DNA from: a virus
Strand: one strand, 5' to 3'
Length of the DNA stretch: 64,000 nt
IMG/VR virus record: IMGVR_UViG_3300045283_000318
Coordinates: 1-64,000 of that record
In this document: positions 1 to 64,000 of the stretch, in pieces
How the letters are laid out: every line of letters begins with the position of its first letter
Position numbering within the stretch: position 1 is the stretch's first letter
Position numbers and translations under genes: made by a program
Notes under the pieces: generated by a model
The model's input: only the letters and a program-made list of their open reading frames with translations
Databases searched by the model: none
What the model was told of the DNA's origin: nothing

Positions 1-352
1 ACAGCTGCTTGACATCCCGGCAATACATCGGCCAACCCTTCGGCAGATCCATCATGGTGCCGAACAGCTGGCACAACACGACCCAGTCGTAATCGGCATA
101 GTAGGCCCAGAACTCCGGCTTCTCGCCGGCGAACGCCAGGACCTTCGGCGCGATCTCCTCGCGCGCAACGCCGTGACGGATATAGTCGAGCTTGTTGAGG
201 ACGTGTTCCTTGACCCAGTCCGACGCCAGTGCGACCTCGCAACTGAGATTTTCCAGGTACAGCGTCTTGTCGTCCTCGCGCACCATGCCGATCGAGATGA
301 GGTCGATGGTCTTGCCGTCTTCGATGAACTCGGTATCGAACCAGATTCTCAT
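1..352 (-). CDS. 3'-5' exoribonuclease, Rv2179c-like (partial, C-terminus outside window)
   Basis: About 117 codons are visible from the ATG at 352; the rest lies beyond base 1. The N-terminus carries the DEDD-type exonuclease signature: FDTEF places the first two metal-binding acids at D6 and E8, and a second acidic motif (YYADYDWVVL, D87/D89) follows, then GWPMYCRDVKQ. This order fits the polyadenylate-type 3'-5' exoribonuclease family typified by Rv2179c, which trims single-stranded RNA or DNA 3' ends. It is the last visible gene of a leftward operon of overlapping small genes. The final exonuclease motif cannot be checked. Confidence 0.75.
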   Translation of the reverse strand, partial: MRIWFDTEFIEDGKTIDLISIGMVREDDKTLYLENLSCEVALASDWVKEHVLNKLDYIRHGVAREEIAPKVLAFAGEKPEFWAYYADYDWVVLCQLFGTMMDLPKGWPMYCRDVKQL

Positions 353-355
353 GAT

Positions 356-730
356 CTACCCCATGGTGCCAACGATGAAGCAACGGATGTCGATCTGCAG
401 GTTGCCCGGCCAGCGCCGGTAAATCGGCCATGCCATCGTCACCCCCGACAAGTTCGGCTCGCGCAGCACCGCCTCATCCGGCACGTCCCACCACTGGCCC
501 TCGATGCGGACCCGGTAGTGCCCGTCCTTGGCGTCCCAGTCGAGATCGGACAGCGCGGTGCCGTCGGCATTCGAGCAGCACGGGCCCTTGCCGCTGGTCA
601 GGCCGTCGAACCACTTGTTGAGATCCGGCCGCTTAGCGTCATGCGGCCAAGCGCTGGACCATGCACAGGCGATGGTGAACAGCGCGGCGATCACCAGGAA
701 GGCAAGAAAACCCTTTTCGTCTTTGGTCAT
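356..730 (-). CDS. Membrane-anchored small protein with conserved W-rich domain
   Basis: 124 residues. An N-terminal hydrophobic helix (residues 10-28) with Lys/Glu before it predicts a membrane anchor or uncleaved signal. The exported part contains PDLNKWFDGLTSGKGPCCS and a YRVRIEGQWWDVPDEAV stretch, a pattern I recall from small exported phage and prophage proteins of rhizobia. The paired cysteines could form a disulfide in the periplasm. No enzymatic motif is seen. It sits four bases from the exoribonuclease gene and overlaps the upstream gene by an ATGA. Confidence 0.6.
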   Translation of the reverse strand: MTKDEKGFLAFLVIAALFTIACAWSSAWPHDAKRPDLNKWFDGLTSGKGPCCSNADGTALSDLDWDAKDGHYRVRIEGQWWDVPDEAVLREPNLSGVTMAWPIYRRWPGNLQIDIRCFIVGTMG

Positions 731-951
731 TCGTATTCCCCCTCAGTTGCTTTCATATCCAATTTCGGCCCGGCGTTCCGGTAAGTGAGCCACCCGACCA
801 GGATGTCCCTGATCAAAAACGACTTGCTCCATCTCTTCTCTCTCGCAGCGGTCGCCAGCTCGCGGTCGACGTCCGGCGGGATCCGGAACGAACGCGAGAC
901 CTCGCGTTTGCGTGGCCGTCGCTTGCGGGTGGATCGGAGGGGGCGAAGCAT
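727..951 (-). CDS. Small ribbon-helix-helix-like protein
   Basis: 74 residues from the ATG at 951; a longer in-frame reading exists, but this start follows the upstream stop as TGAGATG. A very basic N-terminus (RSTRKRRPRKRE) leads into VSRSFRIPPDVDRELATAA and a helix KSFLIRDIL, which has the strand-helix-helix spacing of Arc/CopG-type DNA-binding proteins. A regulatory role is inferred from this shape only. Confidence 0.5.
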   Translation of the reverse strand: MLRPLRSTRKRRPRKREVSRSFRIPPDVDRELATAAREKRWSKSFLIRDILVGWLTYRNAGPKLDMKATEGEYE

Positions 952-952
952 C

Positions 953-1138
953 TCAGAACGGGATGTCGTCGGTGCTGGACGATGGCATAAGGACCGGCGG
1001 TGCGTCCTGCTTGATGATCCAGGCCCAATATTCCTCGGCGCGCCGCTCGATTCCGAAAGGATCCATGCTCGCAATAGCGACCTGCTTGGCCATCTCCAGG
1101 CACGCCAGACGCAATTTCAGGCGCTCGTAATCTTCCAT
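953..1138 (-). CDS. Hypothetical 61-residue protein ending in an SSB-like DDIPF tail
   Basis: Start chosen at the ATG preceded by GGAGAATGAG. The protein is mostly helical with YWAWIIKQ in the middle, and it ends SSSTDDIPF. The last five residues equal the C-terminal tip by which bacterial SSB recruits replication and repair enzymes. The rest does not resemble an OB fold, so this is not an SSB; the tail may be a mimic or chance. First gene downstream of the operator at 1272-1302. Confidence 0.5.
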   Translation of the reverse strand: MEDYERLKLRLACLEMAKQVAIASMDPFGIERRAEEYWAWIIKQDAPPVLMPSSSTDDIPF

Positions 1139-1271
1139 CTCATTCTCCAAAAAGCGGGGCGCTGTACTCGGCAGACGGGTTGAGCCGGCACAGCGCCCCG
1201 AGTGACCTCGGCCGCCAGGAATTGACCAAGGACCTGCGGGCAAGGTCGAGGGGAGGAGCCGCAGGATGGTG

Positions 1272-1302
1272 ATACGATGTACTACAATTGGGGTAGCGTC
1301 AA
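1272..1302 (-). promoter_or_regulatory. Promoter/operator with 17-bp element shared with 61039
   Basis: Read leftward: a TTGACG -35 box (1297-1302), then the element TACCCCAATTGTAGTAC (1279-1295), identical over 17 bp to a site in front of the recombinase gene at 61 kb, then a variant of the ATACA-W-TGTAT palindrome (ATACGATGTAC on plus, 1272-1282). The 17-mer is an imperfect palindrome around CAATTG. No convincing -10 box was found. Placed to drive the gene starting at 1138. Confidence 0.5.
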
Positions 1303-1305
1303 GCC

Positions 1306-1620
1306 CTAATTTGGCGTGGCGTTCGTCGGACCGATCCGAGGCACTGCGGGCGGATCGGCCGGCTTCTCGCCCGCCTTCACCTCGCCGGCCGGCGCCGTCA
1401 GAATCTTCTGCTTGAAGTATACGGCAATGCCGCCAAGCTCGAGCGACCGCCCCTGCGCCGCGGTGTCGAGCAGGCCGTTCTGGCCGGTCAGCGCCTTCTC
1501 CTCTTGGGGCGACAGAATGACGACCTTGCAGGGCTCACCCGGCGTCGGGCAATCGACCGCTCGGGCCGGCGAGATCCAGTTCAACAAGATCGGCACGGTC
1601 ACCAGCAGAATTTTCTTCAC
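1306..1620 (-). CDS. Exported small protein (signal peptide)
   Basis: 104 residues from a GTG start with AAGGAG eight bases upstream. MKKILLVTVPILLNWISPARA is a classical Sec signal with an Ala-Arg-Ala cleavage region. The mature part has two cysteines (DCPTPGEPCKVV), the segment LSPQEEKALTGQNGLLDTAA and a Pro-rich end. It resembles small periplasmic phage proteins of unknown function. It overlaps the upstream HTH gene by about 85 bases in another frame. Confidence 0.6.
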   Translation of the reverse strand: MKKILLVTVPILLNWISPARAVDCPTPGEPCKVVILSPQEEKALTGQNGLLDTAAQGRSLELGGIAVYFKQKILTAPAGEVKAGEKPADPPAVPRIGPTNATPN

Positions 1621-1921
1621 GTCGTTTCTCCTTCTTGGGTTTTCCGGCGTAGGGCACCGGCCTGCGAGCCTTGAGAACTTTCTTGCGGCGCTTCCTCGGC
1701 ACCAAGCCGAGCTTGCGCGCCTCCCGCTCGGTCTCCTCCTGCCGGCGCTTGTTCTCGATCATGCCGCGAACAGCGATCTCGTAGGGGCCAGGGATTTCCT
1801 TACGGGCGCCGAGCCGGTGGATAGTGGAGACGTCGACGGCGAGGGCGTCGGCGAGCTTCGACTTCCAGTGCTTGCGTCCGAACAGGCGGATGCCGGCGAT
1901 CTTGAACTGTTCTGGACTCAT
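1535..1921 (-). CDS. HTH DNA-binding protein with basic tail
   Basis: 128 residues from an ATG that overlaps the upstream stop (ATGA). The first 60 residues (FGRKHWKSKLADALAVDVST, then IHRLGARKEIPGPYE) read as helix-turn-helix: a helix, a tight turn at ALAVDVST, and a recognition helix starting IHRLG. The second half is Lys/Arg-rich (PRKRRKKVLKARR), consistent with nucleic-acid binding. Probably a phage regulator; its target is unknown. Confidence 0.6.
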   Translation of the reverse strand: MSPEQFKIAGIRLFGRKHWKSKLADALAVDVSTIHRLGARKEIPGPYEIAVRGMIENKRRQEETEREARKLGLVPRKRRKKVLKARRPVPYAGKPKKEKRREENSAGDRADLVELDLAGPSGRLPDAG

Positions 1922-2169
1922 TCGACGGTCCATGGCGGCACGTTGGACCAGTGGACGATTTGATCTTCTCCGCTGTTCCAATAACGAAGGGAGCCCGATT
2001 GCGCATAGAGTCTCGGCACGAACGCTCTCCGCGTTATGTCGATAATATCTTCCATCACGGTCGGAGAAAGCATCTGCTTCACCGGCATCAGGCTGCCGGC
2101 CCGGACGATCGCAGGCGCGGCGACGAGCGAGATCAAACCGGTGATGAGGGAGCGGCGGGAGAGGGTCAT
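1918..2169 (-). CDS. Tat-signal small protein with a major-capsid-like peptide
   Basis: 83 residues. SRRSLITGLISLVAAPAIVRA is a twin-arginine export signal. The mature part contains ITRRAFVPRLYAQSGSLRYW, which matches the arm of this phage's own major capsid protein (VTRRAFVPRLFVQ) at ten of twelve positions from TRRAFVPRL onward. The codons differ at most positions, so the match is at protein level. Function unknown. It overlaps its neighbours by ATGA on both sides. Confidence 0.65.
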   Translation of the reverse strand: MTLSRRSLITGLISLVAAPAIVRAGSLMPVKQMLSPTVMEDIIDITRRAFVPRLYAQSGSLRYWNSGEDQIVHWSNVPPWTVE

Positions 2170-2495
2170 CCGTACCTCGACGACTCGGCCGCCAGCACGA
2201 TCAGGTTCCAGATGCGGTCGGTCTCGGACTGCTTGGGAAAAGCGACCTCGGCAATCGGGCAGGGCGGGGCCGCTGGAGAAACTTGCACGTCGGCAGCGCG
2301 CGTCAGGAAGCGCCAGTCAAACTCGTGAACTGCCGTGACTTCAGAACCATGCTTGGCCGGGTCGATGCCGTACACCGTGACCCTCGCCTGCTCAAGCAGC
2401 CGTTGTTTGTGCTCGTTCTCAAAACTCTCCCGCCACTTGGCGCGCATCATGTTGTACGAACCTTGGATAATCTTCCGCTTGGTCTCGTTATCCAA
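2166..2495 (-). CDS. Hypothetical protein
   Basis: 109 residues if read from a TTG at 2495; an internal ATG-ATG pair (residues 16-17) preceded by AAGG is an alternative start. The sequence is hydrophilic and helical (MMRAKWRESFENEHKQRLL) with WRFLTRAADVQVSPAAPPCP in the middle. No motif recognised. Part of the overlapping leftward operon. Confidence 0.5.
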   Translation of the reverse strand: MDNETKRKIIQGSYNMMRAKWRESFENEHKQRLLEQARVTVYGIDPAKHGSEVTAVHEFDWRFLTRAADVQVSPAAPPCPIAEVAFPKQSETDRIWNLIVLAAESSRYG

Positions 2496-2505
2496 ACAGC
2501 TTATG

Positions 2506-2586
2506 TCAGTACCTCCTCAAAACCAGCCACCAGAACAGGTAGCCGAGCACGATGATCCAAAATGTGATCTTGGTGGCTAGTGACAT
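2506..2586 (-). CDS. 26-residue single-pass membrane peptide
   Basis: ATG to TGA with one hydrophobic segment (TFWIIVLGYLFWWLVL) flanked by Lys at the front and RRY at the end, the usual inside-positive arrangement. It fills the otherwise empty space between two genes, and its last codons (AGGAGG) could serve as ribosome site for the next frame. Too short for family assignment. Confidence 0.45.
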   Translation of the reverse strand: MSLATKITFWIIVLGYLFWWLVLRRY

Positions 2587-2807
2587 GACAGCTGCGCCTG
2601 TCTCGCTGCCGCCGAGCGGTTGGCATGATACCACGCGTTGACCTTGGCGCGGGACCGCTGCCGGTACAGCGTGTCGGTCCAATACTTCTGTCTGTATCGG
2701 ATCGACTCACACATGCGGCATATCGGATAGAGCCGCCCGTTCCTGGTGAACCAGCGCGTGTTCTTGGCGGTGCGGAGGTGGCCGCGATGGCAGTGGGTGC
2801 TGGTCAC
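2577..2807 (-). CDS. Free-standing zinc-finger protein resembling an HNH nuclease tail
   Basis: 76 residues from a GTG that overlaps the upstream stop. THCHRGHLRTAKNTRWF followed by CRMCESIRYRQ has the C-x2-GH...NT...C-x2-C layout found at the C-terminal end of the HNH nucleases at 51 and 59 kb (THCKNGHEFNEKNT...CRACRSA). The HNH catalytic part is missing. Possibly a small DNA-binding protein or a remnant of a homing nuclease. Confidence 0.55.
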   Translation of the reverse strand: MTSTHCHRGHLRTAKNTRWFTRNGRLYPICRMCESIRYRQKYWTDTLYRQRSRAKVNAWYHANRSAAARQAQLSCH

Positions 2808-3010
2808 GGGTGGTTGCCTCCCGGCGGGATATTGTAGTCGCCGAAATCCGGGTCGTTCCTTGCCTTCGCCAACTCTGCCTCTCGTTCTTTCACTGCTTCA
2901 GCGATCGCTTTGGCATCGGGCCTGGGTCTCTTGGCATCCAGCTTGTCGGCTTCTTCGACGAGCTGATTAGCATCCGCTTGCGAATAGTCCGGACAGTCTT
3001 GCGGCATCAT
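2804..3010 (-). CDS. Hypothetical acidic helical protein
   Basis: 68 residues rich in Ala, Asp, Glu and Lys with a central helix (AIAEAVKEREAELAKAR) and a Pro/Gly-rich C-terminus. Likely a small coiled coil. Overlaps neighbours by GTGA and ATGATG, so it is co-translated. No family recognised. Confidence 0.55.
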   Translation of the reverse strand: MMPQDCPDYSQADANQLVEEADKLDAKRPRPDAKAIAEAVKEREAELAKARNDPDFGDYNIPPGGNHP

Positions 3011-3195
3011 ATCAACTCACATTTTTTGGCAAGCCACTCGGGCATCGTGCAGATGCTCGACTTGTCACCGACCTGCTCGACCTCACATTGCGACTTGGGA
3101 ATCCAGACCTCCCGGTGCCCGTCGTTGATCAGGAAGGCGCGCGGCGTCTCCATGCGGACGAAGCAGGCGATGTCGACGAGGCCGGATTTGGACAT
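3007..3195 (-). CDS. Small phage protein of the INDGHREVWIPKSQCE type
   Basis: 62 residues. FLINDGHREVWIPKSQCE and the ending TMPEWLAKKCELI match a small protein type I recall from many proteobacterial phages and prophages, function unknown. The predicted fold is a short beta sheet followed by a helix. Start overlaps the stop of the upstream membrane gene. Confidence 0.65.
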   Translation of the reverse strand: MSKSGLVDIACFVRMETPRAFLINDGHREVWIPKSQCEVEQVGDKSSICTMPEWLAKKCELI

Positions 3196-3368
3196 CAGTG
3201 ATCCTCACGCGATCGGACCACGAGCGCCTGCGATGCGCGAATCGCCTTGTCCTCCAGATCCGAACGCTTGAACCAGTTGATCAGATAGAGAATCACGCCG
3301 GCAACGCAGACAGCGATGAACATGATGGCCAGGGGCCAGGATTCCGAGATGATGCGGAGAACTTCCAT
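3195..3368 (-). CDS. 57-residue single-pass membrane protein
   Basis: ATG at 3368 to TGA overlapping the next ATG. One strong transmembrane helix (LAIMFIAVCVAGVILYLI, residues 13-30) followed by a charged cytoplasmic tail (WFKRSDLEDKAIRAS). No lysis or spanin features beyond the helix. Function unknown. Confidence 0.55.
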   Translation of the reverse strand: MEVLRIISESWPLAIMFIAVCVAGVILYLINWFKRSDLEDKAIRASQALVVRSREDH

Positions 3369-3380
3369 CGGGGGTAGCTC

Positions 3381-3764
3381 CTATTTCTTATTCCAGGGCT
3401 TGAACGCCAGCAGGGTCTCGATGGCGGGCCACTCTCCGGTGAAGGTGATCGCCCGATCGTCAATGGTCAGGAACGCCGGCGGCTTCTCCAGCGGCCACTC
3501 GACGTTCTCCAATCCCGGACCTGCCGGGCTGTCGTACCAGCAGGTGCCGGCCTCGACACGAAGGTAAGTGCGCATGGCGGGAATGCCGCCCGGCTGGTTC
3601 GATCGCGAGCTGAAAACCGCGACGCGGAAATTCGCCATGGCGCCGAGCATGAAGGAGATCGCTCCAGGGACGATCGGATCGGGGATGACGTCGGCGCCCT
3701 TCCATCCGGAGGTGTAGGAGTGGATGACGCCGTCGAAGTCCAGGCAGAGGATCGGTTTTGTCAT
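3381..3764 (-). CDS. HAD-superfamily phosphatase
   Basis: 127 residues. LDFDGVIHSY gives HAD motif I with the nucleophile D9 and acid D11; FSSRS (near residue 51) gives the motif II serine; the acidic motif IDDRA lies near residue 101. The length fits the small cap-less HAD phosphatases common in phages, thought to act on nucleotide or sugar phosphates. It overlaps the Tad1-like gene by an ATGA, so both are made together. Confidence 0.8.
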   Translation of the reverse strand: MTKPILCLDFDGVIHSYTSGWKGADVIPDPIVPGAISFMLGAMANFRVAVFSSRSNQPGGIPAMRTYLRVEAGTCWYDSPAGPGLENVEWPLEKPPAFLTIDDRAITFTGEWPAIETLLAFKPWNKK

Positions 3765-4162
3765 TTCTCGCTCGTTCCCTCGACGCCCCGCTCCATCCGC
3801 TTCAGTGTCCGCTCATAAAGCCAGATAAGAGCCTTCTTGGCGTGAAGGAGCGCCATCTGGTTCTCGTTGCAAGGATAAGGGCCTTCCTGGAAACATTCGA
3901 GGCGGTCGATGACGATCGCCAGCAGGACTTCCTGGGTGATGCCGTTGACGCCCTGTTCGGCGATCGGGCCACACTGGAAAATGATCGTGGCGGCGTTGTC
4001 GTCCTCCGGATCGGGGCAAGCAAGCGCGGCCACATTGCGATGCATCTGCATGCCGGAAATCGCATAGACGTGGCTCGCTCCACCGGCGCCGGGCTCATCG
4101 AGCGCTTGGATATTCAGCTTGTCGTTGAGCGGGTTGGCCTTGTGGGTGTCGATGGTTCTCAT
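3761..4162 (-). CDS. tad1: Probable Tad1-family cyclic-nucleotide sponge (anti-Thoeris)
   Basis: 133 residues from the ATG that overlaps the upstream stop. Conserved blocks are NDKLNIQALDEPGAGGASH, IIFQCGPIAEQGVNGITQE and ERTLKRMERGVEGT. Residues F91, N101, R118 and R122 have exactly the spacing (10, 17, 4) that I recall for the ligand-pocket residues F82, N92, R109 and R113 of characterised Tad1. Tad1 binds gcADPR and some cyclic oligonucleotides, blocking Thoeris and related defences. The assignment rests on memory of the family and not on an alignment. A longer in-frame N-terminus exists but looks non-coding. Confidence 0.7.
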   Translation of the reverse strand: MRTIDTHKANPLNDKLNIQALDEPGAGGASHVYAISGMQMHRNVAALACPDPEDDNAATIIFQCGPIAEQGVNGITQEVLLAIVIDRLECFQEGPYPCNENQMALLHAKKALIWLYERTLKRMERGVEGTSEK

Positions 4163-4368
4163 TTGAACAGCCTCGCCCGGACCGCCGCGTCCTTGGATTC
4201 CAGGAGCTTGCGCAGCGCGACGGTGCGCTCGGGGTTGCGGGGTGTCGTGGTGACGACCCGATGTGCCAGTTCGCAGTAAGGCTTGCTGGCTACCTGCAAA
4301 TGCTCTGGCAAATGTGCGTATTCGAAGAACTGGAGGATGGACTCGATCTCCGTGGGGCCTTCGGGCAT
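4159..4368 (-). CDS. Small helical phage protein next to tad1
   Basis: 69 residues. The pattern FFEYAHLPEHLQ, then CELAHRVV, then PERTVALRKLLESKDAAVRA matches a widespread small phage protein. Two helices joined at TTPRNPERT form a likely hairpin. The pattern also resembles the Acb2/Tad1-type hairpin proteins, so it may be a second signal-binding protein; this is inference. ATGA overlap with the Tad1-like gene implies coupled translation. Confidence 0.55.
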   Translation of the reverse strand: MPEGPTEIESILQFFEYAHLPEHLQVASKPYCELAHRVVTTTPRNPERTVALRKLLESKDAAVRARLFK

Positions 4369-4436
4369 TCATTGTCTCCTCGGTTGTGCGGGCGCAGGTT
4401 ACGCCTGCTTTGGCAGAATGCAATAGCTATTTTTGA

Positions 4437-5231
4437 CTACGGCAGCTCGGGCATTTCCTTGAGGTTTCTCAAAAACTGAGCTTCGGAAGGAGTGTAGTCA
4501 GGGCCCGGCGGTTTAGGTTTACGTTTCTTGTAGGGCTTTTTCGCCGGTCCGCGAGGACGTCCGCGATTTATCGCCGATCCGAGGGGAAGCCCGATCGCCT
4601 GCGCCAGCGTCCAGCCTAGCTTCAGGCGCTGGTACACTATGTTGCGTGACAGGCCAAGCTCTTCGACCAAATCGATCAGGAGCATCTTCTTGCCGTTGTA
4701 GGTCACGAGCACCGAGTTGCGCTTGTTTCGCCCTTGATCCTTACGGCTTATCCACCGACAATTCGTCGGCTCGTAGTTACCATTTACATTGTCTCGCTCG
4801 ATCGTGAACTTCGAGTCCGGCTTGCGGCCCATGTCGAGCATGAAGTTCTTGAAGTCGTTCCAGCGCTCGCAGATCGTAATACCGCGGCCACCATAAATTG
4901 GATACTTCTTGCTACTCGGGTCGAGACACCTGGCGCGCATGTTTATCCAGGATTGGTATTCTGATTTGTACTCGGTGGTGAGCGGAACGGGGCGACCTTG
5001 TTTGTGGATGGGGGCTGAGCATCTTGTTTTACGGCCTTCGCGCAGTTTATCGCGGCCGACGACGATCTCCGCGCCGCACGAGCAGCGGCATAGCCACGTA
5101 ATGCAACGCCCTTTCCGGCCAGCACGTGAGAGCACAGTCAGCTCGCCGAACTTCCGACCCTCGAGCCGAATGATGCGACCTGCATGATATCGTTCAACTT
5201 TTTTTGTGAAAGCCCTCGATCTTACGGTCAT
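4437..5231 (-). CDS. HNH-type free-standing endonuclease
   Basis: 264 residues. The N-terminus has a zinc-ribbon-like CRCSCGAEIVVGRD and C-x-APIHK. The core YQSWINMRARCLDPSSKKY, YGGRGITICERWNDF and NVNGNYEPTNCRWISRKDQ belongs to a large phage HNH-like family, in which a Lys/Glu-Arg-Asp-x-N...N...N-x-R set replaces strict H-N-H. A second DNA-binding helix (GLSRNIVYQRLKLGWTL) follows, with a basic tail. Probably a homing nuclease. It is the first gene of the leftward operon, behind an AT-rich leader. Confidence 0.8.
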   Translation of the reverse strand: MTVRSRAFTKKVERYHAGRIIRLEGRKFGELTVLSRAGRKGRCITWLCRCSCGAEIVVGRDKLREGRKTRCSAPIHKQGRPVPLTTEYKSEYQSWINMRARCLDPSSKKYPIYGGRGITICERWNDFKNFMLDMGRKPDSKFTIERDNVNGNYEPTNCRWISRKDQGRNKRNSVLVTYNGKKMLLIDLVEELGLSRNIVYQRLKLGWTLAQAIGLPLGSAINRGRPRGPAKKPYKKRKPKPPGPDYTPSEAQFLRNLKEMPELP

Positions 5232-5234
5232 GTT

Positions 5235-5268
5235 TTTAATTTTTAAAAATTTTTTAGGGTCGCGTCAA
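5235..5268 (-). promoter_or_regulatory. Leftward promoter for the 5231-1 operon
   Basis: Reading left, TTGACG (5263-5268) is followed after 17 bases by a run of A/T (TAAAAA within the block of T's and A's at 5235-5256), directly ahead of the HNH start codon. The leader is short and AT-rich against a GC-rich background. Confidence 0.5.
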
Positions 5269-5484
5269 GCCAAATTTCCGGCGGAAGTACGAGTAGGCCT
5301 CCTCCTGATTGTAAACCTCAGCGGGCCATCGCCTGGCGGGATTTCTCACGCATCTGTGATCCGTTACCGTTCACAGTGTCGTGACCGTCCCTACCTCACA
5401 TCGGCACCCTGCACGTAGTCACTAGAAGAACCCTCTCTAAGTAATTGATACTGCTAACAAACAAATTATTTCGTGGGGTTTGTA

Positions 5485-5508
5485 GTATCTCACTGTTGAG
5501 TGGGATAC
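5485..5508. promoter_or_regulatory. 24-bp dyad, likely operator
   Basis: GTATC-t-CACT-gttg-AGTG-g-GATAC: 9-base arms with one position unmatched, centred at 5496.5 in the non-coding region between the leftward and rightward transcription units. It lies 44 bases upstream of the rightward HTH gene, a usual place for a phage repressor site. The rest of the gap (5269-5484) shows no gene I can support. Confidence 0.45.
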
Positions 5509-5551
5509 GGCTCGCGGTGTAAGTCAAGCGGTCGGAGGGATTTATTTCGAG

Positions 5552-5935
5552 GTGAGTGGGTTGGGGGTTGAGGCCTCGAGCGCGGTTGCAGCGGCGCGGA
5601 ACCATAACAATAAGAATGCCCCTTCCGGCCATACGCGAGATTTCGATTTGCAAGCCGTTACGCCATTTCGACGCGCAGTCGACCAGCTCCGGCCAGGTGC
5701 CACGGGTAGCGAGGCTGCAGCGCTATTAGACAATCGAATCAGCCGCAACGTGGCATGCAATTGGTTGGCTGGCCGTCGACAGGCGCCGCGATGGGCCTTC
5801 CTCATGCTGGCGAGCAAGATCCGCGAACGTGCATTGCCTGCACTGGCGATCGCTGCAGAGCTCGAACAAACAAAAGAACGCCCCGGCCTGAAAGCCGGAG
5901 CGCTCAACCTCGCGAAATGGAAAGCCCGCCGCTAA
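5552..5935 (+). CDS. HTH regulator in the early control region
   Basis: 127 residues from a GTG; GGAGGG lies about 12 bases upstream. The N-terminal 30 residues are low-complexity and may not be translated. The central part (FRRAVDQLRPGATGSEAAALL, then SRNVACNWLAGRRQAPRWA) reads as helix-turn-helix with a recognition helix VACNWLAGRR. Its position at the divergence between early operons makes it a candidate repressor for the nearby dyads; there is no direct evidence. Confidence 0.55.
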   Translation: MSGLGVEASSAVAAARNHNNKNAPSGHTRDFDLQAVTPFRRAVDQLRPGATGSEAAALLDNRISRNVACNWLAGRRQAPRWAFLMLASKIRERALPALAIAAELEQTKERPGLKAGALNLAKWKARR

Positions 5936-6035
5936 TCGGTCATCGGCAAGACGCGCGCTCGAAAGTTATCTCCGACCTTCTCGGGCTTTGAGACTTTCCA
6001 CGTCTGAGTAGGCGGCATCCCTCATCCTCCAATAA

Positions 6036-6058
6036 GCCCGCGCAAAGCGGGCGGGTTT
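6036..6058. terminator. Bidirectional terminator between convergent genes
   Basis: GCCCGC-gcaaa-GCGGGC stem-loop followed by GGGTTT on plus; on minus the same stem is followed by TTATT. It separates the HTH gene from the convergent gene ending at 6064. The T runs are short, so efficiency is uncertain. Confidence 0.55.
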
Positions 6059-6063
6059 CAATT

Positions 6064-6300
6064 CTAACCGGTCACCGCAACGTACCGCTCGCCGTCCCAC
6101 TTCTCCAGGAGATGTACGTCGACGCGAACCGTAATGGAACGCTTGGCCTCGGACAACGCCTCGTTATCATCGCGAGCGCCGATCATAATCCAGCCGTATT
6201 GGCCTTTATAGCGGTAACTAAGCAAGCCTTTACCGGCACAAGGCCGATCCCAAAACTTGATAGACGTTGTATTCCCGCCCTCTGATACCTTTTTATACAA
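6064..6300 (-). CDS. Hypothetical protein of the YRGxYGWIMIGA type
   Basis: 78 residues from a TTG with GGAG seven bases upstream. LLSYRYKGQYGWIMIGARDDNEALSEAKRS and LLEKWDGERYVAV (both blocks conserved in small phage proteins I recall) suggest a compact alpha/beta protein of unknown role. Its start codon overlaps one copy of the ATACAATGT motif, so it may be under the same control as the early genes. Confidence 0.6.
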   Translation of the reverse strand: MYKKVSEGGNTTSIKFWDRPCAGKGLLSYRYKGQYGWIMIGARDDNEALSEAKRSITVRVDVHLLEKWDGERYVAVTG

Positions 6301-6401
6301 TGTTTTTCTCCATTTTAGCTAAAAACGACGCTCCGAATCACTCATTTCTCATACAATGTATCGAATTTACGCATCGAAAACAATAAAAATATACATTGTA
6401 T
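6295..6401. promoter_or_regulatory. Cluster of three ATACA-W-TGTAT operators
   Basis: Two perfect 11-bp odd palindromes (6351-6361 and 6391-6401), 40 bp centre to centre, and one 10/11 copy over the start codon (6295-6305). On minus a TTGTTT-17-TACATT promoter overlaps the 6351 copy. The spacing of about four helical turns suits cooperative binding by a dimeric repressor. Confidence 0.6.
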
Positions 6402-6528
6402 CACTAAAACGTGATAAAAGCACCCACTCGCTGCGATCTTGTTCCGACCACGAAAAAATAACCCGTTGAAATAATTGAAATGTTCCGCGTTCCGACCGCG
6501 ACCCCCCCTTTCGTACTACGCGCTGGTT

Positions 6529-6589
6529 TTGGCTAAATACCGGACTAAGTAACGTAGGCGTTCTATTACCTAGTCCGTTACTTAGCCAA
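6529..6589. repeat. 24-bp imperfect inverted repeat
   Basis: Left arm 6529-6552 and right arm 6566-6589 match at 21 of 24 positions (TTGGCTAA..A.CGGACTA.GTAA), loop of 13. It lies in a gene-free stretch (6402-6703) downstream of the leftward gene that ends at 6704. It could be a terminator-like hairpin, a processing site or a protein-bound cruciform. A short direct repeat, AGTAAGAAC twice, follows at 6612-6629. I see no gene between 6402 and 6703. Confidence 0.6.
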
Positions 6590-6703
6590 TTCTAGTGCCA
6601 TATATAAAATAAGTAAGAACAGTAAGAACAGCAGGCACAAGGTTGTAACTGCTTACGTTTTTCGTTCCCGCCTCCATGTTCCGGCTTACGCAAGTGGAAC
6701 ATG

Positions 6704-6940
6704 CTACGGGACGCGGAGCACGATCCACCATTTGCCGTCTGTCGAAAGCTGGATCTGCACGTGAACCCCGCGATTGTATTTGGCGTTCTTGGCCGCTTTG
6801 TTGAGTCGGCGCTCCTCGGCGAATGGTACAAGCATCCACTGCCCGATTTCCATGTCATCGAAAGGGTAAGCCGGCCTTGGCCCTCGCGGTTTGCTGTGGT
6901 CTTTCACACCCGGTATTGGCCCGTTCTTGATGTCGTGCAT
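6704..6940 (-). CDS. Hypothetical protein with an FDDMxVG-like motif
   Basis: 78 residues. YPFDDMEIGQWMLVPFAEERRLNK followed by a helix of Ala/Lys and IQLSTDGKWWIVLRV: a beta-strand pair around a helix, a layout common to short phage proteins that begin with PF..M..GD. Function unknown. It is divergent from the early gene at 7083 and may share the palindromic TTGCAA at 7025 as a -35 box. Confidence 0.65.
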   Translation of the reverse strand: MHDIKNGPIPGVKDHSKPRGPRPAYPFDDMEIGQWMLVPFAEERRLNKAAKNAKYNRGVHVQIQLSTDGKWWIVLRVP

Positions 6941-7024
6941 GAGACTTGCTCCTAGTTGCCTAAGCTTCTATATAGAATGCTAAGTGGCAAACTATGTAGT
7001 AACTTTATTGTGACCACAAACCGC

Positions 7025-7053
7025 TTGCAACCCCACCCGATACAATGTATAAC
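7025..7053 (+). promoter_or_regulatory. Early promoter with embedded operator
   Basis: TTGCAA (7025-7030), 17-base spacer, TATAAC (7048-7053). The perfect palindrome ATACAATGTAT (7040-7050) covers the spacer end and half of the -10 box, so a bound protein would block RNA polymerase. The gene that follows starts after AAGGGGAA. Confidence 0.65.
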
Positions 7054-7082
7054 AACCGGACACTAACGAAAGGGGAATCGAA

Positions 7083-7418
7083 ATGGCCAAATACTTCAAT
7101 GTTTCTCATGGTTTGCGCGGCTGCTACATGCCCGACGGCGATCCGTACATCGTCATGGTGCGCACGCGTCGCGAGCTCAAGGAAGTGATCGCCGGCGAAG
7201 CAAACAACATGGGGGACATGGTCGGATTGACCAAAGCGGCAATCGCGCGTCTCGCCGCCAATGCCTGGCACGAAGCGCAGAAGCCGAATCCGGCCTATCT
7301 GCCTCACTGCCTGCCGTGCCATGATCGCAGCGTTAAGATCGCCAAGTATTCCTATGGCATCTTCGTGTCCGTTGCGAGCCGCTCCGAGTACCTGGAACGC
7401 CAAGAGGCGGGGGAATAG
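7083..7418 (+). CDS. Hypothetical early protein
   Basis: 111 residues with a good ribosome site (AAAGGGGAAT). It opens with MAKYFNVSHGLRGCYMPD and contains a LTKAAIARLAANAWHEAQK helix and a YSYGIFVSVASRSEYLE end. Two cysteines (CLPCHD) could be redox or metal active but are isolated. First gene of the operator-controlled early operon. Confidence 0.6.
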   Translation: MAKYFNVSHGLRGCYMPDGDPYIVMVRTRRELKEVIAGEANNMGDMVGLTKAAIARLAANAWHEAQKPNPAYLPHCLPCHDRSVKIAKYSYGIFVSVASRSEYLERQEAGE

Positions 7419-7491
7419 CCTTCCCCCACCCAAAAACGAACGCTACCCCCTTTAAAACCAATCCTAGCCCCTACCCGGAAGGAACCGACCG

Positions 7492-7758
7492 ATGCGTTTC
7501 CGCTGCGATACCTCAGAAGCTCAGCCCGACGGCGCCGTTATCTGGTCCACGAAATGGATCGGAGGACCGACACTGGCCAAAATCGAGAATTGCCGCTTGG
7601 CCAATCTCGCTGGCGACATGCGCCGCACCGTCACTGTGACCGGGCATCCCGACACTTACTTTTCGATCCCGGCCGAATGTTCCATCGCTGGCGCCAAGGT
7701 GCGCGGCTATGTGACCTCGGAGGATAACAATCTGGTATTCCGCCAAACTTATTACTGA
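7492..7758 (+). CDS. Hypothetical early protein
   Basis: 88 residues, beta-rich (VIWSTKWIGGPTLAKIENC, RRTVTVTGHPDTYFSIPA, KVRGYVTSEDNNLVFR), preceded by GGAAGGAACC. No family recognised. The frame stays open for 58 more codons after its TGA (see the next gene). Confidence 0.6.
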   Translation: MRFRCDTSEAQPDGAVIWSTKWIGGPTLAKIENCRLANLAGDMRRTVTVTGHPDTYFSIPAECSIAGAKVRGYVTSEDNNLVFRQTYY

Positions 7759-7812
7759 CCTGCCCAAACCGCCCCTTGCGCCCGGCACCGAAAGGTTACC
7801 GGGCTCGACGAG

Positions 7813-7935
7813 GTGCTCGACAGCTACCCGGACATTGACCAGGCTGAATTTGAACAGCTCTGCGAACGCGGCACCATCTCCGGCCGCTTGGTCCGTGGTG
7901 ACAATGGCCGCTGGTACTTTTACCTTGGAATGTAG
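7813..7935 (+). CDS. Small hypothetical protein
   Basis: 40 residues from a GTG: DSYPDIDQAEFEQLCERGTI then GRWYFYLGM. Its composition is protein-like and it fills the gap between two genes in the same frame as the upstream gene. No strong ribosome site is seen, so start or read-through from upstream cannot be decided from sequence. Confidence 0.4.
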   Translation: MLDSYPDIDQAEFEQLCERGTISGRLVRGDNGRWYFYLGM

Positions 7936-7939
7936 CGTC

Positions 7940-8041
7940 ATGACCGCTCGCGACCTCGCCCAATGCACGATAGCCGGCGCCTTCTTTGGAATCTGCGCCC
8001 TCGCCGGCTACCTCACCGCTGGAATCCTCTATTTCGGTTGA
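7940..8041 (+). CDS. 33-residue membrane peptide
   Basis: ATG to TGA; one or two short hydrophobic stretches (TIAGAFFGICALAGYLTAGI) after a charged start (MTARDLAQ). The -35 box of the next promoter overlaps its stop. Function unknown. Confidence 0.45.
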   Translation: MTARDLAQCTIAGAFFGICALAGYLTAGILYFG

Positions 8042-8065
8042 CTCCAACCCGATACAATGTACTAT
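8038..8065 (+). promoter_or_regulatory. Early promoter with embedded operator
   Basis: TTGACT (8038-8043), 16-base spacer, TACTAT (8060-8065), with ATACAATGTAC (8052-8062; 10 of 11 match to the palindrome) across spacer and -10. Same architecture as at 7025 and 13275. Confidence 0.6.
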
Positions 8066-8094
8066 CACCCGACCAACTCACAAGGGGAACTGCC

Positions 8095-8550
8095 ATGCTT
8101 AAGATCCGCAAATTCAATTGCCTTGATGCGCTCCAATCCGCTGGCATCTCATACGAGGATGCCACGGCGCTCCGCCGCATCTCCATGACCTTGCACCGCT
8201 GGCACGAAATGGAATGCGGCGACTCCAACCAATTCGCTTCTTGGACCGTGGTGCGAGGCAGCAAGCAGCCGGAGGGATTCATCTATGACGATGACGGCAA
8301 GCCGTTCAAGGAAATTCACTGGAACACGCGCCCGACGCAATACGTCCCGATGCCCGACCTCGAGCGCGGCGCCCTGAAGCGTCTGGCCAAGATCATGGCG
8401 CGCTATTCCGGCTTTGTGTCTTACGTGCAGGGCGACCCGCGCGGCTGCGCGCTGTACATCCTCCGGCCGGGCGACCTGAACACGTTGGCGGGCGGGAACG
8501 GCGACGCTATCGAATCCTGCTACACTCGCGGCATTGCCGTCTATAAGTGA
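8095..8550 (+). CDS. Conserved phage protein of the ISMTLHRWHExECG type
   Basis: 151 residues; start follows AAGGGGAACTGCC. LRRISMTLHRWHEMECGDSN, LKRLAKIMARYSGFVSYVQ and DPRGCALYILRPGD with the ending YTRGIAVYK match a widespread phage protein of unknown function that I recall from many podo- and siphoviruses. Predicted mixed alpha/beta. Early-gene context suggests a role in host takeover or DNA metabolism. Confidence 0.7.
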   Translation: MLKIRKFNCLDALQSAGISYEDATALRRISMTLHRWHEMECGDSNQFASWTVVRGSKQPEGFIYDDDGKPFKEIHWNTRPTQYVPMPDLERGALKRLAKIMARYSGFVSYVQGDPRGCALYILRPGDLNTLAGGNGDAIESCYTRGIAVYK

Positions 8551-8560
8551 GGATCTGACC

Positions 8561-8773
8561 ATGCAACGCGACCGCAACGCCTCTGCCCGCCAGATCACCA
8601 ACCAGGACGATTTCCGCCGTCTGTTCTGGGATCGCCACCCGACCGCCGTTCGCAAGAAATACCGCAACGGCGACTACCCGGCCGACACCCGCACGGCTTT
8701 CGTTGACTTTGTCGACGCCTGCGCGCGGGATGGCATCATCAGCGAGCGCCTCGCCGCTCGCGTCACTCTCTAA
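8561..8773 (+). CDS. Hypothetical early protein
   Basis: 70 residues, basic N-terminal half (RDRNASARQITNQDDFRRL) and helical C-terminus (FVDFVDACARDGIISERLAA). RLFWDRHP..RKKYRNGDYP is a surface-like stretch. No family recognised. Confidence 0.55.
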   Translation: MQRDRNASARQITNQDDFRRLFWDRHPTAVRKKYRNGDYPADTRTAFVDFVDACARDGIISERLAARVTL

Positions 8774-8800
8774 TCACTCAAACCTCAAGGGGAACCACCA

Positions 8801-9319
8801 ATGATTGAGATTAAGCATCGTCTTACCGGCACCGTTCTGTACGCATCCGAGGCTGCAGTCACTGTACGCGAAGCGGTCATAGCCGCTGTAAAAGGTGGCG
8901 CGGACCTTGGTGGCGCGTACCTTGGTGGCGCGTACCTTGGTGGCGCGGACCTTGGTGGCGCGTACCTTCGTGGCGCGTACCTTGGTGGCGCGGACCTTGG
9001 TGGCGCGGACCTTGGTGGCGCGGACCTTGGTGGCGCGGACCTTGGTGGCGCGGACCTTGGTGGCGCGGACCTTGGTGGCGCGGACCTTGGTGGCCAATGG
9101 ATTATACAGGGACAAACCCGTTCCGACGGATATGCATTCTTCCTGCAGCGCCTCACCGCTGACTCCGAACCCATGATCAAGGCCGGTTGCCGCTATTTCA
9201 CGATTGCTCAGGCCGAAGTACATTGGACCAACACACGCGGTGGGACTCCACTCGGTTTCGAAACCCGTGCTATCGTCCGCGCCATGGTCGACACCATGCA
9301 CATCAGGGGGTTGAAATGA
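8801..9319 (+). CDS. Pentapeptide-repeat protein
   Basis: 172 residues; ribosome site AAGGGGAACC. Residues 32-98 are 13 five-residue units A(D/Y)L(G/R)G, the signature of the right-handed quadrilateral beta helix of pentapeptide-repeat proteins, some of which mimic DNA and bind gyrase. Flanks are a small N-terminal beta/alpha cap and a 75-residue C-terminal alpha/beta domain (FFLQRLTADSEPMIKAGCRY). The Tyr/Asp choice at one position is the main variation. Whether it mimics DNA is untested; the coil is short for that. Confidence 0.8.
   Translation: MIEIKHRLTGTVLYASEAAVTVREAVIAAVKGGADLGGAYLGGAYLGGADLGGAYLRGAYLGGADLGGADLGGADLGGADLGGADLGGADLGGADLGGQWIIQGQTRSDGYAFFLQRLTADSEPMIKAGCRYFTIAQAEVHWTNTRGGTPLGFETRAIVRAMVDTMHIRGLK
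8894..9088 (+). repeat. 15-bp tandem repeat, 13 units
   Basis: Unit GGTGGCGCG(G/T)ACCTT. Units differ at only two positions (G/T at 10, one C at 1 in unit 6). The near identity at silent sites means recent slippage or recombination expansion. The repeat has no stop in any of the six frames. Confidence 0.9.
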
Positions 9320-9564
9320 AAACCATCGAACACGCCGGCCTCGTCTGGGAGGTGCACTCGCCTTCCCTGTTCGTCCATGCCCATGACGGCTCCGTCGATA
9401 TCCTGGTCGGCTGCAACGGCCGCACCTGGCAGATCGGAATCAACGACACTTATCGCGATCGCCAGTTTTTCACCCGCAATCAGGCCATGGAGGCTTACGC
9501 CAAGGGGCTGGCCGATGCCCGCCGCGCGGCTGCAGGCTACCACGTCTCCGAGCTCGGGAACTAA
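9316..9564 (+). CDS. Hypothetical early protein
   Basis: 82 residues, ATGA overlap with the pentapeptide gene. A beta-rich first half (HAGLVWEVHSPSLFVHAHDG, ILVGCNGRTWQIGIND) is followed by a helix with FFTRNQAMEAYAKGLADARR. Possibly a partner of the pentapeptide-repeat protein given the coupling. No family recognised. Confidence 0.6.
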   Translation: MKTIEHAGLVWEVHSPSLFVHAHDGSVDILVGCNGRTWQIGINDTYRDRQFFTRNQAMEAYAKGLADARRAAAGYHVSELGN

Positions 9565-9569
9565 CCGGT

Positions 9570-9734
9570 ATGACCGAATCCGAAGCGCCTCCCCCGTCAC
9601 CGCGCGATGCCAAGAAGGCGTGGCTCGAGTTGCGCCGGCGCAATCCGCACTTGGCCGTGGATCATATCGACGGCAACCCGCGCAACAACGATTTGGCCAA
9701 TCTGCGGCTGGTCACCATCAAGGAAAACCGGTGA
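9570..9734 (+). CDS. Minimal HNH-like protein, 54 residues
   Basis: The stretch LAVDHIDGNPRNNDLANLRLV carries the H-x-D...N...N...N-L core of HNH nucleases, but it has neither zinc ribbons nor a DNA-recognition domain. It may be a nickase subunit, a regulator derived from a homing nuclease, or a remnant. GTG of the next gene overlaps its stop. Confidence 0.55.
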   Translation: MTESEAPPPSPRDAKKAWLELRRRNPHLAVDHIDGNPRNNDLANLRLVTIKENR

Positions 9735-9823
9735 AACCCCTCCTCGCCCACCTGCTGGCCGGCCCTGTCTTGGGATGGCTGGTCTGGCGCCTGATGCCGC
9801 GACGGGTGACGGGGCGCCGCTGA
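9731..9823 (+). CDS. 30-residue membrane peptide
   Basis: GTG start overlapping the HNH-like stop, with AAGGA six bases upstream. LLAHLLAGPVLGWLVWRLM is a hydrophobic helix; the end is strongly basic (PRRVTGRR). Looks like a small holin-like or inner-membrane peptide. Function unknown. Confidence 0.45.
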   Translation: MKPLLAHLLAGPVLGWLVWRLMPRRVTGRR

Positions 9824-9893
9824 TCACTTTTGACCTGACAGGAACCAAGTTCCGTGGTAAGGCGTTGCCCAATCTCTCACGAAAGCAGCATTC

Positions 9894-10121
9894 ATGGGCC
9901 GCCGATTTGACCCTGCCGAGCGTCACAGCGAGGATCTGATCGCTGCAATCGAGGATGCATCGCAGCACGTTGCCCATGTGATTCGCGAGGGTTTCCTGCT
10001 CCTCGCCCTCCAGATTGCGAGCGCGCAAGGTGCCCAGCCCGACAACAGCAAGGCGATCGAGGCACAGGTCGACAGGCTCAAGGGCCTGACCGGCCAGCTC
10101 AAGAAGTCCACAACCCCTTAA
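9894..10121 (+). CDS. Small coiled-coil protein, paralogue of next gene's N-terminus
   Basis: 75 residues, helical. LLLALQIASAQG and AIEAQVDRLKGLTGQL correspond position by position to ILALQNAMNAQG and AIEASVQKIRDLVGAL of the following gene. Ribosome site GAAAG is weak. Probably arose by duplication of the coiled-coil part. Confidence 0.6.
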   Translation: MGRRFDPAERHSEDLIAAIEDASQHVAHVIREGFLLLALQIASAQGAQPDNSKAIEAQVDRLKGLTGQLKKSTTP

Positions 10122-10141
10122 CCCCGCAGAAGGATCCCCAA

Positions 10142-10606
10142 ATGGCCGCCCCCGTTAACCAGGAAGCCCAAGCTCTCGCCGACCTCCAGCAGGCCGTCAC
10201 CGATATCGGCACCGCGATCGCCGCCGAGATTCTCGCGCTGCAGAACGCCATGAACGCGCAGGGCGTCAACAACACGCCGGCGATCGAGGCCAGCGTCCAG
10301 AAGATCCGCGACCTGGTCGGCGCCCTCAATCAGTCCCTGACCCCGCCGGTCGTCACCCCGGCCGCGCCCACCATCACCTCGCTGTCGCCTTCGACCGGCT
10401 CAGTCAACGGCGGCGATACCGTGACCGTGGCGGGAACCGGCCTGACCGGCGCGACTGTGACCGTGGGCGGCCTGCCGGCGACCTCGGTGCGGGTGGCCTC
10501 CGACACCTCGCTCACCTTCGTTACCCCGGCCAGCGTGGCGGGCCCGGCCAATGCCGTCATCACCACGCCCAACGGGACGGTGAGTTCGACCTTCACCTAC
10601 GCCTGA
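10142..10606 (+). CDS. Coiled coil fused to an IPT/TIG Ig-like domain
   Basis: 154 residues. Residues 1-65 form an Ala-rich coiled coil like the upstream gene. Residues 76-154 (PTITSLSPSTGSVNGGDTVT, then GTGLTGATVTVGG, then TVSSTFTYA) are a complete IPT/TIG immunoglobulin-like domain. Such domains often decorate phage capsids or bind cell-surface sugars. Its place among early genes and away from the virion block is unusual. Confidence 0.75.
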   Translation: MAAPVNQEAQALADLQQAVTDIGTAIAAEILALQNAMNAQGVNNTPAIEASVQKIRDLVGALNQSLTPPVVTPAAPTITSLSPSTGSVNGGDTVTVAGTGLTGATVTVGGLPATSVRVASDTSLTFVTPASVAGPANAVITTPNGTVSSTFTYA

Positions 10607-10778
10607 TATTCGGCAACGCGTGATCGGCTGTATCAGTTGAATCGATGAGTTCGGCGACCCACCAATCGTGCTCGCCGGGCGCATTGTGATCCTTGCAAGC
10701 AAGGTCGAACGTGTCGTAGGGGCCGTAATATAGCAGCCCTTCCACGGGGTTGCCTGCTATGACGATGAATTTAGGCAT
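10593..10778 (-). CDS. Hypothetical small protein
   Basis: 61 residues from MPKFIVIAGNPVEGLLYYGPYD. The motif IAGNPVEG..YYGPYD and HDWWVAELID recall a small phage protein with a single beta sheet. It is the last gene of the primase operon and its start overlaps the primase stop; its end overlaps the convergent TIG gene by 14 bases. Confidence 0.6.
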   Translation of the reverse strand: MPKFIVIAGNPVEGLLYYGPYDTFDLACKDHNAPGEHDWWVAELIDSTDTADHALPNIRRR

Positions 10779-13032
10779 AAATCTCACCTGTTTTCTTTCG
10801 CCACATGTTTGCGGTGGCGTTTCCGATTCGCTTCTTGTGCTTCTCGTATCCCAGGTTTTTCAGGATCGCGGCCGCGCGCATGGCGTCACCGATCGTCACC
10901 GAGTCGACGCGCCGCTGGATGAACTGGTTGTCGCATAGGACTTCGTTGACCGTCACCTCGGTTTTTTGTTTCAGTGCCAGATAGTTGGCGATCGGCTCGA
11001 CCCACCCATCGCTTTGCATCCTGTCTTCCTGTTCCGCGCCCGCCGCCTTCCACAGCCGTCCTGGTAGCGCGATGGTCTCTCCGGCTGCCTCGCGGTGCGC
11101 GGCTTCGGCCCAGATCTGGTCCCGGTCCTGCTGCAAGCCTGCGAGATCGATGCGTGACGTGGTGACCGGCCAGAAGCGGCGGTTACCGGTCTGGGATTTC
11201 AGGTATTCGTCATCGTTGGTTGTGGCGAAGAACACGGTGCGGCGCGGCCGGTCGACCCGGAATCGGCCGTAGGCCGGTCTGGCGCGATCGACCTTGCGGG
11301 AGGCGAACGCCTTGACGTGCTCGATATCGGCCTTTTTCATGCCGGTCAGGTCGGCAATTTCGTACAGCCATATCCCGCACATCGCTTCCTGCTGCTCCTT
11401 GTCCTGCTTGGCGAGGATGGACTGGTCCGAGAAGTTTTCAGGCCCGGCCAGAATTTCGATGGCGGTCGACTTGCCCTTGCCTTCTCCGCTTTCGAAAACC
11501 ACGATCTGATCAAACTTGGTGCCAGGCCAGCGCACGCGACGCACCGCGGCGATCAGGGTCAGGCGCCCGATGGCGCGGTTGAGCTCGGTATCAGGGGCGC
11601 CCATGTAGCGCTGCAACCACGTGTCGAGACGGGGCTGGCCGTCCCAGGCGAGGCCGTCGAGATAGTCGAGCACGGGATCATACTGGTGCTCAAGGCAGAG
11701 CTGGGTGCAGGCATCCCGGGTGTTTTCGGTCTTGGGGTCGAAGCCGAAGCGGTGGCGGATCATCTTGCGAATCATCTGGATGGCGTCGTCGGAGAGGTCG
11801 CCGGCCCACTGGTTGATGACGTGGCCGCCGACGGTCATTTTCTCGTGAAACAGGTCTTTCCGGCATTCGATGCCGAGTGCTGCGACTGCGATGCCTGCAT
11901 TGGTGCAGGTCGACTTCGGCTTGTTCTTATCGTCCAGATCCGCAAAGAAGATCGGTTGTTGCCCCCCGAACGCCGCTGGCAGGGCTTGATGCCCGTTGGC
12001 GCGGCCATTAAGGTGGGGCTGTTGCTGGACTAATTGCGGCCCATTCTTGCCCGGGGGCGCTTCTATCGCAGGGGCGCCCCCATTCCACCCGTGCTGCTGC
12101 GCCAGATGGTACAGCGTGCCGACCGACACGCCCGACCGTCGGAAGCTGTCCCACTTGGCTTCGCAGGCCGCCTGCGCGTACTTCTCGCGGCACGTCTGGC
12201 TCCACTCGTCCCAGATCACAAAGCCGAGATCGGTGCCGTCGGGCCGCTCCCACCCCAGATCTTTGAGCGCCATGCCGACCTGGAACCAGGTTTCGTACTG
12301 ATTCGCAGGGATCGCCGACAGCGCCGAGATCAGTCGCGCCTGCTCGGCCGGTGACCATATCGGTTTAAGGCTGTCGGCTAATGCATTAACGTTGCGGGTT
12401 ATTGTTTCCGGTCGGGAAAGATGCGCTGGCAATTGACCCAGATGGTCAAGACCCGTCTCCCGGGGAGTTTTATTTGCAATCTCATAGCCTTGGGACCATT
12501 GTCTTAGCCAATCGGGTAAGGTTGCTACGGGTAACTTCTTGATCCAAGTATAGATCCGGCCGGAAGCATGGCGACTGGGCGCGGCGACGACATACCCCCC
12601 TTCACCCCGGACGTGGACCTTACCCACGGCTGAAGACCGCACTTGAGGCGAATCAGGACGTGTGAGGTAAAAAGCGTGAAAACCGTTTCCTGTCTGCGCA
12701 AGGAGTGTCGCAGGGGGTGCGCCGTGCGCCGCAACCAGCGCCTTGAACTCTTCCATGCCCTCGCGGCCATCGATGTCGATGACGACGAGGCCTGAGCCGG
12801 TTGCGATTCCGATATTGGCATCGGGCCAACGGGCCCACCATTTGCGAATTTGTTCGAGATCATCCGTTGCGTCCTTGAAACCTCTTGCGGTACGGGGATG
12901 CTTACCCACTCCTTTACCATCGGCATGAGCCTTGCCGCAAGTGCACACGCCGTTGACGACCGTGTGCAACGGGAACACCCCCCATTTCATGCGTGCGTAG
13001 GCACACGCAGCAGCGAGCATGTCATTCGACAT
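10771..13032 (-). CDS. Bifunctional primase-helicase (prim-pol + VapE-type ATPase)
   Basis: 753 residues. Residues 1-170 match a bifunctional primase/polymerase domain: WGVFPLHT, KHPRTARGFKDAT, then WPDANIGIATGSGLVVIDID with the acidic pair. A PriCT-like linker follows (ALSAIPANQYETWFQVGMAL near 235). The C-terminal half is the virulence-associated-E/phage helicase type (PVLDYLDGLAWDG, Walker A GEGKGKST near 515, then FFATTNDDEYL and TGNRRFWPV). Together these would synthesise primers and unwind at the phage origin. It is alone on the minus strand with its small partner, between two rightward blocks. Confidence 0.9.
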   Translation of the reverse strand: MSNDMLAAACAYARMKWGVFPLHTVVNGVCTCGKAHADGKGVGKHPRTARGFKDATDDLEQIRKWWARWPDANIGIATGSGLVVIDIDGREGMEEFKALVAAHGAPPATLLAQTGNGFHAFYLTRPDSPQVRSSAVGKVHVRGEGGYVVAAPSRHASGRIYTWIKKLPVATLPDWLRQWSQGYEIANKTPRETGLDHLGQLPAHLSRPETITRNVNALADSLKPIWSPAEQARLISALSAIPANQYETWFQVGMALKDLGWERPDGTDLGFVIWDEWSQTCREKYAQAACEAKWDSFRRSGVSVGTLYHLAQQHGWNGGAPAIEAPPGKNGPQLVQQQPHLNGRANGHQALPAAFGGQQPIFFADLDDKNKPKSTCTNAGIAVAALGIECRKDLFHEKMTVGGHVINQWAGDLSDDAIQMIRKMIRHRFGFDPKTENTRDACTQLCLEHQYDPVLDYLDGLAWDGQPRLDTWLQRYMGAPDTELNRAIGRLTLIAAVRRVRWPGTKFDQIVVFESGEGKGKSTAIEILAGPENFSDQSILAKQDKEQQEAMCGIWLYEIADLTGMKKADIEHVKAFASRKVDRARPAYGRFRVDRPRRTVFFATTNDDEYLKSQTGNRRFWPVTTSRIDLAGLQQDRDQIWAEAAHREAAGETIALPGRLWKAAGAEQEDRMQSDGWVEPIANYLALKQKTEVTVNEVLCDNQFIQRRVDSVTIGDAMRAAAILKNLGYEKHKKRIGNATANMWRKKTGEIYA

Positions 13033-13159
13033 GAGCCGAATGCCCTAACACGTTGTGGCGCTGCGCCATTGTCGGTCTACCCCTTGCCTCTGAAATCCGG
13101 TGATGGTATCAAGGCGATGCGGCTCCCTTATTCCCCTGTGGGCGCGCACTCGGTGATCG

Positions 13160-13192
13160 CCCCGCCAGTAACCCCCTTGCTGGCGGGGTTTT
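13160..13192 (+). terminator. Strong rho-independent terminator, rightward
   Basis: CCCCGCCAG (13160-13168) pairs with CTGGCGGGG (13180-13188) and is followed by TTTT. It faces right although the nearest plus gene ends 2.5 kb upstream and the adjacent primase gene runs left. It may end an untranslated transcript or shield the next promoter. No gene is seen in 13033-13327. Confidence 0.75.
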
Positions 13193-13274
13193 CGTGAAGC
13201 GCGGATGCGGAGACTGCTCCCGCCGTCACGGTTTCGTCAAGAGCGATTTTTTACGCACATCTCAACTTTTCGAG

Positions 13275-13308
13275 TTGATCGTTCGTAAAATCATGCTATA
13301 CATTGTCC
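13275..13308 (+). promoter_or_regulatory. Promoter of the replication block, with operator
   Basis: TTGATC (13275-13280), 16-base spacer, TATACA (13297-13302). ATACATTGTCC (13298-13308) is a 9 of 11 match to the ATACA-W-TGTAT palindrome and overlaps the -10 box. It is followed by AAGGGGAAA and the first gene. Confidence 0.6.
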
Positions 13309-13327
13309 ATAGCAAGGGGAAACCACA

Positions 13328-13618
13328 ATGCTGGATATCGATGCGGAGACCGAGTTGGCGGTGCTTTTGCCTGCCTATCGCATTCCTGATCAGGCCCGAA
13401 TCACGAAGCGAACCGGCGAGCAGTACTACGTTCTTCGCCACAACATCACGGTTTATCAGGCTGACAAATCGACGCCGCTGAACTTGGAAGGCGACTTTCT
13501 CATTGGTCCCAACGGAAGTGTGAATCAGATCAAGCAGGATACCTTGCTTCTCTGGCGCGTTCCGGCTGATGAGCTGGTCGAGCAGTTGCAAGCGGCATGG
13601 GAGCCGATCCCGCAATGA
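13328..13618 (+). CDS. Hypothetical protein, first gene of the replication operon
   Basis: 96 residues. MLDIDAETELAVLLPAYRIP, YYVLRHNITVYQADKS and LIGPNGSVNQIKQDTLLLWR suggest a small beta-rich domain followed by a helix. No family recognised. Strong ribosome site AAGGGGAAACC. Confidence 0.6.
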   Translation: MLDIDAETELAVLLPAYRIPDQARITKRTGEQYYVLRHNITVYQADKSTPLNLEGDFLIGPNGSVNQIKQDTLLLWRVPADELVEQLQAAWEPIPQ

Positions 13619-13800
13619 TCCCCCACCCCTCCGATCCCGAGCGCCCGACTCATCTCGACATGCAGAAATTGCGTATGGACCAGCACTGGCGCCGTGGTGA
13701 TATCCTGGACAACACGTATCTTCGATCGCTTTTCATCCTTGGCTACCTGCCGGACGAGGCGAACACGGAGCTGAGGCTTTTGAAGATGGAGGGGAAGTGA
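13615..13800 (+). CDS. Hypothetical helical protein
   Basis: 61 residues, ATGA overlap with the upstream gene and GTGA overlap with the downstream nuclease. The C-terminal half (DILDNTYLRSLFILGYLPDE, then ANTELRLLKMEGK) is a helix pair of a type seen in small phage proteins. Function unknown. Confidence 0.6.
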   Translation: MIPHPSDPERPTHLDMQKLRMDQHWRRGDILDNTYLRSLFILGYLPDEANTELRLLKMEGK

Positions 13801-14306
13801 AACCATTCAGAATTTCGCACAAAAAACTGCTTGCCCTGCTCCATTACGATCCCGAAACAGGGATTTGGACTTGGCTGCAAGGCAGATGTGCAGGCAAGCG
13901 GGCGGATTTGAACAAACCGCCGCGAGGATATCGCAAAGTCACTTTTTGGCGAAACGCTGAAGGTAAACAAAGACACGTTGCTGCTCACCGGCTTGCTTGG
14001 TTTTACATGACAAAGCGGTGGCCAAAAAAGGGGATAGACCACAAAGATGGTGTTACCTCAAACAACACATGGATTAATTTGCGAGAAGCCGATCAGTCGC
14101 AAAACAACGCAAATTCCCGCCCAAGAATAGGGACTTCCGAACTTAAAGGCGTTTCCTGGCATTCCCGGAAAAAGAAATGGACTGCGCAAATTCGATTTCG
14201 CGGCATTACAAAACATCTGGGGCAATTTGATTCGGCAGAAGATGCGCACGCCGTTTATTGCGCTGAGGCAAACAGACTACATGGAGATTTTGCTCGTGTC
14301 GCTTAA
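13797..14306 (+). CDS. HNH endonuclease with AP2 DNA-binding domain
   Basis: 169 residues. N-terminal half: LLHYDPETGIWTW, VAAHRLAWFYMTKRWP and GIDHKDGVTSNNTWINLREA give the H-N-H catalytic set (HR, DH, N...N). C-terminal half: LKGVSWHSRKKKWTAQIRF and KHLGQFDSAEDAHAVYCAEA form an AP2 domain. This is the standard free-standing phage homing nuclease. It is inserted in frame overlap (GTGA) in the replication operon and is more AT-rich than its neighbours. Paralogue at 18784. Confidence 0.9.
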   Translation: MKPFRISHKKLLALLHYDPETGIWTWLQGRCAGKRADLNKPPRGYRKVTFWRNAEGKQRHVAAHRLAWFYMTKRWPKKGIDHKDGVTSNNTWINLREADQSQNNANSRPRIGTSELKGVSWHSRKKKWTAQIRFRGITKHLGQFDSAEDAHAVYCAEANRLHGDFARVA

Positions 14307-14529
14307 AGCTCATGAGGCTGCAAAAGTCTGGCGCATCAAGCGCAAGCTGACTCTCGACCAGCTGGCGGAACTGACTGGGTACTCGGTCCCTGCCATCCGC
14401 AAGTTCGAGCAGGGTGCGCGCAACAGCAAGGCTGGCGAGGCCCACAGCGAGTGGACGGTCCAGCGCTACCGGATGGCCTGTGCCGGAGCCGAGGCCCAGT
14501 TGCGAACGGGGAGGACGTTTTCGTGGTGA
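14296..14529 (+). CDS. XRE-type HTH regulator
   Basis: 77 residues from a GTG with GGAG nine bases upstream; an ATG at 14281 is an alternative. VWRIKRKLTLDQLAELTGYS then VPAIRKFEQGAR is a textbook XRE helix-turn-helix (LTLDQLAELTGYSVPAIRKFE). It overlaps the end of the HNH gene. Probably regulates phage transcription. Confidence 0.7.
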   Translation: MSLKAHEAAKVWRIKRKLTLDQLAELTGYSVPAIRKFEQGARNSKAGEAHSEWTVQRYRMACAGAEAQLRTGRTFSW

Positions 14530-14849
14530 TTCGGTACAACGGGATCGAGATCGACAGCGGAGCGCAGGAGATACGACATCGCGGTCGCAAATGGGCCGCC
14601 TGTCGGAAGGAAACCACGACTTTCCTTGGTCTGCAATCCTTGATTTGTGGCGGCGGGCTGAGCACCGCGCAGATGTTCTGGATCATGTATGGCGACGATC
14701 CCGATGGCGGTCCCGATCTCGGCTATCGTGTCGTTGGCATCCGGCTTAATCAGTGGCGGCCTTTTTTCGGTGCCCTTGCTTTGGAATTGCGCAAGGTCAA
14801 GACCGCCGGTGTGGTTTTCTACAGCCTCGAACCCAAGCACGAGTTTTGA
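14523..14849 (+). CDS. Winged-helix-like protein
   Basis: 108 residues; GTG start with GGGAGG eight bases upstream, overlapping the HTH stop. ETTTFLGLQSLICGGGLSTA, then MFWIMYGDDPDGGPD, then VVGIRLNQWRPFFGALALEL has the spacing of an OmpR-like winged helix (E..lL..L...vs...l...l...vv...v..LR.kl). Likely acts with the adjacent XRE protein. Confidence 0.5.
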   Translation: MVIRYNGIEIDSGAQEIRHRGRKWAACRKETTTFLGLQSLICGGGLSTAQMFWIMYGDDPDGGPDLGYRVVGIRLNQWRPFFGALALELRKVKTAGVVFYSLEPKHEF

Positions 14850-14851
14850 CC

Positions 14852-15172
14852 GTGGATCCTGACGCCCAGTTCTTCACTGATCACCCGGATAGACGCGCCC
14901 GCATCCGCTTGCCCGGAGGACCGGCTCCCATGCGCGATCGCCAGCGTGCCGTGCACTTCCTGAGCGAGTCCGAGATGGAGTTCCGCTCGCTTGGGCCCCA
15001 CGATAAGGGCCGCCGACGGATTTTGGTCTGGCGGCCGCCACCTGATCACCCGACGCATCCGAATCACTTGCTCAAGATTCCGTTCCTGCTGTTCGCCGAC
15101 GAGACGGTGGAGGACAGGGACGACGTGCTGTTGCCAATCGTTCACGACATCATGAAACAGGCGGCGAATTGA
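14852..15172 (+). CDS. Conserved phage protein of the DHPDRxARIRxP type
   Basis: 106 residues from a GTG two bases after the upstream stop. FFTDHPDRRARIRLPGG, EMEFRSLGPHDKGRRRILVW and IPFLLFADETVEDRDDVLLP form a pattern I recall from phages where it lies just before DNA polymerase. It ends in the TGATG of the polymerase start. Function unknown. Confidence 0.65.
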   Translation: MDPDAQFFTDHPDRRARIRLPGGPAPMRDRQRAVHFLSESEMEFRSLGPHDKGRRRILVWRPPPDHPTHPNHLLKIPFLLFADETVEDRDDVLLPIVHDIMKQAAN

Positions 15173-17046
15173 TGCGTCCAGTTGTCATTGATTTCGAAAC
15201 GTTCTATGACCCAAAAAACCTCCGCGGGGATCCGGAACCGTACACATTGTCGGTCATGAATACTGAAAGCTATGTGCGGGACCAGCGATTCGAAGCGCAC
15301 GGTGCCGCCGTCAAATGGTCGGCCGCCACCTCTGCGGTTTGGTACGACGAGAAGGATTTGCGCTACCAACTGCAGCAAGAAGATTGGTCTGACGTTTTCC
15401 TGATTTCCCACCATGCTCAATTCGATCACCTGATCCTGTCGCACCATTACGATGTGCATCCGAAGATGTCCGGCTGCACAATGTCGCAAGCGAGGTTGAT
15501 GCTCGGAAACCACATTAGCGTCAGTCTCGACTCGGTGCGCAAGGAGTTCGGCTTCCCGCCCAAGATCACGCCTTATAATTTGTTCGCGGGCAAGCATTGG
15601 GCTGAGATGGATCAGTACACACGGGATCAGGTCGCGTCCGGCGCTGTCGACGAAGTCGAATCGATCTGGAAGCTGTTCGGCATACTTATGAAAATGGGCT
15701 TTCCGGCCGAAGAATTGGAAATTGTCGATTCCACGGTCAAGATGTTCACCGAGCCCGAATTGATTGGCGACAGCCAAGTGTTCGCAAAGGTCTGGGAGCA
15801 CGAGGCGGTCCGCAAACAGCAGATGCTTGAGAAGCTTCAGGTCACCGCCAAGGATCTCGGTTCCGACGAGGTGTTCGCCTCGCTGCTGCGCGCCCGCGGC
15901 GTTGAGCCTGAAACCAAGGTAACCGACAAGGGTAACACCAAGTTCGCCTTTGCCAAGACCGACCCGTTCATGGAGGAGTTGCAACAGGATGAAGACGAGG
16001 AGGTTAGGGCTCTTGCGGAAGCTCGCTTGGGAACGAAATCTACGCTCCTGCAGACCCGCGCGGCGACGCTGGGCTGGATGGCAAGTCGGGGACCTCTGTG
16101 TGTCTACCTGCGCTACGCTGGCGCTCATACAAGCCGTTGGTCGGGGGGAGACGACACAAATTTTCAGAACTGGACCAATGGATCGGAAATCAATTCAGCA
16201 GTTGTCGCACCTGATGGATGGCTGATTGCCGAGCCCGATGCGTCGCAGATCGAATGCCGCCTCCTGAACTTTTGTGCTGGCCAATGGGACAAGGTCGAGG
16301 AATTTCACAGCGGCAAGGACCCCTATATCGGCGTCGCCAGCGCCTTCTACAAGAAACAGATCAATAAGAAGGACCACCCGCTCGAGCGCCAGCTCGGAAA
16401 GATTGTGGAATTGCAGGCCGGTTACCAGTCCGGTGGCAACAAGATTCGGTCCACCGTACGTGTCAAGTCGGGCGGCAAGATACTTTTGACACCGGCTGAG
16501 GGTGTCGAGGCGCGCGATGCCTACCGCGACACGCACTTGGCCATCTCCAACAAAACCGACGGCTATTGGCAACAGGGCGAGCAATGCATCCGCCGCATGG
16601 CCAACTTCGAGTCTTACGACTGGAGTCCGTTTCGGGTCAGGTGTGACAAGGCAGCCGGCAAGCGTCGCATCGTGCTACCGAACGGTATCGAACTTAAGTA
16701 CGACACCCTTGAATTTTTTTCCGATCCGGATGACGGCGACCGCTATTGGCGCTTGAAGACTCGCAAAGGTTGGGTCAAACTGTACGGCGGCAAGCTTGTG
16801 GAAAACATTATCCAAGCCCTTGCGCGCGTCGTCGTGTCTCAAGCCATGATTCGACTGAAAAAACTGGGTTACCGTTGCAAGAATACCAAACACGACTCGC
16901 TGTGGCTCTTGATTCCGAAAGACGGTCAGATCGAACGTCACAAGCAGATCATTCTGGCCGAGATGAGCAGGGAATTGCCGTGGTTGCCGGAGTGCCCGCT
17001 GGCGGCCGAGTTCAAGGGTGAGCCGTCGGAAAGGATTACGTGGTGA
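15172..17046 (+). CDS. Family A DNA polymerase with 3'-5' exonuclease domain
   Basis: 624 residues from the ATG in the TGATG overlap. Exonuclease domain: VVIDFET (D7, E9), ISHHAQFDHLIL and YTRDQVASGAVDEVES (Exo I-III). Polymerase: motif A AEPDASQIECRLL with the metal-binding Asp near 354, motif B LGKIVELQAGYQSGG near 408, motif C TKHDSLWLLI near 573. Motif C reads His-Asp-Ser where most family A enzymes have His-Asp-Glu. No 5'-nuclease domain. This is the replicative polymerase of the phage. Confidence 0.95.
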   Translation: MRPVVIDFETFYDPKNLRGDPEPYTLSVMNTESYVRDQRFEAHGAAVKWSAATSAVWYDEKDLRYQLQQEDWSDVFLISHHAQFDHLILSHHYDVHPKMSGCTMSQARLMLGNHISVSLDSVRKEFGFPPKITPYNLFAGKHWAEMDQYTRDQVASGAVDEVESIWKLFGILMKMGFPAEELEIVDSTVKMFTEPELIGDSQVFAKVWEHEAVRKQQMLEKLQVTAKDLGSDEVFASLLRARGVEPETKVTDKGNTKFAFAKTDPFMEELQQDEDEEVRALAEARLGTKSTLLQTRAATLGWMASRGPLCVYLRYAGAHTSRWSGGDDTNFQNWTNGSEINSAVVAPDGWLIAEPDASQIECRLLNFCAGQWDKVEEFHSGKDPYIGVASAFYKKQINKKDHPLERQLGKIVELQAGYQSGGNKIRSTVRVKSGGKILLTPAEGVEARDAYRDTHLAISNKTDGYWQQGEQCIRRMANFESYDWSPFRVRCDKAAGKRRIVLPNGIELKYDTLEFFSDPDDGDRYWRLKTRKGWVKLYGGKLVENIIQALARVVVSQAMIRLKKLGYRCKNTKHDSLWLLIPKDGQIERHKQIILAEMSRELPWLPECPLAAEFKGEPSERITW

Positions 17047-17144
17047 GACTCCCTATCATCTACTGGTCCCCCGCCAATCCATGGTGGTGGAGCTGGCATC
17101 GTTTCCTGTACTGGGAGCGAACAAGAAGAGGATTGCATTACTGA
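17043..17144 (+). CDS. 33-residue Trp-rich peptide
   Basis: GTG overlaps the polymerase stop (GTGA) and its own stop overlaps the next ATG (TGATG), so it is coupled on both sides. The sequence includes IYWSPANPWWWSWHRFLYW, with six Trp in 33 residues and a basic end. It could insert in membranes or bind an aromatic pocket of a partner. No homologue recalled. Confidence 0.5.
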   Translation: MRLPIIYWSPANPWWWSWHRFLYWERTRRGLHY

Positions 17145-17311
17145 TGCCCTGGACCCTCGTCGACGACACCAACGACCAGATCAATGTGCGCGCCGTGATC
17201 AACATCAAGACGGAACGGCACGAATTGCGCGCCTTGATCGATGCTCTCACCAACCGTGCAGTCCAACTCGACAAACCCAAGGAGATCACCGATGAACGAC
17301 GCGATGCCTGA
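17144..17311 (+). CDS. Small hypothetical protein
   Basis: 55 residues: MPWTLVDDTNDQINVRAVIN then a charged helix ERHELRALIDALTNRAVQLD. Start in the TGATG overlap. No family recognised. Confidence 0.5.
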   Translation: MPWTLVDDTNDQINVRAVINIKTERHELRALIDALTNRAVQLDKPKEITDERRDA

Positions 17312-17639
17312 CTTCGAGCAGACGACTGTTCCTCCCGCCAATGAGTATCCGAAGCCGAAAAAGCCGCGGCGGAAGCCGACCAGGAAGAAGGCCCGGAAAG
17401 CGGCTGTTCTCGTCGATCGCAGCGCCGCGATTCGCTTCGGGAAGGCCAAAGCGAAGAAGCGCAAGGCTGTTGCCAAGCGCCGCGGCCGGCCGCCGGGCGC
17501 CCTTGGCAAGCCCAAAATTGCGGCAACGGTCACTGCCGAAATGCGAACCGACGTCGTCGCGTTCATCCAGAACGTTCTCGGCATCGCGGTGGAGCCGTGG
17601 CGGGCCAAGATCCTGCGAAACATGTTGAGGGAAGCATGA
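17292..17639 (+). CDS. Lys-rich protein with AT-hook-like motif
   Basis: 115 residues, overlapping its neighbours. Residues 20-75 are Lys/Ala/Pro/Arg-rich (KPRRKPTRKKARKAAVL), resembling histone H1 tails, and contain KRRGRPPGALGKPK with the RGRP core of an AT-hook. The C-terminal 40 residues (MRTDVVAFIQNVLGIAVEPW) are helical. Likely binds DNA non-specifically, perhaps in replication or nucleoid takeover. Confidence 0.6.
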   Translation: MNDAMPDFEQTTVPPANEYPKPKKPRRKPTRKKARKAAVLVDRSAAIRFGKAKAKKRKAVAKRRGRPPGALGKPKIAATVTAEMRTDVVAFIQNVLGIAVEPWRAKILRNMLREA

Positions 17640-17767
17640 ACACCTTCGCCGCCGAGCTCCAGGAGCTGATCACCCGCCACCGTGACATTCCCGGCACGGT
17701 GCTGGCGGATCTCGTCGACGACCTCGAGGCAGAGGCCGAGAAGCTGGTCGAAGAAATCAATGCCTGA
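17636..17767 (+). CDS. 43-residue acidic helical protein
   Basis: ATGA overlap with the Lys-rich gene. RDIPGTVLADLVDDLEAEAE then KLVEEINA: a single amphipathic acidic helix. Its charge complements the basic upstream protein; a complex is possible but not shown. Confidence 0.5.
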   Translation: MNTFAAELQELITRHRDIPGTVLADLVDDLEAEAEKLVEEINA

Positions 17768-18482
17768 CTTCCCCGACATCCCGCCGTTTCTCGATCGCCG
17801 TGCAGGAGCGCCCGTGCAGAATTTCGCCAAGCCTCTCGTATATTCCTACACCCTGCTTAAAACGTCGGACACCTGCCTGTACAAGTGCTTCAGGCAGTAC
17901 GTGAAGCGTGATCTGCCGTTCGATAAAACTCCGGAGATCGATTACGGCAACAAGGTCCATGAGGCGATGGAGTTGCGGATCGGCGGCAAGCCGCTGCCTC
18001 ACGATATGATCCACTGGGAGCCGATCGTATCGGCCTACGTCGATCGGAAGGCGAAACCGGAGAAGAAAACCGGCATCACCAAGGATTGCAAACCGACCGG
18101 CTTCTTCGACAGGGACGTCTGGCTGCGGTGCAAGATTGACGTCACCATGCTCAACGGCACCAACGTGTTCATATCCGATTTCAAAACGGGCAATCCCAAG
18201 TACGAAGACCCATTCGAATTGGAAATCCAGGCGCTGACGCTGAAGGCTGCGATCCCGGCAATTACCAGGATCGCGGGGCATTATGCATGGTTGCGCGAGA
18301 ACCGGATCGGCGAGCCGCATGATCTGTCCGACTTCGCCGCGACGTGGGCCAAGATCAATAACAAAGTGGAGGTTATTGAAGATTGTATGGCGAGTGGTGA
18401 GTGGCCCAAGACCAAGAATCCGCTTTGTGGCTGGTGTGGCGTTTTGGACTGCGAGTTCAATCTGAAGAGGCAGCAGTCGTGA
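17760..18482 (+). CDS. PD-(D/E)XK nuclease, Cas4/RecB-like
   Basis: 240 residues from the ATG that overlaps the upstream stop. YGNKVHEAMELRIG supplies the RecB-family His; KIDVTML and VFISDFKTGNPK give the D-x(n)-D-x-K catalytic set; LEIQALTLKAA is the QxxxY-like helix. An N-terminal Cys pair (CLYKCFRQYVK) and a C-terminal PLCGWCGVLDCEF suggest a Cas4-type iron-sulfur cluster. Probably processes DNA ends during replication or recombination, together with the VRR-NUC protein that follows. Confidence 0.85.
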   Translation: MPDFPDIPPFLDRRAGAPVQNFAKPLVYSYTLLKTSDTCLYKCFRQYVKRDLPFDKTPEIDYGNKVHEAMELRIGGKPLPHDMIHWEPIVSAYVDRKAKPEKKTGITKDCKPTGFFDRDVWLRCKIDVTMLNGTNVFISDFKTGNPKYEDPFELEIQALTLKAAIPAITRIAGHYAWLRENRIGEPHDLSDFAATWAKINNKVEVIEDCMASGEWPKTKNPLCGWCGVLDCEFNLKRQQS

Positions 18483-18787
18483 CGCCAGAGGGGTGGGAAA
18501 AGAAGGACGTGGACGCGTGGCTGAAAAAACTAGACCCCGACCTTGTCTGGCATCACAAGACGATTACCATGGGCTTCGGCGCGTCCGGGGCACCTGACTA
18601 CGTGCTGTGCCTCAAGGGAGCGATGTGGGGGCTGGAGATCAAAAGGCCAGGGAAGTCGGCAACAGTGATCCAGCAAAAACGAATGGACGCGATCCGTAAG
18701 GCCGGCGGGCACGCCGTTGCCGGTACCGCGGAGGTCGTGATCATGGAATTGACGCGATGGTTGGCGGCGAGAGGGATTGCGGCGTGA
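18479..18787 (+). CDS. VRR-NUC domain nuclease
   Basis: 102 residues; GTG overlaps the upstream stop. TMGFGASGAPDYVLCLKG, then WGLEIKRPGKSATVIQQKRM, then IRKAGGHAVAGTAEVV contain the PD, E-x-K and Q-x3-R features of VRR-NUC holiday-junction or flap nucleases, at the usual stand-alone phage length. It works next to the helicase and RecB-like nuclease. Confidence 0.85.
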   Translation: MTPEGWEKKDVDAWLKKLDPDLVWHHKTITMGFGASGAPDYVLCLKGAMWGLEIKRPGKSATVIQQKRMDAIRKAGGHAVAGTAEVVIMELTRWLAARGIAA

Positions 18788-19353
18788 CCGCGGTAACGCC
18801 TGAACAAAAAGTCAGAGCAGCTAAACGCGCTATGGCGCATTACTATGCGCACAAAGGAACACGCTACAGCATCACGCAAGAGCGTCTGAAGGAATTTTTG
18901 CATTATAATCCGAGCACCGGAGTGTTGAAATGGATCAAGCAAAAAGGGTCTAGAAAGCCAGGAGATATAGTAGCTACTGCTAACAACAGCGGTTACATCC
19001 AATTGCGTTTTGATGGGTGCATCTATTTAGCGCAAAAAATAATTTATTTTTATATGACTGGCGAGTGGCCGCCACTAGATATAGATCACAAAAATAGAAA
19101 CGGCTCAAGCAATCGTTGGAAAAATTTACGACTAGCAACTAAACCGCAAAACTTAGGAAACACGGGTAAGTGGAAAAACAATACTTCGGGATTTAAAGGT
19201 GTTTGTCGCGTGCACAACAGCAAACGCTTTCTTTGGCGCGCCGAAATATGCGTCGATGGAGTGCGATACCGTTTAGGGCACTTCGAAACGGCTAAAGCAG
19301 CGAGTAAAGCTTACAATAAAAAGGCGAAAGAGCTTCGCGGTGAATTCGCATGA
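18784..19353 (+). CDS. HNH endonuclease with AP2 domain
   Basis: 189 residues; GTG overlaps the VRR-NUC stop. LKEFLHYNPSTGVLKWIKQK, then PLDIDHKNRNGSSNRWKNLR carry the DH...N...N motif; FKGVCRVHNSKRFLWRAEIC and YRLGHFETAKAASKAYNKKA are the AP2 domain. Markedly AT-richer than its neighbours, which marks it as an insert between two replication genes. The leading HR of the HNH set is less clear here (IYLAQKIIYFYM), so activity is uncertain. Confidence 0.85.
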   Translation: MTAVTPEQKVRAAKRAMAHYYAHKGTRYSITQERLKEFLHYNPSTGVLKWIKQKGSRKPGDIVATANNSGYIQLRFDGCIYLAQKIIYFYMTGEWPPLDIDHKNRNGSSNRWKNLRLATKPQNLGNTGKWKNNTSGFKGVCRVHNSKRFLWRAEICVDGVRYRLGHFETAKAASKAYNKKAKELRGEFA

Positions 19354-20942
19354 GTTTCTGGATCGACGAGTCTAGAAATCTGATTGTGTACCCGGGCCAG
19401 CCCGGCGCGCTCGCGCAATACATCCCCGACCTCAAGCCGATCAATGGGTCGTACTTCGCATTTCCGAAGACGTTGGCGAATTTGCAGACGTCGGCTTATT
19501 ACAACTATCCAACGCCGCCGGTGGTGACTGATTCGACATACGACTTTCCGATCGCTCCGCCATTCAAGCCACTGCCTCACCAGAAGGTGATGACGAACTT
19601 CAGTGTGCTGCACCGGCGCATGTTCAATCTGTCGGACATGGGGACGATGAAGACGATATCGACCCTGTGGGCCGCCGACTTCCTGATGAGGCAGCATGCT
19701 CCTGGAACATTTCGCGCTGTTGTGGTCGCCCCATTATCGACACTCGAACGGGTGTGGGCCAGTGCCATCTTCAAAAATTTCCTCGGCCGTCGCACGTTTG
19801 AAATCCTCCACGGCACTCCCGCTAAACGTTCGGAACTACTCGCTGCTGATGTTGACTTCTACATCATCAACTTCGACGGTGTCGGCACAGGCGCCCACAC
19901 TCGACGAAAGTTCGAGATCGCCGGATTTTGTCGAGAGCTTCGAGATCGGGCAGACATACGTCTTGCCGTTATTGACGAGGCCAGCGCCTACAAGGACCCT
20001 GGAACTCTTCGGCACAAAATCGCCCGGGAAGTCCTCGGACATCGCGAATACCTCTGGCTTCTGACCGGCACGCCCACACCCAACGCCCCCACCGACGCCT
20101 ACGGACTGGCGAAGCTGGTGAACAACGCCTTGGGCAAGTCCAAGACCGGGTTCAAGCTCGACACCATGTTCCAGGTACAGCCGAACTCGTTCAAGTGGGT
20201 ACCGAAGAAGGACGGCTACGAGAAGGCCGCGGCGCTGCTATCGCCGTCGATCCGCTACGACCTCAAGGACGTGTGGAACGGGCCCGAATGCGTGACGCAG
20301 CAGCGGTCGGTCGAACTGACGCCAGACCAGTCGCGCATGATGAAGACGCTCAAGCGCGATTTGCAGGTGACGATGGGATCGGGCACCGCGGTGAGTGCCG
20401 TCAACGAGGCGGCCGCACGCCAGAAGTTCATCCAGATCTCGCTTGGCGCCGTTTACGACAGCGAGCACAAGGTGCACCATGCGGATGCCCGCCCACGTAT
20501 CCATGCCCTGCACGAGATCCTGGACGAGGCGCCTGGCAAGACCCTGATATTCGCCCCGCTGACGTCGGTGGTCGAGATGCTGAAGCGAGAGCTTCAAAGC
20601 AAGCGCAAGGTCGAGATCGTCAACGGCAACACCAGCCAGAAAGATCGATCCCGCATCTTCGCTGAGTTCCAGGAAGGCGACCTCGACGACATCATCGCTG
20701 ATCCCGGCACCATGGCACACGGGCTTGACTTGTGGATGGCGCGGACCGTGATCTGGTACGGAACATCCGACAAAGCCGAGCTCTACGCGCAGGCCAACCG
20801 CCGCGCGCACCGGCCCGGTCAGAAGTTTCCGGTCAACATTGTCCAGATCGTGTCGAACTCGTTGGAGATCGAGATTTTCCGGCGCCTCGAAAATAATCTG
20901 AGCCTGCAAGGATCGCTCTTGACAATCATCCAGAGTTCGTAG
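19350..20942 (+). CDS. SNF2-like DEAD/DEAH-box helicase
   Basis: 530 residues, ATGA overlap with the HNH gene. SDMGTMKTISTLW (near 94) is a Walker A with GxxKT retained; VVVAPLSTLERVW is motif Ia; LAVIDEASAYK (near 205) is motif II; LLTGTPTPNAP is motif III; NRRAHRPGQ (near 482) is motif VI. This is the phage SNF2-family ATPase that remodels DNA-protein complexes or branched DNA. An N-terminal 75-residue beta domain precedes it. Confidence 0.9.
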   Translation: MSFWIDESRNLIVYPGQPGALAQYIPDLKPINGSYFAFPKTLANLQTSAYYNYPTPPVVTDSTYDFPIAPPFKPLPHQKVMTNFSVLHRRMFNLSDMGTMKTISTLWAADFLMRQHAPGTFRAVVVAPLSTLERVWASAIFKNFLGRRTFEILHGTPAKRSELLAADVDFYIINFDGVGTGAHTRRKFEIAGFCRELRDRADIRLAVIDEASAYKDPGTLRHKIAREVLGHREYLWLLTGTPTPNAPTDAYGLAKLVNNALGKSKTGFKLDTMFQVQPNSFKWVPKKDGYEKAAALLSPSIRYDLKDVWNGPECVTQQRSVELTPDQSRMMKTLKRDLQVTMGSGTAVSAVNEAAARQKFIQISLGAVYDSEHKVHHADARPRIHALHEILDEAPGKTLIFAPLTSVVEMLKRELQSKRKVEIVNGNTSQKDRSRIFAEFQEGDLDDIIADPGTMAHGLDLWMARTVIWYGTSDKAELYAQANRRAHRPGQKFPVNIVQIVSNSLEIEIFRRLENNLSLQGSLLTIIQSS

Positions 20943-21182
20943 AAATTACGAACTGCGAAACGTGCCGTGGTGGGAAGTTGAAAGCACCGAGGCGGTCATG
21001 AACGTCGAAGCGAATCAGCCCACGCCCCGCTCACCCCGAGGGCAAGCCAGTATAAATATCGGGGAAGTGAACAATCGGTAGACGGGGTTGCGCCCGTCCG
21101 GCACTAACTAGGTAACACAGGAGCCCGCCATGAACCCGCCGGGGTGACAAAAGCCCCGGCATCATGGCGCTAAGGACAAAGT
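20943..21182 (+). other. Gene-poor gap with two hairpins
   Basis: Two stem-loops are visible: GACGGG/CCCGTC (21081-21098) and GCCGGGG/CCCCGGC (21138-21160, loop TGACAAAAG), neither followed by a T run. A 27-codon frame (20998-21081) has poor support. The stretch probably forms a structured leader for the gene at 21183. No tRNA fold could be made. Confidence 0.4.
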
Positions 21183-21458
21183 ATGAAGCTTCGTACCGGA
21201 CGATCCGAATACAAGATTGTTCCCGTCGGCCGGGTCGATCATGCGTTTATCGAAGGTAATCAATTGCACAATCAAATGTATGATTTGATGCTTCGTCAAA
21301 TCGAATTACGAGACAGCGCGAACCTGGATTTTAGTTTTCAAGGTGTTCCAACGGTGTTTGCCATCAACCCGATCAAAAATACGATCAAATTCTGGCCGGC
21401 TCCTAACAAGCCGTATAAGGTCCGTGTCCGCTACCAGCCTCCCATGCAGGAATTTTGA
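21183..21458 (+). CDS. Hypothetical protein with WPAPNKPYxVRVRYQPP end
   Basis: 91 residues. The first half (RVDHAFIEGNQLHNQMYDLM) is helical; the second half (VFAINPIKNTIKFWPAP, then YKVRVRYQPPMQEF) is a beta-sandwich edge as found in phage adaptor or fibre-attachment proteins. Function unknown. Followed directly by the next gene via TGATG. Confidence 0.6.
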   Translation: MKLRTGRSEYKIVPVGRVDHAFIEGNQLHNQMYDLMLRQIELRDSANLDFSFQGVPTVFAINPIKNTIKFWPAPNKPYKVRVRYQPPMQEF

Positions 21459-21964
21459 TGCCCCGCAAGAAACAAACCGTCGAGCAGATGGAAGAAGAGT
21501 ACGGCACGACCGGCAAGCTGCCGCCCGCCGGCCACAACAACCCTCCCCCCGACCGCCCGACCGAATCGGACGAGCATCTGATCGCCGAGAACTTCAAGCT
21601 TGAGGACCTGATCAAGGCGGCGACCGCCAAGCTCGCGGAGTGGGCCGCCCCGCACAAGACCCGCATCAAGGCGATCGAAGACGAGCTGTTCCGGCGGCTG
21701 GCCGAGCGACAGGCCAACTCGACGCCCACGGATGCCGGCACCGCCTACATCTCCAACATCGTCAACTTCCCGATTGCCGATCGCATGGCAGTGCTGGACT
21801 TCATGCTCGACAATTGGGATCAGCCCGACTGGGGCGGCGGGCAGATGATGACTTTTAACGTCACCAAGGACGCCGTGAAGCAGTACATGGACGCCCACAA
21901 TGGCCAACTGCCGCCCGGGCTCTCAATCACTCACTTCAGTCGCTTAAATATTAAGAGGAGCTAG
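21458..21964 (+). CDS. Conserved phage protein ahead of the ssDNA-binding gene
   Basis: 168 residues. A coiled-coil region (LIKAATAKLAEWAAPHKTRI, KAIEDELFRRLAERQ) is followed by YISNIVNFPIADRMAVLDFM, MTFNVTKDAVKQYMDAH and PPGLSITHFSRLNIKRS. The last block, ending in Asn-(Ile/Val)-(Lys/Arg)-Arg-Ser, recurs in homologues I recall. The N-terminal coil recalls Gam-like DNA-end binders; inference only. Confidence 0.6.
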   Translation: MPRKKQTVEQMEEEYGTTGKLPPAGHNNPPPDRPTESDEHLIAENFKLEDLIKAATAKLAEWAAPHKTRIKAIEDELFRRLAERQANSTPTDAGTAYISNIVNFPIADRMAVLDFMLDNWDQPDWGGGQMMTFNVTKDAVKQYMDAHNGQLPPGLSITHFSRLNIKRS

Positions 21965-21966
21965 GC

Positions 21967-22179
21967 ATGACCGATTCGGAAATGCTTGACTGGTTGGAAA
22001 AGAACGCGCGGAACAGTCTCACTGGCATATCTTTTGACTGGATTCCGAGCGTTGGAGGTGAACCGTTCGGATTTCGGTTCATGCGTCGGCATTTCATCGG
22101 CGGCACGCAGAAATCCCTGCGATCCGCAATAGAAGCGGCCCACATCGAGTACGACAACCCCCTCGTCAAACGGAGCTAA
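21967..22179 (+). CDS. Small hypothetical protein
   Basis: 70 residues; GAGGAGC ribosome site. EMLDWLEKNARNSLTGISFD then FGFRFMRRHFIGGTQKSLRS: an alpha/beta domain common as a small phage protein, function unknown. Sits between two replication-associated genes. Confidence 0.6.
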   Translation: MTDSEMLDWLEKNARNSLTGISFDWIPSVGGEPFGFRFMRRHFIGGTQKSLRSAIEAAHIEYDNPLVKRS

Positions 22180-22183
22180 GCCT

Positions 22184-23560
22184 TTGTCTCAGAACCAACT
22201 TCCGACGTATTTGCAAGCTTACCAGGCCCCCGACATCGGCACCGCCCTGTCGGCCAATCTCGGCTCGGCGATGCCCCCGCACGTCTCGATCGGCGGCGGT
22301 CGCTTCACCCTGGTCGACGCCTCGAACAATGAGATCCCGGTCCCGACCTTCGACCCGCAGATCGGTGTGTACCTGGACTGCGCGATCATCGACGTCAACC
22401 ACGTGATGTCGCGCATCTATTTCGGCGGTGCTTACGACCCGCAGGCCGATGGCGTGCGTCCCGACTGCTTCTCGGACAACGGCGTCGGCCCGTCTGTCTC
22501 GGCGTCTTCGCCACAAGCGTCGACCTGCGCGGTCTGCCCGCGCGCCGAGTGGACCAAGATCAACAACAACGGCAAGAAGGTCCCCTGGTGCTCACAGAAG
22601 CAGAAGGTGGCGGTGATCGTGCCGGGCTTCCCGACCCTGTTCCTGCTGGCGGTGCCGCCGAACTCGCACAGCTTCCTCCGCGAGTACGTGGAGATGTGCA
22701 AGGGCAACGGCGCCAACATCGTCAATCTGATCACCCGCATCTCGTTCGTGCCGGGCGTCCAGGGGACTTTGCAGTTCAAGGCGGTTTCCTACATCGACGA
22801 GCCGACCGCCCAGCTGCGGCAGGCGGCCTACGCCGAGAAGAAGACCGACGCCCTGGTGGGGCGGAACGACGTGGCGCGGCCGGCCGGCATGGTCGCGGCA
22901 CCGGTTCAGCAGGCCCAGATCGCGCCGCCGGCGCAATATCCTCCTGACGGATACGTACATCAGGGGCAGCCTGTGCCGTCACAGCAAGCGTTCCAACAGA
23001 TTCAGTATCCCGTGCAACAGAACACCCAATGGCCCCAAGGACAGGTCCAGCAGCCCGGCCCTTTCGTCTCGGCGACCCCTGCCCCGGCTGCGGCACAACA
23101 GCATACGATGCAGACTACCCCCCAAGGTTCGCCCCAGTGGCCAAATCCTTCGGGCATGTCGACGACTCAGAATACTGCCGTCCCCGGTGGTATTGCTTCC
23201 ACTGCATCCCCTTCTGACCAACCCGCCCATGGCCGCCGGCGGCGCAGGACGGCCGCGGAGATGCAGGCGGCTCAACAGCCCGCGCAGGGACCGAACGGCA
23301 CTCAGGCGCCTGCCGGCGCGCCACAGGCCCCCTTCCCGCATCCGGGGCAGCAGGTGCAGCAGCCCGGCCCTTTCATGCAAGCCGGTACGGCACCTGCTGG
23401 CGGTGCGGCTATGAGTCAGCCCTCCTCGACCGGGGTTGCCCTCTCTGCGGGGAACCAGGGCCAGCAGGCTGATATGGGCTTCGGGATCGCCGAGGGCCAG
23501 CTGGCGGCCGCCAATCCGGAGCTTGCCGGCATGCTCGACGACTTCTTCAAGCAGGGGTGA
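22184..23560 (+). CDS. Probable ssDNA-binding protein with zinc site and long Gln/Pro tail
   Basis: 458 residues from a TTG with GGAG upstream. Residues 1-230 form the folded part; C...CAVCPRAEWTKIN...WC supplies four cysteines as a likely zinc site, and AVIVPGFPTLFLLAVPP and FVPGVQGTLQFKAVSYID look like OB-fold strands. Residues 240-430 are a Gln/Pro/Gly/Ala-rich disordered linker. The end (LAGMLDDFFKQG) is acidic and aromatic like the protein-recruiting tip of SSBs. The role is inferred from architecture and operon context. Confidence 0.55.
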   Translation: MSQNQLPTYLQAYQAPDIGTALSANLGSAMPPHVSIGGGRFTLVDASNNEIPVPTFDPQIGVYLDCAIIDVNHVMSRIYFGGAYDPQADGVRPDCFSDNGVGPSVSASSPQASTCAVCPRAEWTKINNNGKKVPWCSQKQKVAVIVPGFPTLFLLAVPPNSHSFLREYVEMCKGNGANIVNLITRISFVPGVQGTLQFKAVSYIDEPTAQLRQAAYAEKKTDALVGRNDVARPAGMVAAPVQQAQIAPPAQYPPDGYVHQGQPVPSQQAFQQIQYPVQQNTQWPQGQVQQPGPFVSATPAPAAAQQHTMQTTPQGSPQWPNPSGMSTTQNTAVPGGIASTASPSDQPAHGRRRRRTAAEMQAAQQPAQGPNGTQAPAGAPQAPFPHPGQQVQQPGPFMQAGTAPAGGAAMSQPSSTGVALSAGNQGQQADMGFGIAEGQLAAANPELAGMLDDFFKQG

Positions 23561-23563
23561 TCC

Positions 23564-23749
23564 ATGACCCTGCAGAAGCGCTTGCAGCGCATCATGAAAC
23601 GACGAGGCTGGCGGGTGGCCGACCTCGCCCGCGAGCTCGATGAGCCTTACACGACCGTTCGCGAGTGGGTTTTGAAAGGACGGATTCCCGGCGGTCCGGT
23701 GGGGGTCAAGATCAAGCAAGCCCTTAGCCACTTGGACTTTCGCTCATGA
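23564..23749 (+). CDS. Small HTH protein
   Basis: 61 residues. RIMKRRGWRVADLARELDEP then YTTVREWVLKGRIPGGP is a Cro/CI-like helix-turn-helix with recognition helix TVREWVLKG. ATGA overlap with the next gene. Possible regulator of the operon or an adaptor to the ssDNA-binding protein just upstream. Confidence 0.65.
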   Translation: MTLQKRLQRIMKRRGWRVADLARELDEPYTTVREWVLKGRIPGGPVGVKIKQALSHLDFRS

Positions 23750-23940
23750 CAAACACCCTCGATAAGATCGCTCAGGCCATGATCGATTTCGATACGGAGC
23801 AGGGGCATATCGGCGTGGACGCGCCGGTGTGGGGGCGTTACCAGGGACTGGCTGGGGTCGCGCTGGAGGAAATCAGGAAGCGACTTGCCGGTACGGCTTG
23901 TGAGCTTGCTATCGAGTCCGTGCTCAAGGGGGAGTCGTAG
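23746..23940 (+). CDS. Small hypothetical protein
   Basis: 64 residues, coupled to the HTH gene by ATGA. MIDFDTEQGHIGVDAPVWGR then a helix ALEEIRKRLAGTACELAIES. No family recognised. Confidence 0.5.
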   Translation: MTNTLDKIAQAMIDFDTEQGHIGVDAPVWGRYQGLAGVALEEIRKRLAGTACELAIESVLKGES

Positions 23941-23968
23941 GTACTTGTTTTACGGCAAGTTAAAGCAC

Positions 23969-24208
23969 ATGGCGAAGCAGGCAGCAGTTTTGTTCCGTAG
24001 AAAGGTCTACGTGGTCGGGCCGAACCACAAAGACGCGATCGACGCAGCGTTCGCCAAGTTCACCGAGCACCAGGCGCATCGCGTGACACTTCGAATCATG
24101 GACGGCAAGGAAGACATCGTTTTTGGGTTCGCTTACATTGATGGGACGGACTTCAAGCCGTCCGACATGCAATCGGCGCGAAAGCGCATGTACGGATTTA
24201 ATCCTTAA
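23969..24208 (+). CDS. Small hypothetical protein
   Basis: 79 residues from the ATG preceding AKQAAVLFRRKVYVVGPNHK. IDAAFAKFTEHQAHRVTLRI and DIVFGFAYIDGTDFKPSDM suggest a compact alpha/beta fold. No ribosome site of strength is seen. Function unknown. Confidence 0.5.
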   Translation: MAKQAAVLFRRKVYVVGPNHKDAIDAAFAKFTEHQAHRVTLRIMDGKEDIVFGFAYIDGTDFKPSDMQSARKRMYGFNP

Positions 24209-24229
24209 CGCGTCGAAAAGGGAATCACA

Positions 24230-24403
24230 ATGCTTGTACATATTTACGATCGCACGCCAGGCCAGCATACGAAGATAGGCGAGGCAAAGATGGATGCCAT
24301 TCCTCGCGAAGGCGATACCTGCTTAGTCAATGACGAAACCAAGATCGTTCACTCGGTGATGTGGGATCTGACGAAAATGTCCGTCAGTCTCCTTCTTAGG
24401 TAG
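24230..24403 (+). CDS. Small hypothetical protein
   Basis: 57 residues after AAAAGGGAATCACA. MLVHIYDRTPGQHTKIGEAK, DAIPREGDTCLVNDET and KIVHSVMWDLTKMSVSLLL: a small all-beta protein of the kind found in runs of phage accessory genes. Function unknown. Confidence 0.5.
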   Translation: MLVHIYDRTPGQHTKIGEAKMDAIPREGDTCLVNDETKIVHSVMWDLTKMSVSLLLR

Positions 24404-24412
24404 CAACAGAAC

Positions 24413-24670
24413 ATGGCCAAACAAACCGAAGTCCAGAAGCTGAAAGCTGAGATTGCGGTGCTCCGTGATCTGCTAGAGACAGCCTATCGGGAAGCGGACA
24501 AGGCTCGCGCCGAAAGCGAAAAGGCTGACGACGAAGCTATCGAGCTGAAGCACGAAATGCTGAAGCTTCGTGCACTTGGAACACAAGACGGTGTGGATTT
24601 GGTCTGGCACTGGAAGCGGAAATACGACGCTCTCGCAGCTCGCAGTCATCAACAGTTAAAGGAACCATAG
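24413..24670 (+). CDS. Coiled-coil protein
   Basis: 85 residues, nearly all heptad-like helix (VQKLKAEIAVLRDLLETAYR, ADKARAESEKADDEAIELKH) with a short WHWKRKYDALAAR end. Probably a dimeric coiled coil. Function unknown. Confidence 0.55.
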   Translation: MAKQTEVQKLKAEIAVLRDLLETAYREADKARAESEKADDEAIELKHEMLKLRALGTQDGVDLVWHWKRKYDALAARSHQQLKEP

Positions 24671-24672
24671 AA

Positions 24673-24876
24673 ATGATTGATACTGTGACCGTTGCGATCA
24701 CGCTGCCAATCAACGGAAGCGCGTTAGATCGCGCTCAAGCTATGGTCGCGGCAATATACCAAAACGGCGGCGTGGGGGCCGTAGCGCTTGGGCAGTTACT
24801 AGGCGACATGCGATCATACGTTGACCCGGTCGCCGCTACTTGGCCCCGTCAAGAAATCAGGTTCTTTGGCGAGTAG
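24673..24876 (+). CDS. Small hypothetical protein
   Basis: 67 residues. MIDTVTVAITLPINGSALDR, AQAMVAAIYQNGGVGAVALG and AATWPRQEIRFFGE. A short alpha/beta protein, preceded by AAAGGAACC. No family recognised. Confidence 0.5.
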   Translation: MIDTVTVAITLPINGSALDRAQAMVAAIYQNGGVGAVALGQLLGDMRSYVDPVAATWPRQEIRFFGE

Positions 24877-24905
24877 TTTTCCTTTGCATCACAGGAACGC
24901 TGAAA

Positions 24906-25106
24906 ATGATCGACCACGACGAACCATATATCGCGCCATCATCTCGTGGCGTAGTAATAAAAAAGCGCGGCTTTTTCTATCGCCCAGAATGGCGGGGCTA
25001 TACTTCATATGTTGAAGAAGCTGGCCGCTACGATCGCGAAGTTGCTAAACGACATGCGGCCAAAACTGAGGGCGTAACGGTCCACGAAATATATGAATTT
25101 CTTTAA
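24906..25106 (+). CDS. Small protein of the YRPxxxGYT...EAGxY type
   Basis: 66 residues, ribosome site GGAACG. KKRGFFYRPEWRGYTSYVEE then AGRYDREVAKRHAAK contains a motif I recall from many small phage proteins (YRxxxxGYTxxxxxAGxY followed by a charged helix). Function unknown. Last gene of the rightward block; converges on the export cluster. Confidence 0.6.
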   Translation: MIDHDEPYIAPSSRGVVIKKRGFFYRPEWRGYTSYVEEAGRYDREVAKRHAAKTEGVTVHEIYEFL

Positions 25107-25113
25107 TGAGCTA

Positions 25114-25557
25114 TTAATTCCGCGGATTCACGATCGCGTACCCCGATATCGATCGCGCGTGCAGGCGAGTCAGATGTCCGCCGCTGTTTGCATCGAACGC
25201 CATCCACGTATCCCCGCCCAGCCACTGCTCGAGCACGAACACATGGTGGCGTCTCACGGCGGCCATCCCTGGTGCCGGCGTCGCGCGCGGGAAGCGGAAC
25301 CAGTTCGCCGCCAGCCACAGCGCCCGCACCGGCCGGCCGAACACCCTGACAGCGGCACCGCAACCACAAAACGCACGACGCGGGCAGCCGGCCGGGTGCT
25401 CCACGACGGTCGAAGGTGCCTGCGCCGCGCGCTGGACATGCCGATGGTGCCTCGCATGGTGGACGTGGTGGCGATGATGCCTGTGGTGATGGCGGGCTTC
25501 GGCGGGGCCTGAGATCAGGGCGCACAGGAACGCTGCGAGGGTCAGCAGGCACTTCAC
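25114..25557 (-). CDS. His-rich exported protein
   Basis: 147 residues. MKCLLTLAAFLCALISGPAEA is a Sec signal; it is followed by a run of His/Arg (HHHRHHRHHVHHARHHRH) that could bind metal. The mature core (CPRRAFCGCGAAVRVFGRPV, LWLAANWFRFPRATPAPG, WMAFDANSGGHLTRLHARSI) resembles a secreted protein type I recall from rhizobial phages. It is the last gene of the leftward virion transcript, so it could act in lysis or the periplasm. Confidence 0.6.
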   Translation of the reverse strand: MKCLLTLAAFLCALISGPAEARHHHRHHRHHVHHARHHRHVQRAAQAPSTVVEHPAGCPRRAFCGCGAAVRVFGRPVRALWLAANWFRFPRATPAPGMAAVRRHHVFVLEQWLGGDTWMAFDANSGGHLTRLHARSISGYAIVNPRN

Positions 25558-25736
25558 TTTTTCGAATCCTCGCCCTTCTTGAGGCCCGCCGCGAAGTTCT
25601 CTTTTGCGGTCGAATCCACAAGTGCGTCCTTCATGGAATTGGTGTTTTTCTCGGTTTTCCGTGCAATATAAGCGGTGTAAAGATTGAGCAAAGCCACGAA
25701 GACGAGAGCTGCAGTATTCCAGTCACTATGATCCAT
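25554..25736 (-). CDS. Single-pass membrane protein
   Basis: 60 residues from MDHSDWNTAALVFVALLNLY. One transmembrane helix near the N-terminus, then a Lys/Glu-rich cytosolic or periplasmic tail (ARKTEKNTNSMKDALVDST). Position next to other membrane proteins suggests a lysis or holin-accessory role, unproven. Confidence 0.5.
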   Translation of the reverse strand: MDHSDWNTAALVFVALLNLYTAYIARKTEKNTNSMKDALVDSTAKENFAAGLKKGEDSKK

Positions 25737-25746
25737 GCCGCGATCC

Positions 25747-26037
25747 TCACGTCCCCGGAACTTTGCCGTGGCGATCGTACTCGCCATTCGGCTTGATGAA
25801 CCCGCGCCAGTGACGCAATTCCTCGATGCGCCGATCGAGATCGGTCATCCGCTGGTCCTGCACCGCCAGCTGCGTGATGACGACTTCCAGCTTGTCGATT
25901 TTAGCGCCCTGCGCCTTGACGTCATGTGCCAGCAATTTGAGCTCTCCTCGCATGGTCCACAGGAAGGCGAGGCCGCCCACGGTGAACACGACCAGGGTCA
26001 GAATATCCGTCCATCTGATCGTGGGGTCAATACTCAT
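25747..26037 (-). CDS. Membrane-anchored coiled coil (spanin- or holin-associated candidate)
   Basis: 96 residues. A transmembrane helix (ILTLVVFTVGGLAFLWTM) is followed by a heptad coiled coil (ELKLLAHDVKAQGAKIDKLE, VVITQLAVQDQRMTDLDRRI). This is the layout of inner-membrane spanin subunits and holin-antiholin partners, and of the DUF1515/2730-type membrane proteins. Assignment unresolved. Confidence 0.5.
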   Translation of the reverse strand: MSIDPTIRWTDILTLVVFTVGGLAFLWTMRGELKLLAHDVKAQGAKIDKLEVVITQLAVQDQRMTDLDRRIEELRHWRGFIKPNGEYDRHGKVPGT

Positions 26038-26050
26038 TTACCACCGCGTT

Positions 26051-26260
26051 TCAAAGCGGCAGGTTGAAGTCGGTGATCATCTTGTCGAGGATGGTCTCGG
26101 TGTCGGCCAGCTGCTGGTCGGTTACGACTCCTGCCGAGGCGCCGGTCACTAGATCGGCAACGACCTTGACGGCGGGCGCGACGCTTTGCCCAACTGATTC
26201 GAGCGTGGAAATGACGTTCAACCCCTTCGTCACAAGATCGAGAATTTTGACGATGTCCAT
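26051..26260 (-). CDS. Small hydrophobic helical protein
   Basis: 69 residues from MDIVKILDLVTKGLNVISTL. Ala/Val-rich amphipathic helices (APAVKVVADLVTGASAGVVT) and a helical end DTETILDKMITDFNLPL. Could be a peripheral membrane protein of the export cluster. No family recognised. Confidence 0.5.
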   Translation of the reverse strand: MDIVKILDLVTKGLNVISTLESVGQSVAPAVKVVADLVTGASAGVVTDQQLADTETILDKMITDFNLPL

Positions 26261-26261
26261 G

Positions 26262-26663
26262 TCAGCCTCCGATAGGTGCGCCGCCGGCGGCAGCATGGGT
26301 CTTGATGGTGTCAACGAGATTGGCGAGGTTGTTGAAGACGGCGACCGCGTTGACCTGGTCGTTGGTCTTCACGAACGTGCGCAACTGCGTGAGATAAGGC
26401 GGGATCTGGCGTGTGTAGACCTGAACCGCGGTGATTTGCTGTTTGCATGACGCCGGGATCACACCTTGTACGCAGCTGGTGCGCCATGCGTTGAGTCCGG
26501 CGAATACCAGAGTAACGGCCGATTCCATCTGGTTGAGGCGAGTCGGCGTGACGGGGTTGGCGATAGACGTGGTGCCAATCGAGATGGCTGTCCCGAGATT
26601 TTGGAGTGACGCACAGCCGCCGATCGACAGCATCAGGATGGCAGCGAGAACGAGCTTTTTCAT
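26262..26663 (-). CDS. Lipoprotein
   Basis: 133 residues. MKKLVLAAILMLSIGGCASL is a signal peptide with lipobox IGGC, so Cys17 would be lipidated. The mature part is helical (TRLNQMESAVTLVFAGLNAW, RTFVKTNDQVNAVAVFNNLA) with two cysteines. Adjacent to membrane proteins, it could be an outer-membrane spanin-like or superinfection-exclusion lipoprotein. Confidence 0.65.
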   Translation of the reverse strand: MKKLVLAAILMLSIGGCASLQNLGTAISIGTTSIANPVTPTRLNQMESAVTLVFAGLNAWRTSCVQGVIPASCKQQITAVQVYTRQIPPYLTQLRTFVKTNDQVNAVAVFNNLANLVDTIKTHAAAGGAPIGG

Positions 26664-27028
26664 GACTTGACGACCTCGGTTGCCGCGGAAACAATCGCGG
26701 TCTTGGTTTCGGGGGAAATCGGGGTGTTGGGATCCTTGACAGCGGCAAGCACGGCGGGGGCCTGATTGGCCACCTTGGCACTGTTGCTGGCGAACTTGGC
26801 CATGATAACCCCGATGATCGGGAAAGCCACTACGGCGATCTGCCACAGCGAGGTGGCGCCGTGGACGACCTGACTCAGTCCGTTGAAGATCTCCCCGATC
26901 GCGTCGGAAAACCCCTTTTGCTGGGAGGCCGACATCAGCCCGATGCCACCGATAAAACCGACAAGCGTACTGGCGTAGTTTCGTCCGGAAGCGAGAAGCC
27001 GCCCCACGGTCTCGGTGGATATGTTCAT
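26660..27028 (-). CDS. Two-pass membrane protein, holin-like
   Basis: 122 residues from MNISTETVGRLLASGRNYAS; the start choice removes an implausible leader. Two hydrophobic stretches (TLVGFIGGIGLMSASQ and LWQIAVVAFPIIGVIMAKF) separated by a glycine-poor helix, then an Ala-rich tail. Size and topology fit a class II holin. ATGA overlap with the lipoprotein suggests coupling, as in lysis cassettes. No lysozyme is nearby. Confidence 0.45.
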   Translation of the reverse strand: MNISTETVGRLLASGRNYASTLVGFIGGIGLMSASQQKGFSDAIGEIFNGLSQVVHGATSLWQIAVVAFPIIGVIMAKFASNSAKVANQAPAVLAAVKDPNTPISPETKTAIVSAATEVVKS

Positions 27029-27198
27029 CGCGTGATGCTCCCAGGGAACCCGCGACAATGTGGCACATTAGAACCGTGACGTCCACTCGGCGCAACACCG
27101 TTCCAGGATACCGCTCAGAAGCACTGCGCCCGCACAGACACGTCCGCTGTCGCCATCTGTGCGCCTTCTCCGGTTGCGGGCATAAATAAAAGTCCCTT

Positions 27199-29379
27199 TT
27201 AGGGTTTTAATATTTCAATGGTATACGAAGAAAGCTCACAGGTATCACCTGTATTTCCAAGTTGGCAAGTAAATGTAACATTTTGGCTTGTGGTAGTGTC
27301 TAATGCTGTCGTTACTGATGTCGTAGTTGCTTGCATAGCAAAGTTAGCTTGTCCTATAGCTGTTCCAATTTGAGAATTAGTAACATTGCGATTATGAATT
27401 TCAGTTTGATAACGTCCAGAAAGTACAGTAGCGCCAGCGGCACCTATATCCATATAAGTTGTTCCGCCAAATTTAATTCTAGGATCAACTGTGCCAGCGG
27501 TGCCGGTTTTAGTCCATTGAGCCGTAATGCGAAGCGCACCATTAGCGCCTAATGTATTTCCAGGAATAGCTACTGTGGCTAGAGTAGTTTCGCCAGTTGT
27601 ACCAGTTACGGTCATGCCTGTAGCAGCAGACATAGCAATAATATAGACACCCTTTGTCAAATCATTCCCGGTTAACTGACCTACTGTGATAGGAGCACCG
27701 GTACTAACTTGTTTCAACACCTGCGACGTGCCGCCTGTGGCACTGAGGTTCGCCGCCGTGCCACCTGAAGCCAGGTTTAGCGGACTGCCGAGAGAAATGC
27801 CCCCGCCAGTTCCTGCGCCCGAAAATACGACATTGCCTGCGCCATCACAGAGCTGCACGAGATTGGCTGTAGCTCCGACGTATCCGCTATTGCAGGCGCC
27901 GATCGCAGTGTTGTTCGATCCTGTCGACAGAGCAGGAACGATATTCGGACCCACGACTGTGTTGTTCGATCCCGATGTGATCCCCGAACCCGCGTTATAA
28001 CCCAGAGCCACATTGGCATTGCCGGACAACGTGGCGGCCGACAACGAAAAGGCGCCCAGTGATGTATTCTGTGTCGTGCCTCCGGTGTTGCCGATTGCCC
28101 ACCCGGAGCTGTAGCCCACGGCCGTATTGTAATCCCCAAAGCCGAATGTTTGGGTGCCCAGCATGGCTTTCCAACCAACTGCCGTATTGCCTCCTCCGTC
28201 GATATTGTAGATCAGCGTGGCTTCGCCAATCGCCGTGTTGGCGAAGCAGGTAGTACAAAATTCCATCACTTCGAAGCCGACACCAGTGTTGTAAGACGCT
28301 GTCGTTGCATTCAGGAAATTAGTGAGCCCGACAGCGGTGTTGTAATAGCCTTCCAATGATATCGCCGTCATGGCCGTCGGAGACCCCACGGTCTGCGAGG
28401 GCGAGATCGTGTAGTGGCCAATGCCGTTCGGCGTGCCGGAGACCTGTGCGCGAATCTGCGTGCCGACGGTCACGCCTGATCCCGACAATGTCGCCGTGCC
28501 GAGCCGCTCCCAAGGGACGGTCCCCGTCGTCATCGCGGTCACGTTCATATCGGTGCCGGTGATCGTGGCCGTGAACGTGCCGGCATTGTGCACCAGGTTG
28601 GTGCCGCCGTTGCCGACCATGAGCGACGAATTGGTGAAGTTCGGCGGCACGTAGAGGACGGACGTTGCGCCAAACCCGCTGTTCATCGTCAAGGCGCCGG
28701 CCGAAGAAATGCCGATGATCGGGTTATCCCGAAGGACGATGCCTCCAGTGCCGTTCCACGTCGGAATGCCTCGATCAGTCGACGTGCCGGGCCCCGTAAC
28801 AACACTCGTCGACCACGCAGGAACGCCGGACGAATTTTCGGACAGGAATCCGGTGCCGGAATTATTCCCCGCCAATGTGACCCAGGTTGTTCCGTTCCAG
28901 TACGGAATATCCCCTGCACGAGTGGGCGTGGGAGGAAGTGGTTTTCCGCAATCCGTCAGGCCGCCGGTTGTATTTGAGAAGCAGGCGATGTCGCCGACAG
29001 TAACCGGCAAAGGGGTGACCGTGGGAAATCCCTGGGCAGTTCCGTTGATGACGAACTGCAGGGATTGTGCCGCTGCCGTACCGTAGTTCTGTAGCGAGAT
29101 GGTCGCAGCGCCCGTTGTGGACGCACCAAAGCAAAGCGAGTTCCAGCCTGCCGCTGTGGAACGTGCCGAATTGACGCAGATTCCGGCGCCGCCGTTGTTG
29201 GTTACGCCGAGCGAACTGATCGGGCTGTCGGAGGCGGATCCGCCGTCGCCGATCACGCCCGACGTGACCCACACCGGGACATGCCCCGCGGTGACGTTGC
29301 CGCTCTGGTTGACGGTTACGCCCCAGGCGGGCGTGGCCAGGGACAGCAAGCAGGCAAGCAGCAGCCAGTGGCGTTTCAT
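27199..29379 (-). CDS. Tail fibre/adhesin with trimeric-autotransporter-like repeats
   Basis: 726 residues. It begins MKRHWLLLACLLSLATPAWG, a signal peptide, unusual for a virion protein, then VNQSGNVTAGHVPVWVTSGV, a module shared with the next gene. The middle is low-complexity Gly/Thr/Ser/Asn. Repeats of the YadA/Hia head type (NTAVGYSSGW, NTSLGAFSLS, NVALGYNAGS, NTAIGACNSG) lie around residues 360-510 and form a left-handed beta roll. A C-terminal beta domain ends FTCQLGNTGDTCELSSYTIE. Likely receptor-binding. Confidence 0.75.
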   Translation of the reverse strand: MKRHWLLLACLLSLATPAWGVTVNQSGNVTAGHVPVWVTSGVIGDGGSASDSPISSLGVTNNGGAGICVNSARSTAAGWNSLCFGASTTGAATISLQNYGTAAAQSLQFVINGTAQGFPTVTPLPVTVGDIACFSNTTGGLTDCGKPLPPTPTRAGDIPYWNGTTWVTLAGNNSGTGFLSENSSGVPAWSTSVVTGPGTSTDRGIPTWNGTGGIVLRDNPIIGISSAGALTMNSGFGATSVLYVPPNFTNSSLMVGNGGTNLVHNAGTFTATITGTDMNVTAMTTGTVPWERLGTATLSGSGVTVGTQIRAQVSGTPNGIGHYTISPSQTVGSPTAMTAISLEGYYNTAVGLTNFLNATTASYNTGVGFEVMEFCTTCFANTAIGEATLIYNIDGGGNTAVGWKAMLGTQTFGFGDYNTAVGYSSGWAIGNTGGTTQNTSLGAFSLSAATLSGNANVALGYNAGSGITSGSNNTVVGPNIVPALSTGSNNTAIGACNSGYVGATANLVQLCDGAGNVVFSGAGTGGGISLGSPLNLASGGTAANLSATGGTSQVLKQVSTGAPITVGQLTGNDLTKGVYIIAMSAATGMTVTGTTGETTLATVAIPGNTLGANGALRITAQWTKTGTAGTVDPRIKFGGTTYMDIGAAGATVLSGRYQTEIHNRNVTNSQIGTAIGQANFAMQATTTSVTTALDTTTSQNVTFTCQLGNTGDTCELSSYTIEILKP

Positions 29380-29381
29380 GT

Positions 29382-29864
29382 TCAGCTTCCTGTCGTGAGG
29401 TCGATACCGACCGCGTAGATATCGGCGTTGGCAGGCACCCCTTGCGGGGTCGTCAGCGAGAAGAAAATCTGGCTGGATGTCAACAAGGCCGATGAGAAGC
29501 GCGCTGACAGTGCGAAAGCCGTCAAGGTCGGCTGCATCAGCAGATTTGCGCCGGTCAGAGCGGTATAGTTTTGCGCGGCCGAGACGATCGCACTGCCGCC
29601 CTTCGAAGCCGCGGAGTAGAATCCTCCGGCTGCGGTGGTCAGTGACCGCGTCGCATTGGTAATAATCAATCCGGTCAACTGGAATACCTGCACGGCCGAC
29701 TGCACGACGATCGGCTGGTCGTTGGTAGAATTGAAGTCAGCGTTCAACAAAGCGCCGAGCACGCGCTGGCCCGCCACCTGCGGACCGGCATCGCCGATCA
29801 CTCCACTGGTGATCCATTTTGCAAGATGGTTGCGGGTGACATTGCCTGACTGTTCAACGCTCAT
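29382..29864 (-). CDS. Fibre-associated protein sharing the QSGNVT module
   Basis: 160 residues. The first 27 residues (VEQSGNVTRNHLAKWITSGV, IGDAG) repeat the module at residues 21-48 of the long fibre. The rest is beta-rich (VQVFQLTGLIITNATRSLTT, AVGIDLTTGS). Probably a second fibre or a baseplate-like attachment protein. Only two bases separate it from the fibre. Confidence 0.55.
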   Translation of the reverse strand: MSVEQSGNVTRNHLAKWITSGVIGDAGPQVAGQRVLGALLNADFNSTNDQPIVVQSAVQVFQLTGLIITNATRSLTTAAGGFYSAASKGGSAIVSAAQNYTALTGANLLMQPTLTAFALSARFSSALLTSSQIFFSLTTPQGVPANADIYAVGIDLTTGS

Positions 29865-30134
29865 CTACTGCCCTACCAACCAATTTGTTCCGTTGCATCG
29901 GACCATAACGGACACCGCGCCTCCACCGACCACGGCGACACCTAGCGCAGGCGTGAGCGAGTTCGTCACGGTATAGATGACATTGGTCAACGCCGCGGTA
30001 CATGGCGGAAGCCCTGCCGCCGTGGTCGACGGTGATCCGAATGTCGTCGGCGACGTGACTGGTGCGGTCATGCTCTGTGCGAACGCAACAGCCGACGTGA
30101 CCAACAAAATAAATGCTGCGATAATGTTTCTCAT
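29865..30134 (-). CDS. Exported protein in the fibre cluster
   Basis: 89 residues. MRNIIAAFILLVTSAVAFA is a Sec signal. The mature part (PPCTAALTNVIYTVTNSLTP, then ALGVAVVGGGAVSVMVRCNG, then TNWLVGQ) is a single beta domain ending in the pattern VRCNGTNW seen in phage appendage proteins. ATGA overlap with the next gene. Confidence 0.55.
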   Translation of the reverse strand: MRNIIAAFILLVTSAVAFAQSMTAPVTSPTTFGSPSTTAAGLPPCTAALTNVIYTVTNSLTPALGVAVVGGGAVSVMVRCNGTNWLVGQ

Positions 30135-30569
30135 TGGAAGTCTGCTTCAATCGCACCTGTCAACACGCCCGTGGTGTAGGTGTAAGGTGTCGCAGCCGAC
30201 GTGATCAAAATCTGGATACCTGCCGAGTAGTTAATGTACATCGGAATGCGGGTCAACGAGCAACCGCGCGCCGTCGTGTCCATGAAGCAGAAGTCCAGCA
30301 CGTTGGCGGCCGTTAGCGCACCAGTTCCGGGCGTGGCGGCTCCGTTGTAGGCAACACAGAAACCAGCTGCGGCGCCCGAAATCGCGGTACAATTGAAATT
30401 GTAGAGGTTGCCGGCCGATGCTTTGACGCTCGACAGTGGCGGTGCAAGGAGCCCAGTGCAACGGCGGGCCAGTATCAACGAGGCAGTACAAATCCACCTC
30501 GGCTTGCGCGGAACCGATCCAGGGCAGGAGCAGCGTTAGACCAAGCAGGAATTTCGCGAGTTTTGTCAT
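30131..30569 (-). pseudogene. Frameshifted exported fibre-region protein
   Basis: Two overlapping frames complement each other. One gives a signal peptide and start (MTKLAKFLLGLTLLLPWIG, then EVDLYCLVDTGPPLHWAPC); the other, shifted by +1, gives the rest (LSSVKASAGNLYNFNCTAIS, AGFCVAYNGAATPGTG, VLDFCFMDTTARGC, ending GAIEADFQ). The switch must occur near 30430-30445 around a CTCCTTGCACCGCC stretch. It is either a mutation, a sequencing error or programmed +1 frameshifting. The reconstructed product would be about 145 residues. Confidence 0.6.
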
Positions 30570-30853
30570 TTCCGCCTCACGATGTAGTTAGCCGCCAGCG
30601 TGAAGACGGCATAGATCGACAGCGAGATGATCTGCTTCTCGTTCGGGTCAGGAATCGAATACCATAGATACCAGGCGCCGATGCAGGTGATGAGCGTGAA
30701 GAGATCAGTGGCAGCGACTAGGGCGCGCTGGCTCAGCGCCTTGAGTGCCACGGTGAGCATGGCGATCGCGACGCCGTTATCCGGCGCGACAACCGGCCGT
30801 TCCTCAGTTTCCGTTCCGCCTACGACCTCGAAGCCCGGGTTCGTCATCGCCAT
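30566..30853 (-). CDS. Two-pass membrane protein, holin-like
   Basis: 95 residues. A polar N-terminus of about 25 residues is followed by two helices (LFTLITCIGAWYLWYSI and IISLSIYAVFTLAANYIV), ending RRK. Topology resembles class II holins and small phage membrane proteins. It overlaps the exported-protein gene by ATGA. Role uncertain. Confidence 0.55.
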   Translation of the reverse strand: MAMTNPGFEVVGGTETEERPVVAPDNGVAIAMLTVALKALSQRALVAATDLFTLITCIGAWYLWYSIPDPNEKQIISLSIYAVFTLAANYIVRRK

Positions 30854-31079
30854 CGGTGGTCTCCGTCGCGTGGATACTGGACTGGAAAGAATCGAAATTG
30901 GGGAAGTCGTTCAGATCGTCGACCGGCTTCATGTTCTTCATTTTCTGGACATAAAACGGCGTCAGTGCCTTGAGCGCGTCGATGCGATCACCGAACGCCT
31001 TCTCGGTCAGCCGCGCTTCCTTGGCAATCTCGGCAGCCAAGGCCTCGTACTCGGTCAGAAAGTCAGGCTCGTTGCTCAC
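30804..31079 (-). CDS. Small helical protein
   Basis: 91 residues. MSNEPDFLTEYEALAAEIAK, EARLTEKAFGDRIDALKALT and a basic end RGRRRNGN. Overlaps the next gene by 50 bases. Likely a small virion-associated or chaperone-like protein; function unknown. Confidence 0.5.
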   Translation of the reverse strand: MSNEPDFLTEYEALAAEIAKEARLTEKAFGDRIDALKALTPFYVQKMKNMKPVDDLNDFPNFDSFQSSIHATETTDGDDEPGLRGRRRNGN

Positions 31080-34000
31080 TCCAGCACTCCCTGATCCGGC
31101 TGCTGCGAATACTGGTGCAAGCTGCTGCCGGTTGCCGACCCCATGGCCCCGCCCTTCTGGAGGGCCGCCTGCAACTCGGCGCGCGCGCTTTCCCGGGCGG
31201 CAGGATCACGGGACTGTAACCCCTTCCGCAGCCAGCGCAATGTCGAGGGCGAGGTCAGGAGCCCCCTGACGGTGTTGTAGTAAGCGGTCAACGCCGCGCG
31301 AGCTCCAAAATTGGCCCCGGGCAGCATTTTCATGGGCCCGGCCAGCTTGCCCAGCCCCGACGCCCGCCCGAACGGGTTCTCGACCGCCGACTGTGCCATC
31401 ATCGAGCCGCCGAGGTCACCGCTGGCCCCGCGCGTGGTGTGCCCAGACATCAGGAGCTTCATCTCCTTGGCCAGCATGTGCATGTCCTCAAGCGTGACGC
31501 CCGGGAACATCAGCGCCTGGATCTCGGGCGAGGTGGCGGCCAGCTTCTCGCCGGGTTCCAGGGTCTCGCGCATGAACCGCTCAGTCCAGATCTGGCGCAT
31601 CAGCTGGAACTCGGGCGACATCTCCCTGCCCGGGAAGGCGCGCGCGGCCGCCACGATCAGGTCGGGATCGCCCAGAATCTTGTCAACCGCTGCATTGGCG
31701 CCGACGGTGGAATTGGTCAGAAACCCAAGCGGGTCAGGCTTCTGCTTCGCCGCGAACTCCTTACGGGTTGCCGCCTCGACCTTCTTCATCTCGTTGGCAA
31801 GCGCCTTGAGCGGATCGGTTTTAGCCAGATTCTCGGCGTCGGCCGCCGCGGAGCGGGCGCGCAGGATGATGTCGGCCGCGGTATCGCCCGGCTTCGGCTT
31901 GATGTCGAGCTTGCCGCGCAGCGCTTCCACGTAGGCTGCCTGTTTTTCCAACCGACCGGCACCCTCCTTGCCGTGCAGGACCTCGAGCACGCCGTTGCGC
32001 TTGCGATCAAGCACCTGGCGCGCAAATGCCACGCCATCGACCTCGTCGGTGCCGAGCTTGACGGACTGCGTCAGCATGTCCTTGACGTCGGCGGCGCGCA
32101 GCGCGTCCCAGGTTTGGGGCCCGACCGTCTTCTTGATGGTCTCGGCGACCTCAGTCTGTCCGTCCCGGATTGCCAGCTTGAGGAGCGCCTTGGGATCGGC
32201 CTGGATGCCGCCGACATCGAGCGCGCGGACCATCGCCTTCAACTGCTGCTGGTTCAGCGGGCCCATGTTCTCACGATAGAAACCATCGGCCATCTTGAGG
32301 AGCTGCGAGGCTTCCTTGATCTGCGGTGCGGCCGACTCTTCGACCGGATGCAGCACCTCGTTAACCTTTTTGTCGAGAAATTTCAGCGTGCCGTTGCGGA
32401 CGTCCGAGGTCAGGTCATTCCACTTGATGTCCTGCCTGATCTGGGAGCGCAAATTGTGCAGCTGCACCCACGTCGCCTCGGCCGGCTCCTTGATCCACTC
32501 GCCGGTCTTTTCGTCCTTGACGCCTGCAATGTCGCGTAGCTTGCGCACGATCGACGGATGCAGCGACTCGAACCCTTCCGGCAACTCGGCCAGCAGCTGC
32601 TGTGCCGGCTGCGCAAGCCCATTGGAACCTGGCGGCACGAGGCCGCCGGCTGCCGTCTCGGCATCACCGTACATCTTGCTCGCCCGTGACTGGATACTGG
32701 CACGCAGGTCGACGAAGCTCTTGGCCACGGTGCGCCAGAGATCGCCCGAGTTGTAGCCGGCTTTGGCCACTTTCAACGCGTCGTCGGCCTGCTTCTCGAT
32801 CGCCTGAAAGCCTTCCCGCACCAGCGTATCCGCCGCGGTCTTGGCCTTCTCGGCGGTCTTGACCACGCTCTCGTTGCGTACTCGGGCTGCCTCGATATCC
32901 GGTGCGTGCTTGGCTTCCACGCCCGCGCGGCGGCGCGCCAGCTCCTCATTCAGCAACCGGTCAGCCTCGGCGGACTGCTCCACCGCACGCAGCCGCGCCG
33001 ACTCCTTGAGCAGGATACCAGCCTTCTCGGTCGGCACCGCGGCCGTCGGATGGGTCAGCGAGCCCTCGACCAGTGAGCCGATGTCCTTCGAAGACAGGAT
33101 CTCCTTGGCCTTCTTGTCCATGTACTTCTCGGCATTTGCCAAGTAAGTATCTGATTTGTCGAACTTCTGCTGCAGCACCTCGGCGACGTTGGTCAGATGC
33201 GGCGAGGACTCGAAGATCGCCGACGGCGACACTGCGGTACCCGGCTTGGACAGCCCGAACGGGCCCTTGCCGGCCTGCTCGCCGGCCTCGGCGATCGGTA
33301 TCGCGGTTTCCAGCGCCTCCTTGTTGGTGCCAAGGAACTTGTTTGCCACTTTCGACGCCCCGCGGACGGCTCCCTTGACGCCCTCCTTGGCAGCCGGCAA
33401 CGCGGCAAACAGGACGCGTCCGCCGACGTCGCCCGCAGCACTCGCCACGCCGGCCATCCGGGCGTTCTCCTCACCGCCTTCCGGGTCGTACACCCCGGCC
33501 AGCTGGCTGAAGATGTCGTTGATACGCTGGCCCATGTAGCCGCCGCCGTAGGCCCCCGCAGCGCCGCCCACAGCTGTTCCCCCACCGGGTTCGGCGATCG
33601 TGCCGACGCCGCCGCCGATGACACTGCCGACCGCTCCCAACGCGCCGGGGATCGCTTCGGACGCGACAAAGCCGGTCGCAGCACTCAGCCCCCGCCCCGG
33701 CTTGCGCAGCTTGCCGCCCTCGTCCTCGATGTAAAAGCCGCCCGACGGATCCTCGCGGACCTTGCCCGGGTAGAACTTCTCGAGCGCCATCTTCCGGCCT
33801 TTATCGGAATGGGCGATGTCATAGAGGGTCTGGGCGGTAAAATCGACGCCCTCGTAGAACGGTTTGGTACGGAAATTGCCTTCCGGATCGACAAACTCCA
33901 CACCCTCCTCGAGGGCGAGATAGTCCTGGTTCCCCTCGTTCCCCTTTCGGATCGGTTTGTACCGAGTTTGTCCATCCGGACCGATGAAGCGGGCACCATG

Positions 34001-34144
34001 CGGGAGCGCCGTGAAGTCTTCGTCGCCTTTGACGTGCGGCAAATCCTTGGATTTCGTGGTCTGTGTGCCAAGGTCAAGCGCACCCGCCGCGCCGGGATCG
34101 CCGGACGCCATGTTTTCCTGTTCGAGCGGCAAGCCGTCAGCCAT
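31076..34144 (-). CDS. Large ejection/internal virion protein
   Basis: 1022 residues. Near the N-terminus are two repeats of the type ARFIGPDGQTRYKP and VEFVDPEGNFRTKP. Residues 150-215 are a glycine-zipper membrane-active region (GAVGSVIGGGVGTIAEPGGG). The remaining 800 residues are long helices rich in Ala/Lys/Glu. This matches proteins injected by podoviruses to form a DNA channel across the envelope. No lysozyme or transglycosylase motif was found. Confidence 0.75.
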   Translation of the reverse strand: MADGLPLEQENMASGDPGAAGALDLGTQTTKSKDLPHVKGDEDFTALPHGARFIGPDGQTRYKPIRKGNEGNQDYLALEEGVEFVDPEGNFRTKPFYEGVDFTAQTLYDIAHSDKGRKMALEKFYPGKVREDPSGGFYIEDEGGKLRKPGRGLSAATGFVASEAIPGALGAVGSVIGGGVGTIAEPGGGTAVGGAAGAYGGGYMGQRINDIFSQLAGVYDPEGGEENARMAGVASAAGDVGGRVLFAALPAAKEGVKGAVRGASKVANKFLGTNKEALETAIPIAEAGEQAGKGPFGLSKPGTAVSPSAIFESSPHLTNVAEVLQQKFDKSDTYLANAEKYMDKKAKEILSSKDIGSLVEGSLTHPTAAVPTEKAGILLKESARLRAVEQSAEADRLLNEELARRRAGVEAKHAPDIEAARVRNESVVKTAEKAKTAADTLVREGFQAIEKQADDALKVAKAGYNSGDLWRTVAKSFVDLRASIQSRASKMYGDAETAAGGLVPPGSNGLAQPAQQLLAELPEGFESLHPSIVRKLRDIAGVKDEKTGEWIKEPAEATWVQLHNLRSQIRQDIKWNDLTSDVRNGTLKFLDKKVNEVLHPVEESAAPQIKEASQLLKMADGFYRENMGPLNQQQLKAMVRALDVGGIQADPKALLKLAIRDGQTEVAETIKKTVGPQTWDALRAADVKDMLTQSVKLGTDEVDGVAFARQVLDRKRNGVLEVLHGKEGAGRLEKQAAYVEALRGKLDIKPKPGDTAADIILRARSAAADAENLAKTDPLKALANEMKKVEAATRKEFAAKQKPDPLGFLTNSTVGANAAVDKILGDPDLIVAAARAFPGREMSPEFQLMRQIWTERFMRETLEPGEKLAATSPEIQALMFPGVTLEDMHMLAKEMKLLMSGHTTRGASGDLGGSMMAQSAVENPFGRASGLGKLAGPMKMLPGANFGARAALTAYYNTVRGLLTSPSTLRWLRKGLQSRDPAARESARAELQAALQKGGAMGSATGSSLHQYSQQPDQGVLE

Positions 34145-34152
34145 CAAAAATG

Positions 34153-36153
34153 CTATCCTACCTGGGGACTGCGCAGCAGTTTGCGCATTGCTCTGCCTAT
34201 TTCTATGTCAGTCATTCCCTCGTATGGTGATGGCGGAGGCGGCTCTTCTTGCGCGGCGCGCAGGGCTTTTTCAAAAGCAGCGGCGATGCTCGAATCATCC
34301 TCTTCCTCGTCTCCCGCTGCCATTCTGATGTTCGGACCTGCTTCTGACCGTTTTTCGCCGCCCTTTACCGGAGCCATCATCCAGAGAGGCTGTTTACCGC
34401 CTTTTTCTTCTGCTGGGGCGGCCGGTGCTTCGCTCCCGCCGGACACCGGACCACGACCTTCACCGCGATCCTTGAGCTGCTGCTTGATCCGCTTGATGAC
34501 CGGCCGCAATTCCACGATCGCCCGGACCGTGTTCGGCCCCGTGTCACCCGGGTTGAGCCCGGCGAAGATGACGCTGGCGTCCTTGGCTTCCGAGGACAAC
34601 GGGCGCCCGGTTCGATCGTTGACGACGGATTGACCCCACTCCTTCAACTCGGTGGCGATACGCTGGAACTGCTTGCGATCGGTCTCGTTCGAGCCGAGTA
34701 CGTTCGAGATCGCCTCCACCGGGCGCGATAGCGTGCCGCCGACGCCGGTGATGAACTTGTGCTTGGAAAGCAGGCCCTCCATCTCATCCATCGCCGATTC
34801 CATGCGTTCAGCTTTCTGGTACTGGGCGTCCAGCTGCATCTTGGCGTTACCCGACGGCACCTTGCCGGCCGACGCCACCTCCTTCGAGGCGCGATCGAAC
34901 GCCTCGGTATGCGCCTTTTCGGGCGACATGCCCTTGGCGACGTTCTCCTCGGTGTACTGCTTGGTCCGGCGGTCGATTTCGAACTTCTCGGGGTGCAGTG
35001 CCGGATTGCCGCCGGATGCCCCGCCTCCCCCGCGCGTCGCGCTGAGCCCGAAGGTCTGCAGCAACGCAGCATCGCGTTCCGGCGTGATCTTGCCGCCATT
35101 GGCGTCCATCTCGGCCTGGCGCGCCTCCTGGTAACCCTGGATATTCGGCGCCTTGACGCTGAACGACTGGTGGATCTCGGCCAGCCCGTCGGCGATTTCC
35201 TGCGCGCTCTTGTTCATGTTCTTCTGCATGAACGCGCCAACCGCTTCCTGCTCAGCGGTGCCGTATTTGCCTTGCCCGTCATAAATGCGCTGGATCTGAG
35301 CGGCCAGCTGCAACTTGTCGGATATGGGATCGCCGGTCTGCGGCGGATTCTTCTTGATGGCGTCCACCGCCGCCTTCTGAACAGTATGCAGGTCGATCGC
35401 ATCGGCCGATTTCATCATTGCTTCGTGCGCTGCCGCGCGCGACGCCTGCAATTCGTAGATTTCCTTGACCATGCCGTGCTCGGCCAGCATCAACATCTGC
35501 TGATCACCGAACTTGACGGCGGCATGCCTGAATTTCGCATCGCTCGCGACCGCGTCCGCCTGTCCCAGGGACAGGGCGTCGGTGTAGAGCTCGTGCTGGG
35601 TCCTGAAGCGCTGGTCGGCCAGCTGCACATTGGTCTTGAACGCGTCGAAATCACGCTGATAGCCGGCCTCGTTGCCTTCCTTGATCGAGTTGATCGCGCC
35701 GGCCATGCCGTTGATCGCGTTCTCCATCGGGGCGTGGGTGAAGGCCGACGCCACCATGGCGAACAGGCCGCCCATCGAACCGAAGCCCTCGATCGGGTTG
35801 GTTTCCCACTTCCTGTGCTGCTTCTCGGCGTCCCAGTTCTTCGGCATCTCAGCCGCCGCGACGCCCTCCTGCTGGAAAGCATGGTTGCGCACCGCGCGGT
35901 CGCGCGCCTGCTGCTCGTCGAACTCCGCGGACATGCGGGTGTCCTCGCCGACCTTCTTGCGCTGCAGGCTGGTCAGGCTGGAGACGAGACCGCCCACCGA
36001 GGAATCGTCGGCCGGCGGGGCGAGATCGGCGATCGAGGACGAAGGCGTTGCGGTCTGCCCCGCGCCGCGGTCCGCGTCGACGCCCCGGCGCCAGTCATCG
36101 ACCGCCGCCTGATCGGGCAGTCGAAGTGGTTCGTCGGTAGCGACATCAGCCAT
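34153..36153 (-). CDS. Internal virion (ejection) protein
   Basis: 666 residues, mostly helical. The N-terminal 60 residues are disordered; SMGGLFAMVASAFTHAPMEN, AINGMAGAINSIKEGNEAGY is a helical stretch with Gly spacing; the middle is a Lys/Asp-rich helical bundle; the C-terminus is Pro/Glu-rich (AAQEEPPPPSPYEGM). Its place between the other two large proteins supports a share in the same ejection complex. Confidence 0.7.
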   Translation of the reverse strand: MADVATDEPLRLPDQAAVDDWRRGVDADRGAGQTATPSSSIADLAPPADDSSVGGLVSSLTSLQRKKVGEDTRMSAEFDEQQARDRAVRNHAFQQEGVAAAEMPKNWDAEKQHRKWETNPIEGFGSMGGLFAMVASAFTHAPMENAINGMAGAINSIKEGNEAGYQRDFDAFKTNVQLADQRFRTQHELYTDALSLGQADAVASDAKFRHAAVKFGDQQMLMLAEHGMVKEIYELQASRAAAHEAMMKSADAIDLHTVQKAAVDAIKKNPPQTGDPISDKLQLAAQIQRIYDGQGKYGTAEQEAVGAFMQKNMNKSAQEIADGLAEIHQSFSVKAPNIQGYQEARQAEMDANGGKITPERDAALLQTFGLSATRGGGGASGGNPALHPEKFEIDRRTKQYTEENVAKGMSPEKAHTEAFDRASKEVASAGKVPSGNAKMQLDAQYQKAERMESAMDEMEGLLSKHKFITGVGGTLSRPVEAISNVLGSNETDRKQFQRIATELKEWGQSVVNDRTGRPLSSEAKDASVIFAGLNPGDTGPNTVRAIVELRPVIKRIKQQLKDRGEGRGPVSGGSEAPAAPAEEKGGKQPLWMMAPVKGGEKRSEAGPNIRMAAGDEEEDDSSIAAAFEKALRAAQEEPPPPSPYEGMTDIEIGRAMRKLLRSPQVG

Positions 36154-36156
36154 CGG

Positions 36157-37353
36157 CTACCCCTGACTGATGGTAATGCCGTTGAGATTGGCTTGCGACT
36201 TGCCGTTCATCGCAGCGGCCAGCGTGGCGATCGCCTTACCGGTGTTCGCCGCCTGCGCGGTGTCGTTCTGCACCAGTGTCCCGTAGAGGTTGCCCGACAA
36301 GTTCGCCGCCGACTGTCCCGAGTTGATGAGGCTCGACCCGGACGAGAACAGCTGGCTGGCGACTTGCGCCTGCATACCCGCGCGCGAGGCGTCGATCTTG
36401 GCCAGCGTGGCGGCCAGCGACGTGTTCTTGGTTGGATCGGTCGGCTGCCCCTGTGCTGCCGCATTCGAAATCGCCGTGGTCTTGGCGTCGTTGATGGCGT
36501 TGTCGACCTGCTGCTGATAGGCCGGCGGCAGGGTGCCGTCGGTCATGTATTTCTGCAATGCCTCGCCGCTCGCGACCATCTGGTCGGAGTTTGCGGTTGC
36601 TTTCTTGGCGTCAGCCGTCAGCGCCGCCTGATTGGCGGACTGCTTCTGGCCGGCCATAATGTTGTAGCCGAGGCCGGCCGCGCCAAGCGCCGTGCCGACC
36701 GGGTTCTTGGTCACCGAGTCCACGACACTGCCACCGGCCTTACCCAGCAAATCGCCGATCGAAGTCGATTTGGCTGCTTGCCCAGCAGTTGCTGCGGTTC
36801 CTCCGGCGACCGCGGTCGGATCAGGCACCCCGGAAACTCCCGCCGGTGCCGCCACGGACGACGCGCTGGTGCCCGCGGAAGGCGCACCGGTGCCGCTCAC
36901 ACCGGTCAGCGGTGACGCACCCGTATCGAACACCGACGCACCCGCATTGGCATTCGCCACATTCGGACTGAGCGAAGCGCTGGCCGGACCGAAGGAAGAC
37001 GTGCCTCCGAACGCCTGGGGGGTCATAGCGCTGGGATTGAAGCCGGACGCGCCGGGGGCGCCCATGAAAGCTTCTGCGGTGCCAAGTGCCGTGGCGCCAC
37101 CGCCGCCGATCAAACCGGCAATGTCGCCTGCGCCACCGGCCAGCGCCGTCCCTTCGAGCCCCGTGGTGCCGCCGAACAGTCCGGCACCGCTACCTACGAT
37201 GTCGGCGATCCCCCCGCCGGTGCCCGCGGCTGCCTCGCCGAGGCCTCCACCGATCGTCCCGACCCCGGTTTCAAACACTGGAGCGGCCGCTTCCGCGCCG
37301 GCGCCCGCAAAACCGGAAATCGCCTCTCCGGCAGCCATCGCCAGGTCACCCAT
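36157..37353 (-). CDS. Ala/Gly-rich internal virion protein
   Basis: 398 residues, extremely Gly/Ala/Ser-rich in the first 240 (GVGTIGGGLGEAAAGTGGGI, then GGGATALGTAEAF), then a helical part (LGYNIMAGQKQSANQAALTA, DAKKATANSDQMVASGEALQ). Composition suits a membrane-inserting ejection protein. Four bases from the 666-residue gene. Confidence 0.65.
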   Translation of the reverse strand: MGDLAMAAGEAISGFAGAGAEAAAPVFETGVGTIGGGLGEAAAGTGGGIADIVGSGAGLFGGTTGLEGTALAGGAGDIAGLIGGGGATALGTAEAFMGAPGASGFNPSAMTPQAFGGTSSFGPASASLSPNVANANAGASVFDTGASPLTGVSGTGAPSAGTSASSVAAPAGVSGVPDPTAVAGGTAATAGQAAKSTSIGDLLGKAGGSVVDSVTKNPVGTALGAAGLGYNIMAGQKQSANQAALTADAKKATANSDQMVASGEALQKYMTDGTLPPAYQQQVDNAINDAKTTAISNAAAQGQPTDPTKNTSLAATLAKIDASRAGMQAQVASQLFSSGSSLINSGQSAANLSGNLYGTLVQNDTAQAANTGKAIATLAAAMNGKSQANLNGITISQG

Positions 37354-37362
37354 GAACGCCTC

Positions 37363-37881
37363 CTAGTCGAGTACGATGGTATACACCAGATCGTGCAAAA
37401 CACCACCAAGGCGCTCGAACAGCAACCCGTGGTCAGAATTGGCCTTGGTTCGCACGTTGATCATATGTGCGCCCTTTTCCTTCATCGCCCGCTTCATCAT
37501 CGCCAGCATGCGGTAACCGGTCATGCCCTTGCGGTACTGCGGTAGCAGGAAATGGATGTCCTCGGTCGCCTTCAGGAGATTCCTGTAATGCATGTCCCGG
37601 GTCAGCAGCATGACGATGTAGCCGACCAGGTTGCCGTCGGAGCGCGCGGTCAGCACCCACAGCTTGCCCTGATCCTCGAGGCGGCCGTAAGCCTCCCAGT
37701 CCGGATCGAGCTTCTGCACCTCCTTGAACTGGGCGATTTCCTGGTAGTGCTGTTCGATCAGCGGGATCACCTCGTGACGAACGGCCTTGACACTCTCGAC
37801 CTGGAAAACCACGGGGTAGGTGTGGCGGGGCTCGCCAAGGCGGTATAAACCGGTGAGCATTTCGTCCGGAAAATCAAGCAT
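37363..37881 (-). CDS. GNAT-type acetyltransferase in the virion block
   Basis: 172 residues from the ATG in a TGATG overlap. LWVLTARSDGNLVGYIVMLL, HFLLPQYRKGMTGYRMLAMM and AMKEKGAHMINVRTKAN give the strand-strand, acetyl-CoA loop (QYRKGMTG, a Q/RxxGxG/A variant) and following helix of the GNAT fold. Several podoviruses carry such a gene beside their neck proteins, where it may be structural. Substrate unknown. Confidence 0.7.
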   Translation of the reverse strand: MLDFPDEMLTGLYRLGEPRHTYPVVFQVESVKAVRHEVIPLIEQHYQEIAQFKEVQKLDPDWEAYGRLEDQGKLWVLTARSDGNLVGYIVMLLTRDMHYRNLLKATEDIHFLLPQYRKGMTGYRMLAMMKRAMKEKGAHMINVRTKANSDHGLLFERLGGVLHDLVYTIVLD

Positions 37882-38345
37882 CAAACCCTCGCGTGGCTGA
37901 TCGTGGTGTCGAACAAGCGACCGAGACGGGTCTCGATCAAGGTCTTCGGCACGTCGGAGTCCTCGCGCACCACGATGCGCTCGGCTCCCAGCCGCTTCGC
38001 CCAGACCTTGAAGTGGTCGTAGAAATCGGCTGCCGCCTCCTGTTGGGCCTTGTCCTCACGGTTGCGGATCCAGACGAAGCGCTCTTGCACCACCTTCGCC
38101 ATCTTCAGGCCCGGGTTGTGCACGATCTGGGCCAGGGCGACCGCGTTGTCCTGGTAGAGAAACAGGTGCTCGTTATTGGTGACGAGCCCGGCCAGATAGC
38201 CGCCGATGTACTGCTCGCGAACATCGGGCAGCTTGAGCATGAACCGCTTCATCAGCCACGGGCCGTGCGTGGTGAGGTCCGCGGCTTCGAACCGACGAAC
38301 GAAGGCCAGTTCACGCGGTTCGATCTTGACTGCTGCTTCTGCCAT
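37881..38345 (-). CDS. Degenerate GNAT-like protein
   Basis: 154 residues. LVTNNEHLFLYQDNAVALAQ, FYDHFKVWAKRLGAERIVVR and IETRLGRLFDTTISHARV show GNAT-like strand and helix order but no clear acetyl-CoA loop. Coupled to the previous gene by TGATG, so the two may form a complex. Confidence 0.5.
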   Translation of the reverse strand: MAEAAVKIEPRELAFVRRFEAADLTTHGPWLMKRFMLKLPDVREQYIGGYLAGLVTNNEHLFLYQDNAVALAQIVHNPGLKMAKVVQERFVWIRNREDKAQQEAAADFYDHFKVWAKRLGAERIVVREDSDVPKTLIETRLGRLFDTTISHARV

Positions 38346-38346
38346 G

Positions 38347-38688
38347 TTACCCGATTCCTAAAATCGCTGATGCCTGATAGTGCTCGACTTGATTCAGAAA
38401 TATCCAGGCTGCAAGCAGTCGCTGGTCCTTCCAGTCAACCCCTGTAAGATCCTGCCCGGCAATTCCAAGAAGTTGGTTCTGGGCGTCATGCATGATCTGG
38501 TGCTGGTCTTCCCATTGCCCCGTGTCGTTGGGGTCGATCGGATCCAAGATATACTCCGGAAGTGCGATCTTGACGAGCAAATAGATGCGCGCGTTGATAT
38601 CGCGATGATGCGCTGCGTGCGCAAACGCCCATTGCGCCCGCTCCTCATCGGTCGAAGGCACGTTGTAGAGATCAGCCAACCCGCTCAT
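38347..38688 (-). CDS. Hypothetical structural-region protein
   Basis: 113 residues. ERAQWAFAHAAHHRDINARI, DPNDTGQWEDQHQIMHDAQN and RLLAAWIFLNQVEHYQASAI. A helical protein of about this size lies in the neck region of many podoviruses and has unknown role. Overlaps the upstream gene by ATGA. Confidence 0.6.
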   Translation of the reverse strand: MSGLADLYNVPSTDEERAQWAFAHAAHHRDINARIYLLVKIALPEYILDPIDPNDTGQWEDQHQIMHDAQNQLLGIAGQDLTGVDWKDQRLLAAWIFLNQVEHYQASAILGIG

Positions 38689-39455
38689 GGTACCGTCCTG
38701 ATCGCGGCGTAGCGATAAACGCCGCTGTTCGATGCCAGCGATGCCGACGCCGAGTTGATCTGCCGGATGTTGAGTGTCGCCACCGAGGCAACCGAGCTCA
38801 GCGAGGCGACCGTGCTGACATACCCGGCGTAACTGATTCCGGGCCCTGCGACCGACGGCGGATTGACCAGCATGAAATCACCGATGGCGGGAAGCGCGCT
38901 GGCCAAAGCCGCCGTGATCGAAAACGCCTGATCCTGCGACGTCCATCCGGGAGCAACCGTGAATGTGACAGCCACCGTGCCCGACAGCAGGTTGGTCAGT
39001 GTCGAATTGCCGTTCACCTGCACCGCGGACGGCGCGATCGCCGAAGCCGTGCTTTGCGTGGCGCTGGTCAGATGGAAACCGCCCGCGCCGCTGTTCAGCG
39101 CAGCATCGTAACGCAAACTGATTGCATTATTCGCGACGATTTCGCCGCCGGACAGCAGCACCGGCCCGCCAACCGTATCCTTGTAGATGTTAAGGGCGCC
39201 GACCGAACCCACTGTCGCTGTCGCCGTGCCTGTATTGGTGCTGGCGGCAATTCCCGTGAAAAGCATGTTAGTCGTGTAGGCCGAGATCGTTGGTGTGGGA
39301 ACGATGCCGGCCGCATTCTGGGTCAGCGTCAAGGCGTTGGTACCTGCGATAGCACAAGGTATCGGAACCAGCGCACCGAACGTCGTGAAATTGTTGTCGA
39401 GCGCAACAAGGGAATTTTGCGTGTTGTTCTCGAACTGGGTGATGCTGTAAGCCAT
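38685..39455 (-). CDS. Beta-rich tail or neck protein
   Basis: 256 residues. It starts MAYSITQFENNTQNSLVALD and continues as Ser/Ala/Thr/Val strands (SGTVAVTFTVAPGWTSQDQA, AGPGISYAGYVSTVASLSSV, ASVATLNIRQINSASASLAS). The shape suggests a trimeric fibre-like or tail needle-like protein. Placed right after the gp10-like gene. Confidence 0.6.
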   Translation of the reverse strand: MAYSITQFENNTQNSLVALDNNFTTFGALVPIPCAIAGTNALTLTQNAAGIVPTPTISAYTTNMLFTGIAASTNTGTATATVGSVGALNIYKDTVGGPVLLSGGEIVANNAISLRYDAALNSGAGGFHLTSATQSTASAIAPSAVQVNGNSTLTNLLSGTVAVTFTVAPGWTSQDQAFSITAALASALPAIGDFMLVNPPSVAGPGISYAGYVSTVASLSSVASVATLNIRQINSASASLASNSGVYRYAAIRTVP

Positions 39456-39458
39456 TCG

Positions 39459-41075
39459 CTACCCTCGATTTCCCGCGATCGTATCCTGAATCATTACCGA
39501 CACAATGGCCATATCGGCAGCATTCGTCGTAATCGTGAAACCGGTCAGAACTCCCTGCTGCGCCACCGCCGTCGGGGGGATCACCGAGTAGGCCGTACCT
39601 CCTCCCGCCACCCATGTCGAAACCGCGCTGGTTGCCGTCAACCACGTCGAAACCGCGTTGGAAGCCGTCAACCATATCGCAAGATTCGGTACCGACGCGA
39701 CTGCGTTCCCGTTGGAATTAAGCTCGTTATCGATCGAGATGTTGATCGTCGGCGACAACGGACTGTAATATTTGACGATACCCCACAGCCGTGTCACCCA
39801 CTTCAGCAACTGATAACCGCCGGGCTTGTCCCACAACTTTGTTTGCGCGGTCTTGGTAAAAGCAACGGACGGCTGCGCAAACAACTGGTATATTTTCGTT
39901 CCGTCAGTCCCCCATGCCGTCAGCACCGAATTGATTTCCTGGTACTGAATATAGCTCAGCTGAACGTCCTGTTCAGTCGCCCACCAGATCTTGCCGACGG
40001 GGTCACGAGTCAGGAGCAATTTATTGACCTGCTGCCCCTTGACCGGATCAATGATCGGTAAAAGCAGGACCCAGACTTTTTTCCCGAAGACAATGGCTTT
40101 TGCCGCTGACGGCGTGATGTTTCCAAAGTTGGGGACCGTGTTGTAAACGCCATCCAGGGGCTCACTGATCTTGGTCACCGTGCCGCCGTAAGACACATGC
40201 GCTCCGAATGCATTCGCAAACAGAATATTGCGCCCGAACACGTCGACAGTCGCAGGCCACGGAGTGCCGACTTCAGGATCAGCATTCTGGTTGGTGAACG
40301 TGGTGACAGGCGGCGAGCCCGACGTCTGCACGCCCGAGATGTAATTGATCGATGAGTCGGCGATCAAATAAAGAAACCCGTTGGTCTGCTTCAACTGCGT
40401 GAAACCGACGCGCAGAAAACTATCGGATGACGTGAAATTGCCGCCGCCACCTGCGGAGGAAAAATCGATCACGGACCCCGGCGCGCTGAACGTGATCACC
40501 GGACCGTTGGCGATCCAGACGCGCCCAGTATAAATTTCGATCGCAGTGCCGCCGATGCCGGCCGGCATCGTTCCCACGCCCGGCACCGACGCACCCGCAC
40601 CAAAAAACGTCGTGCCATCCCACAGAAAATAGCCGTTGGTCTGTTTGGCAACGATCAGGACGTACTTGCTTCCGTACTGGGCAACTCCGACATTTTCTCG
40701 GGATGGATTTTGAATCGTCCCGGCCGCTGCCATCTGGGTTACTGACCCCGTCGGGACGAAAATCTGGACGATGCTTCCGTCGGACAACACCACGACCATG
40801 ATCGGAATGGTGCCGAAATTGGCAAAGTCGAAAAACGCCACGCGAAGTGGACTATTCGGCCGGTAGATGAAAGGTGCCAGGCCGTACATCGTGCGCAGGT
40901 TGCGTCGGGCCAGCGGCATGAAGCCGTCCAGCCATGCAGCTTTCTTGTCGTCGACGCCCGGGCGCAGCGTCGCCGTGTCGATGCCCTCGAACTCCTCGAA
41001 GATCAGCGGCTCGGGCGGCCCGGCAGGCAAATATTGTGACGGTTGATCGGCTTGTGGTTCGGGGGCTTCGATCAC
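39459..41075 (-). CDS. P22 gp10-like packaged-DNA stabilisation (neck hub) protein
   Basis: 538 residues, nearly all beta strands with propeller-like repeats (VGVAQYGSKYVLIVAKQTNG, YFLWDGTTFFGAGAS, FLYLIADSSINYISGV, NAFGAHVSYGGTVTKI). The start FEGIDTATLRPGVDDKKAAW (residues 30-50) and size fit the gp10-type stopper that closes the portal channel. Lies after the adaptors, as in P22-like phages. The assignment is by fold pattern. Confidence 0.65.
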   Translation of the reverse strand: MIEAPEPQADQPSQYLPAGPPEPLIFEEFEGIDTATLRPGVDDKKAAWLDGFMPLARRNLRTMYGLAPFIYRPNSPLRVAFFDFANFGTIPIMVVVLSDGSIVQIFVPTGSVTQMAAAGTIQNPSRENVGVAQYGSKYVLIVAKQTNGYFLWDGTTFFGAGASVPGVGTMPAGIGGTAIEIYTGRVWIANGPVITFSAPGSVIDFSSAGGGGNFTSSDSFLRVGFTQLKQTNGFLYLIADSSINYISGVQTSGSPPVTTFTNQNADPEVGTPWPATVDVFGRNILFANAFGAHVSYGGTVTKISEPLDGVYNTVPNFGNITPSAAKAIVFGKKVWVLLLPIIDPVKGQQVNKLLLTRDPVGKIWWATEQDVQLSYIQYQEINSVLTAWGTDGTKIYQLFAQPSVAFTKTAQTKLWDKPGGYQLLKWVTRLWGIVKYYSPLSPTINISIDNELNSNGNAVASVPNLAIWLTASNAVSTWLTATSAVSTWVAGGGTAYSVIPPTAVAQQGVLTGFTITTNAADMAIVSVMIQDTIAGNRG

Positions 41076-41133
41076 TTGACAACCCCGCAGTACACATGTA
41101 TATTAGCCCTATTAGCAACTAGGAAAGGGCTAA
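41076..41133 (+). promoter_or_regulatory. Consensus promoter with dyad operator for an antisense cassette
   Basis: TTGACA (41076-41081), 17-base spacer, TATATT (41099-41104): near-perfect sigma-70. The dyad TTAGCCCT (41103-41110) / AGGGCTAA (41126-41133), spacing 15, begins at the -10 box and its second arm holds the ribosome site AAAGGG. It looks like an autoregulatory operator for the RHH protein that follows. Confidence 0.7.
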
Positions 41134-41135
41134 CC

Positions 41136-41270
41136 GTGACCAGAGGCGTCCAGCGACAGATCGTACTGACCGCGTCCCAACATGCGTGGGTCGTGAAGCA
41201 AGCAACCAAGCTCGGGCTCACCGAAGCTGAAGTGATTCGTCGCGCGATCGATGAGGTTAGGAGCAAATGA
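41136..41270 (+). CDS. Ribbon-helix-helix (Arc/CopG-like) repressor, 44 residues
   Basis: GTG start after AGGAAAGGG. QRQIVLTASQHAWVVKQATK then LGLTEAEVIRRAIDEVRSK has the beta strand, helix, turn (LGLTEAE) and helix of RHH repressors at minimal length. It runs against the surrounding virion operon under its own promoter, so it is likely made independently and may repress itself and the genes behind it. Confidence 0.75.
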   Translation: MTRGVQRQIVLTASQHAWVVKQATKLGLTEAEVIRRAIDEVRSK

Positions 41271-41548
41271 CAATGGCTTCCATGTGCTCCGATTGCAACG
41301 CCGACACCACTCCGTGCACCGGCAAGCGCGGTTGCCGACATAAAGGCAAATGGGAATGGTACATGGTTAAACCGTGTATTTGGGAAAAAGTAGGAATGTC
41401 TATAAACAGCGGGTTTCTTTGCATAGGTTGTTTGGAACGGCGTTTGGGACGCCAATTGAAAGCGGCCGATTTCACTTCTGCCCCGGTAAATGATCTCACA
41501 CATCCATGGAATACCGAAAGACTTGCTTCGAGGTTGCGATGCTATTGA
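41267..41548 (+). CDS. Zinc-ribbon phage protein
   Basis: 93 residues; AGGAG ribosome site, ATGA overlap with the RHH gene. CSDCNADTTPCTGKRGC and LCIGCLERRLGRQL supply a cysteine set; EWYMVKPCIWEKVGM and ADFTSAPVND are features of a widespread small phage protein family (VW..aG...gyLCigCLE.RlGR.L...DF...p.N). Function unknown. Confidence 0.7.
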   Translation: MTMASMCSDCNADTTPCTGKRGCRHKGKWEWYMVKPCIWEKVGMSINSGFLCIGCLERRLGRQLKAADFTSAPVNDLTHPWNTERLASRLRCY

Positions 41549-42276
41549 CTTGTAAGCGTTGCCCCAATGTTTTTGAAGCGAGCCGCTCTTATCAAAAATT
41601 CTGCTCCGCAAAATGCAGACAAAACGACGAAAACGAACGTTATCGTCCTGCTCGAGCAAAACGAAGTCGTGAGTACAGTCAGAAAAAATTCGGCTGGAAG
41701 CCAAAACCAACTGAACCCATTTCGTGCACTGTTCCGGAATGCAAAAATATATTTGTTCCGAGCACAAGTTGGCAACGCACTTGTTGTAAAAAATGCCGAA
41801 CCCGTCTGCACTATATAGAACATACCGAATACCATTTAGAAAAATCAAAACGGATTCGGTTAAAAACACACGCAGCGTGGAAAGCGCGCGGACGTATGAC
41901 TTGGGCAGAAATGAAAGCCCAGCGCGGCACGCTTTCTCGGTTCGCGAAAGCACGTCAGCCATGGACCACCATATTCACCGGCGTACGACATCGGGCTTTA
42001 GCTAAAAACATTCCATTCGATCTTACGCGAGAATGGTGCATAGCGCGGTGGACTGGGCGATGCGAATTGACAGGAATAGAATTTGCGCTGAACACAAAGA
42101 AACGAGATAGCTTCGCGCCCAGTATCGACAAGATAGACCCCGACAAGGGGTATGTGCAATCCAATTGTCGATTCATACTATGGGCGGTCAACGCTTTCAA
42201 ATTCACCGGCACGGATGAAACCATGTACTCGATAGCGCGTACTCTGATCACCAACAGAATTGCCGCTACAAAGTAG
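41539..42276 (+). CDS. HNH-like endonuclease with zinc fingers
   Basis: 245 residues from the ATG preceded by GAGG. Two zinc fingers (CKRCPNVFEASRSYQKFCSA and CTVPECKNIFVPSTSWQRTC) precede the nuclease region: WCIARWTGRCELTGIEF, then FAPSIDKIDPDKGYVQSNCR and ILWAVNAFK, a variant HNH type with SIDKIDP-GY-N-x-R. It is AT-richer than the virion genes. Free-standing and third gene of the plus cassette. Confidence 0.75.
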   Translation: MLLTCKRCPNVFEASRSYQKFCSAKCRQNDENERYRPARAKRSREYSQKKFGWKPKPTEPISCTVPECKNIFVPSTSWQRTCCKKCRTRLHYIEHTEYHLEKSKRIRLKTHAAWKARGRMTWAEMKAQRGTLSRFAKARQPWTTIFTGVRHRALAKNIPFDLTREWCIARWTGRCELTGIEFALNTKKRDSFAPSIDKIDPDKGYVQSNCRFILWAVNAFKFTGTDETMYSIARTLITNRIAATK

Positions 42277-42282
42277 TACATT

Positions 42283-43224
42283 TTAGTACCGTCCGTATGG
42301 ATTTATAGCGCGCCCAGGACGCGCATTTGACGAATAGCCAAGAGTTCGTTTATCAAACTGCTGTTCATAGAACCGTGCTGCATTCCAATTCTGAAGTTCC
42401 TGATAAGCCAACTGCACGGCCATATATTGAACCGCATCGGTCCACGGTTCGGGAATAGCTTCCGGGATCGAATTATCGATAAGCAAATCCTGGGGCAGAC
42501 AAAAGCAGTCGTATTCTACTTGGTACGTCTGGCTCGGCAGCGGGTACATCATCAAATCGCCACCTGCGCCTTGCCCGCGTTGACAGCAGAAAGTCGGCAC
42601 ATATTGGTACATAAACGGGTAGGAACGAATTTGACTTTGGTACGTAGAAAAACTGTACTGCGGCAAAGAATATCTGTAATTCGCGTAGATGACGGAAACC
42701 GATTTTATTGCATGAACACTGGCAACACCCGGCCAATTACCGATGAAAATATCGCTGAAGTTGTACACCTCCTGCCCGATGTTGAGCGTGTTGATCGGCG
42801 ATATCGTCAGCGTCGCCGTCGCGCCATGCCCGGGCCCTGCCGAATCCGTGATCGTCACCAGCGGCTGAAAATAACCGTCGCCACCATCGTTGATGCTGAC
42901 GTCGGTCACGACGCCCCCGCTCATCGTGACGCCTGCCGTCGCCTGCCGACCGTTCGGTGACGGCAAAATGCCGCTCGGAAAATCCGGCGCCGTGATCGTC
43001 GCGACCGGATTGACGTAGCCGCTGCCGCCCGCGGTCACCGTCCCGTCGATCACCTGCCCGGAGATCGGCGTCAGGCGGCGAATGGACTGGGTGCGGCCGG
43101 CGACCTCGCGCCGCGCCAAGTTGATGTAGGACAGCAGATCGTCCGGATTGGAAAACTCCTGCTTCTGCTCGCGCAGCAGTCGCTGACACTGCTGGAGATA
43201 AAAATGTGCATCGGGAGTGCTCAT
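42283..43224 (-). CDS. Neck adaptor protein (gp4-like) with inserted beta domain
   Basis: 313 residues from MSTPDAHFYLQQCQRLLREQ. The helical start (SNPDDLLSYINLARREVA), VYNFSDIFIG and PEPWTDAVQYMAVQLAYQEL match adaptors that bind the portal ring. Between residues 60 and 140 is an insert with TVTAGGSGYVNPVATITA and INDGGDGYFQPLVTITD repeats, like the decoration protein at 44625. Paralogue of the neighbouring gene. Confidence 0.7.
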   Translation of the reverse strand: MSTPDAHFYLQQCQRLLREQKQEFSNPDDLLSYINLARREVAGRTQSIRRLTPISGQVIDGTVTAGGSGYVNPVATITAPDFPSGILPSPNGRQATAGVTMSGGVVTDVSINDGGDGYFQPLVTITDSAGPGHGATATLTISPINTLNIGQEVYNFSDIFIGNWPGVASVHAIKSVSVIYANYRYSLPQYSFSTYQSQIRSYPFMYQYVPTFCCQRGQGAGGDLMMYPLPSQTYQVEYDCFCLPQDLLIDNSIPEAIPEPWTDAVQYMAVQLAYQELQNWNAARFYEQQFDKRTLGYSSNARPGRAINPYGRY

Positions 43225-43985
43225 TGCGCGCCTCCCTTCCCGATCCCCATCTTCGACCCCTGCGCAGGATCCCCAGCTTGGCGGTACTGCCACCGGCCGA
43301 CGTCGGGGTTCGATTGCGTCCGCGCGCGATCCATGAACTCCTTGTAGTGCCCCTTGTACATGTTGGCCGCGTCCGCCATGCGCGCATTGGTCTGTGCCGA
43401 CATCAGCGCAAAGTAGGCGGCGAAGAACGCCACCGCGTCGGTCCAGAAATACGGCAGCGCCTCGACCGTCGTGTCATCGACCAGGGGGATCGGATAGCAC
43501 ACCGTGTTCGGCAGCAGCGTGTAGACGTCGTCAGGCGGTGGCGAGATATAGAACGATCCACCATTGACCTGGGTGTTGGTCGCCCCGCTCGGCGCCGCCC
43601 CCTGACCATACTGGGCCCAGGTTCGCGGAGGTCCCGAGACGGGTGCCGCGTTGTTCCGCTCGTACAACGAGAACCAGGGCCAGGGGCGCGGCGGCAGCCA
43701 CAGTTGCCCCCCGCCGACGCTATAGCTCAGGCTGCTGATGGTGATGACGCCCTGCACACCCGTGGTCCCCGGCACGCCGACGTTGATGTCCTGGAACCGG
43801 TAAGGGGTCTGTCCGACCACGGTCGGAATGGTGCCGTGCACCCAGATGCACTGCCCCTCGCCAGCGACCTGCCCGCGCGCGACATTGATGAACCGCGTCA
43901 GATCCACATCACTGTACAGGCTGGTCGAGTTCGAACCCGGCAGCTGCAGGAGATATCTAGTGGCGAGGAGGTACGTATTGAGCAC
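43221..43985 (-). CDS. Neck adaptor protein (gp4-like), paralogue
   Basis: 254 residues. LYSDVDLTRFINVARGQVAG, TPYRFQDINVGVPGTTGVQG and LPYFWTDAVAFFAAYFALMS repeat the order of the neighbour (N-terminal helices, F-x-DI, WTDAV) without the insert. Coupled by ATGA. Having two such genes suggests a two-layered or hetero-oligomeric neck. Confidence 0.7.
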   Translation of the reverse strand: MLNTYLLATRYLLQLPGSNSTSLYSDVDLTRFINVARGQVAGEGQCIWVHGTIPTVVGQTPYRFQDINVGVPGTTGVQGVITISSLSYSVGGGQLWLPPRPWPWFSLYERNNAAPVSGPPRTWAQYGQGAAPSGATNTQVNGGSFYISPPPDDVYTLLPNTVCYPIPLVDDTTVEALPYFWTDAVAFFAAYFALMSAQTNARMADAANMYKGHYKEFMDRARTQSNPDVGRWQYRQAGDPAQGSKMGIGKGGAQ

Positions 43986-44011
43986 GGCAAATCACTCCTT
44001 TGCCGGCTACC

Positions 44012-44275
44012 CTACACTTTTCGCAGAACAATGTAGCCCGGAAGGATGGAACGTTCAGCGTCGATCACGTGGTACGACAAAAGGCCATCCGGACCCTTGG
44101 TCAGGACGTAATCGTTGCGCATCATCGCGCCCTGCTGGGCGCCGACCGCGCTGGCGTTGCCCTGCGCGACCGCGTTGCCGGCGATGTCGAGATCGTTGAC
44201 CGTGATCTCCTTGGGCGTGTTGTAGCGGTAGTTGGCGCTAACCCCCGTCAGGCTCTGGCTGAAGGTGTTCGCCAT
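44012..44275 (-). CDS. Small virion-region protein
   Basis: 87 residues. ANTFSQSLTGVSANYRYNTP, KEITVNDLDIAGNAVAQGN and DGLLSYHVIDAERSILPGYI. Beta-rich and close to the decoration genes. Probably a small capsid or neck accessory protein. No family recognised. Confidence 0.5.
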   Translation of the reverse strand: MANTFSQSLTGVSANYRYNTPKEITVNDLDIAGNAVAQGNASAVGAQQGAMMRNDYVLTKGPDGLLSYHVIDAERSILPGYIVLRKV

Positions 44276-44623
44276 TTACGTCAACTCGTTGTCGAACACT
44301 GCCCATGTTACGTTCAAAACCGGACCGCCTAGCCCAGTCATGTGAATCAAATTCATCCGCATCTGCATGCAGCCCGGCATATCCACTTTCACGATATTAC
44401 CGTTCGGAGCGCTGAACTCCATCGGCCCTCCGACCTGGAAGAAATTGACCCCGTCGATGGAAGCCTCGAAAGCAAAAATCGTATCCGCAGCCGGAACGGC
44501 CCATGAAAACTGCGCGTAAACCGTACATGCTCGCGGAATATCGAACGTCAAAACCGGCCCTGGACCGGGCGGAACGGTGTCTGTGGACACTGCTCCGACA
44601 AGCGCTTTGAAGAGGTACCTCAT
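44276..44623 (-). CDS. Beta-sandwich capsid-decoration-like protein
   Basis: 115 residues. LTFDIPRACTVYAQFSWAVP, FAFEASIDGVNFFQVGGPME and NIVKVDMPGCMQMRMNLIHM show the alternation of a jelly-roll or Ig-like sandwich. Immediately downstream of the large decoration gene. Function inferred from place and fold. Confidence 0.5.
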   Translation of the reverse strand: MRYLFKALVGAVSTDTVPPGPGPVLTFDIPRACTVYAQFSWAVPAADTIFAFEASIDGVNFFQVGGPMEFSAPNGNIVKVDMPGCMQMRMNLIHMTGLGGPVLNVTWAVFDNELT

Positions 44624-44624
44624 A

Positions 44625-45794
44625 CTACGGCCCCGGCTGGACGATCACAATGTCAGGGCGACTGCCCATAACAGGTAAGATCGTAGCCAGCGTAGCCACG
44701 CCGCCGGGAACCAAATTCACAAGCGTGGGCGCGCTTTCAAACAACCCGCCGTCATAAATAACCGCTGCCGTGGCCACTGACGCGGTGGGAAAAGTAAAAC
44801 CGGCCTGGCGAGGCTCGAACTCAAGTAAAGTGAACATCGCGGACTGAGTGATTGAACCCTGCAGCGGGGCGCCGCCAAATGTCGTACCTCCTGAAGTAGT
44901 GAAGCCTGCACCCGCGCCCGAAATGCTGGCCGATACCACTGTCTGCATCACATTCGCCGTCAGCGATCCCGAAGATCCGGCGCCGCCAATCGACAGCGTA
45001 ACGCTGCCAAGCGAGCCATTGGGAAGCGGGCCGCCATTATTGGTCACCAACACCCCCGTAATCGCACCAGCAGAAGCCAGCGAGAACGCTACAGAAGCGG
45101 CAGTGATGCCGACGGAGAGGTTTGGATCGAACGGCGATGGTACAACCACTGCAACCGGAACAGAAGGATACCCGGCCCCCGCATTGACCATGCTGACCGA
45201 TGAAATCGATCCTCCAGTACCGAGTATCGCAATAGCTACCGCTTGGATGCCACCAACACCATTGGCATTCACCTGCGCCGGAGGCGGCGGCGGGATCATA
45301 ATAATCGGCGCGATGCCATAACCGGCGCCCTTGGTTGGAACGTCAAGCGTAAACGTCCCGGTAACGTTGAGCGCGCCACCGACGATCGGCAGCAAAGTCG
45401 GAACCGCATACGGCGCGAACGCGCCGATCGCCGTGATCGTGGTCGTGGCCTGCACGTAGCTGGTGCCGCCGTTGATGACCGACGCCGACACCACGCAGCC
45501 GGTGAGATTGGCGACGCGGACCGAGAAACCGTCAGCCGAAACCAGCTGCATGCCCCGCGTCCAGGCCGCGCCCGACGGGGTGGTCCAGATGTTGGTGACC
45601 GGGTCCAGGTACTGCAGCACGCAGTACATGCCCATGGTGACGATCCAGTCGCCGGCCGGGAGGACGAACGAGTCGCCGGGTGCGAGCCCGAGCCGGTTCG
45701 AGGAGGCATCCTGCGGAGCGTTCTGCAGCTGACTCGGGTAATAGTTCTGGGGAAAAGGAAGATTAATCCCTGGCCCACTAAGGTTCCCTGCCAT
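44625..45794 (-). CDS. Major decoration/head fibre protein with GxGY modules
   Basis: 389 residues. The N-terminal 85 residues (LGLAPGDSFVLPAGDWIVTM) are a compact beta domain, capsid-binding in related phages. Then come repeated modules around GGTSYVQATTTITA, TKGAGYGIAPIIMIP, VNAGAGYPSVPVAVVV and SGAGAGFTTSGGTTF. Directly downstream of the major capsid gene, as decoration proteins usually are. Probably exposed on the head surface. Confidence 0.6.
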   Translation of the reverse strand: MAGNLSGPGINLPFPQNYYPSQLQNAPQDASSNRLGLAPGDSFVLPAGDWIVTMGMYCVLQYLDPVTNIWTTPSGAAWTRGMQLVSADGFSVRVANLTGCVVSASVINGGTSYVQATTTITAIGAFAPYAVPTLLPIVGGALNVTGTFTLDVPTKGAGYGIAPIIMIPPPPPAQVNANGVGGIQAVAIAILGTGGSISSVSMVNAGAGYPSVPVAVVVPSPFDPNLSVGITAASVAFSLASAGAITGVLVTNNGGPLPNGSLGSVTLSIGGAGSSGSLTANVMQTVVSASISGAGAGFTTSGGTTFGGAPLQGSITQSAMFTLLEFEPRQAGFTFPTASVATAAVIYDGGLFESAPTLVNLVPGGVATLATILPVMGSRPDIVIVQPGP

Positions 45795-45806
45795 ATGCGT
45801 AACTCC

Positions 45807-46847
45807 TTAAAACGCCGCGCCGGCGAGGTTGTATCCATGAAAGCCGGAAACCGACTTGGCGGAAAGGATGTCGTAGCCACAGACCACGACGCCCTGCTGG
45901 CCCATCTGCCCCAGCGGCACCAGCGAGTAGAACCCGCTAAAATCGAACGCGGCGTCTTCCGACATGTACATCGACGTGTACTTGACGTTGATGCCGAACA
46001 CCTCGCCCTTCGGACAGAAGTGATCGCAGAAAATCGGCACGCCCGAAATCACAAGGTTCGGGAAGGATGACCGCACCGCGGTGTCCATCGTGTACTGCGA
46101 GCCCGGCGCCGGGTTGATCTGCTCGATCGAGATGAACGTGTTGTTGAGCGTCGCGTAGTCGCCCGGGTTCATCACGACGAAAGTGACAGCCTCGCCGCCC
46201 GCCGCGTCCGTGGTGCCGGCCAAGAGCGTCGCCATGCCGGCGCGCGTGAAGCCCGCGGCACCCTGGCTGTACGTGCCGGAGTTGAGATTGATGTACTGGC
46301 CCTTGAACGCCGAGTTGCCCGCGGCCAGCCGGTTGATGCCGCCATAGGTCGGCACGTTGGTGCCGTCGTCGAAGGCATTGTAGAACGAGTCGGGGAAGGT
46401 CGGCTGAGCCGTGTTGTTGGTGAAACTGAGGCGCGCGAAGTTCTGGCGGGTGACCGCATAGACGTCATTCATGCGGGTCTTGAGCAGCGACACCTCGCGC
46501 TCGGTCGCCTGGATGACGGACTCACCGAACGGCAGCGGCACCGGGACGACCCAGTAAGCCAGATTCCACTGACCGTTCTGGATGCCGGGGGTGATGACCG
46601 GGCTGTTGAATCCACCGCCATAGTTGGTGAATTGCCCTTGGACCATCGAGTTGCCCTGCAACGGGATGGTAACCTGGTTCAGGCCGCCGGCGGCGCGCTG
46701 GGCGTTGCCGGTCATGTAGAACAAAGTTGGACTTCCAAAATAAATTTGGACGAACAAACGGGGAACAAAAGCCCGGCGAGTCACTGCCGACAACTCTGTG
46801 TAAAGTGATCCTGCCGCAGGCGCGACACCGAGACCCGGGAGAGGCAT
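45807..46847 (-). CDS. Major capsid protein, HK97 fold
   Basis: 346 residues. An N-terminal arm with LSAVTRRAFVPRLFVQIYFG, a glycine-rich E-loop region (NQVTIPLQGNSMVQGQFTNY), a spine helix (ESVIQATEREVSLLKTRMND) and a C-terminal beta-rich P/A-domain end (GINVKYTSMYMSEDAAFDFS). Length and its place between scaffold and decoration genes fit. No signs of a fused protease or delta domain. Confidence 0.8.
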   Translation of the reverse strand: MPLPGLGVAPAAGSLYTELSAVTRRAFVPRLFVQIYFGSPTLFYMTGNAQRAAGGLNQVTIPLQGNSMVQGQFTNYGGGFNSPVITPGIQNGQWNLAYWVVPVPLPFGESVIQATEREVSLLKTRMNDVYAVTRQNFARLSFTNNTAQPTFPDSFYNAFDDGTNVPTYGGINRLAAGNSAFKGQYINLNSGTYSQGAAGFTRAGMATLLAGTTDAAGGEAVTFVVMNPGDYATLNNTFISIEQINPAPGSQYTMDTAVRSSFPNLVISGVPIFCDHFCPKGEVFGINVKYTSMYMSEDAAFDFSGFYSLVPLGQMGQQGVVVCGYDILSAKSVSGFHGYNLAGAAF

Positions 46848-46861
46848 TTCAATCTCCTACC

Positions 46862-47458
46862 TTAGCGGCGCGCCGCCTGCCGAAATTCAGTCAGTGCCGT
46901 CATCGCCATCCGGTCAGTGACCGAATCCACGGCACCTTTCGTGGCGATCAGCTCCTGCACGGACTTGTCGGAATCGGCGTTGACGTCGGCGAAACCCCAT
47001 GCGGACCCGGTCATGCCTGACGGCGAGGCCGGTGTCGGCGGGGGATTGCTGCGCTCGAAGATCGCAACGGCATCATCCACGTCGACGAGACCCTTGGTCT
47101 CCATCAGCTTGCGGATCGCCTCGACGCCCTCATCGGTGTAGCGGTACTCGGTCCGCAGGCGGCGGAAGCCGCGCTCCTGCTCGCCAGCAATGCGGGAGAT
47201 GCGCGCCTCGTTGCGCTCGTCGTCGCGCTCCTTCTTGATCGCGGCGAGTTCGTCGGCGAATTTCTTCTCCATGGCCTGCAGCGGCTCGGCCTGCTGCCGC
47301 TCCTGGTCCAGGGCGGGCGTGGTCGCGTTGGGATCGACCATCTTGTGGGCTTCCTCGAGGCGCTTGCGCGCCGCCGGGTTGGCCACGATCTTGCTGGCGA
47401 TTCCCTGGAGGGCCGCCAGGCGGTTGTATTCGGCCTCGTCGATCTCAACCTTCGCCAT
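46862..47458 (-). CDS. Scaffolding-like protein
   Basis: 198 residues. EIDEAEYNRLAALQGIASKI, Pro/Ala-rich linkers and a long coiled coil (FADELAAIKKERDDERNEAR) with a C-terminal Ala/Arg helix (TALTEFRQAARR) that would bind capsid subunits. Immediately upstream of the capsid gene in transcription order, the standard position. Confidence 0.7.
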   Translation of the reverse strand: MAKVEIDEAEYNRLAALQGIASKIVANPAARKRLEEAHKMVDPNATTPALDQERQQAEPLQAMEKKFADELAAIKKERDDERNEARISRIAGEQERGFRRLRTEYRYTDEGVEAIRKLMETKGLVDVDDAVAIFERSNPPPTPASPSGMTGSAWGFADVNADSDKSVQELIATKGAVDSVTDRMAMTALTEFRQAARR

Positions 47459-47461
47459 GAC

Positions 47462-47650
47462 TTACTTGGTCCCCGGCGTGGCCGACATGTTCGGCACGTG
47501 ACTGATCGTCAGTTCGGGCGACTTCGACTGGCCCGGCAGATGCGACTTGCGACCGCCGATCTCGATCTCCTCCATGTTGACCCGCACGATCTGCGCGTCC
47601 GAGGTCGGGATCGACTTGGCGTTGTTTTGGAAGATGTTAAAATTGGACAT
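47462..47650 (-). CDS. Small virion-region protein
   Basis: 62 residues from MSNFNIFQNNAKSIPTSDAQ; IVRVNMEEIEIGGRKSHLPG then SPELTISHVPNMSATPGTK. Ribosome site AAGGAG. Likely a minor head or assembly protein. No family recognised. Confidence 0.5.
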   Translation of the reverse strand: MSNFNIFQNNAKSIPTSDAQIVRVNMEEIEIGGRKSHLPGQSKSPELTISHVPNMSATPGTK

Positions 47651-47660
47651 TGTCGCTCCT

Positions 47661-47840
47661 TCAGTAGTCGTGACCGCGTCGCGGCCGTTCGACGTTCTGG
47701 ACACTCCGGTCCTGCGGCAGCGCCGCGGGCAAATAATTCTTGCGCATGTCCTGCATGGTCTGCGCCGTGCGCACAATCAGCGGATCGTTGCTGTTGTCCT
47801 GCGGCGGCATCGGTTCCTTGCACTCGAAAATATTGCTCAC
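47661..47840 (-). CDS. Small virion-region protein
   Basis: 59 residues from a GTG that overlaps the upstream stop (GTGA). MSNIFECKEPMPPQDNSND, LIVRTAQTMQDMRKNYLPA and VERPRRGHDY. Short helical protein of unknown role among the head genes. Confidence 0.5.
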   Translation of the reverse strand: MSNIFECKEPMPPQDNSNDPLIVRTAQTMQDMRKNYLPAALPQDRSVQNVERPRRGHDY

Positions 47841-48232
47841 GCTGCCGCTCCCATGCCCGGCTGGCCGCCACCAGGTTGCCCGCCGCCCTGCGCCATCTTC
47901 TGTCGCATCGCCTGCACGGCCTGCATCTGCTGATTGTTCTGCGCCATCTGCCGCTGCTGCGCCTCGATCGAGTTCTTCTGGGCGGCCGGCGTCACCGAGC
48001 CGTTGGGGACGAACTTGACCAGCTTGTTCAAGGCGTCGAGGACGGCCTTGCCGACATCCGAGCCAGCGCCGACTTCCGGCAGCAACGACTCAAGCTGCTT
48101 GACGACGACCCCCAGCTTCTGCAGGCCGGCAGCTTCGTAACCCTTGTTCGGCGTCGAGCCCGTGGCCGGAGTTGAACCGAAGGGGGGTTGCTGAGGCTGT
48201 CCTCCCGGCGCTGCAGAAGCTGGGGTTGGCAT
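47837..48232 (-). CDS. Gln/Pro-rich head-region protein
   Basis: 131 residues: a disordered N-terminus (SAAPGGQPQQPPFGSTP), a helical core (VVVKQLESLLPEVGAGSDVG, KAVLDALNKLVKF) and a Gln-rich C-terminus (AQQRQMAQNNQQMQAV). Could be a scaffolding partner or internal head protein. First substantial gene after the promoter region at 48279-48432. Confidence 0.5.
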   Translation of the reverse strand: MPTPASAAPGGQPQQPPFGSTPATGSTPNKGYEAAGLQKLGVVVKQLESLLPEVGAGSDVGKAVLDALNKLVKFVPNGSVTPAAQKNSIEAQQRQMAQNNQQMQAVQAMRQKMAQGGGQPGGGQPGMGAAA

Positions 48233-48233
48233 C

Positions 48234-48278
48234 TTACTTGCGGTGCTTGCGCTTGCCGCGCCGATTGCGCTCGATCAT
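48234..48278 (-). CDS. 14-residue basic peptide
   Basis: MIERNRRGKRKHRK, with AGGAG upstream at good spacing, between the structural gene at 47837 and the divergent promoter. It could be a leader peptide or a DNA-binding mini-protein. Kept because the ribosome site is clear; function unknown. Confidence 0.4.
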   Translation of the reverse strand: MIERNRRGKRKHRK

Positions 48279-48310
48279 GGCTCGACTCCTTGTGAGTGGT
48301 GTGAACAGGG

Positions 48311-48326
48311 CGCACGCCTTCGTGCG
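48311..48326. repeat. 6-bp hairpin in the structural operon leader
   Basis: CGCACG / CGTGCG with a four-base loop, 33 bases upstream of the basic peptide gene. No T run follows on either strand. Possibly an mRNA stability or translation-control hairpin. The rest of 48279-48395 shows no gene. Confidence 0.35.
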
Positions 48327-48395
48327 GGGACAACCTCGTTTGGTTCCAAGGGGATAGCCATTGGGGTCATTCCGGTACCATCAAGCGTCTTCAAG

Positions 48396-48424
48396 TTGAC
48401 GATGGAACATTCCTGCTCTAGTCT
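48396..48424 (+). promoter_or_regulatory. Promoter for the plus-strand HTH cassette
   Basis: TTGACG (48396-48401), 17-base spacer, TAGTCT (48419-48424), nine bases before the HTH start codon, so the mRNA would be nearly leaderless. It faces away from the head operon. Confidence 0.5.
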
Positions 48425-48432
48425 GCGCCTTC

Positions 48433-48639
48433 ATGGAAAAAGGCCAACAAAACGGACGCTCGTGGTTCACCGCCAAGGAAGCCGCCAGCTTCATCGGCGT
48501 CCATCTTGAGACGTTGTACAGCTACACCAAGCTTCGCAAGAACAAGCCTCCCTTCATCAAGCTCGGCAACGATCGCCGTTACCGATTCCCCAAAGATAAA
48601 TTCATCGAGTGGGCCACAGGCTCGCAGAAACAAGGATGA
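48433..48639 (+). CDS. Excisionase/MerR-like HTH protein
   Basis: 68 residues. WFTAKEAASFIGVHLETLYS, YTKLRKNKPPFIKLGNDRRY and RFPKDKFIEWA are the winged HTH of excisionase-family proteins (TAKEAA..lgv...TlY.....p...kig...rf....l..w). It could regulate or, with a recombinase, direct excision. It runs against the virion operon. Confidence 0.75.
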   Translation: MEKGQQNGRSWFTAKEAASFIGVHLETLYSYTKLRKNKPPFIKLGNDRRYRFPKDKFIEWATGSQKQG

Positions 48640-48643
48640 CCTG

Positions 48644-48988
48644 ATGTACAGCCTGACGATTAATTTTGGGCCGAACGGTTCGGCGTGGGCGTTCTTGTTC
48701 AAGGACAAAGAAAAAGCCACGGCTGCTTTCGAACTCGCCATGATGAACCAGCAACAAAGTTCGGATGTGGCTATGACCGACGACTTCGGGCAAACAGCTA
48801 TTATCGTCGGCGACGACATTCATGGGGCCTGCCTTGAAGACCTCGACCAAGTCGAATCCGCGCGCATCTATCGCTCACTCGCCGAGGAACGGATCAAAGC
48901 GAAGTTCATCGAAGCGGCAAAAAACGATCCTGTACTTCGTCACGCCATGCAGCAACGGCCGAGCGTGCTGACGCCGGGGATCCGGTGA
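48644..48988 (+). CDS. Hypothetical protein of the HTH cassette
   Basis: 114 residues. MYSLTINFGPNGSAWAFLFK, DKEKATAAFELAMMNQQQSS and DDFGQTAIIVGDDIHGACLE; the C-terminus is a helix-rich tail (AEERIKAKFIEAAKNDPVLR). Its N-terminal half resembles small phage proteins I recall of unknown role. Ends four bases before the convergent portal stop. Confidence 0.6.
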   Translation: MYSLTINFGPNGSAWAFLFKDKEKATAAFELAMMNQQQSSDVAMTDDFGQTAIIVGDDIHGACLEDLDQVESARIYRSLAEERIKAKFIEAAKNDPVLRHAMQQRPSVLTPGIR

Positions 48989-48991
48989 GCA

Positions 48992-50719
48992 TCAATGCCG
49001 GCCGTGCCCCTTGAGCATGGCCTCGATCGCCTTGTCCTTGCCTTCAGGCGACAACTGGCCGAGCAGTTTCTCCTGCATCTGCTCGCCGGCCTTCTTGCGC
49101 TGCTTCAGCGAGGCCTTTGCAGTCTCCTTGTCGGGCACCGCGGTGTGATCGATGATGAACTCGCCGTCGACATCGCCCGCCTTGCGCAAAGCAAACAGCA
49201 ATTGCGTTGCTTCGTCAGCGAAAATCGGGCTTGACGAGTGGCTGTCGACGCTGATGCGCCAGTCCTCGGGGATATCGGTCAGTGCAAACGACGTCCCCTC
49301 CATGTCCTCCGGATTGGTCCAGTATTTCCGATCCTCCTTGGCCTCCATCATCGTCATCGTGAGGTCAGCACACGACGACAGCTGCTGTTCGGTCAGCAGC
49401 GCGCGATCGCGCAAGGTCGGCGAGGCCGTTTTCATCAGCGTCTCGGCATGAGCACCGGCGCGCACACCCGCTTCGCCCTTGCCCTGCATGATTTCGGGGA
49501 ATGAGCCGAGCGTGTTGATCTGCTCCTGCACATATTTAATGATCGGCAGCAATTCGGACGGGAATTTCGGGGTCAGATCCTCGGCCTTGCCGCCCTGTCC
49601 GAGGTTCACAAACCCCGCAAGCCGAAATTGCGCGTAAGACTCGTCGGTGATCGTGTTCTCGCCGCTGAACGACAGGATCTTGTCGATCTGGAGCCCGATC
49701 AGCCGCTTCAGGTCATCACACAGCATCGCCAGGAACGCCTGCGGCTCGATCAGGTCGATCAATTCGCTCCGTCCCCAGAACCAGCCGGGCAACGGGTTCG
49801 GCTGGATCAGCCGGTACGGTTGGGTATGCTCGATTCCAAGCAAATTCGACAGCTTGAACCGGGTGATCAGAACGTCCGGCTCGACCATCTGGATGGTGAC
49901 GTAGTCATCCTCATCCTTCACCCACAATTCATGAAATTTCACGGTCGGCGCGCCGTCGACAGGGCTAATCACCGGGTAATTCGGATCGTTGCCGAGTTGG
50001 ATGATGCCACCGGGCAGCGGCCGGGTTGCCTGCTGCACGCCAGTGTTGATCTGGGAGGTCGACAGCACTTGATGAAAGAAGCTGTCCGGACCACTGCCAG
50101 CGCTCTGCCCCATCGAGGCGTGCACCATGATCTGGTCGTAGAGCTTCTTGGCGTCGGGGAAGCGGTAAATGCGCTGCCAGACCTCGGGACCGGTCAGGTA
50201 GGAGGTCTCGCACAGCGCCTCCTGGTCGTCGATGTCGCTCTCGCTCTCCTTGTAGACGCCGAAATTCCACGGCATCACCAGCTTCTTCTCGTAGGAGATG
50301 CGCTCCTTGCCCTCGGACCCCTCGACCTTGGGCCACTGCTTCAGCAGCGAGGCGCCGTACTTGAGCGATTCCTTGACTCCCTGGCCGAACAAGGTGCCGC
50401 AGCCAGACCGCTCCCAGTGCCGGGTGAGATGCTTGGCGACAACCTGTCCGCGCTTCACCTCGTTCGGCGAGTAGTCGTTGTCGAAATCACAGGCGAACTT
50501 CAATTCGATCGGCGAGAACAGATGCGACTGCGTTCGCTCTAAGTGATAATTCATCGTGTTGATGAGCGCCTTGCCGCCGTCGGCGCGGCCGGTCTCGGCG
50601 ATCTGGTTGAGCAGGCGGTAGTAGGCGCCACGCGTGGCCTGACTGACCCGACAGGTCTCGATCATCTCGTTCGCGAACGAAATCAGCTTGATCTTGTCGG
50701 TTGGGATATCGCGGATCAC
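48992..50719 (-). CDS. Portal protein
   Basis: 575 residues. QATRGAYYRLLNQIAETGRA, THLRT-like helices, LFSPIELKFACDFDNDYSP, YGASLLKQWPKVEGSEGKER and PLPGWFWGRSELIDLIEPQA follow the wing-stem-clip order of podovirus-type portals, with a C-terminal helical crown (DKETAKASLKQRKKAGEQMQ). It is between TerL and the scaffold genes. The ring serves DNA entry and exit. Confidence 0.85.
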   Translation of the reverse strand: MIRDIPTDKIKLISFANEMIETCRVSQATRGAYYRLLNQIAETGRADGGKALINTMNYHLERTQSHLFSPIELKFACDFDNDYSPNEVKRGQVVAKHLTRHWERSGCGTLFGQGVKESLKYGASLLKQWPKVEGSEGKERISYEKKLVMPWNFGVYKESESDIDDQEALCETSYLTGPEVWQRIYRFPDAKKLYDQIMVHASMGQSAGSGPDSFFHQVLSTSQINTGVQQATRPLPGGIIQLGNDPNYPVISPVDGAPTVKFHELWVKDEDDYVTIQMVEPDVLITRFKLSNLLGIEHTQPYRLIQPNPLPGWFWGRSELIDLIEPQAFLAMLCDDLKRLIGLQIDKILSFSGENTITDESYAQFRLAGFVNLGQGGKAEDLTPKFPSELLPIIKYVQEQINTLGSFPEIMQGKGEAGVRAGAHAETLMKTASPTLRDRALLTEQQLSSCADLTMTMMEAKEDRKYWTNPEDMEGTSFALTDIPEDWRISVDSHSSSPIFADEATQLLFALRKAGDVDGEFIIDHTAVPDKETAKASLKQRKKAGEQMQEKLLGQLSPEGKDKAIEAMLKGHGRH

Positions 50720-51276
50720 ACCGGTGACCTGTAATTCGGGTTATCGGTGATCTGTCGCGGCAGCGGCGCTTGGCCAACGGGCGGCAACAGGCGCTGGAGC
50801 CGGTTACGCTCGCGCAGGCCTGCGTAAGCCACATCGCCCTGCGGGACATTGTGCGCGGCCGCAGCGCGGGCCATGGCATCAGATGGCGCCGTGTTGAACC
50901 CGGTCGGCAGGCCGGCCGCCTGCATCGCATCCATGCGCTGGGTGACCTCGTTGCGAACCTCGATCGCTGAGAACTGGGCATCGTTGCGGTCGTTGAGGTT
51001 GGTGATCTTGAGGTTCGACATGTCCTCGACGCTGGTGCCGGCCATTACCGCAGCCATTTCCGCGCGCTGCACCGAGCCGTCCATAATGTCGCGCGCGACC
51101 TTATCGTTGGCCTTGGTCTTGAACGACAGGATGTTCGGCATCACCACGTCGTCATCGTCGCGACGGTTGTTGATGTCGGCACCGCATTCCGGAATCTGAC
51201 AAAAATCTGGCCACCCCACGGAAACATCGTATTTGAACTTCCCCCGACAAACAGGGCATTTAAGAATTACGGGCAT
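50716..51276 (-). CDS. Zinc-finger head-assembly protein
   Basis: 186 residues. The N-terminus ILKCPVCRGKFKYDV and DFCQIPECGADI gives C-x2-C...C-x4-C, a zinc ribbon. Helical middle (ARDIMDGSVQRAEMAAVMAG) and Pro-rich C-terminus (PPVGQAPLPRQITDN). Always beside TerL and portal in this lineage as I recall; possible small-terminase-like or portal-chaperone role, unproven. Confidence 0.55.
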   Translation of the reverse strand: MPVILKCPVCRGKFKYDVSVGWPDFCQIPECGADINNRRDDDDVVMPNILSFKTKANDKVARDIMDGSVQRAEMAAVMAGTSVEDMSNLKITNLNDRNDAQFSAIEVRNEVTQRMDAMQAAGLPTGFNTAPSDAMARAAAAHNVPQGDVAYAGLRERNRLQRLLPPVGQAPLPRQITDNPNYRSPV

Positions 51277-51763
51277 CACGCACGGCCTTTCTCCTAGCCG
51301 ATTTTATCCTACACATGGTCGCTGAACGGCAAGCTCGACACTTTCTGTGCATGGTATCACGATACGAAAACCAATACGTGTTCTTTTCGTTGAACTCGTG
51401 ACCGTTTTTACAATGCGTTTTCACCTTGTTTTTCGGAATGTGACTTTCGCCGCGAAAATTGTTTTCGGTTTGAGTAACCGGTTCGAGGTGATCTGGATTC
51501 ACGCAGCATCTAACTCGGCAAAGATGATCTAAATGCAACCCATTTGGAATCGAACCCTTAAATAGCTCGTACGAAATCCGATGCGCCCATCCGTGTCTTC
51601 CGTCAGGAGTATGAAAACGTCCGTAACCTTCTTTGCTAACGTGCGCTTCCCACAGCCAACATCCCGAGTTGGGCTCAGGACTTACATGCCGCATAAAGCG
51701 ATCCTCGTACGGAATCACTTTGTACTGCCTGCCGCGAAAAAACTTCCCCTCTAAAACTTCCAT
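51260..51763 (-). CDS. HNH homing endonuclease (free-standing)
   Basis: 167 residues from the ATG in the TGATG overlap. WLWEAHVSKEGYGRFH, AHRISYELFKG, HLDHLCRVRCCVNPDHLEPV is the HNH core (H...DH...N...HLE) with two cysteines; the tail HCKNGHEFNEKNT and CRACRSATMC forms a zinc site. AT-richer than neighbours and inserted between TerL-linked and portal-linked genes. Paralogue at 58945. Confidence 0.9.
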   Translation of the reverse strand: MEVLEGKFFRGRQYKVIPYEDRFMRHVSPEPNSGCWLWEAHVSKEGYGRFHTPDGRHGWAHRISYELFKGSIPNGLHLDHLCRVRCCVNPDHLEPVTQTENNFRGESHIPKNKVKTHCKNGHEFNEKNTYWFSYRDTMHRKCRACRSATMCRIKSARRKAVRDARNS

Positions 51764-51870
51764 CAGCGATCCCATGCTTTTGCGGCGAGCACAAACAGGC
51801 TGCCGACAGCCAGAATAGCGACAATGGTGCCGACGATCTCGACGACGTTTCGAACAGTTTCGTGCGTCAC
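51763..51870 (-). CDS. 35-residue membrane peptide
   Basis: GTG overlaps the TerL stop (GTGA). MTHETVRNVVEIVGTIVAIL then AVGSLFVLAAKAWDR: one transmembrane helix. Coupled to TerL and to the HNH gene. Function unknown. Confidence 0.5.
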   Translation of the reverse strand: MTHETVRNVVEIVGTIVAILAVGSLFVLAAKAWDR

Positions 51871-53777
51871 CGTCCGTACCTCCACGCGTTCTTCATCGCC
51901 AGCTGCTGAGCCTGAAGCCGATTCTGCTTCTTCCCGCTCATGAACGAGGCTACCATGTTCTGGTTGAAGAGAGCCGTGGTGTCAATAATGGAAGCCTGCT
52001 TCTTGGCGGCCTCGGCCGTCCGCGTCCGCTTCTGGACGATCAGGTTGCGCCGGATCTTGGTGCTCCAGTAGTGAATGGCCATGGCCATCGCGATCACCCG
52101 GTCATCCTTGAGGTTGCCCTCGGCGGCGATCGAGGAACCGTCCCGCGTCACCGTCTTCATCTCCTCGATCAGATCGTGCGAACGAACGTGAAGCTGGACA
52201 TTGGCAAAGTAACCGCGCAACCCCTCCAGGATCGACTCCTTATTCTGCGGCGAGGTCTTCCAGTGCCAAGCGCTGCCGCTACCGGTCATCGAGTCAGGCC
52301 GCGCGTAGATGAACGATTTGACATTCCGGAAAATGTTCTTCAGTCCCTGATCCTCGAGCGGCGCGTAGCCGTTCTCGATCTGGAACTTCAACGTCTTGAG
52401 TTCGGCCAGCACATCACTGCCAGGCCCGTTGATCTCCAGGATGTAGTGCACTTCGCTCAGCGGCTCGTTACCGTACCAGGCCATGATGCCGGCTACGACG
52501 TGAGCGAAGTGGCGGGTGGTGATCATGGGGTAGGCGTATTCGGCGACCTGGTCGACGCCATCGGCGTAGCAGCGCAGCACCTGAATCGAGGAGCGGTCGT
52601 TGAGCTCGTTCTCGCCATAAGCCGGATCGACGCCTAGCACATAGACGGCCTCCGAGGTCGGCGCCTCCCACACCTTGAGCTCGATGTTGCGAGTGGTCTC
52701 GGCCTTGTAAACCTTCATGTCGGAAAATTCGGTACCGCCCAAAAACATGTACGGCGAAAATTTTCGCGAGACATACTTGTCAGTTTGAACCTTCAGCGTC
52801 TCGCCGGCGAAGAACGTACTGCCGGTCTGCTGGAACGCTTCCTCCTCGTCCCAGGGCTGCTCCTGCTTCTGAAACTGATCGGCCTCGAAGCCAGCATCGA
52901 CCTCTTCCTCGTCGACCGCCGATGGGTCCATGGCGCGCCGGTACCACGCCAGCTGCTCCTGAGTAACGCTGAAGTCGTACTTCTCCTTGACGAGGTCGAT
53001 CTTGGCCTGCTCCTCGCGGGTCGGGGGCTGGGCGCCGTAGAATTCCCAGTCGCGATCGCCGCGCTCTATCTTGTGGCTGTCCTTGGCCCACCAGCCGATA
53101 AAGACGCAAATACAATGGCGCACATCCTTGCGCGCGATCTTCCACATCTCGTTCCACATGTTGTAGCCGCGAGCGGTGGACTCGTAGATGTAAAGTCGGT
53201 TCGGATTAATATCCGACAGCGACTCCCGGAATGAGATCAGGCCTTCCTGGTTGTCGTAGGAACAAAGCTCGGACAGGTGCGCCAGCGAGACGCCAGCCGA
53301 CCGGCCGAGAGTGCCCGAGGTCTTGGTCTTCTTGATGCCGGCCGACTTGAACAGGATCTTGGACGAGTTCGACAGCGTCAGGCCGTCGCGGTTATCCTTG
53401 GCGATCCCGGGGAATTTAAGGCGGTCGGGCAGCGCCTTGATGATGGTGACGAGCTCGTCCCGAGCAAGATTCTTGTTCTCGTTGGTATCGAAAACAAGGG
53501 CTCCGGTAAGGCCGCGGTGGACGCCCAGGAAGAAGGCACACAAGGCCCGAATGATTGTGGTGATGCCGAGCTGGCGAGATTTTAGACAGTAATAGTCGTG
53601 AACATCGATTTCCAATCCATCAAAAATCGCAGTGATAAATACCCGTTGTCCGTACATCAAATATTTGCCAAGTATAATCGGCTCACCATGGTCTTTGGAA
53701 TTTATTTCGCAGGAATTCAAATACGTATAGAACGCCGCCTCAAAAGCCAATCTTTTCTCTCGTGACCAACCCGTCAT
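51867..53777 (-). CDS. terL: Terminase large subunit (TerL)
   Basis: 636 residues from the ATG 13 bases after a strong terminator. DYYCLKSRQLGITTIIRALC contains the variant Walker A (K66-S-R-Q-x-G) of headful terminases; AHLSELCSYD is motif B with the catalytic Glu; YIYESTARGYNMWNEM is motif III. The nuclease domain has YVLGVDPAYGENE (Asp near 382) and LKDDRVIAMAMA (Asp near 557), an RNase H-like site. It packages the genome into proheads. Confidence 0.9.
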   Translation of the reverse strand: MTGWSREKRLAFEAAFYTYLNSCEINSKDHGEPIILGKYLMYGQRVFITAIFDGLEIDVHDYYCLKSRQLGITTIIRALCAFFLGVHRGLTGALVFDTNENKNLARDELVTIIKALPDRLKFPGIAKDNRDGLTLSNSSKILFKSAGIKKTKTSGTLGRSAGVSLAHLSELCSYDNQEGLISFRESLSDINPNRLYIYESTARGYNMWNEMWKIARKDVRHCICVFIGWWAKDSHKIERGDRDWEFYGAQPPTREEQAKIDLVKEKYDFSVTQEQLAWYRRAMDPSAVDEEEVDAGFEADQFQKQEQPWDEEEAFQQTGSTFFAGETLKVQTDKYVSRKFSPYMFLGGTEFSDMKVYKAETTRNIELKVWEAPTSEAVYVLGVDPAYGENELNDRSSIQVLRCYADGVDQVAEYAYPMITTRHFAHVVAGIMAWYGNEPLSEVHYILEINGPGSDVLAELKTLKFQIENGYAPLEDQGLKNIFRNVKSFIYARPDSMTGSGSAWHWKTSPQNKESILEGLRGYFANVQLHVRSHDLIEEMKTVTRDGSSIAAEGNLKDDRVIAMAMAIHYWSTKIRRNLIVQKRTRTAEAAKKQASIIDTTALFNQNMVASFMSGKKQNRLQAQQLAMKNAWRYGR

Positions 53778-53790
53778 GCACGCACCAAAC

Positions 53791-53813
53791 AAAAAAAGCC
53801 CGCCGAAGCGAGC
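53791..53813 (-). terminator. Strong rho-independent terminator, leftward
   Basis: On minus: GCTCGC-TTCG-GCGGGC, a UUCG tetraloop closed by C-G with one G-U pair in the stem, followed by seven T. It ends the pentamer-repeat transcript just before the terL start codon, so terL needs its own promoter or read-through. Confidence 0.85.
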
Positions 53814-53816
53814 CTT

Positions 53817-53907
53817 CTACCACACCTTGCCCAGCCGAGCCAATGCCCAACCGAAGCTTACCTAGCCTGACCTTGCCACACCCCGCCTAGGCATGCCTTA
53901 CCCTAGC
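53817..53907 (-). repeat. Pentamer array A (NNNCC x18 on plus; GGNNN on mRNA)
   Basis: Eighteen five-base units, e.g. CTACC ACACC TTGCC; 15 of 18 end in CC. There is one inserted base at 53842, so the phase shifts by one after five units. It starts nine bases past the stop of the 200-residue gene and ends at the terminator. On the transcript GG recurs every five bases. Confidence 0.8.
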
Positions 53908-53916
53908 GGATTCAAG

Positions 53917-54519
53917 CTACTCGAACTTCACGATACCAAACCTGCCAAACGTCGGCCGAAAATCGCCCATGCCGATCAATCGGCCAGCAGATTCGATTGT
54001 TTCCCGAAGCGTATTCGTATCCACGTACTCGGGCAAGACGCACATCAAATCAAACGTTGCTTCCCAGCCCGCGCGCATCGCCGGCCGTGTCCGGTTGATT
54101 CCGTTGCGTTGAATTGTAACCCGACGCTTGTCGAGATAATCCCAAGTACCGACGCCGAGCGTCGCCAAGGGAGTCGTCACAACGATCGCCGCCTTGAACA
54201 AATCCATCGCTGACTTTCGCGGCGACCTGGGATCTTGTCGAAACTTCGCCGCGTTAACTACACTGCCTCGAAGATACTCGCCAGGAATCGCAAGTTGACC
54301 GGCGTCAGTTCGATAAACGTAAGTCTCAACGTCATCAGTTTTCTTCGCCTTGGAGTTCTTCGCCGCAGCGGCCTTCTCATCCACCGCTTCGGCGTTCCAG
54401 CGATGAAATAGAAAATCTGCCGATCCGCGTACAGTCACCGCAACGTGATACGGTTGACTGTGCGAAATGGTTTCGTTGCCGCCGTCGGTCGGCTCTTTCA
54501 ATTGAACAATTTTGCTCAT
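53917..54519 (-). CDS. Conserved phage/plasmid protein of the pentamer-repeat unit
   Basis: 200 residues; the ribosome site GGTGAGG is itself part of array B. Features are VAVTVRGSADFLFHRWNAEA, YVYRTDAGQLAIPGEYLRGS, FRQDPRSPRKSAMDLFKAAI, GTWDYLDKRRVTIQRNGINR and the Gly-rich end LIGMGDFRPTFGRFGIVKF. The last block (GxGxFRPxFGRF) recalls the glycine-rich loops of RAMP/Cas7-type RNA-binding folds, but this is only a resemblance. I recall the family as widespread and of unknown function. Its setting suggests it binds its own GG-periodic mRNA or DNA. Confidence 0.65.
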   Translation of the reverse strand: MSKIVQLKEPTDGGNETISHSQPYHVAVTVRGSADFLFHRWNAEAVDEKAAAAKNSKAKKTDDVETYVYRTDAGQLAIPGEYLRGSVVNAAKFRQDPRSPRKSAMDLFKAAIVVTTPLATLGVGTWDYLDKRRVTIQRNGINRTRPAMRAGWEATFDLMCVLPEYVDTNTLRETIESAGRLIGMGDFRPTFGRFGIVKFE

Positions 54520-54520
54520 A

Positions 54521-54585
54521 AAACCTCACCTAACCAGTGCGTGCCATACACCACCACGGCGTATCTTGCCTCGCCTGTGTCTTAC
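54521..54585 (-). repeat. Pentamer array B (NNNCC x13)
   Basis: Thirteen units without indels between the two genes (AAACC TCACC TAACC ...); seven end in CC, and most of the others keep one C in phase. The last unit overlaps the HTH stop codon, and the first units make the ribosome site of the downstream gene. Confidence 0.75.
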
Positions 54586-54788
54586 TTTAAATACACTCTG
54601 GGGTCGATGTCAAGAAAATAAGACGTTAAAATCAAAAAAGTTTCGGCGCTGACCGGCAACCCTCGATCAGCGCGAGACACAGTAGCGTGACTGATGTCGT
54701 ATTTTTTTCCTAAGTCACGCACAGACAGCGAGCAAGCTTGTCGATGCTCGTAAACATCAGCCCCGAACTCTTTCCACTTTATGGTCAT
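54582..54788 (-). CDS. XRE-family HTH protein of the pentamer-repeat unit
   Basis: 68 residues. FGADVYEHRQACSLSVRDLG, KKYDISHATVSRADRGLPVS is a clear Cro/CI helix-turn-helix with SHATVSRADRG as recognition helix; the end is a helix pair (AETFLILTSYFLDIDPRVYL). Probably the local repressor. Its ribosome site (AAGGTTTATA) is again part of an array. Confidence 0.7.
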   Translation of the reverse strand: MTIKWKEFGADVYEHRQACSLSVRDLGKKYDISHATVSRADRGLPVSAETFLILTSYFLDIDPRVYLK

Positions 54789-54791
54789 TAT

Positions 54792-54886
54792 AAACCTTAC
54801 CCGACCTGGCCTTACCTTGTCTTAGAATGCCACACCATGCCTAACTAAACCGCAACCTGCCGGACCTAGCACTGCCGCACCCGACC
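54792..54886 (-). repeat. Pentamer array C (NNNCC x19)
   Basis: Nineteen units in perfect phase from 54792; 14 of 19 end in CC (AAACC TTACC CGACC TGGCC ...). It fills the whole predicted leader from the promoter to the HTH start. Transcript-sense consensus is GG(T/C)NN. Confidence 0.85.
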
Positions 54887-54894
54887 ATGGGAAC

Positions 54895-54923
54895 TTTATA
54901 AGGCCGAGCCGGTTACCCGTCCA
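54895..54923 (-). promoter_or_regulatory. Promoter of the pentamer-repeat unit
   Basis: Reading left: TGGACG (54918-54923), 17-base spacer, TATAAA (54895-54900). Transcription would begin near 54888, at the first pentamer of array C. It also sits in the leader of the divergent membrane gene. Confidence 0.65.
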
Positions 54924-54939
54924 GCCCCCGGAGGCTTCC

Positions 54940-55152
54940 ATGCCCGACCTCATCATTCAAATCATTATCATCATGCTGATCGCCGGCTTCGTCTACTGGT
55001 GCTGGCTGAAGCTGTCGCCCCTGATGCCCATCGCCGAGCCGTTCGCTTCCGTCATCAACGTGCTGGTCGTGATCCTGATCGCGGCAATCGTGCTATTCTA
55101 CGCCATCATCCCGCTGCTGCACCAGTTGGGCCATATGAGCCTAGTGCGCTAA
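54940..55152 (+). CDS. Two-pass membrane protein
   Basis: 70 residues; GGAGG ribosome site. IIQIIIIMLIAGFVYWCWL and VINVLVVILIAAIVLFYAIIPLL are two transmembrane helices with a short Pro/Glu loop. I recall similar short proteins from rhizobial phages. A holin-like role is possible. Its end overlaps the convergent methylase stop. Confidence 0.6.
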   Translation: MPDLIIQIIIIMLIAGFVYWCWLKLSPLMPIAEPFASVINVLVVILIAAIVLFYAIIPLLHQLGHMSLVR

Positions 55153-55700
55153 CAACTCGTTAAGGCAGATCGGAGGATGAAGCAGGCGATGTGCCGACCA
55201 GTCCCCTTGCCGGCCGTACTGTCTTCTGTTGCAATCCACTTCACGTCACCGAGATTGCGAATGTCGGCTGTCTCGCCGAAGATAGCCTTGACCAACATCA
55301 GCAGCCATTTGTCGACAGGGTAGACGAGGACCACCGTCTTTCCCTTCTGCCATTCCTCAATCGCTTTTCGAACCCACGCGGTCGGACCTTTCTTCTTGCC
55401 CTGATGCATGATGGATCCGAAGGGCGGGTTTACGTAGCTGACTGTTCCCCACTCACAGGTGAGACCGTCGAAGCCTTCCGGCAGCGGGAAAGGGCATGGG
55501 TCGAAGTTGAACCCGAACTCGGCATGAAGCCGCGCGTAAAGGTCTGGCGGGGTGAGCCAATAATGCTTCCCGTCGTCGCCGTTGCCCTTGTGAAACTTGT
55601 TCTCGGACGGGGCGAGAAGCGATTGGTGTAGATCGGTCAACTTCTGTTTCCTTAAGTGATGTGCAACGCTGTCAGCCGACGAGCTTCTCGCCCTTGGCAT
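55149..55700 (-). CDS. Phage N-6-adenine methyltransferase (Dam family)
   Basis: Up to 183 residues; a TTG at 55640 with AAGGA is an alternative start and would remove the first 20. YWLTPPDLYARLHAEFGFNF, DPCPFPLP and VSYVNPPFGS give the substrate-binding and catalytic (NPPF) motifs of the phage-type Dam methylase; VVLVYPVDKWL follows. Adenine methylation would protect phage DNA from restriction. Confidence 0.85.
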   Translation of the reverse strand: MPRARSSSADSVAHHLRKQKLTDLHQSLLAPSENKFHKGNGDDGKHYWLTPPDLYARLHAEFGFNFDPCPFPLPEGFDGLTCEWGTVSYVNPPFGSIMHQGKKKGPTAWVRKAIEEWQKGKTVVLVYPVDKWLLMLVKAIFGETADIRNLGDVKWIATEDSTAGKGTGRHIACFILRSALTSC

Positions 55701-55944
55701 CAGGAACTTTGCAACGATCCGGGTTGTCCTGGCGCCAGTCGGTTGCGCGGCCGATCATGCGGTCGACGGCGTCGATCTGCTCTTGGTCCGCTCCGAGTTC
55801 GATGCATTTTCGGCGATAGGTCGGGAGCGTCTCATAGAACGCGGTGTCTTTCGCCAGAAACACCACGTATTCGTCGTCGGTGACGATCGAGCCGTCCTTG
55901 ATCTTGAAGATCACGCCAGAGAATTTCGCATCAAGTTTGACCAT
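55672..55944 (-). CDS. Conserved phage protein of the KLDAKFSG type
   Basis: 90 residues. MVKLDAKFSGVIFKIKDGSI, VVFLAKDTAFYETLPTYRRK, and DAKGEKLVG match a short protein that I recall from many phages next to methylases or HTH genes. Probably a small alpha/beta domain. Overlaps the methylase frame by 29 bases. Confidence 0.65.
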   Translation of the reverse strand: MVKLDAKFSGVIFKIKDGSIVTDDEYVVFLAKDTAFYETLPTYRRKCIELGADQEQIDAVDRMIGRATDWRQDNPDRCKVPDAKGEKLVG

Positions 55945-56209
55945 CGGTCGTCTCCTGTTTGCGGTCTGCGGTCTTTAATGCTGAATTCGTCTTGTCCTTC
56001 CTTCGAAGGAACTCATCGTCAATTTGCATCCGAAGCCACTTCGCGGCATCGTAGATCATGCACCAGACGCTAGTATCGACAGCGTCGACAGCCTCACTGA
56101 GCGTCTGAAGGTCTTCGTCCGACATGTCGAAGATCTTCTCGTTCATGCGTCTGAAGACTTCGCCATAGGGCTCTAGCAAGGCACGATGAGCGCGGGATAA
56201 TTTAGCCAT
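55931..56209 (-). CDS. Hypothetical helical protein
   Basis: 92 residues from MAKLSRAHRALLEPYGEVFR. RMNEKIFDMSDEDLQTLSEA and CMIYDAAKWLRMQIDDEFLR are helices; the end is Lys/Thr-rich and disordered. No family recognised. Overlaps both neighbours. Confidence 0.5.
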   Translation of the reverse strand: MAKLSRAHRALLEPYGEVFRRMNEKIFDMSDEDLQTLSEAVDAVDTSVWCMIYDAAKWLRMQIDDEFLRRKDKTNSALKTADRKQETTDGQT

Positions 56210-56681
56210 CTGACTTTCCTTGAGCAGAAGATAGCGGAAACGGATTGATTGCGAGATCGGCGCCGCTGACCAAATCTTTCCAGTGCTCGGCTTCCTCCAT
56301 CGCACTCGCAAGCTGGTCTTTCGTTGCGCGGTTATCCTCAGCAAGCGCGTGATGCCATTCAACGATGCGCATGACGCGATCTAGGACTGTCTCGCCTGGA
56401 ACATCCTCAAGGAGGACCATAGCGCTCGCAAACTCGCCGACTGCAGCCTCGTACTTCGTGAAAAGCTCCTGCGAGGTCGCAAGCTGGTCCGTCATTTCTG
56501 CGATATGTTCACCGGCAATCGCAAGCTGGGCGCGCAGGCTGGCAATCTCTTCGGCAGCTTGCCAGTCAAAGAAGCTTCCGATAGGTGCAACATTGGCTTC
56601 GCCAATCATATTGATATCACGAAGCCTTCGCTCAACAGCTCGTGCTCGCAGCCGAGCGACGATGTAGCCTTGTTCACTCAT
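56202..56681 (-). CDS. Coiled-coil protein
   Basis: 159 residues. SFFDWQAAEEIASLRAQLAI, HIAEMTDQLATSQELFTKYE and ATKDQLASAMEEAEHWKDLV are heptad-like. N-terminal half basic, C-terminal end PFPLSSAQGKSDG. No family recognised. Coupled to the upstream gene by TAATG. Confidence 0.5.
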   Translation of the reverse strand: MSEQGYIVARLRARAVERRLRDINMIGEANVAPIGSFFDWQAAEEIASLRAQLAIAGEHIAEMTDQLATSQELFTKYEAAVGEFASAMVLLEDVPGETVLDRVMRIVEWHHALAEDNRATKDQLASAMEEAEHWKDLVSGADLAINPFPLSSAQGKSDG

Positions 56682-56941
56682 TAACGCCTACCAAATCCCT
56701 GCTGCCGCTGCGCCTGCTCGAGCGTAGCCAGCGCCATGGTCGACAATGTCTGCACTGCGGCCCAGAAAATCGAAGCCTGGTCCTGGTTCAGCATCAGCGA
56801 CGAGAACGGGTCGCCGTCGGGAGGCACCATCAGGAAGGCGCCGCCGAACAGGGCATCCTTGTTCAGCCGGATCTGGGCGGCCATCTGGTCGAACAGGGCG
56901 GCGCGGGCCTCGACGGGATCTGGTTGCTGGTCTTCGGTCAT
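56681..56941 (-). CDS. Hypothetical protein
   Basis: 86 residues. FDQMAAQIRLNKDALFGGAF, LMVPPDGDPFSSLMLNQDQA and AVQTLSTMALATLEQAQRQQ; mixed helix. Possibly virion-associated because of the FGGAFLMVPP loop, but there is no real evidence. Confidence 0.5.
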   Translation of the reverse strand: MTEDQQPDPVEARAALFDQMAAQIRLNKDALFGGAFLMVPPDGDPFSSLMLNQDQASIFWAAVQTLSTMALATLEQAQRQQGFGRR

Positions 56942-57147
56942 TCGAACGCATCCCGAAAATCCTCACCGACAGTGCTGGTGCCGGTCTCGTAAACTATCTT
57001 GTGAAATTCCACCTCTAATTCCTTGTATGCGGCATCGTATCGGCGCTTCAACAACCTGGCCATAGCTGGCGAATCCTTGCGCACGGCGCGGTAGACATCC
57101 GCCATGTCCTTGCGCGCAGCGGCAACCCACGGATCGCGCTTGCTCAC
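56938..57147 (-). CDS. Hypothetical helical protein
   Basis: 69 residues from a GTG with GGAGG five bases upstream, overlapping the KTSC gene stop. KRDPWVAAARKDMADVYRAV, RKDSPAMARLLKRRYDAAYK and ELEVEFHKIVYETG. No family recognised. Confidence 0.55.
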   Translation of the reverse strand: MSKRDPWVAAARKDMADVYRAVRKDSPAMARLLKRRYDAAYKELEVEFHKIVYETGTSTVGEDFRDAFE

Positions 57148-57362
57148 ACATACCTCCACGCCGACGCGAACGGCTTGATCTCCGACAGGAACATTGAGCC
57201 GACCGACGGCGCCCGCCGCAACTGGTCCGCGGTGCCCTCGTCAAAGCCCTTGTAGGCCGCCGTCTTGCCGGACTTGGCGAACGTGACGGTCAGTTCCTCC
57301 GTCGTTTCGTCCCAGCCGACTTCGGAGATGAGGGACGAGAGGACGGGTTTATTCCAAGGCAT
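57144..57362 (-). CDS. KTSC domain protein
   Basis: 72 residues. LSSLISEVGWDETTEELTVT, FAKSGKTAAYKGFDEGTAD and LRRAPSVGSMFLSEIKPFA follow the KTSC pattern (S-x-x-G-Y-D...L-x-V-x-F-x-x-G...Y...A-x-S-x-G-x-x-F). Proteins of this kind are associated with lysyl-tRNA synthetase and phages; their role is unknown. Confidence 0.75.
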   Translation of the reverse strand: MPWNKPVLSSLISEVGWDETTEELTVTFAKSGKTAAYKGFDEGTADQLRRAPSVGSMFLSEIKPFASAWRYV

Positions 57363-57372
57363 CACCTGCCTC

Positions 57373-57558
57373 CTATTTATATTGCGGGAAATACGGAGCC
57401 AGCACGTCTTCCATTGCATCGTGGATACGCTTGCGTAGCTGCTCCATCTCCCACGAGTTGAGCCGTGCCTTGACGGTAGGCGGCAGAAATACCTTGCACG
57501 AAACCACGCCGCGCCCGATGTCGATCTCGTAAACCGCGCCGTCGGTTCTGCAATTCAT
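57373..57558 (-). CDS. Hypothetical small protein
   Basis: 61 residues. VYEIDIGRGVVSCKVFLPPT, VKARLNSWEMEQLRKRIHDA and MEDVLAPYFPQYK: a strand pair followed by a long helix. Coupled to the glycosyltransferase by ATGA. Confidence 0.5.
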   Translation of the reverse strand: MNCRTDGAVYEIDIGRGVVSCKVFLPPTVKARLNSWEMEQLRKRIHDAMEDVLAPYFPQYK

Positions 57559-58952
57559 CCAACCTTCTCCATCAAAGCTTCGACGATCCGCTCGAACACC
57601 GGCTCCCAGCGCATATCGTCGGATTGCTGGAAGAACTTCGCTTTCGGAGTCCAGATACGTTGCGCGTCAGTGCCGTTACAACCTCCGCGGTAGTCCCTCC
57701 CGCACCACGAGTATGGGACCCAGTGCTCGTGACCGCCCATCGCGCAGATGTGCCCAAGCGCCGACTCGACCGTAATCACGAGGTCAAGATGCGGCAACAC
57801 CGAATAGGTGTCGGCGATGCAACGAAGGTAACCACTGAGATCTTTGACCAGCGGGGCGAAGCCCCACAAGTTCAAGTCGGACTTTTTGGCATCACACTGC
57901 AGGGCGTAGAGTTGAACACCGGGCACCCGGTACAATTCCATGAAGTGATGAATCGGAATATTTCGGTGCTTATCGATGTCGTTCAACGGGCTACCAGCCC
58001 AGGCAATGCCAATGTGGAATTTGCGATCAGGAACCTTCCACGAGGTCGGCATCGGGTCTCGCGGCACATCGATGTTCGGCGCGTTCTTGATCTCGTCGTC
58101 GGTCAGTCCCAGTGCATAGGGCAAAGAGACAAAGGTCGACCACGCGTCCGCATCTCCCGGAAAGTTCGAAGGCGAGGGGAGGAAGTTGATATTGGGGAGG
58201 TGCCGGAAAGCATGTTCAAAGGTGCGACGCAATTCGGCTTGAGTACACATATGAATATAACGACAGCGTTTAGCAGCAGCCTCAACAAAACGTGCGTATG
58301 ACAGCGTGTCACCGAGGCCCTGATCCGCGACAAGAAACAGTGTCTTGCCTTTTTCACCTTCCCATTTTTTATAGGGGTAAAGCAAAAAATTCGGCAGCCG
58401 TGCCGCAAACCTTGATTCAAAGCGCTTCAGTCCCGCAGCGAACTGACCGTCAAACAACAAGGCGAACGCCAGTTGAAACTCAGCAATCGGGTAGCCCTGG
58501 CCGTCATTTGGATCGGCGAGTTCAAAGCACTTCAGCGCGTAACCAACAGCTTTTTTGGTATCACCGAGTATCTGCCAAATCATGCTACAATGCATATTTG
58601 GTAGTGACGACTTCGGCTCCAAAGTCATTGCCTCATGCAACAAAGGCAACGCCTCTTTGTGATTCCCGATTTTCATCAATTCCCATGCTAAATTCGTAAG
58701 CGTTCTATGACGCTCGCCAGAAGTCTGCTCACACTCAAGCGCACGACGAAACAGTGCGACAGACGCATGCGGACGAATCAAATCCGAAGCAGTGCACCCG
58801 TTAACGTAAAAAGCCTGCCCATAAGTCGGGTCGGCGTAGCATGCACTTGCGAATTGCTGATAAGCGTGGTCCTGATTCGTCGCATGCGATTTATCGCGAG
58901 CGGCCTGCTCGCCTTGCGCCATGAGTTTGATTGCGCCTTCGCGATTACCCAC
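57555..58952 (-). CDS. TPR protein fused to GT9-like glycosyltransferase
   Basis: 465 residues from a GTG. Residues 1-180 are tetratricopeptide repeats (HRTLTNLAWELMKIGNHKEA, LPLLHEAMTLEPKSSLPNMH). Residues 200-460 match heptosyltransferase/O-GlcNAc transferase-like enzymes: FLVADQGLGDTLSYARFVEA is the GT-B nucleotide-sugar loop, FHIGIAWAGSPLNDIDKHRN follows, and VITVESALGHICAMGGHEHW and YSWCGRD close the donor site. Such TPR-GT fusions glycosylate proteins or cell-surface sugars. The substrate is not predictable. Confidence 0.8.
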   Translation of the reverse strand: MGNREGAIKLMAQGEQAARDKSHATNQDHAYQQFASACYADPTYGQAFYVNGCTASDLIRPHASVALFRRALECEQTSGERHRTLTNLAWELMKIGNHKEALPLLHEAMTLEPKSSLPNMHCSMIWQILGDTKKAVGYALKCFELADPNDGQGYPIAEFQLAFALLFDGQFAAGLKRFESRFAARLPNFLLYPYKKWEGEKGKTLFLVADQGLGDTLSYARFVEAAAKRCRYIHMCTQAELRRTFEHAFRHLPNINFLPSPSNFPGDADAWSTFVSLPYALGLTDDEIKNAPNIDVPRDPMPTSWKVPDRKFHIGIAWAGSPLNDIDKHRNIPIHHFMELYRVPGVQLYALQCDAKKSDLNLWGFAPLVKDLSGYLRCIADTYSVLPHLDLVITVESALGHICAMGGHEHWVPYSWCGRDYRGGCNGTDAQRIWTPKAKFFQQSDDMRWEPVFERIVEALMEKVG

Positions 58953-59439
58953 GTAACTTCCTCTTGTAGTTTCTGCGGGAGTTCGCTTGCGAACACGCCC
59001 TACACAGTCGAATCTTCCCGCGGAAAACTATGTTGCCTTCTTGCATAAAATGCAAGCCCGCCCTGCAGTGTGTTCGCGTAGCAGCCAGCAACCGGTTATT
59101 TTCTGCGGCATTGCCGCGCCTGCAATTCTCGCGTTGAGTAACTGGCTCGAGGTGATGCGGATTCACGCAACATCGCATTCGACACTTGTGGTCCAAGACC
59201 ATTCCCTCTGGAATCGGCCCTATGAAGTGCTTGTAAGCTTCACGATGCACCGACACCATATTCAGTTTTTTCTTACCATCCACCATTCTCGTCATGCCCA
59301 TTTTGGCATACCCGAGCTTAGTTATATTTCCCATCCATATGTAACAGCCGGTGTTCGGTTCTGGAAAAGCAAAATGGTTATATCGGTCTTCGAAAGAAGA
59401 ACTAATTCCTCCTTCTTTAAATTTTCTACGCAACAACAT
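58945..59439 (-). CDS. HNH homing endonuclease (free-standing)
   Basis: 164 residues from the ATG preceded by AGGAAGG. CYIWMGNITKLGYAKMG, VHREAYKHFIGPIPEGMVLD, HKCRMRCCVNPHHLEPVTQR is the HNH core; THCRAGLHFMQEGN and CRACSQANS is the zinc tail. It closely parallels the nuclease at 51260 in domain order. AT-rich and inserted ahead of the glycosyltransferase gene. Confidence 0.9.
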   Translation of the reverse strand: MLLRRKFKEGGISSSFEDRYNHFAFPEPNTGCYIWMGNITKLGYAKMGMTRMVDGKKKLNMVSVHREAYKHFIGPIPEGMVLDHKCRMRCCVNPHHLEPVTQRENCRRGNAAENNRLLAATRTHCRAGLHFMQEGNIVFRGKIRLCRACSQANSRRNYKRKLRG

Positions 59440-59632
59440 TTGCCTTCCTGAACTCCTGCGCCAAACAAATGCCGTGGCCTCGCCCGACAAGCCTGCCCGT
59501 CTTGGGATCGGTGCCACCGAATGCCCAGTCGTGAACCCATTCCGAAGTGTCTTTACGAAATCGAATCGGATCGCCGGTCGCACACCGCGGGCACAACTCC
59601 TTGCACTTGGCTTCGAACTCTTCCGGAGACAT
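59426..59632 (-). CDS. Small cysteine-containing protein
   Basis: 68 residues from MSPEEFEAKCKELCPRCATG. C-x3-C-x2-C may bind zinc. FRKDTSEWVHDWAFGG and GRGHGICLAQEFRKANVVA. Found in phage and prophage genomes as I recall; function unknown. The HNH start overlaps its end. Confidence 0.55.
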   Translation of the reverse strand: MSPEEFEAKCKELCPRCATGDPIRFRKDTSEWVHDWAFGGTDPKTGRLVGRGHGICLAQEFRKANVVA

Positions 59633-59642
59633 GCGCGTCACT

Positions 59643-60059
59643 TCAGGTTGCGGGTTCAGTGGACGCGAGTCCTGAACCGGCTGGAAGAGGGGTCGAGGAG
59701 CCGTCGGAGGCTGACAAAGGGGCGTTCGACATGATTCGAAGCTCCTTCTCCAAATGGATAAGTCCGTTCTCTGCTTCGTCGAGAACCAACTCATGGGGCA
59801 GAAAAGCCTGATCAGTCTGCTTCTCGATATCCGCCTCGCGCTGAATAAGCGTGTCCGCCCGCGCCTCGATCTTGGCCGCTTGACGCGGAGCAACCGCGGC
59901 CGCCGCAGCCAGCTTGTCCGTCAATCTCGACATCTCATCCCTTCCGATCACGATGAACTCCGGAGGAGCGTAGCCCGTGAAGTGCTGGTGCGCCAGTGAG
60001 CAGGCGTGAAGCAGGAGCATGCCCGTGATCAATCCCCAGATGACGTCGGGCCAGCTCAT
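59643..60059 (-). CDS. Membrane-anchored coiled coil
   Basis: 138 residues. A transmembrane helix (IWGLITGMLLLHACSLA), then DKLAAAAAVAPRQAAKIEAR and QREADIEKQTDQAFLPHEL coils, then a Ser/Pro/Ala-rich tail. Spanin-like or host-membrane protein; unresolved. Confidence 0.55.
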   Translation of the reverse strand: MSWPDVIWGLITGMLLLHACSLAHQHFTGYAPPEFIVIGRDEMSRLTDKLAAAAAVAPRQAAKIEARADTLIQREADIEKQTDQAFLPHELVLDEAENGLIHLEKELRIMSNAPLSASDGSSTPLPAGSGLASTEPAT

Positions 60060-60326
60060 TCACTTCTTTTTCTCGATCTGCTTGGGCTTCGCAACGCGTT
60101 GTATTTCACGCTTTTCCGTAATCAATTCTCTGGCGCGCCGTCGAATCACGTCACACCATCGGTCAATAGCAAAATAAGCCGAATCGCCCTTAACCATCTC
60201 CGAGGCAACGCCTGCCGCCGCCAGCTTCTGGGCCATCTCCTCCATGTGAGGGATGATCTCCCGCTGCATCTTGGCTTGAGTCAGGAAATTGCGCGCCATG
60301 TCGTCGGTGAAAGGGCCGTCGGTCAT
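60060..60326 (-). CDS. Hypothetical helical protein
   Basis: 88 residues from the ATG overlapping the recombinase stop. MTDGPFTDDMARNFLTQAKM, QREIIPHMEEMAQKLAAAGV and DVIRRRARELITEKREIQRV. It may regulate or partner the recombinase since translation is coupled. Confidence 0.55.
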   Translation of the reverse strand: MTDGPFTDDMARNFLTQAKMQREIIPHMEEMAQKLAAAGVASEMVKGDSAYFAIDRWCDVIRRRARELITEKREIQRVAKPKQIEKKK

Positions 60327-61021
60327 TGTGTCGCCTCCTGCGAGATCACCCGCCTGATCGCCATCGGCGTGTACGGCGTCCCCGCGCGCGACAGCATGCC
60401 CTGCGCGGCCAGCTCCTGTGAGATCGCCGGCAATGACATCCGCCCCTGATACCACTGCCGCATCAGGGTGCCGGCGACCTGCTCCTCGGGATGCAGCTCC
60501 AGCATCGACTCGTGACCGGTGCCGACCTTCCGATAGCCGAACGGGACATTGCCAACCGGTCCCCCCTTGGCCTTCTTCGCCCTCCGGCCGTCGGCGGTCC
60601 GCTCCTTGATCCGGACCCGTTCCATCTCGGCCACCGCCGCCAGGATGGTGACGATCAGCTTGGCGATCGCCGACTCCAGGACCGACTCAGTGCCCATGTC
60701 GAACAGCACCAGGTGCACGCCCTTCTCGCGGAAAACCTCGAACATGTTCAGCGCATCGGAGGCGCTGCGGAACATGCGGTCAAGCTTCGAGGCTATCACC
60801 GTGTCGCCCGGGGCCATGGCGGCGAGGAGGTCGGCGCCGGCGGGCCGGCAGGCAAGCTTGACCGCGCCGGACACGCCGGCATCGGTGAAAATCTGGACGC
60901 CGTACTTGTCGATGCCGCGGGTGCGGGCGAAGCCCTCAATGATGTCGGTCTGGACCTGCAAAGACGAGCGATCGTCCTTGGCCTGATCGGCGCTCGAAAC
61001 GCGGCAATACCCCAGTATCAT
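60323..61021 (-). CDS. Serine recombinase (resolvase/invertase family)
   Basis: 232 residues. ILGYCRVSSADQAKDDRSSL holds the catalytic Ser9; FTDAGVSGAVK, ASKLDRMFRSASDALNMFEV and VAEMERVRIKERTADGRRAK are the resolvase signature blocks with their conserved Arg. The C-terminal HTH is SLPAISQELAAQGMLSRAGT then YTPMAIRRVISQE. Size fits resolvases and invertases, not large integrases. A role in genome dimer resolution, tail-gene inversion or host attack is possible; no inverted site was found. Confidence 0.85.
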   Translation of the reverse strand: MILGYCRVSSADQAKDDRSSLQVQTDIIEGFARTRGIDKYGVQIFTDAGVSGAVKLACRPAGADLLAAMAPGDTVIASKLDRMFRSASDALNMFEVFREKGVHLVLFDMGTESVLESAIAKLIVTILAAVAEMERVRIKERTADGRRAKKAKGGPVGNVPFGYRKVGTGHESMLELHPEEQVAGTLMRQWYQGRMSLPAISQELAAQGMLSRAGTPYTPMAIRRVISQEATQ

Positions 61022-61038
61022 AATGGTCTCCCCTTTTT

Positions 61039-61078
61039 GTACTACAATTGGGGTATACTATGTAGCAGCCTTTGTCAA
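61039..61078 (-). promoter_or_regulatory. Promoter/operator of the recombinase gene
   Basis: The 17-bp element GTACTACAATTGGGGTA (61039-61055) is identical to 1279-1295. ATACTATGTAG (61055-61065) matches the early palindrome at 9 of 11. A TTGACA box (61073-61078) lies further upstream with TATACC 15 bases later. It overlaps the end of the epimerase gene. The ribosome site is AAGGGGAG. Confidence 0.55.
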
Positions 61079-62059
61079 CGCCTGATCCCTCACCCATGGA
61101 TACGTCTTTTCCAGTCCGTCCCACAAAGAAGTCAACGGCTCCCAGTCCAGGACCTTCCGGCACAGGGTGTTGTCGCTGCCGCGGTGCCGAACACCCTCCG
61201 GACCGGCCGTCGGCTTCCACGCCAAGACCTTGCCGGCGACCGAACAGACCGTCTCGAACAGCTCGGCGATGGTCATCGTGTCGGGATGGGCGATATTGAC
61301 GGGGCCGGAATAGCCCGATCGCATCAGCCGAATGATGCCTTCGACGGCGTCATCGACATAGGTAAAAGAGCGACTGGCGTTCCCATCTCCCCATATCTCA
61401 ACAACCCCGGCATAAGGTGCCTGCGCAACTCGTCGGCAGATTGCGGCTGGAGCTTTAGCCCGATCACCGTCCCATGCGCAGTACGGACCGTAAGTGTTGC
61501 CGAGCCGTCCGATCCGAACGTCAATTCCGTGATTTCGGGAAAAGGCGAGGTAGAGAGCTTCAGCATACAGCTTCTCCTTGGCAAAAGCGAAATTGTTCTC
61601 AAACACCGCGTCGGTCTCCTTCCATGGAGCCGGCGGCGGGGCGATCCGTTCGGACGCATACGGATCAATCTCGATCCGGTTGTCAGGATAGACACACTGG
61701 GAGGAGGCAAAGAAAATGCGGTTGCATGCACCGGTCTTGCGGATCGCCTCGAGGGTGTGGAGGTTAATCTTGAGCGAGTTGGTCAGAATATCAACATCGT
61801 TATCGCCAGAACCAATGTATCCCAAGCCTCCGACATTTCCAGCGCACTGATACACTTCGTCAAAATGATGTCGAAAGAAATGATGATGAAAGTCCGGCGT
61901 ATTAGTAAGATCAAGTACATTGTATTCATCTGCGGCTGACTTCCGGAAGGTAGGAGGTTTGCGGGCAACGCTGACGACGTAGTGGCCCTCCTCGCGAAGG
62001 CGATGTTCGAGATGCCCGCCAATGTGGCCGGCGGCGCCGAGGACGAGACACTTCTTCAT
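61058..62059 (-). CDS. NAD-dependent sugar epimerase/dehydratase (SDR)
   Basis: 333 residues. MKKCLVLGAAGHIGGHLEHR has the Rossmann GxxGxxG loop; DEVYQCAGNVGGLGYIG and IFFASSQCVYP follow; GRLGNTYGPYCAWDGDRA and FTYVDDAVEGIIRLMRSGYS are the extended-SDR C-terminal features. The catalytic Tyr of Y-x3-K reads Phe here (FAFAK). Closest by pattern to nucleotide-sugar 4-epimerases or GDP-fucose synthase-like enzymes. Supplies sugars to the neighbouring transferases. Confidence 0.8.
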   Translation of the reverse strand: MKKCLVLGAAGHIGGHLEHRLREEGHYVVSVARKPPTFRKSAADEYNVLDLTNTPDFHHHFFRHHFDEVYQCAGNVGGLGYIGSGDNDVDILTNSLKINLHTLEAIRKTGACNRIFFASSQCVYPDNRIEIDPYASERIAPPPAPWKETDAVFENNFAFAKEKLYAEALYLAFSRNHGIDVRIGRLGNTYGPYCAWDGDRAKAPAAICRRVAQAPYAGVVEIWGDGNASRSFTYVDDAVEGIIRLMRSGYSGPVNIAHPDTMTIAELFETVCSVAGKVLAWKPTAGPEGVRHRGSDNTLCRKVLDWEPLTSLWDGLEKTYPWVRDQALTKAAT

Positions 62060-62184
62060 CGATCGTACTCCACCCATTGGCGATTGCACTTTTCGCACCG
62101 CATTAAACGAGAATGATAAAACGATTCTGTTGTCCAGTGTGGACGGTGTGCGAGCCAGCACCACACTGCTTTAAATAGACTCAT
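62056..62184 (-). CDS. 42-residue zinc-ribbon-like peptide
   Basis: ATG to TGA, overlapping the epimerase start (ATGA) and the glycosyltransferase end (ATGA). MSLFKAVWCWLAHRPHWTTE then MRCEKCNRQWVEYDR has a Cys-x2-Cys. Tight coupling supports a real gene. Function unknown. Confidence 0.55.
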   Translation of the reverse strand: MSLFKAVWCWLAHRPHWTTESFYHSRLMRCEKCNRQWVEYDR

Positions 62185-63437
62185 TTCGCCTCTGGAAGTT
62201 GGCGCCAATTAAACCGGAACGTCGTATCCAGCATCTGCGGGTCGGCGGTCTGCAGCCCATAAAACACGGCGCCCTCACCGAGCTCAAGCGTGATCTTGCG
62301 CGGCACCGGTCCGCCCGGCACGTTCAGCGAGATGATGTCGGTGGCCGGCGGCAGCTCGGGCGCGAAGTTGAAACCGGAACGGGTGTCACGGACAGCGACG
62401 CGGGCGCCGGCAACACCGCCAGTGACGAGGAGCTGCGAGGAACCAGAGATGTGCAGGCCAAGAGATGCACCGCCCGGACCAGCGCGGTAGGCGAACGGGC
62501 CGAAACCCTGGCTCCATTGCAATTCCAATGTGCCTTGCCATGACGGACCCCCTGCGAGATAGCCGAGCTGATGCGGGAAGAAAAGCATGCCGGCGCCGTC
62601 GCGGTGAATGGTACCAGGTAGGTCGGTCTTGAAGCCGCCTCGACGAACCGCAGCAAGTTTGCAGCGATACATCTCGAACGCGACATCATCTCGCGCAACA
62701 TGCATCAGATCAGATCCGCTACCGGTCATCTCCAGGCCCTGCTGCTCCAAGGGCGGCACCTGACCGATCATCTGGCACTTCGCCGGGGTCAAAGCGAGAG
62801 AGGCGAAGCCGTGACTGGCAAGTTGGGCCTCCCACCCCCAATCGGTGGTGACCCACTGGTCGCGGCCGCCGAAGCAGGCGTAGGTGGCGAGGTCAATGCC
62901 GCTGAGCTGGGCGAACAAGAGTCGGTTGGTTGGCCACCAGTGGGTACGAAAGGAACGAAGAATGGTCTCGGCAGCCTCACGGGTGAAGACCACCATACCG
63001 GCGCCGATATTGTGCATGACGGCGTATCCGTTCCGCTGAATGAGCACGCGGTCAACGTAAGATCGTGCAGACACCGCTCCAACCGCAAGGCCATAGGCTC
63101 TCCCCTTCTCGAACAGCGCCATGGTCGGCTCGAACCAGTCCTCGTCGAGAAGGACGTCGTTCTCGAGCAGCATGATGTGGGTGGCGTCTCGAACCTGCAA
63201 TGCCTTGGTCAGCTTCCACGCGATCGCCGCGTCGGCGCCGCCGGTGACGCACTCGGCAATGTCGAGCGCCGACGCTTGCTCATCCCAATACTCGACCGCC
63301 TTAGCGGTCTTCGAAGCGTCGGCCCAGAGGACCTGAATGATCGGATCGTACTTCGGTAGCGAGTGAACGAGCCGCTCCCACGACTGCTCGGTGAGAGCGA
63401 GTTGGTCCTTGGTTGAGAAGCCAATGACAAGTTTCAT
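62181..63437 (-). CDS. Glycosyltransferase (GT-A type)
   Basis: 418 residues from MKLVIGFSTKDQLALTEQSW. VQVLWADASKTAKAVE-like strands, HIMLLENDVLLDEDWFEPTM with an acidic motif (END) that binds the metal and sugar donor, and DLATYACFGGRDQWVTTDWG. After residue 270 a beta domain (SLGLHISGSSQLLVTGGVAG) may bind the acceptor. Coupled by ATGA to both neighbours. Confidence 0.75.
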   Translation of the reverse strand: MKLVIGFSTKDQLALTEQSWERLVHSLPKYDPIIQVLWADASKTAKAVEYWDEQASALDIAECVTGGADAAIAWKLTKALQVRDATHIMLLENDVLLDEDWFEPTMALFEKGRAYGLAVGAVSARSYVDRVLIQRNGYAVMHNIGAGMVVFTREAAETILRSFRTHWWPTNRLLFAQLSGIDLATYACFGGRDQWVTTDWGWEAQLASHGFASLALTPAKCQMIGQVPPLEQQGLEMTGSGSDLMHVARDDVAFEMYRCKLAAVRRGGFKTDLPGTIHRDGAGMLFFPHQLGYLAGGPSWQGTLELQWSQGFGPFAYRAGPGGASLGLHISGSSQLLVTGGVAGARVAVRDTRSGFNFAPELPPATDIISLNVPGGPVPRKITLELGEGAVFYGLQTADPQMLDTTFRFNWRQLPEAK

Positions 63438-64000
63438 AGGCCGAGTCCTTCGCAATCTTCCAGCCACGCCATTGCGGCGGCGAACCCCGCATCGGGAATC
63501 AGGCACAGACTGGCAAGGTAAATGTAAAGCGCCCGCGTATGCTCGACGACCGAAGCGCCGGGCATCAACCTGAACGCGTCAAGTGCATTGGCAATCTCGG
63601 TCACCCGCTCCATCCCGTCAATCTCGGCGCGGAGGTCGGTAACGAGGTTGTGCGGATTCCTGGCTTGGTAACAAAACGGCGCGCCGAGATGGACGTGGTA
63701 ACCGCGTTCGCGCATCACGCGCTGGACAATCAGCGATCCGAACACGTCATCGTGGCGGCCGACACCGGGCATCAAGAAAAACGCGGGCATCAGTTCGCGC
63801 AAAAGTGCCGTGTTTTGGCTATTGAATATAGTCCACGTGTTCGGATCAACAACAACACCAACTTGCCCGAGGACATGCAAGGCCCCAATATCCGGCGATT
63901 TTTCGATGCGCGTCGAAGCATCACAATCCGGGTCGCCGAAGATCAGGCCGGAAACCACACCGACCTTGGCATCGGTGACAGGCTCGGCCCAATTTGCATT
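63434..64000 (-). CDS. Glycosyltransferase-like protein (partial, N-terminus outside window)
   Basis: The frame is open to the right edge, so the N-terminus is missing; 188 codons are seen. Features: TWTIFNSQNTALLRELMPAF, FLMPGVGRHDDVFGSLIVQR and GAPFCYQARNPHNLVTDLRA (acidic DD loop and RNxHNL block), similar to reversibly-glycosylated-polypeptide/STELLO-like GT families. It is the third sugar-transfer gene in a row. Confidence 0.7.
   Translation of the reverse strand, partial: NANWAEPVTDAKVGVVSGLIFGDPDCDASTRIEKSPDIGALHVLGQVGVVVDPNTWTIFNSQNTALLRELMPAFFLMPGVGRHDDVFGSLIVQRVMRERGYHVHLGAPFCYQARNPHNLVTDLRAEIDGMERVTEIANALDAFRLMPGASVVEHTRALYIYLASLCLIPDAGFAAAMAWLEDCEGLGL

What the first reader, a model, noticed from the sequence alone, without database searches (positions are those of the whole stretch)
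3761..4368. Probable Tad1 signal sponge with a coupled hairpin-type partner
The 133-residue protein keeps the spacing of four pocket residues I recall for Tad1 (F91, N101, R118, R122). The 69-residue protein just upstream overlaps it by ATGA and looks like an Acb2/Tad1-style helical hairpin. Together they could neutralise nucleotide signals of Thoeris, CBASS or type III systems. Residue identities and overlap are seen in sequence; the family link is from memory.
Basis: partly seen in the sequence, partly recalled or inferred. Interest (0 to 1): 0.8.

Follow-up and report, generated by a model that had tools for sequence, protein, structure and literature searches.

The report
Phage Tad1 sponge plus Acb2-like hairpin
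A virus of bacteria carries, side by side, a protein that belongs to a known family which soaks up the alarm molecules of bacterial immunity, and a second tiny protein from a very common unnamed viral family that looks like a distant relative of another such sponge.

Summary
On the minus strand, a 69-residue gene (4159-4368) and a 133-residue gene (3761-4162) overlap by ATGA; the second overlaps a HAD-like gene in the same way. The 133-residue protein is a Tad1: PDB sequence matches to solved Tad1s (2.4e-20, 1e-14), a predicted fold whose 20 best Foldseek matches are all Tad1 (best 3.1e-10), and pocket residues N101, R118 and R122 kept in 46 of 46 aligned homologues and F91 in 30 of 30 close ones. 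The 69-residue protein belongs to a large phage family without a Pfam, NCBIfam or PADLOC match (phrog_1761/5120; 315 phage records, at least 489 viral-contig stretches). Three tests tie this family to Acb2: reciprocal profile searches with shuffled and reversed controls, a profile-profile score equal to that between Tad1 and Acb2, and BFVD fold matches where 12 of the 50 rows shown are named Acb2/Tad1 hairpin proteins. It fails the curated Pfam cut-off, so it is a divergent branch. The pairing recurs in two other viral contigs, and other Tad1 genes sit by Tad2 or Acb2-like genes. Most likely: a two-gene sponge cassette. Ligands are untested. The partner family is the new part.

The parts
3761..4162 (-). 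Tad1 homologue, 133 aa (N-terminal beta sheet, helices 77-93 and 99-125; pocket F91, N101, R118, R122)
4159..4368 (-). 69-aa Acb2-like helical hairpin of the phrog_1761/phrog_5120 family (helices 10-15, 22-41, 46-65)
4159..4162 (-). ATGA overlap joining the hairpin gene to tad1 (likely translational coupling)
   Evidence: sequence
3381..3764 (-). HAD-like phage protein, 127 aa, next gene, overlapping tad1 by ATGA at 3761-3764; link to the sponges not shown
   Evidence: phrog_1238 3.3e-10; Pfam HAD_SAK_2 only 0.3
4375..4381 (-). Shine-Dalgarno-like GAGGAGA before the hairpin gene
   Evidence: sequence

Best explanation
A counter-defence cassette of two nucleotide-signal sponges made from one message. 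The 133-aa protein is a Tad1: two protomers interlock so that the C-terminal helix pair of one and the loops and tail of the other form pockets that hold glycocyclic ADP-ribose or cyclic dinucleotides; hexamers hold cyclic trinucleotides at a separate site (established for Tad1 in print, inferred here). The 69-aa protein is a divergent Acb2-type hairpin that most likely oligomerises and holds cyclic oligonucleotides in its own pocket; its charged signature (PRNPERTVALRKLLEAKDAAVRA) differs from that of Acb2, so a different ligand range is likely. ATGA coupling would keep the two in a fixed ratio, so that one phage blocks more than one signal. Shown: Tad1 family and fold, hairpin fold prediction, remote relation to Acb2, gene overlap, recurrence of the pair. 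Inferred: binding, oligomers, coupling, target systems.
For: Tad1: (phrog_2428 2.9e-32). Partner: family of 64 aligned proteins with 15 invariant columns; short helix plus long helix pair at pLDDT 91.8, the plan reported for Acb2 (passages of PMC12043709). An Acb2 profile of 7 proteins without any partner or Tad1 sequence finds 57 of 75 partner-family rows at E<=1 against 1 of 1500 shuffles; of 9302 other ORFs it finds 2. With larger profiles and sets thinned at 80% identity: Acb2 to partner 56 of 70 at E<=0.1, partner to Acb2 28 of 48; reversed sequences 0 both times, shuffles 1 of 3500 and 0 of 2400. Profile-profile score 19.70 against 19.72 for Tad1-Acb2; 0 of 200 column permutations reach it (best 10.9), reversed 2.6, 6 other families at most 8.2. 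BFVD: 12 of the 50 rows shown are 'Acb2/Tad1 hairpin domain-containing protein'. Pair recurs in L019/L092 and L123.
Against: No binding data. The partner does not reach PF24729's cut-off; first profile comparisons were weak (Tad1 0.2%, T4 Vs.4 2%), and hhalign probabilities stay at 9-28%. Foldseek against PDB gave no match at E<=0.001 and no Acb2 row; its profile finds no Acb2 chain in PDB. It does not resemble Tad1 directly (0 of 38). The pairing is rare: 1 of 50 whole Tad1 records holds the partner, 2 of 50 partner records match Tad1, one weakly, none of 4 bacterial Tad1 loci.
Confidence: 0.62

Rival explanations
1. Tad1 is the working sponge and the 69-aa protein is an unrelated small helical phage protein (for example a host-protein inhibitor or a virion-assembly accessory) that happens to be next to it.
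For: Most partner-family loci have no Tad1 in their flanks (79 of 80); one member lies between head-tail connector genes in Gordonia phage Ruthy; PDB fold search found nothing; helix hairpins are a common fold.
Against: Specific, reciprocal sequence relation to Acb2 beyond shuffled, reversed and permuted controls; BFVD rows; the pair recurs in two other contigs with the opposite gene order, and L123 has a second set: a tandem double hairpin and a shortened Tad1. Acb2-type genes also lie next to portal genes.
Confidence: 0.22
2. The 69-aa protein works only with Tad1, as a subunit or modulator that caps or extends the Tad1 oligomer and changes what it binds, rather than as a sponge of its own.
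For: ATGA coupling in the window and closely spaced genes in L019 and L123; the hairpin is the part of Tad1 that builds the pocket (passage of PMC12043709).
Against: The family is far more often found without Tad1, so it must have a role of its own; no direct similarity to the Tad1 hairpin.
Confidence: 0.1
3. The 133-aa protein keeps the Tad1 fold but serves another role, such as a virion protein, as the phage phiKZ homologue is annotated as structural.
Against: Pocket conservation; a review states that Tad1 is naturally present in CBASS-resistant phages, encoded by orf184 (passage of PMC12043709; that this is phiKZ's gene is my reading).
Confidence: 0.05

Closest known systems
Tad1 (Thoeris anti-defense 1; CbTad1 7uav/7uaw/8smd, CmTad1 8kbb, phiKZ gp184)
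   Same: Sequence, predicted fold and pocket residues of the 133-aa protein
   Different: 37% identical to CbTad1 over the structural alignment; below PF24729 detection; paired with a hairpin gene
Acb2 (T4 Vs.4 and actinophage homologues; Pfam PF24729 Acb2_Tad1_hairpin)
   Same: 69-aa protein: short helix plus two long antiparallel helices, aligned in register (F.Y/F.H ... LA ... P..E..A..KL.EA)
   Different: Below Pfam cut-off; family signature has NPERTVALRKLLEAKDAAVRA where Acb2 has GREKALAITKLEEAMFWANAAIAR, so the pocket is probably different
Tad2 (PF11195) and Acb4 (PF13876)
   Same: Also phage sponges; a Tad2-like gene sits next to Tad1 in one related contig
   Different: Unrelated folds; no Acb4 search was made
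phrog_1761 / phrog_5120
   Same: The family to which the 69-aa protein belongs (3.5e-26, 3.5e-16)
   Different: Function unknown in PHROGs; no paper holding these names was found

Membership tests
Tad1 | Significant sequence similarity to characterised Tad1 | tested here: met
   PDB phmmer 2.4e-20 (8kbb), 1e-14 (7uav)
Tad1 | N-terminal beta sheet followed by two long C-terminal helices | tested here: met
   AF2 pLDDT 84.9; 20 best Foldseek rows all Tad1; VIA Z 12.7 over 123 residues, rmsd 3.8. Residues 41-60 and the C-terminal tail are less certain
Tad1 | gcADPR pocket residues (F, N, R, R) | tested here: met
   Aligned; N, R, R 46 of 46 and F 35 of 46 in homologues; that these are the pocket residues is recalled
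Tad1 | Match to Pfam PF24729 | tested here: not met
   No hit for P0001 and three other homologues, while CbTad1 and CmTad1 hit; the model covers only the hairpin and misses many Tad1 genes (25 of 50 Tad1 records hit at all, 3 over cut-off), so I do not take it as defining Tad1
Tad1 | Dimer/hexamer and ligand sequestration | not testable with these tools
   needs protein
Acb2 (69-aa protein) | PF24729 above curated cut-off | tested here: not met
   of 64 scanned, 1 matches, at E 0.054; T4 Vs.4 7.1e-20 as control
[quoted passage not shown]
   (prediction)
Acb2 (69-aa protein) | Remote homology by profile methods | tested here: met
Acb2 (69-aa protein) | Fold match to solved Acb2 | tested here: inconclusive
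   no Acb2 row in PDB search; Acb2/Tad1 hairpin models in BFVD, best E 0.079
Acb2 (69-aa protein) | Hexamer with cyclic di- and trinucleotide binding | not testable with these tools
   needs protein

The most novel reading that the evidence does not exclude
The 69-aa family (phrog_1761/5120), now without a name and spread over at least 315 phage records and hundreds of viral contigs, is a large unrecognised class of nucleotide-signal sponges: an Acb2 branch with a rebuilt pocket and so perhaps a ligand that no known sponge takes. In this phage it forms, with Tad1, a translationally coupled double sponge, one case of a wider habit of phages to place sponges (Tad1, Tad2, Acb2, this family) side by side.
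Probability: 0.5. Interest if true: 0.72.

Novelty: new variant of a known kind. Interest (0 to 1): 0.5.

Why it matters
The Tad1 gene alone would be ordinary. The partner gives an assignable function to a very common unnamed phage family, and a family this conserved whose signature differs from Acb2 may read a signal that known sponges do not; finding its ligand could expose a bacterial immune messenger. The side-by-side sponges also give a simple search rule: small genes abutting Tad1 are candidates for new sponges.

Tried and rejected
Pfam, NCBIfam and PADLOC gave nothing over a cut-off for either protein. A weak DUF6965 row (0.086), dialkylglycine decarboxylase (0.095-0.2) and 'occludin', 'anti-TRAP', 'endopeptidase Rz' labels in phage records were judged noise or mis-annotation. 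Acb4 was considered and set aside because its published fold (three strands with flanking helices, sections 7 and 8 of PMC11722364) is not a helix hairpin. The pattern scan for the window's own Tad1 found no relative. PDB fold search of the hairpin gave only generic helix pairs; the absence of Acb2 there is told, not counted. First profile comparisons failed; the 64 sequences were alike (Neff 2), so wider profiles were built. The decoy-family control is thin: 6 families were left of 37 clusters after dropping those with hairpin hits or under 5 distinct members. The 75 partner rows are 64 plus 11 with some overlap; one search repeats the test on thinned sets. A weak Tad1 match in G019 (3.6e-4; ORF) was not taken as Tad1. 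A HAD-Tad1 link was not pursued.

For alignments I left out near-duplicate loci: A1 holds 63 of 80 loci plus P0002, A4 45 of 63 plus P0001. In one search, 50 of 80 partner records were searched whole, the records of 50 of 63 Tad1 loci (L092's, which holds the partner, was not among them).

Papers: PMC12043709, PMC12657218 and PMC10022894 passages; PMC11722364 outline and sections 7, 8; PMC13348362 part 1 of the text; others only as search listings. That the 69-aa family is unnamed in print rests on searches of open-licence papers; a PDB entry called 'Acb2 homolog 43' (9ptq) shows that others survey Acb2 relatives, and its paper was not found. It did not match the partner profile.

Full report
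WHAT IS THERE. The window is nearly all of a 65,398-base IMG/VR virus record. On the minus strand lie a 69-aa gene (4159-4368) and a 133-aa gene (3761-4162) that overlap as ATGA; the 133-aa gene overlaps a 127-aa HAD-like gene (3381-3764) in the same way. The virus is poorly known: of 10 large proteins scanned against PHROGs, 5 had any match at 1e-5, among them a helicase; a Prim-Pol/VapE-type primase lies at 10771-13032.

THE 133-AA PROTEIN IS A TAD1. It matches phrog_2428 at 2.9e-32 and solved Tad1 chains at 2.4e-20 (CmTad1, 8kbb) and 1e-14 (CbTad1, 7uav), and phiKZ gp184 at 6.7e-17. 122 phage records hold relatives, the nearest in Agrobacterium/Rhizobium phages at 45-46% identity, some labelled 'ABC transporter ATPase'. 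AlphaFold2 gives strands followed by helices 77-93 and 99-125 (pLDDT 84.9). The 20 best PDB matches are all Tad1, the best at 3.1e-10, and nothing else passes 0.001; VIA Z is 12.7 over 123 residues (rmsd 3.8) to CbTad1. In an alignment of 46 sequences N101, R118 and R122 never vary; F91 is kept in 35 of 46 and in 30 of 30 close ones. Pfam's hairpin model misses it, but it also misses other close homologues while hitting CbTad1 and CmTad1.

THE 69-AA PROTEIN IS A DIVERGENT ACB2-TYPE HAIRPIN. It has no curated family, but matches phrog_1761 and phrog_5120. 315 phage records and 489 viral-contig stretches encode relatives. 64 aligned members have 15 invariant columns. The model is a short helix and a pair of 20-residue helices (pLDDT 91.8). 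A hint came from phrog_1454, which matches both T4 Vs.4 (7e-4) and a Gordonia member of the family (0.0065).

Tests of that hint: Acb2-type proteins were gathered from phages (7 of 7 hit PF24729 at 1.1e-12 or better) and from viral contigs (80 loci). An Acb2 profile finds the 69-aa family and not its shuffles or reversals, and the reverse search works too; as a yardstick the Acb2 profile finds 15 of 38 Tad1 proteins, fewer than the 56 of 70 of this family. Of 9302 ORFs that belong to none of the three families, 2 score at E<=1. Profile-profile comparison gives 19.70, equal to Tad1-Acb2 at 19.72, over 59 columns in the expected register, against at most 10.9 for 200 column permutations. In BFVD, after its own family, 12 of the 50 rows shown are named Acb2/Tad1 hairpin proteins, the best at E 0.079 with probability 0.99. 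Against this, PDB searches show no Acb2, hhalign probabilities are low (9-28%), and no link to Tad1 itself is seen (0 of 38). I read this as remote homology to Acb2, not as membership of PF24729.

NEIGHBOURHOOD. Of 80 loci of the 69-aa family, 1 (L019) has Tad1 next door, in the order Tad1 then hairpin. Of 63 Tad1 loci, 2 have the hairpin (L092, which is the same contig as L019, and L123). L123 holds two sets: Tad1 followed by a hairpin, and a tandem double hairpin near a shortened Tad1. Whole-record searches: 1 of 50 Tad1 records holds the family, namely L123's. 0 of 6 fetched phage Tad1 loci (L084-L086, L088-L090) have it within their short flanks, and 0 of 4 bacterial Tad1 loci. So the pair is rare. 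With about 0.6% of phage records carrying the hairpin family, 0.24% carrying Tad1 and an assumed 60 genes a record, adjacency by chance would be expected about 0.01 times in each sample; this is a rough estimate, not a test. Other sponges also sit by Tad1: a Tad2-like gene about 15 bases away in L116's contig, the only Tad2 match in 50 records, and Acb2-like genes in L133 and L129.

HOW IT MOST LIKELY WORKS. From published Tad1 and Acb2 work (passages of PMC12043709), Tad1 holds gcADPR or cyclic dinucleotides in pockets made by two protomers and cyclic trinucleotides at trimer faces; Acb2 holds cyclic di- and trinucleotides. The cassette would block Thoeris, CBASS and perhaps cA3-using type III systems; which of these its host carries is unknown. 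For the 69-aa protein the ligand is open: the family keeps the aromatic-His start and the LA/P/E/A/KL/E core, but has NPERTVALRKLLEAKDAAVRA where Acb2 has GREKALAITKLEEAMFWANAAIAR.

NOVELTY. Tad1 here is a new member of a known kind. The 69-aa family as an Acb2 branch, and its pairing with Tad1, I did not find in the open-licence papers searched, but many papers are not in that library and a PDB entry 'Acb2 homolog 43' points to a survey I could not read.

Noticed in passing
L123 947-1372 and 1563-2084: A 141-aa protein with two 69-aa-family domains in tandem, and a 173-aa protein with a shortened Tad1 domain and a long tail, near a complete Tad1 plus hairpin pair.
   Followed up: partly
L116 contig (G067) 53543-54118: A Tad2-like gene lies about 15 bases from Tad1.
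   Followed up: partly
L133 3476-3682; L129 4851-5213: Acb2-like open frames close to Tad1.
   Followed up: partly
L160 1986-2198: A member of the 69-aa family sits between head-tail connector genes of Gordonia phage Ruthy.
   Followed up: no
L159 1587-2174: In Cellulosimicrobium phage DS1 the 69-aa domain ends a 195-aa protein with a zinc-finger-like part, labelled 'sliding clamp'.
   Followed up: no
L083 1372-1764: A 130-aa protein about 3 kb from a 69-aa-family gene matches Tad1 only weakly (3.6e-4) and may be another hairpin family.
   Followed up: partly
window 8801-9319 (+): A frame with many repeats of the type ADLGGAYLGG, like a pentapeptide-repeat protein.
   Followed up: no
window 4437-5231 (-): HNH endonuclease-like gene just upstream of the cassette (phrog_374 8.3e-59).
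   Followed up: no
L089 659-1351: phiKZ gene 184, a Tad1 by sequence, is annotated as a structural protein.
   Followed up: no

What the first reader, a model, noticed from the sequence alone, without database searches (positions are those of the whole stretch)
53791..54923. A self-contained gene unit whose mRNA has GG every five bases in all its non-coding parts
Arrays C, B and A (19, 13 and 18 pentamers) occupy leader, intergenic space and trailer of one leftward transcript (promoter 54895-54923, terminator 53791-53813). Units are degenerate but keep GG in phase on the mRNA; array C is in perfect phase for 95 bases. The ribosome sites of both genes are made from the pentamers. The periodicity is direct observation. 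That the HTH protein, or the 200-residue protein, binds this 5-base register as an RNA or DNA filament is my inference. I recall this protein family as common but without a described function, which would make the combination a candidate new regulatory or defence-related system.
Basis: partly seen in the sequence, partly recalled or inferred. Interest (0 to 1): 0.9.

Follow-up and report, generated by a model that had tools for sequence, protein, structure and literature searches.

The report
Phage VIPR locus with decodable guide
The five-base repeats around this phage gene are guide RNAs of VIPR, a CRISPR-like system of phages described in a 2026 preprint; one guide here can be read and points at a gene of Alphaproteobacteria, and another phage carries a guide against this very locus.

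Summary
GG recurs every 5 bases in leader, intergenic space and trailer (0 of 1000 dinucleotide shuffles for leader and trailer), and not in the two genes. The system is already described: VIPR (PMC13142463, preprint, April 2026), a small Cas7-like protein (Vipr) using guide RNAs of alternating GGY and NN, where the NN pairs read DNA with one base skipped between pairs. The 200-residue protein is a Vipr: same PHROG family as the published SUSP1 Vipr, and its predicted fold (pLDDT 91.8) matches CRISPR RAMPs. 34 of 35 close homologues have such arrays beside the gene.

I tested the code here. The intergenic array's ten NN pairs equal the first two bases of ten consecutive codons (H-[E/D]-K-T-V-G-M-T-L-Y) in one gene family: 9 of 9 genome hits plus one virus contig. 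A guide in a related phage (L014) matches the window's vipr gene at 22 of 22 positions but its own poorly. Two other arrays also target vipr genes. No target was found for leader or trailer arrays.

It is a new member of a known kind, in a Vipr clade separate from SUSP1, with a looser GGY spacer. The HTH gene's role is unknown.

The parts
54794..54888 (-). Array C, leader: 19 in-phase pentamer units (14 GGY), candidate vrRNA(s); target not found
   Evidence: target searches
54582..54788 (-). 68-aa helix-turn-helix-like protein; possible accessory (vap) gene, not conserved in other VIPR loci fetched
   Evidence: weak HTH_31/HTH_3 matches below cut-off; no homologue in loci; one phage homologue without vipr
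54523..54577 (-). Array B, intergenic vrRNA; guide = ten units 54528-54577 (CA GA AA AC GT GG AT AC CT TA), followed by GAGGT, which also serves as ribosome site of vipr
53917..54519 (-). vipr gene, 200-aa RAMP-fold protein (phrog_4652)
54392..54423 (+). Site inside vipr matched by the leader guide of related contig L014 (11 NN units, 22 of 22, 1-nt skip)
53819..53899 (-). Array A, trailer: 16 units (13 GGY, one inserted base), candidate vrRNA(s); target not found
   Evidence: target searches
53793..53818 (-). Terminator-like hairpin with T run, possible 3' tail of array A RNA

Best explanation
This is a VIPR locus. The leftward transcript(s) give guide RNAs (vrRNAs) from the non-coding arrays, and copies of the small RAMP protein Vipr bind them along the GGY register. 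The exposed NN dinucleotides pair with double-stranded DNA, skipping one target base between pairs (often the codon wobble base), and the complex represses transcription of the gene it binds. Guide B aims at the HEKTVGMTLY coding stretch of an accessory gene family of Alphaproteobacteria and their mobile elements. Shown here by computation: periodicity, homology, fold, the 1-nt-skip code on this clade's arrays, guide B's target. Inferred from the published relatives: transcription into vrRNA, RNA binding, DNA binding, repression.
For: Same PHROG family as the experimentally studied SUSP1 Vipr (profile search E 5e-42). AlphaFold model pLDDT 91.8 matches Cas7-type RAMPs of type VII and Csm3, Z up to 11.7. 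34 of 35 homologues have coding-strand GG arrays next to the gene. Conversely, about 90 of 120 array-bearing virus stretches found by pattern alone carry the gene. Unit is GG, then C/T in 90%, then near-uniform NN, as in PMC13142463. Exact 8-NN matches in local DNA: 2, 49, 2 for skips 0, 1, 2; distinct arrays 2, 7, 2. Guide B: 9 of 9 genome hits and 1 virus hit in one gene family, in frame, skip base at wobble.
Against: No RNA or binding data for this locus. Spacers are degenerate (B 4 of its 10 guide spacers off GGY), while the preprint reports that perturbing GGY abolished silencing of SUSP1 targets. No target found for C and A. No conserved tail structure demonstrated. The HTH gene is not shared with relatives.
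Confidence: 0.93

Rival explanations
1. Decaying VIPR locus: the protein is intact but the degenerate arrays (at least C and A) no longer act as guides, and what is seen is an eroding remnant.
For: C has 14 of 19, B 7 of 11 and A 13 of 16 GGY units, and A has a frame-breaking base; no target for C or A.
Against: Relatives in the clade have similar looseness (78.5% GGY), and the loose L014 guide (3 of 11 spacers off) matches vipr genes of relatives 22 of 22. Guide B is exact over all ten units. The vipr frame is intact.
Confidence: 0.25
2. Guide B's match to the HEKTVGMTLY family is a coincidence; B targets something not in the databases.
For: A 20-letter pattern has roughly 0.5 chance hits expected in 257 Gb on both strands (my estimate), and family members are not independent. 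Two AT-rich 9-NN patterns gave 7 and 2 incoherent hits. No shuffled-guide control could be run on the whole collection.
Against: All ten hits lie in one family, in the sense frame with the skip base at wobble; the match covers exactly the ten units between the array start and the GAGG end; most hits are alphaproteobacterial, as is the host of the only phage with a homologue of the HTH gene.
Confidence: 0.1
3. The pentamers are a structural element only (two-layer G-quadruplex runs, protein-coating or replication signal) and the NN carry no information.
For: (GGNNN)n fits the pattern of two-tetrad quadruplexes (general knowledge); GG is the conserved part.
Against: NN strings match other genes under exactly one spacing (49 against 2 and 2) and often in codon phase; strict 5-base phase and a pyrimidine at position 3 are not needed for quadruplexes; reprogramming NN redirected SUSP1 VIPR in PMC13142463.
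Confidence: 0.02

Closest known systems
VIPR of Escherichia phage SUSP1 (type II; PMC13142463)
   Same: RAMP-fold Vipr of about 20 kDa in phrog_4652, GGY/NN arrays upstream and downstream of the gene on the coding strand, 1-nt-skip code.
   Different: About 26% identical over the aligned part (the tblastn match to SUSP1-like phages); separate clade in the tree; small HTH gene upstream of vipr in place of vap1 downstream; looser spacers; no SUSP1-like tail seen.
Phage DSL-LC04 locus (OR003939)
   Same: Nearest annotated phage relative, 57% identity, arrays upstream of the gene.
   Different: Annotated there as an HTH regulator, no array described; different neighbouring genes.
Class 1 CRISPR-Cas RAMPs (Csm3, type VII Cas7)
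   Same: Fold of the backbone subunit that coats a guide RNA with regular spacing.
   Different: No CRISPR array or other cas genes seen at the locus; 5-base guide unit in which only two bases read the target; 9-16% sequence identity in the structural alignments.

Membership tests
VIPR | Vipr protein: small RAMP with RRM core and glycine-rich loop, homologous to known Viprs | tested here: met
   phrog_4652 shared with SUSP1 Vipr; fold matches RAMPs, Z 11.7, pLDDT 91.8; G183 and G192 invariant in 73 sequences
VIPR | Flanking non-coding arrays of alternating GGY and NN in 5-base register on the coding strand | tested here: met
   spacers looser than in other clades
VIPR | NN specify DNA with a 1-nt skip | tested here: met
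   by computation only: clade arrays 2, 49, 2 exact matches for skips 0, 1, 2; guide B
VIPR | vrRNA of 9-16 repeats ending in a conserved structured 3' tail | tested here: inconclusive
   Guide B has 10 units then GAGGT; array A runs into a terminator-like hairpin; ends of arrays are enriched in AA, AT and GA units; no common tail structure shown
VIPR | vrRNA expressed and bound by Vipr; repression of target | not testable with these tools
   needs RNA sequencing, pull-down and reporter assays
VIPR | vap accessory gene next to vipr | tested here: inconclusive
   A 68-aa HTH-like gene lies upstream in the same unit, but it is not in other VIPR loci fetched and the vap sequences of the preprint could not be read
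VIPR type II (SUSP1 clade) | Vipr within the SUSP1 clade | tested here: not met
   Window sits in a 41-row clade (99/98 support) that excludes SUSP1; the preprint's own type definitions could not be applied
CRISPR-Cas class 1 | CRISPR array and cas gene set at the locus | tested here: not met
   Neighbours are terminase, an HTH-like gene and a Dam-like methyltransferase; the repeats are pentamers

The most novel reading that the evidence does not exclude
This Vipr clade uses a relaxed spacer (GCY, GAY and GTY allowed besides GGY) and is engaged in VIPR-against-VIPR warfare: several phages carry guides that read conserved stretches of rivals' vipr genes, on the strand opposite to the gene, while their own gene does not match, and the window's locus is one such victim.
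Probability: 0.5. Interest if true: 0.65.

Novelty: new member of a known kind. Interest (0 to 1): 0.55.

Why it matters
VIPR is a newly described, possibly pre-CRISPR guide system characterised so far mainly in phage SUSP1 and a Pseudomonas prophage. This locus supports the gapped code on a distant clade with sequences gathered independently, gives a decoded guide with a predicted target in Alphaproteobacteria, and shows a rival's guide that fits this vipr gene but not its own. All of these can be tested with standard reporter assays in laboratory strains.

Tried and rejected
Targets for C and A: 9- and 10-NN patterns in viral contigs and 12-NN patterns with 2 mismatches in 289 genomes of the class of G001 (the genome of L165, Bradyrhizobium) gave nothing or incoherent AT-rich chance hits without frame or extension. 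A local scan of all fetched DNA for C, B and A stayed at shuffle level. Rfam gave no credible match in the unit (best E 0.55, far below cut-off). The fold of the HTH protein alone is unreliable (pLDDT 51). The B-target family was not found in cultured phages or plasmids. No self-target of guide B in the window. The preprint's supplement (types, vap sequences, locus table) could not be read, so this locus may already be in its tables. A structural-only role (G-quadruplex) was considered and rejected because the NN carry target information.

Full report
OBSERVATION. On the minus strand of 53791-54923 the three non-coding stretches show GG every five bases. Against 1000 dinucleotide shuffles the lag-5 count is 9 vs 2.4 (leader), 11 vs 3.6 (trailer) and 30 vs 9.9 (whole unit), none of the shuffles reaching it; the intergenic stretch alone is weaker (25 of 1000 reach it); the two coding regions show nothing. 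Exact arrays are C 54794-54888, B 54523-54577 and A 53819-53899. C is in one phase for 95 bases with 14 of 19 GGY. A has one inserted base. The ribosome sites are AAGG and GAGG from the last units. The window lies in a virus record of 65,398 bases.

WHAT IT IS. The 200-residue protein has no Pfam match but hits phrog_4652, the family that also contains the corresponding protein of phage SUSP1. Of 35 contigs found by protein similarity alone, 34 have arrays, practically all on the coding strand next to the gene; elsewhere in the same 35 loci only one weak array appears. Position 3 of the unit is C or T in 90% of units, positions 4 and 5 are near uniform. This is the published VIPR system (PMC13142463): Vipr, an ancestral-looking RAMP, binds vrRNAs of GGY/NN repeats, and the NN pair with DNA under a one-base skip. 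The AlphaFold2 model from an alignment built here (pLDDT 91.8) matches Csm3-type and type VII Cas7 chains (Z up to 11.7; Foldseek E 1e-6).

TEST OF THE CODE. Using only arrays collected here (525 arrays, 8356 units) and 1.39 Mb of local DNA with arrays masked, exact matches to eight consecutive NN were 2, 49 and 2 for skips of 0, 1 and 2 bases (the listed skip-3 matches are copies of the L010 array in L008 and L009). Counting distinct arrays with wider masking: 2, 7, 2 and 2. Only skip 1 gives guides that hit the same site in several relatives. Three such guides (in L014, L029 and L012) hit three different places in vipr genes of other contigs, always on the strand opposite to the gene. The local data are rich in vipr genes, so such targets are the ones that could be seen; the comparison between skips uses the same data and is not affected by this.

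THE WINDOW AS A TARGET. L014's leader guide matches window 54392-54423 (+) over 11 NN units, 22 of 22 bases, inside vipr; over 13 units it is 24 of 26 for the window, L001, L002, L005 and L006, but 17 of 26 for L014's own gene and 18 for its close relative L003. So the guide fits relatives and spares its carrier.

THE WINDOW AS A SHOOTER. Guide B reads CA GA AA AC GT GG AT AC CT TA. Nine of these units gave one hit in 2.9 million virus contigs; the tenth unit fits too and each NN is the first two bases of a codon. Ten units in 84,980 genomes gave nine hits, all in frame in the same gene family at H[ED]KTVGMTLY, mostly Alphaproteobacteria. Units beyond the ten do not fit, as expected if the guide ends where GAGG begins. 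The family has no Pfam name; its member in L159 lies next to a phage integrase and that in L164 next to an IS1-like transposase; a similar neighbouring ORF is seen in L165. By my estimate about 0.5 chance hits are expected for this pattern in that collection; the one-family, in-frame clustering makes chance unlikely, but no shuffled-guide control could be run. Guides C and A have no convincing target (see tried and rejected).

DIFFERENCES FROM SUSP1. In a tree of 75 Viprs the window is in a 41-row clade on a long stem apart from SUSP1's clade. In loci of the window's clade (profile score above 200) 78.5% of spacers are GGY and GCY makes up 5.1%, against 85.3% and 0.3% in other Viprs. Guide B has 4 of 10 spacers off consensus yet matches its target exactly; the L014 guide has about 3 of 11. 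The 68-aa HTH-like gene is not found in the other VIPR loci fetched; its one phage homologue (a Labrenzia phage, alphaproteobacterial host) has no vipr or array nearby.

SHOWN AND INFERRED. Shown by computation: periodicity, co-occurrence of protein and arrays, fold, the skip rule on this clade, the targets named. Inferred from the preprint: transcription into vrRNA, binding by Vipr, DNA binding, repression. Unknown: the roles of C, A and the HTH protein, and the VIPR type.

Noticed in passing
window 8801-9319 (+): Pentapeptide-repeat protein (PF00805) with near-perfect 15-base tandem repeats; this is the only other lag-5 GG array of the window and is coding.
   Followed up: yes
window 13797-14306, 18757-19353 (+); 51260-51775, 58945-59583 (-): Four HNH_3 endonuclease genes in one phage, two with an AP2-like domain: homing-type endonucleases spread through the genome.
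   Followed up: no
L006 2858-2995 and matching stretches of L003, L007, L014, L015, L017, L032: A conserved, possibly structured stretch of about 120 bases (core GTGACCCCTGA, GGTGTCGC) upstream of vipr in seven relatives, absent from the window; no Rfam family; RNAalifold gives 33 pairs, 6 with two-sided changes. Could be a regulatory leader or ribozyme.
   Followed up: partly
L153 from 6516 (+): Guide that matches a helicase-like TTGFDAP coding motif in L019, L044, L092 and L140 under the 1-nt skip.
   Followed up: partly
L014 5826-6528: Nine tRNA genes in tandem in a contig that also carries the anti-vipr guide.
   Followed up: no
window 60323-61021 (-): Resolvase-family serine recombinase (PF00239).
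   Followed up: no
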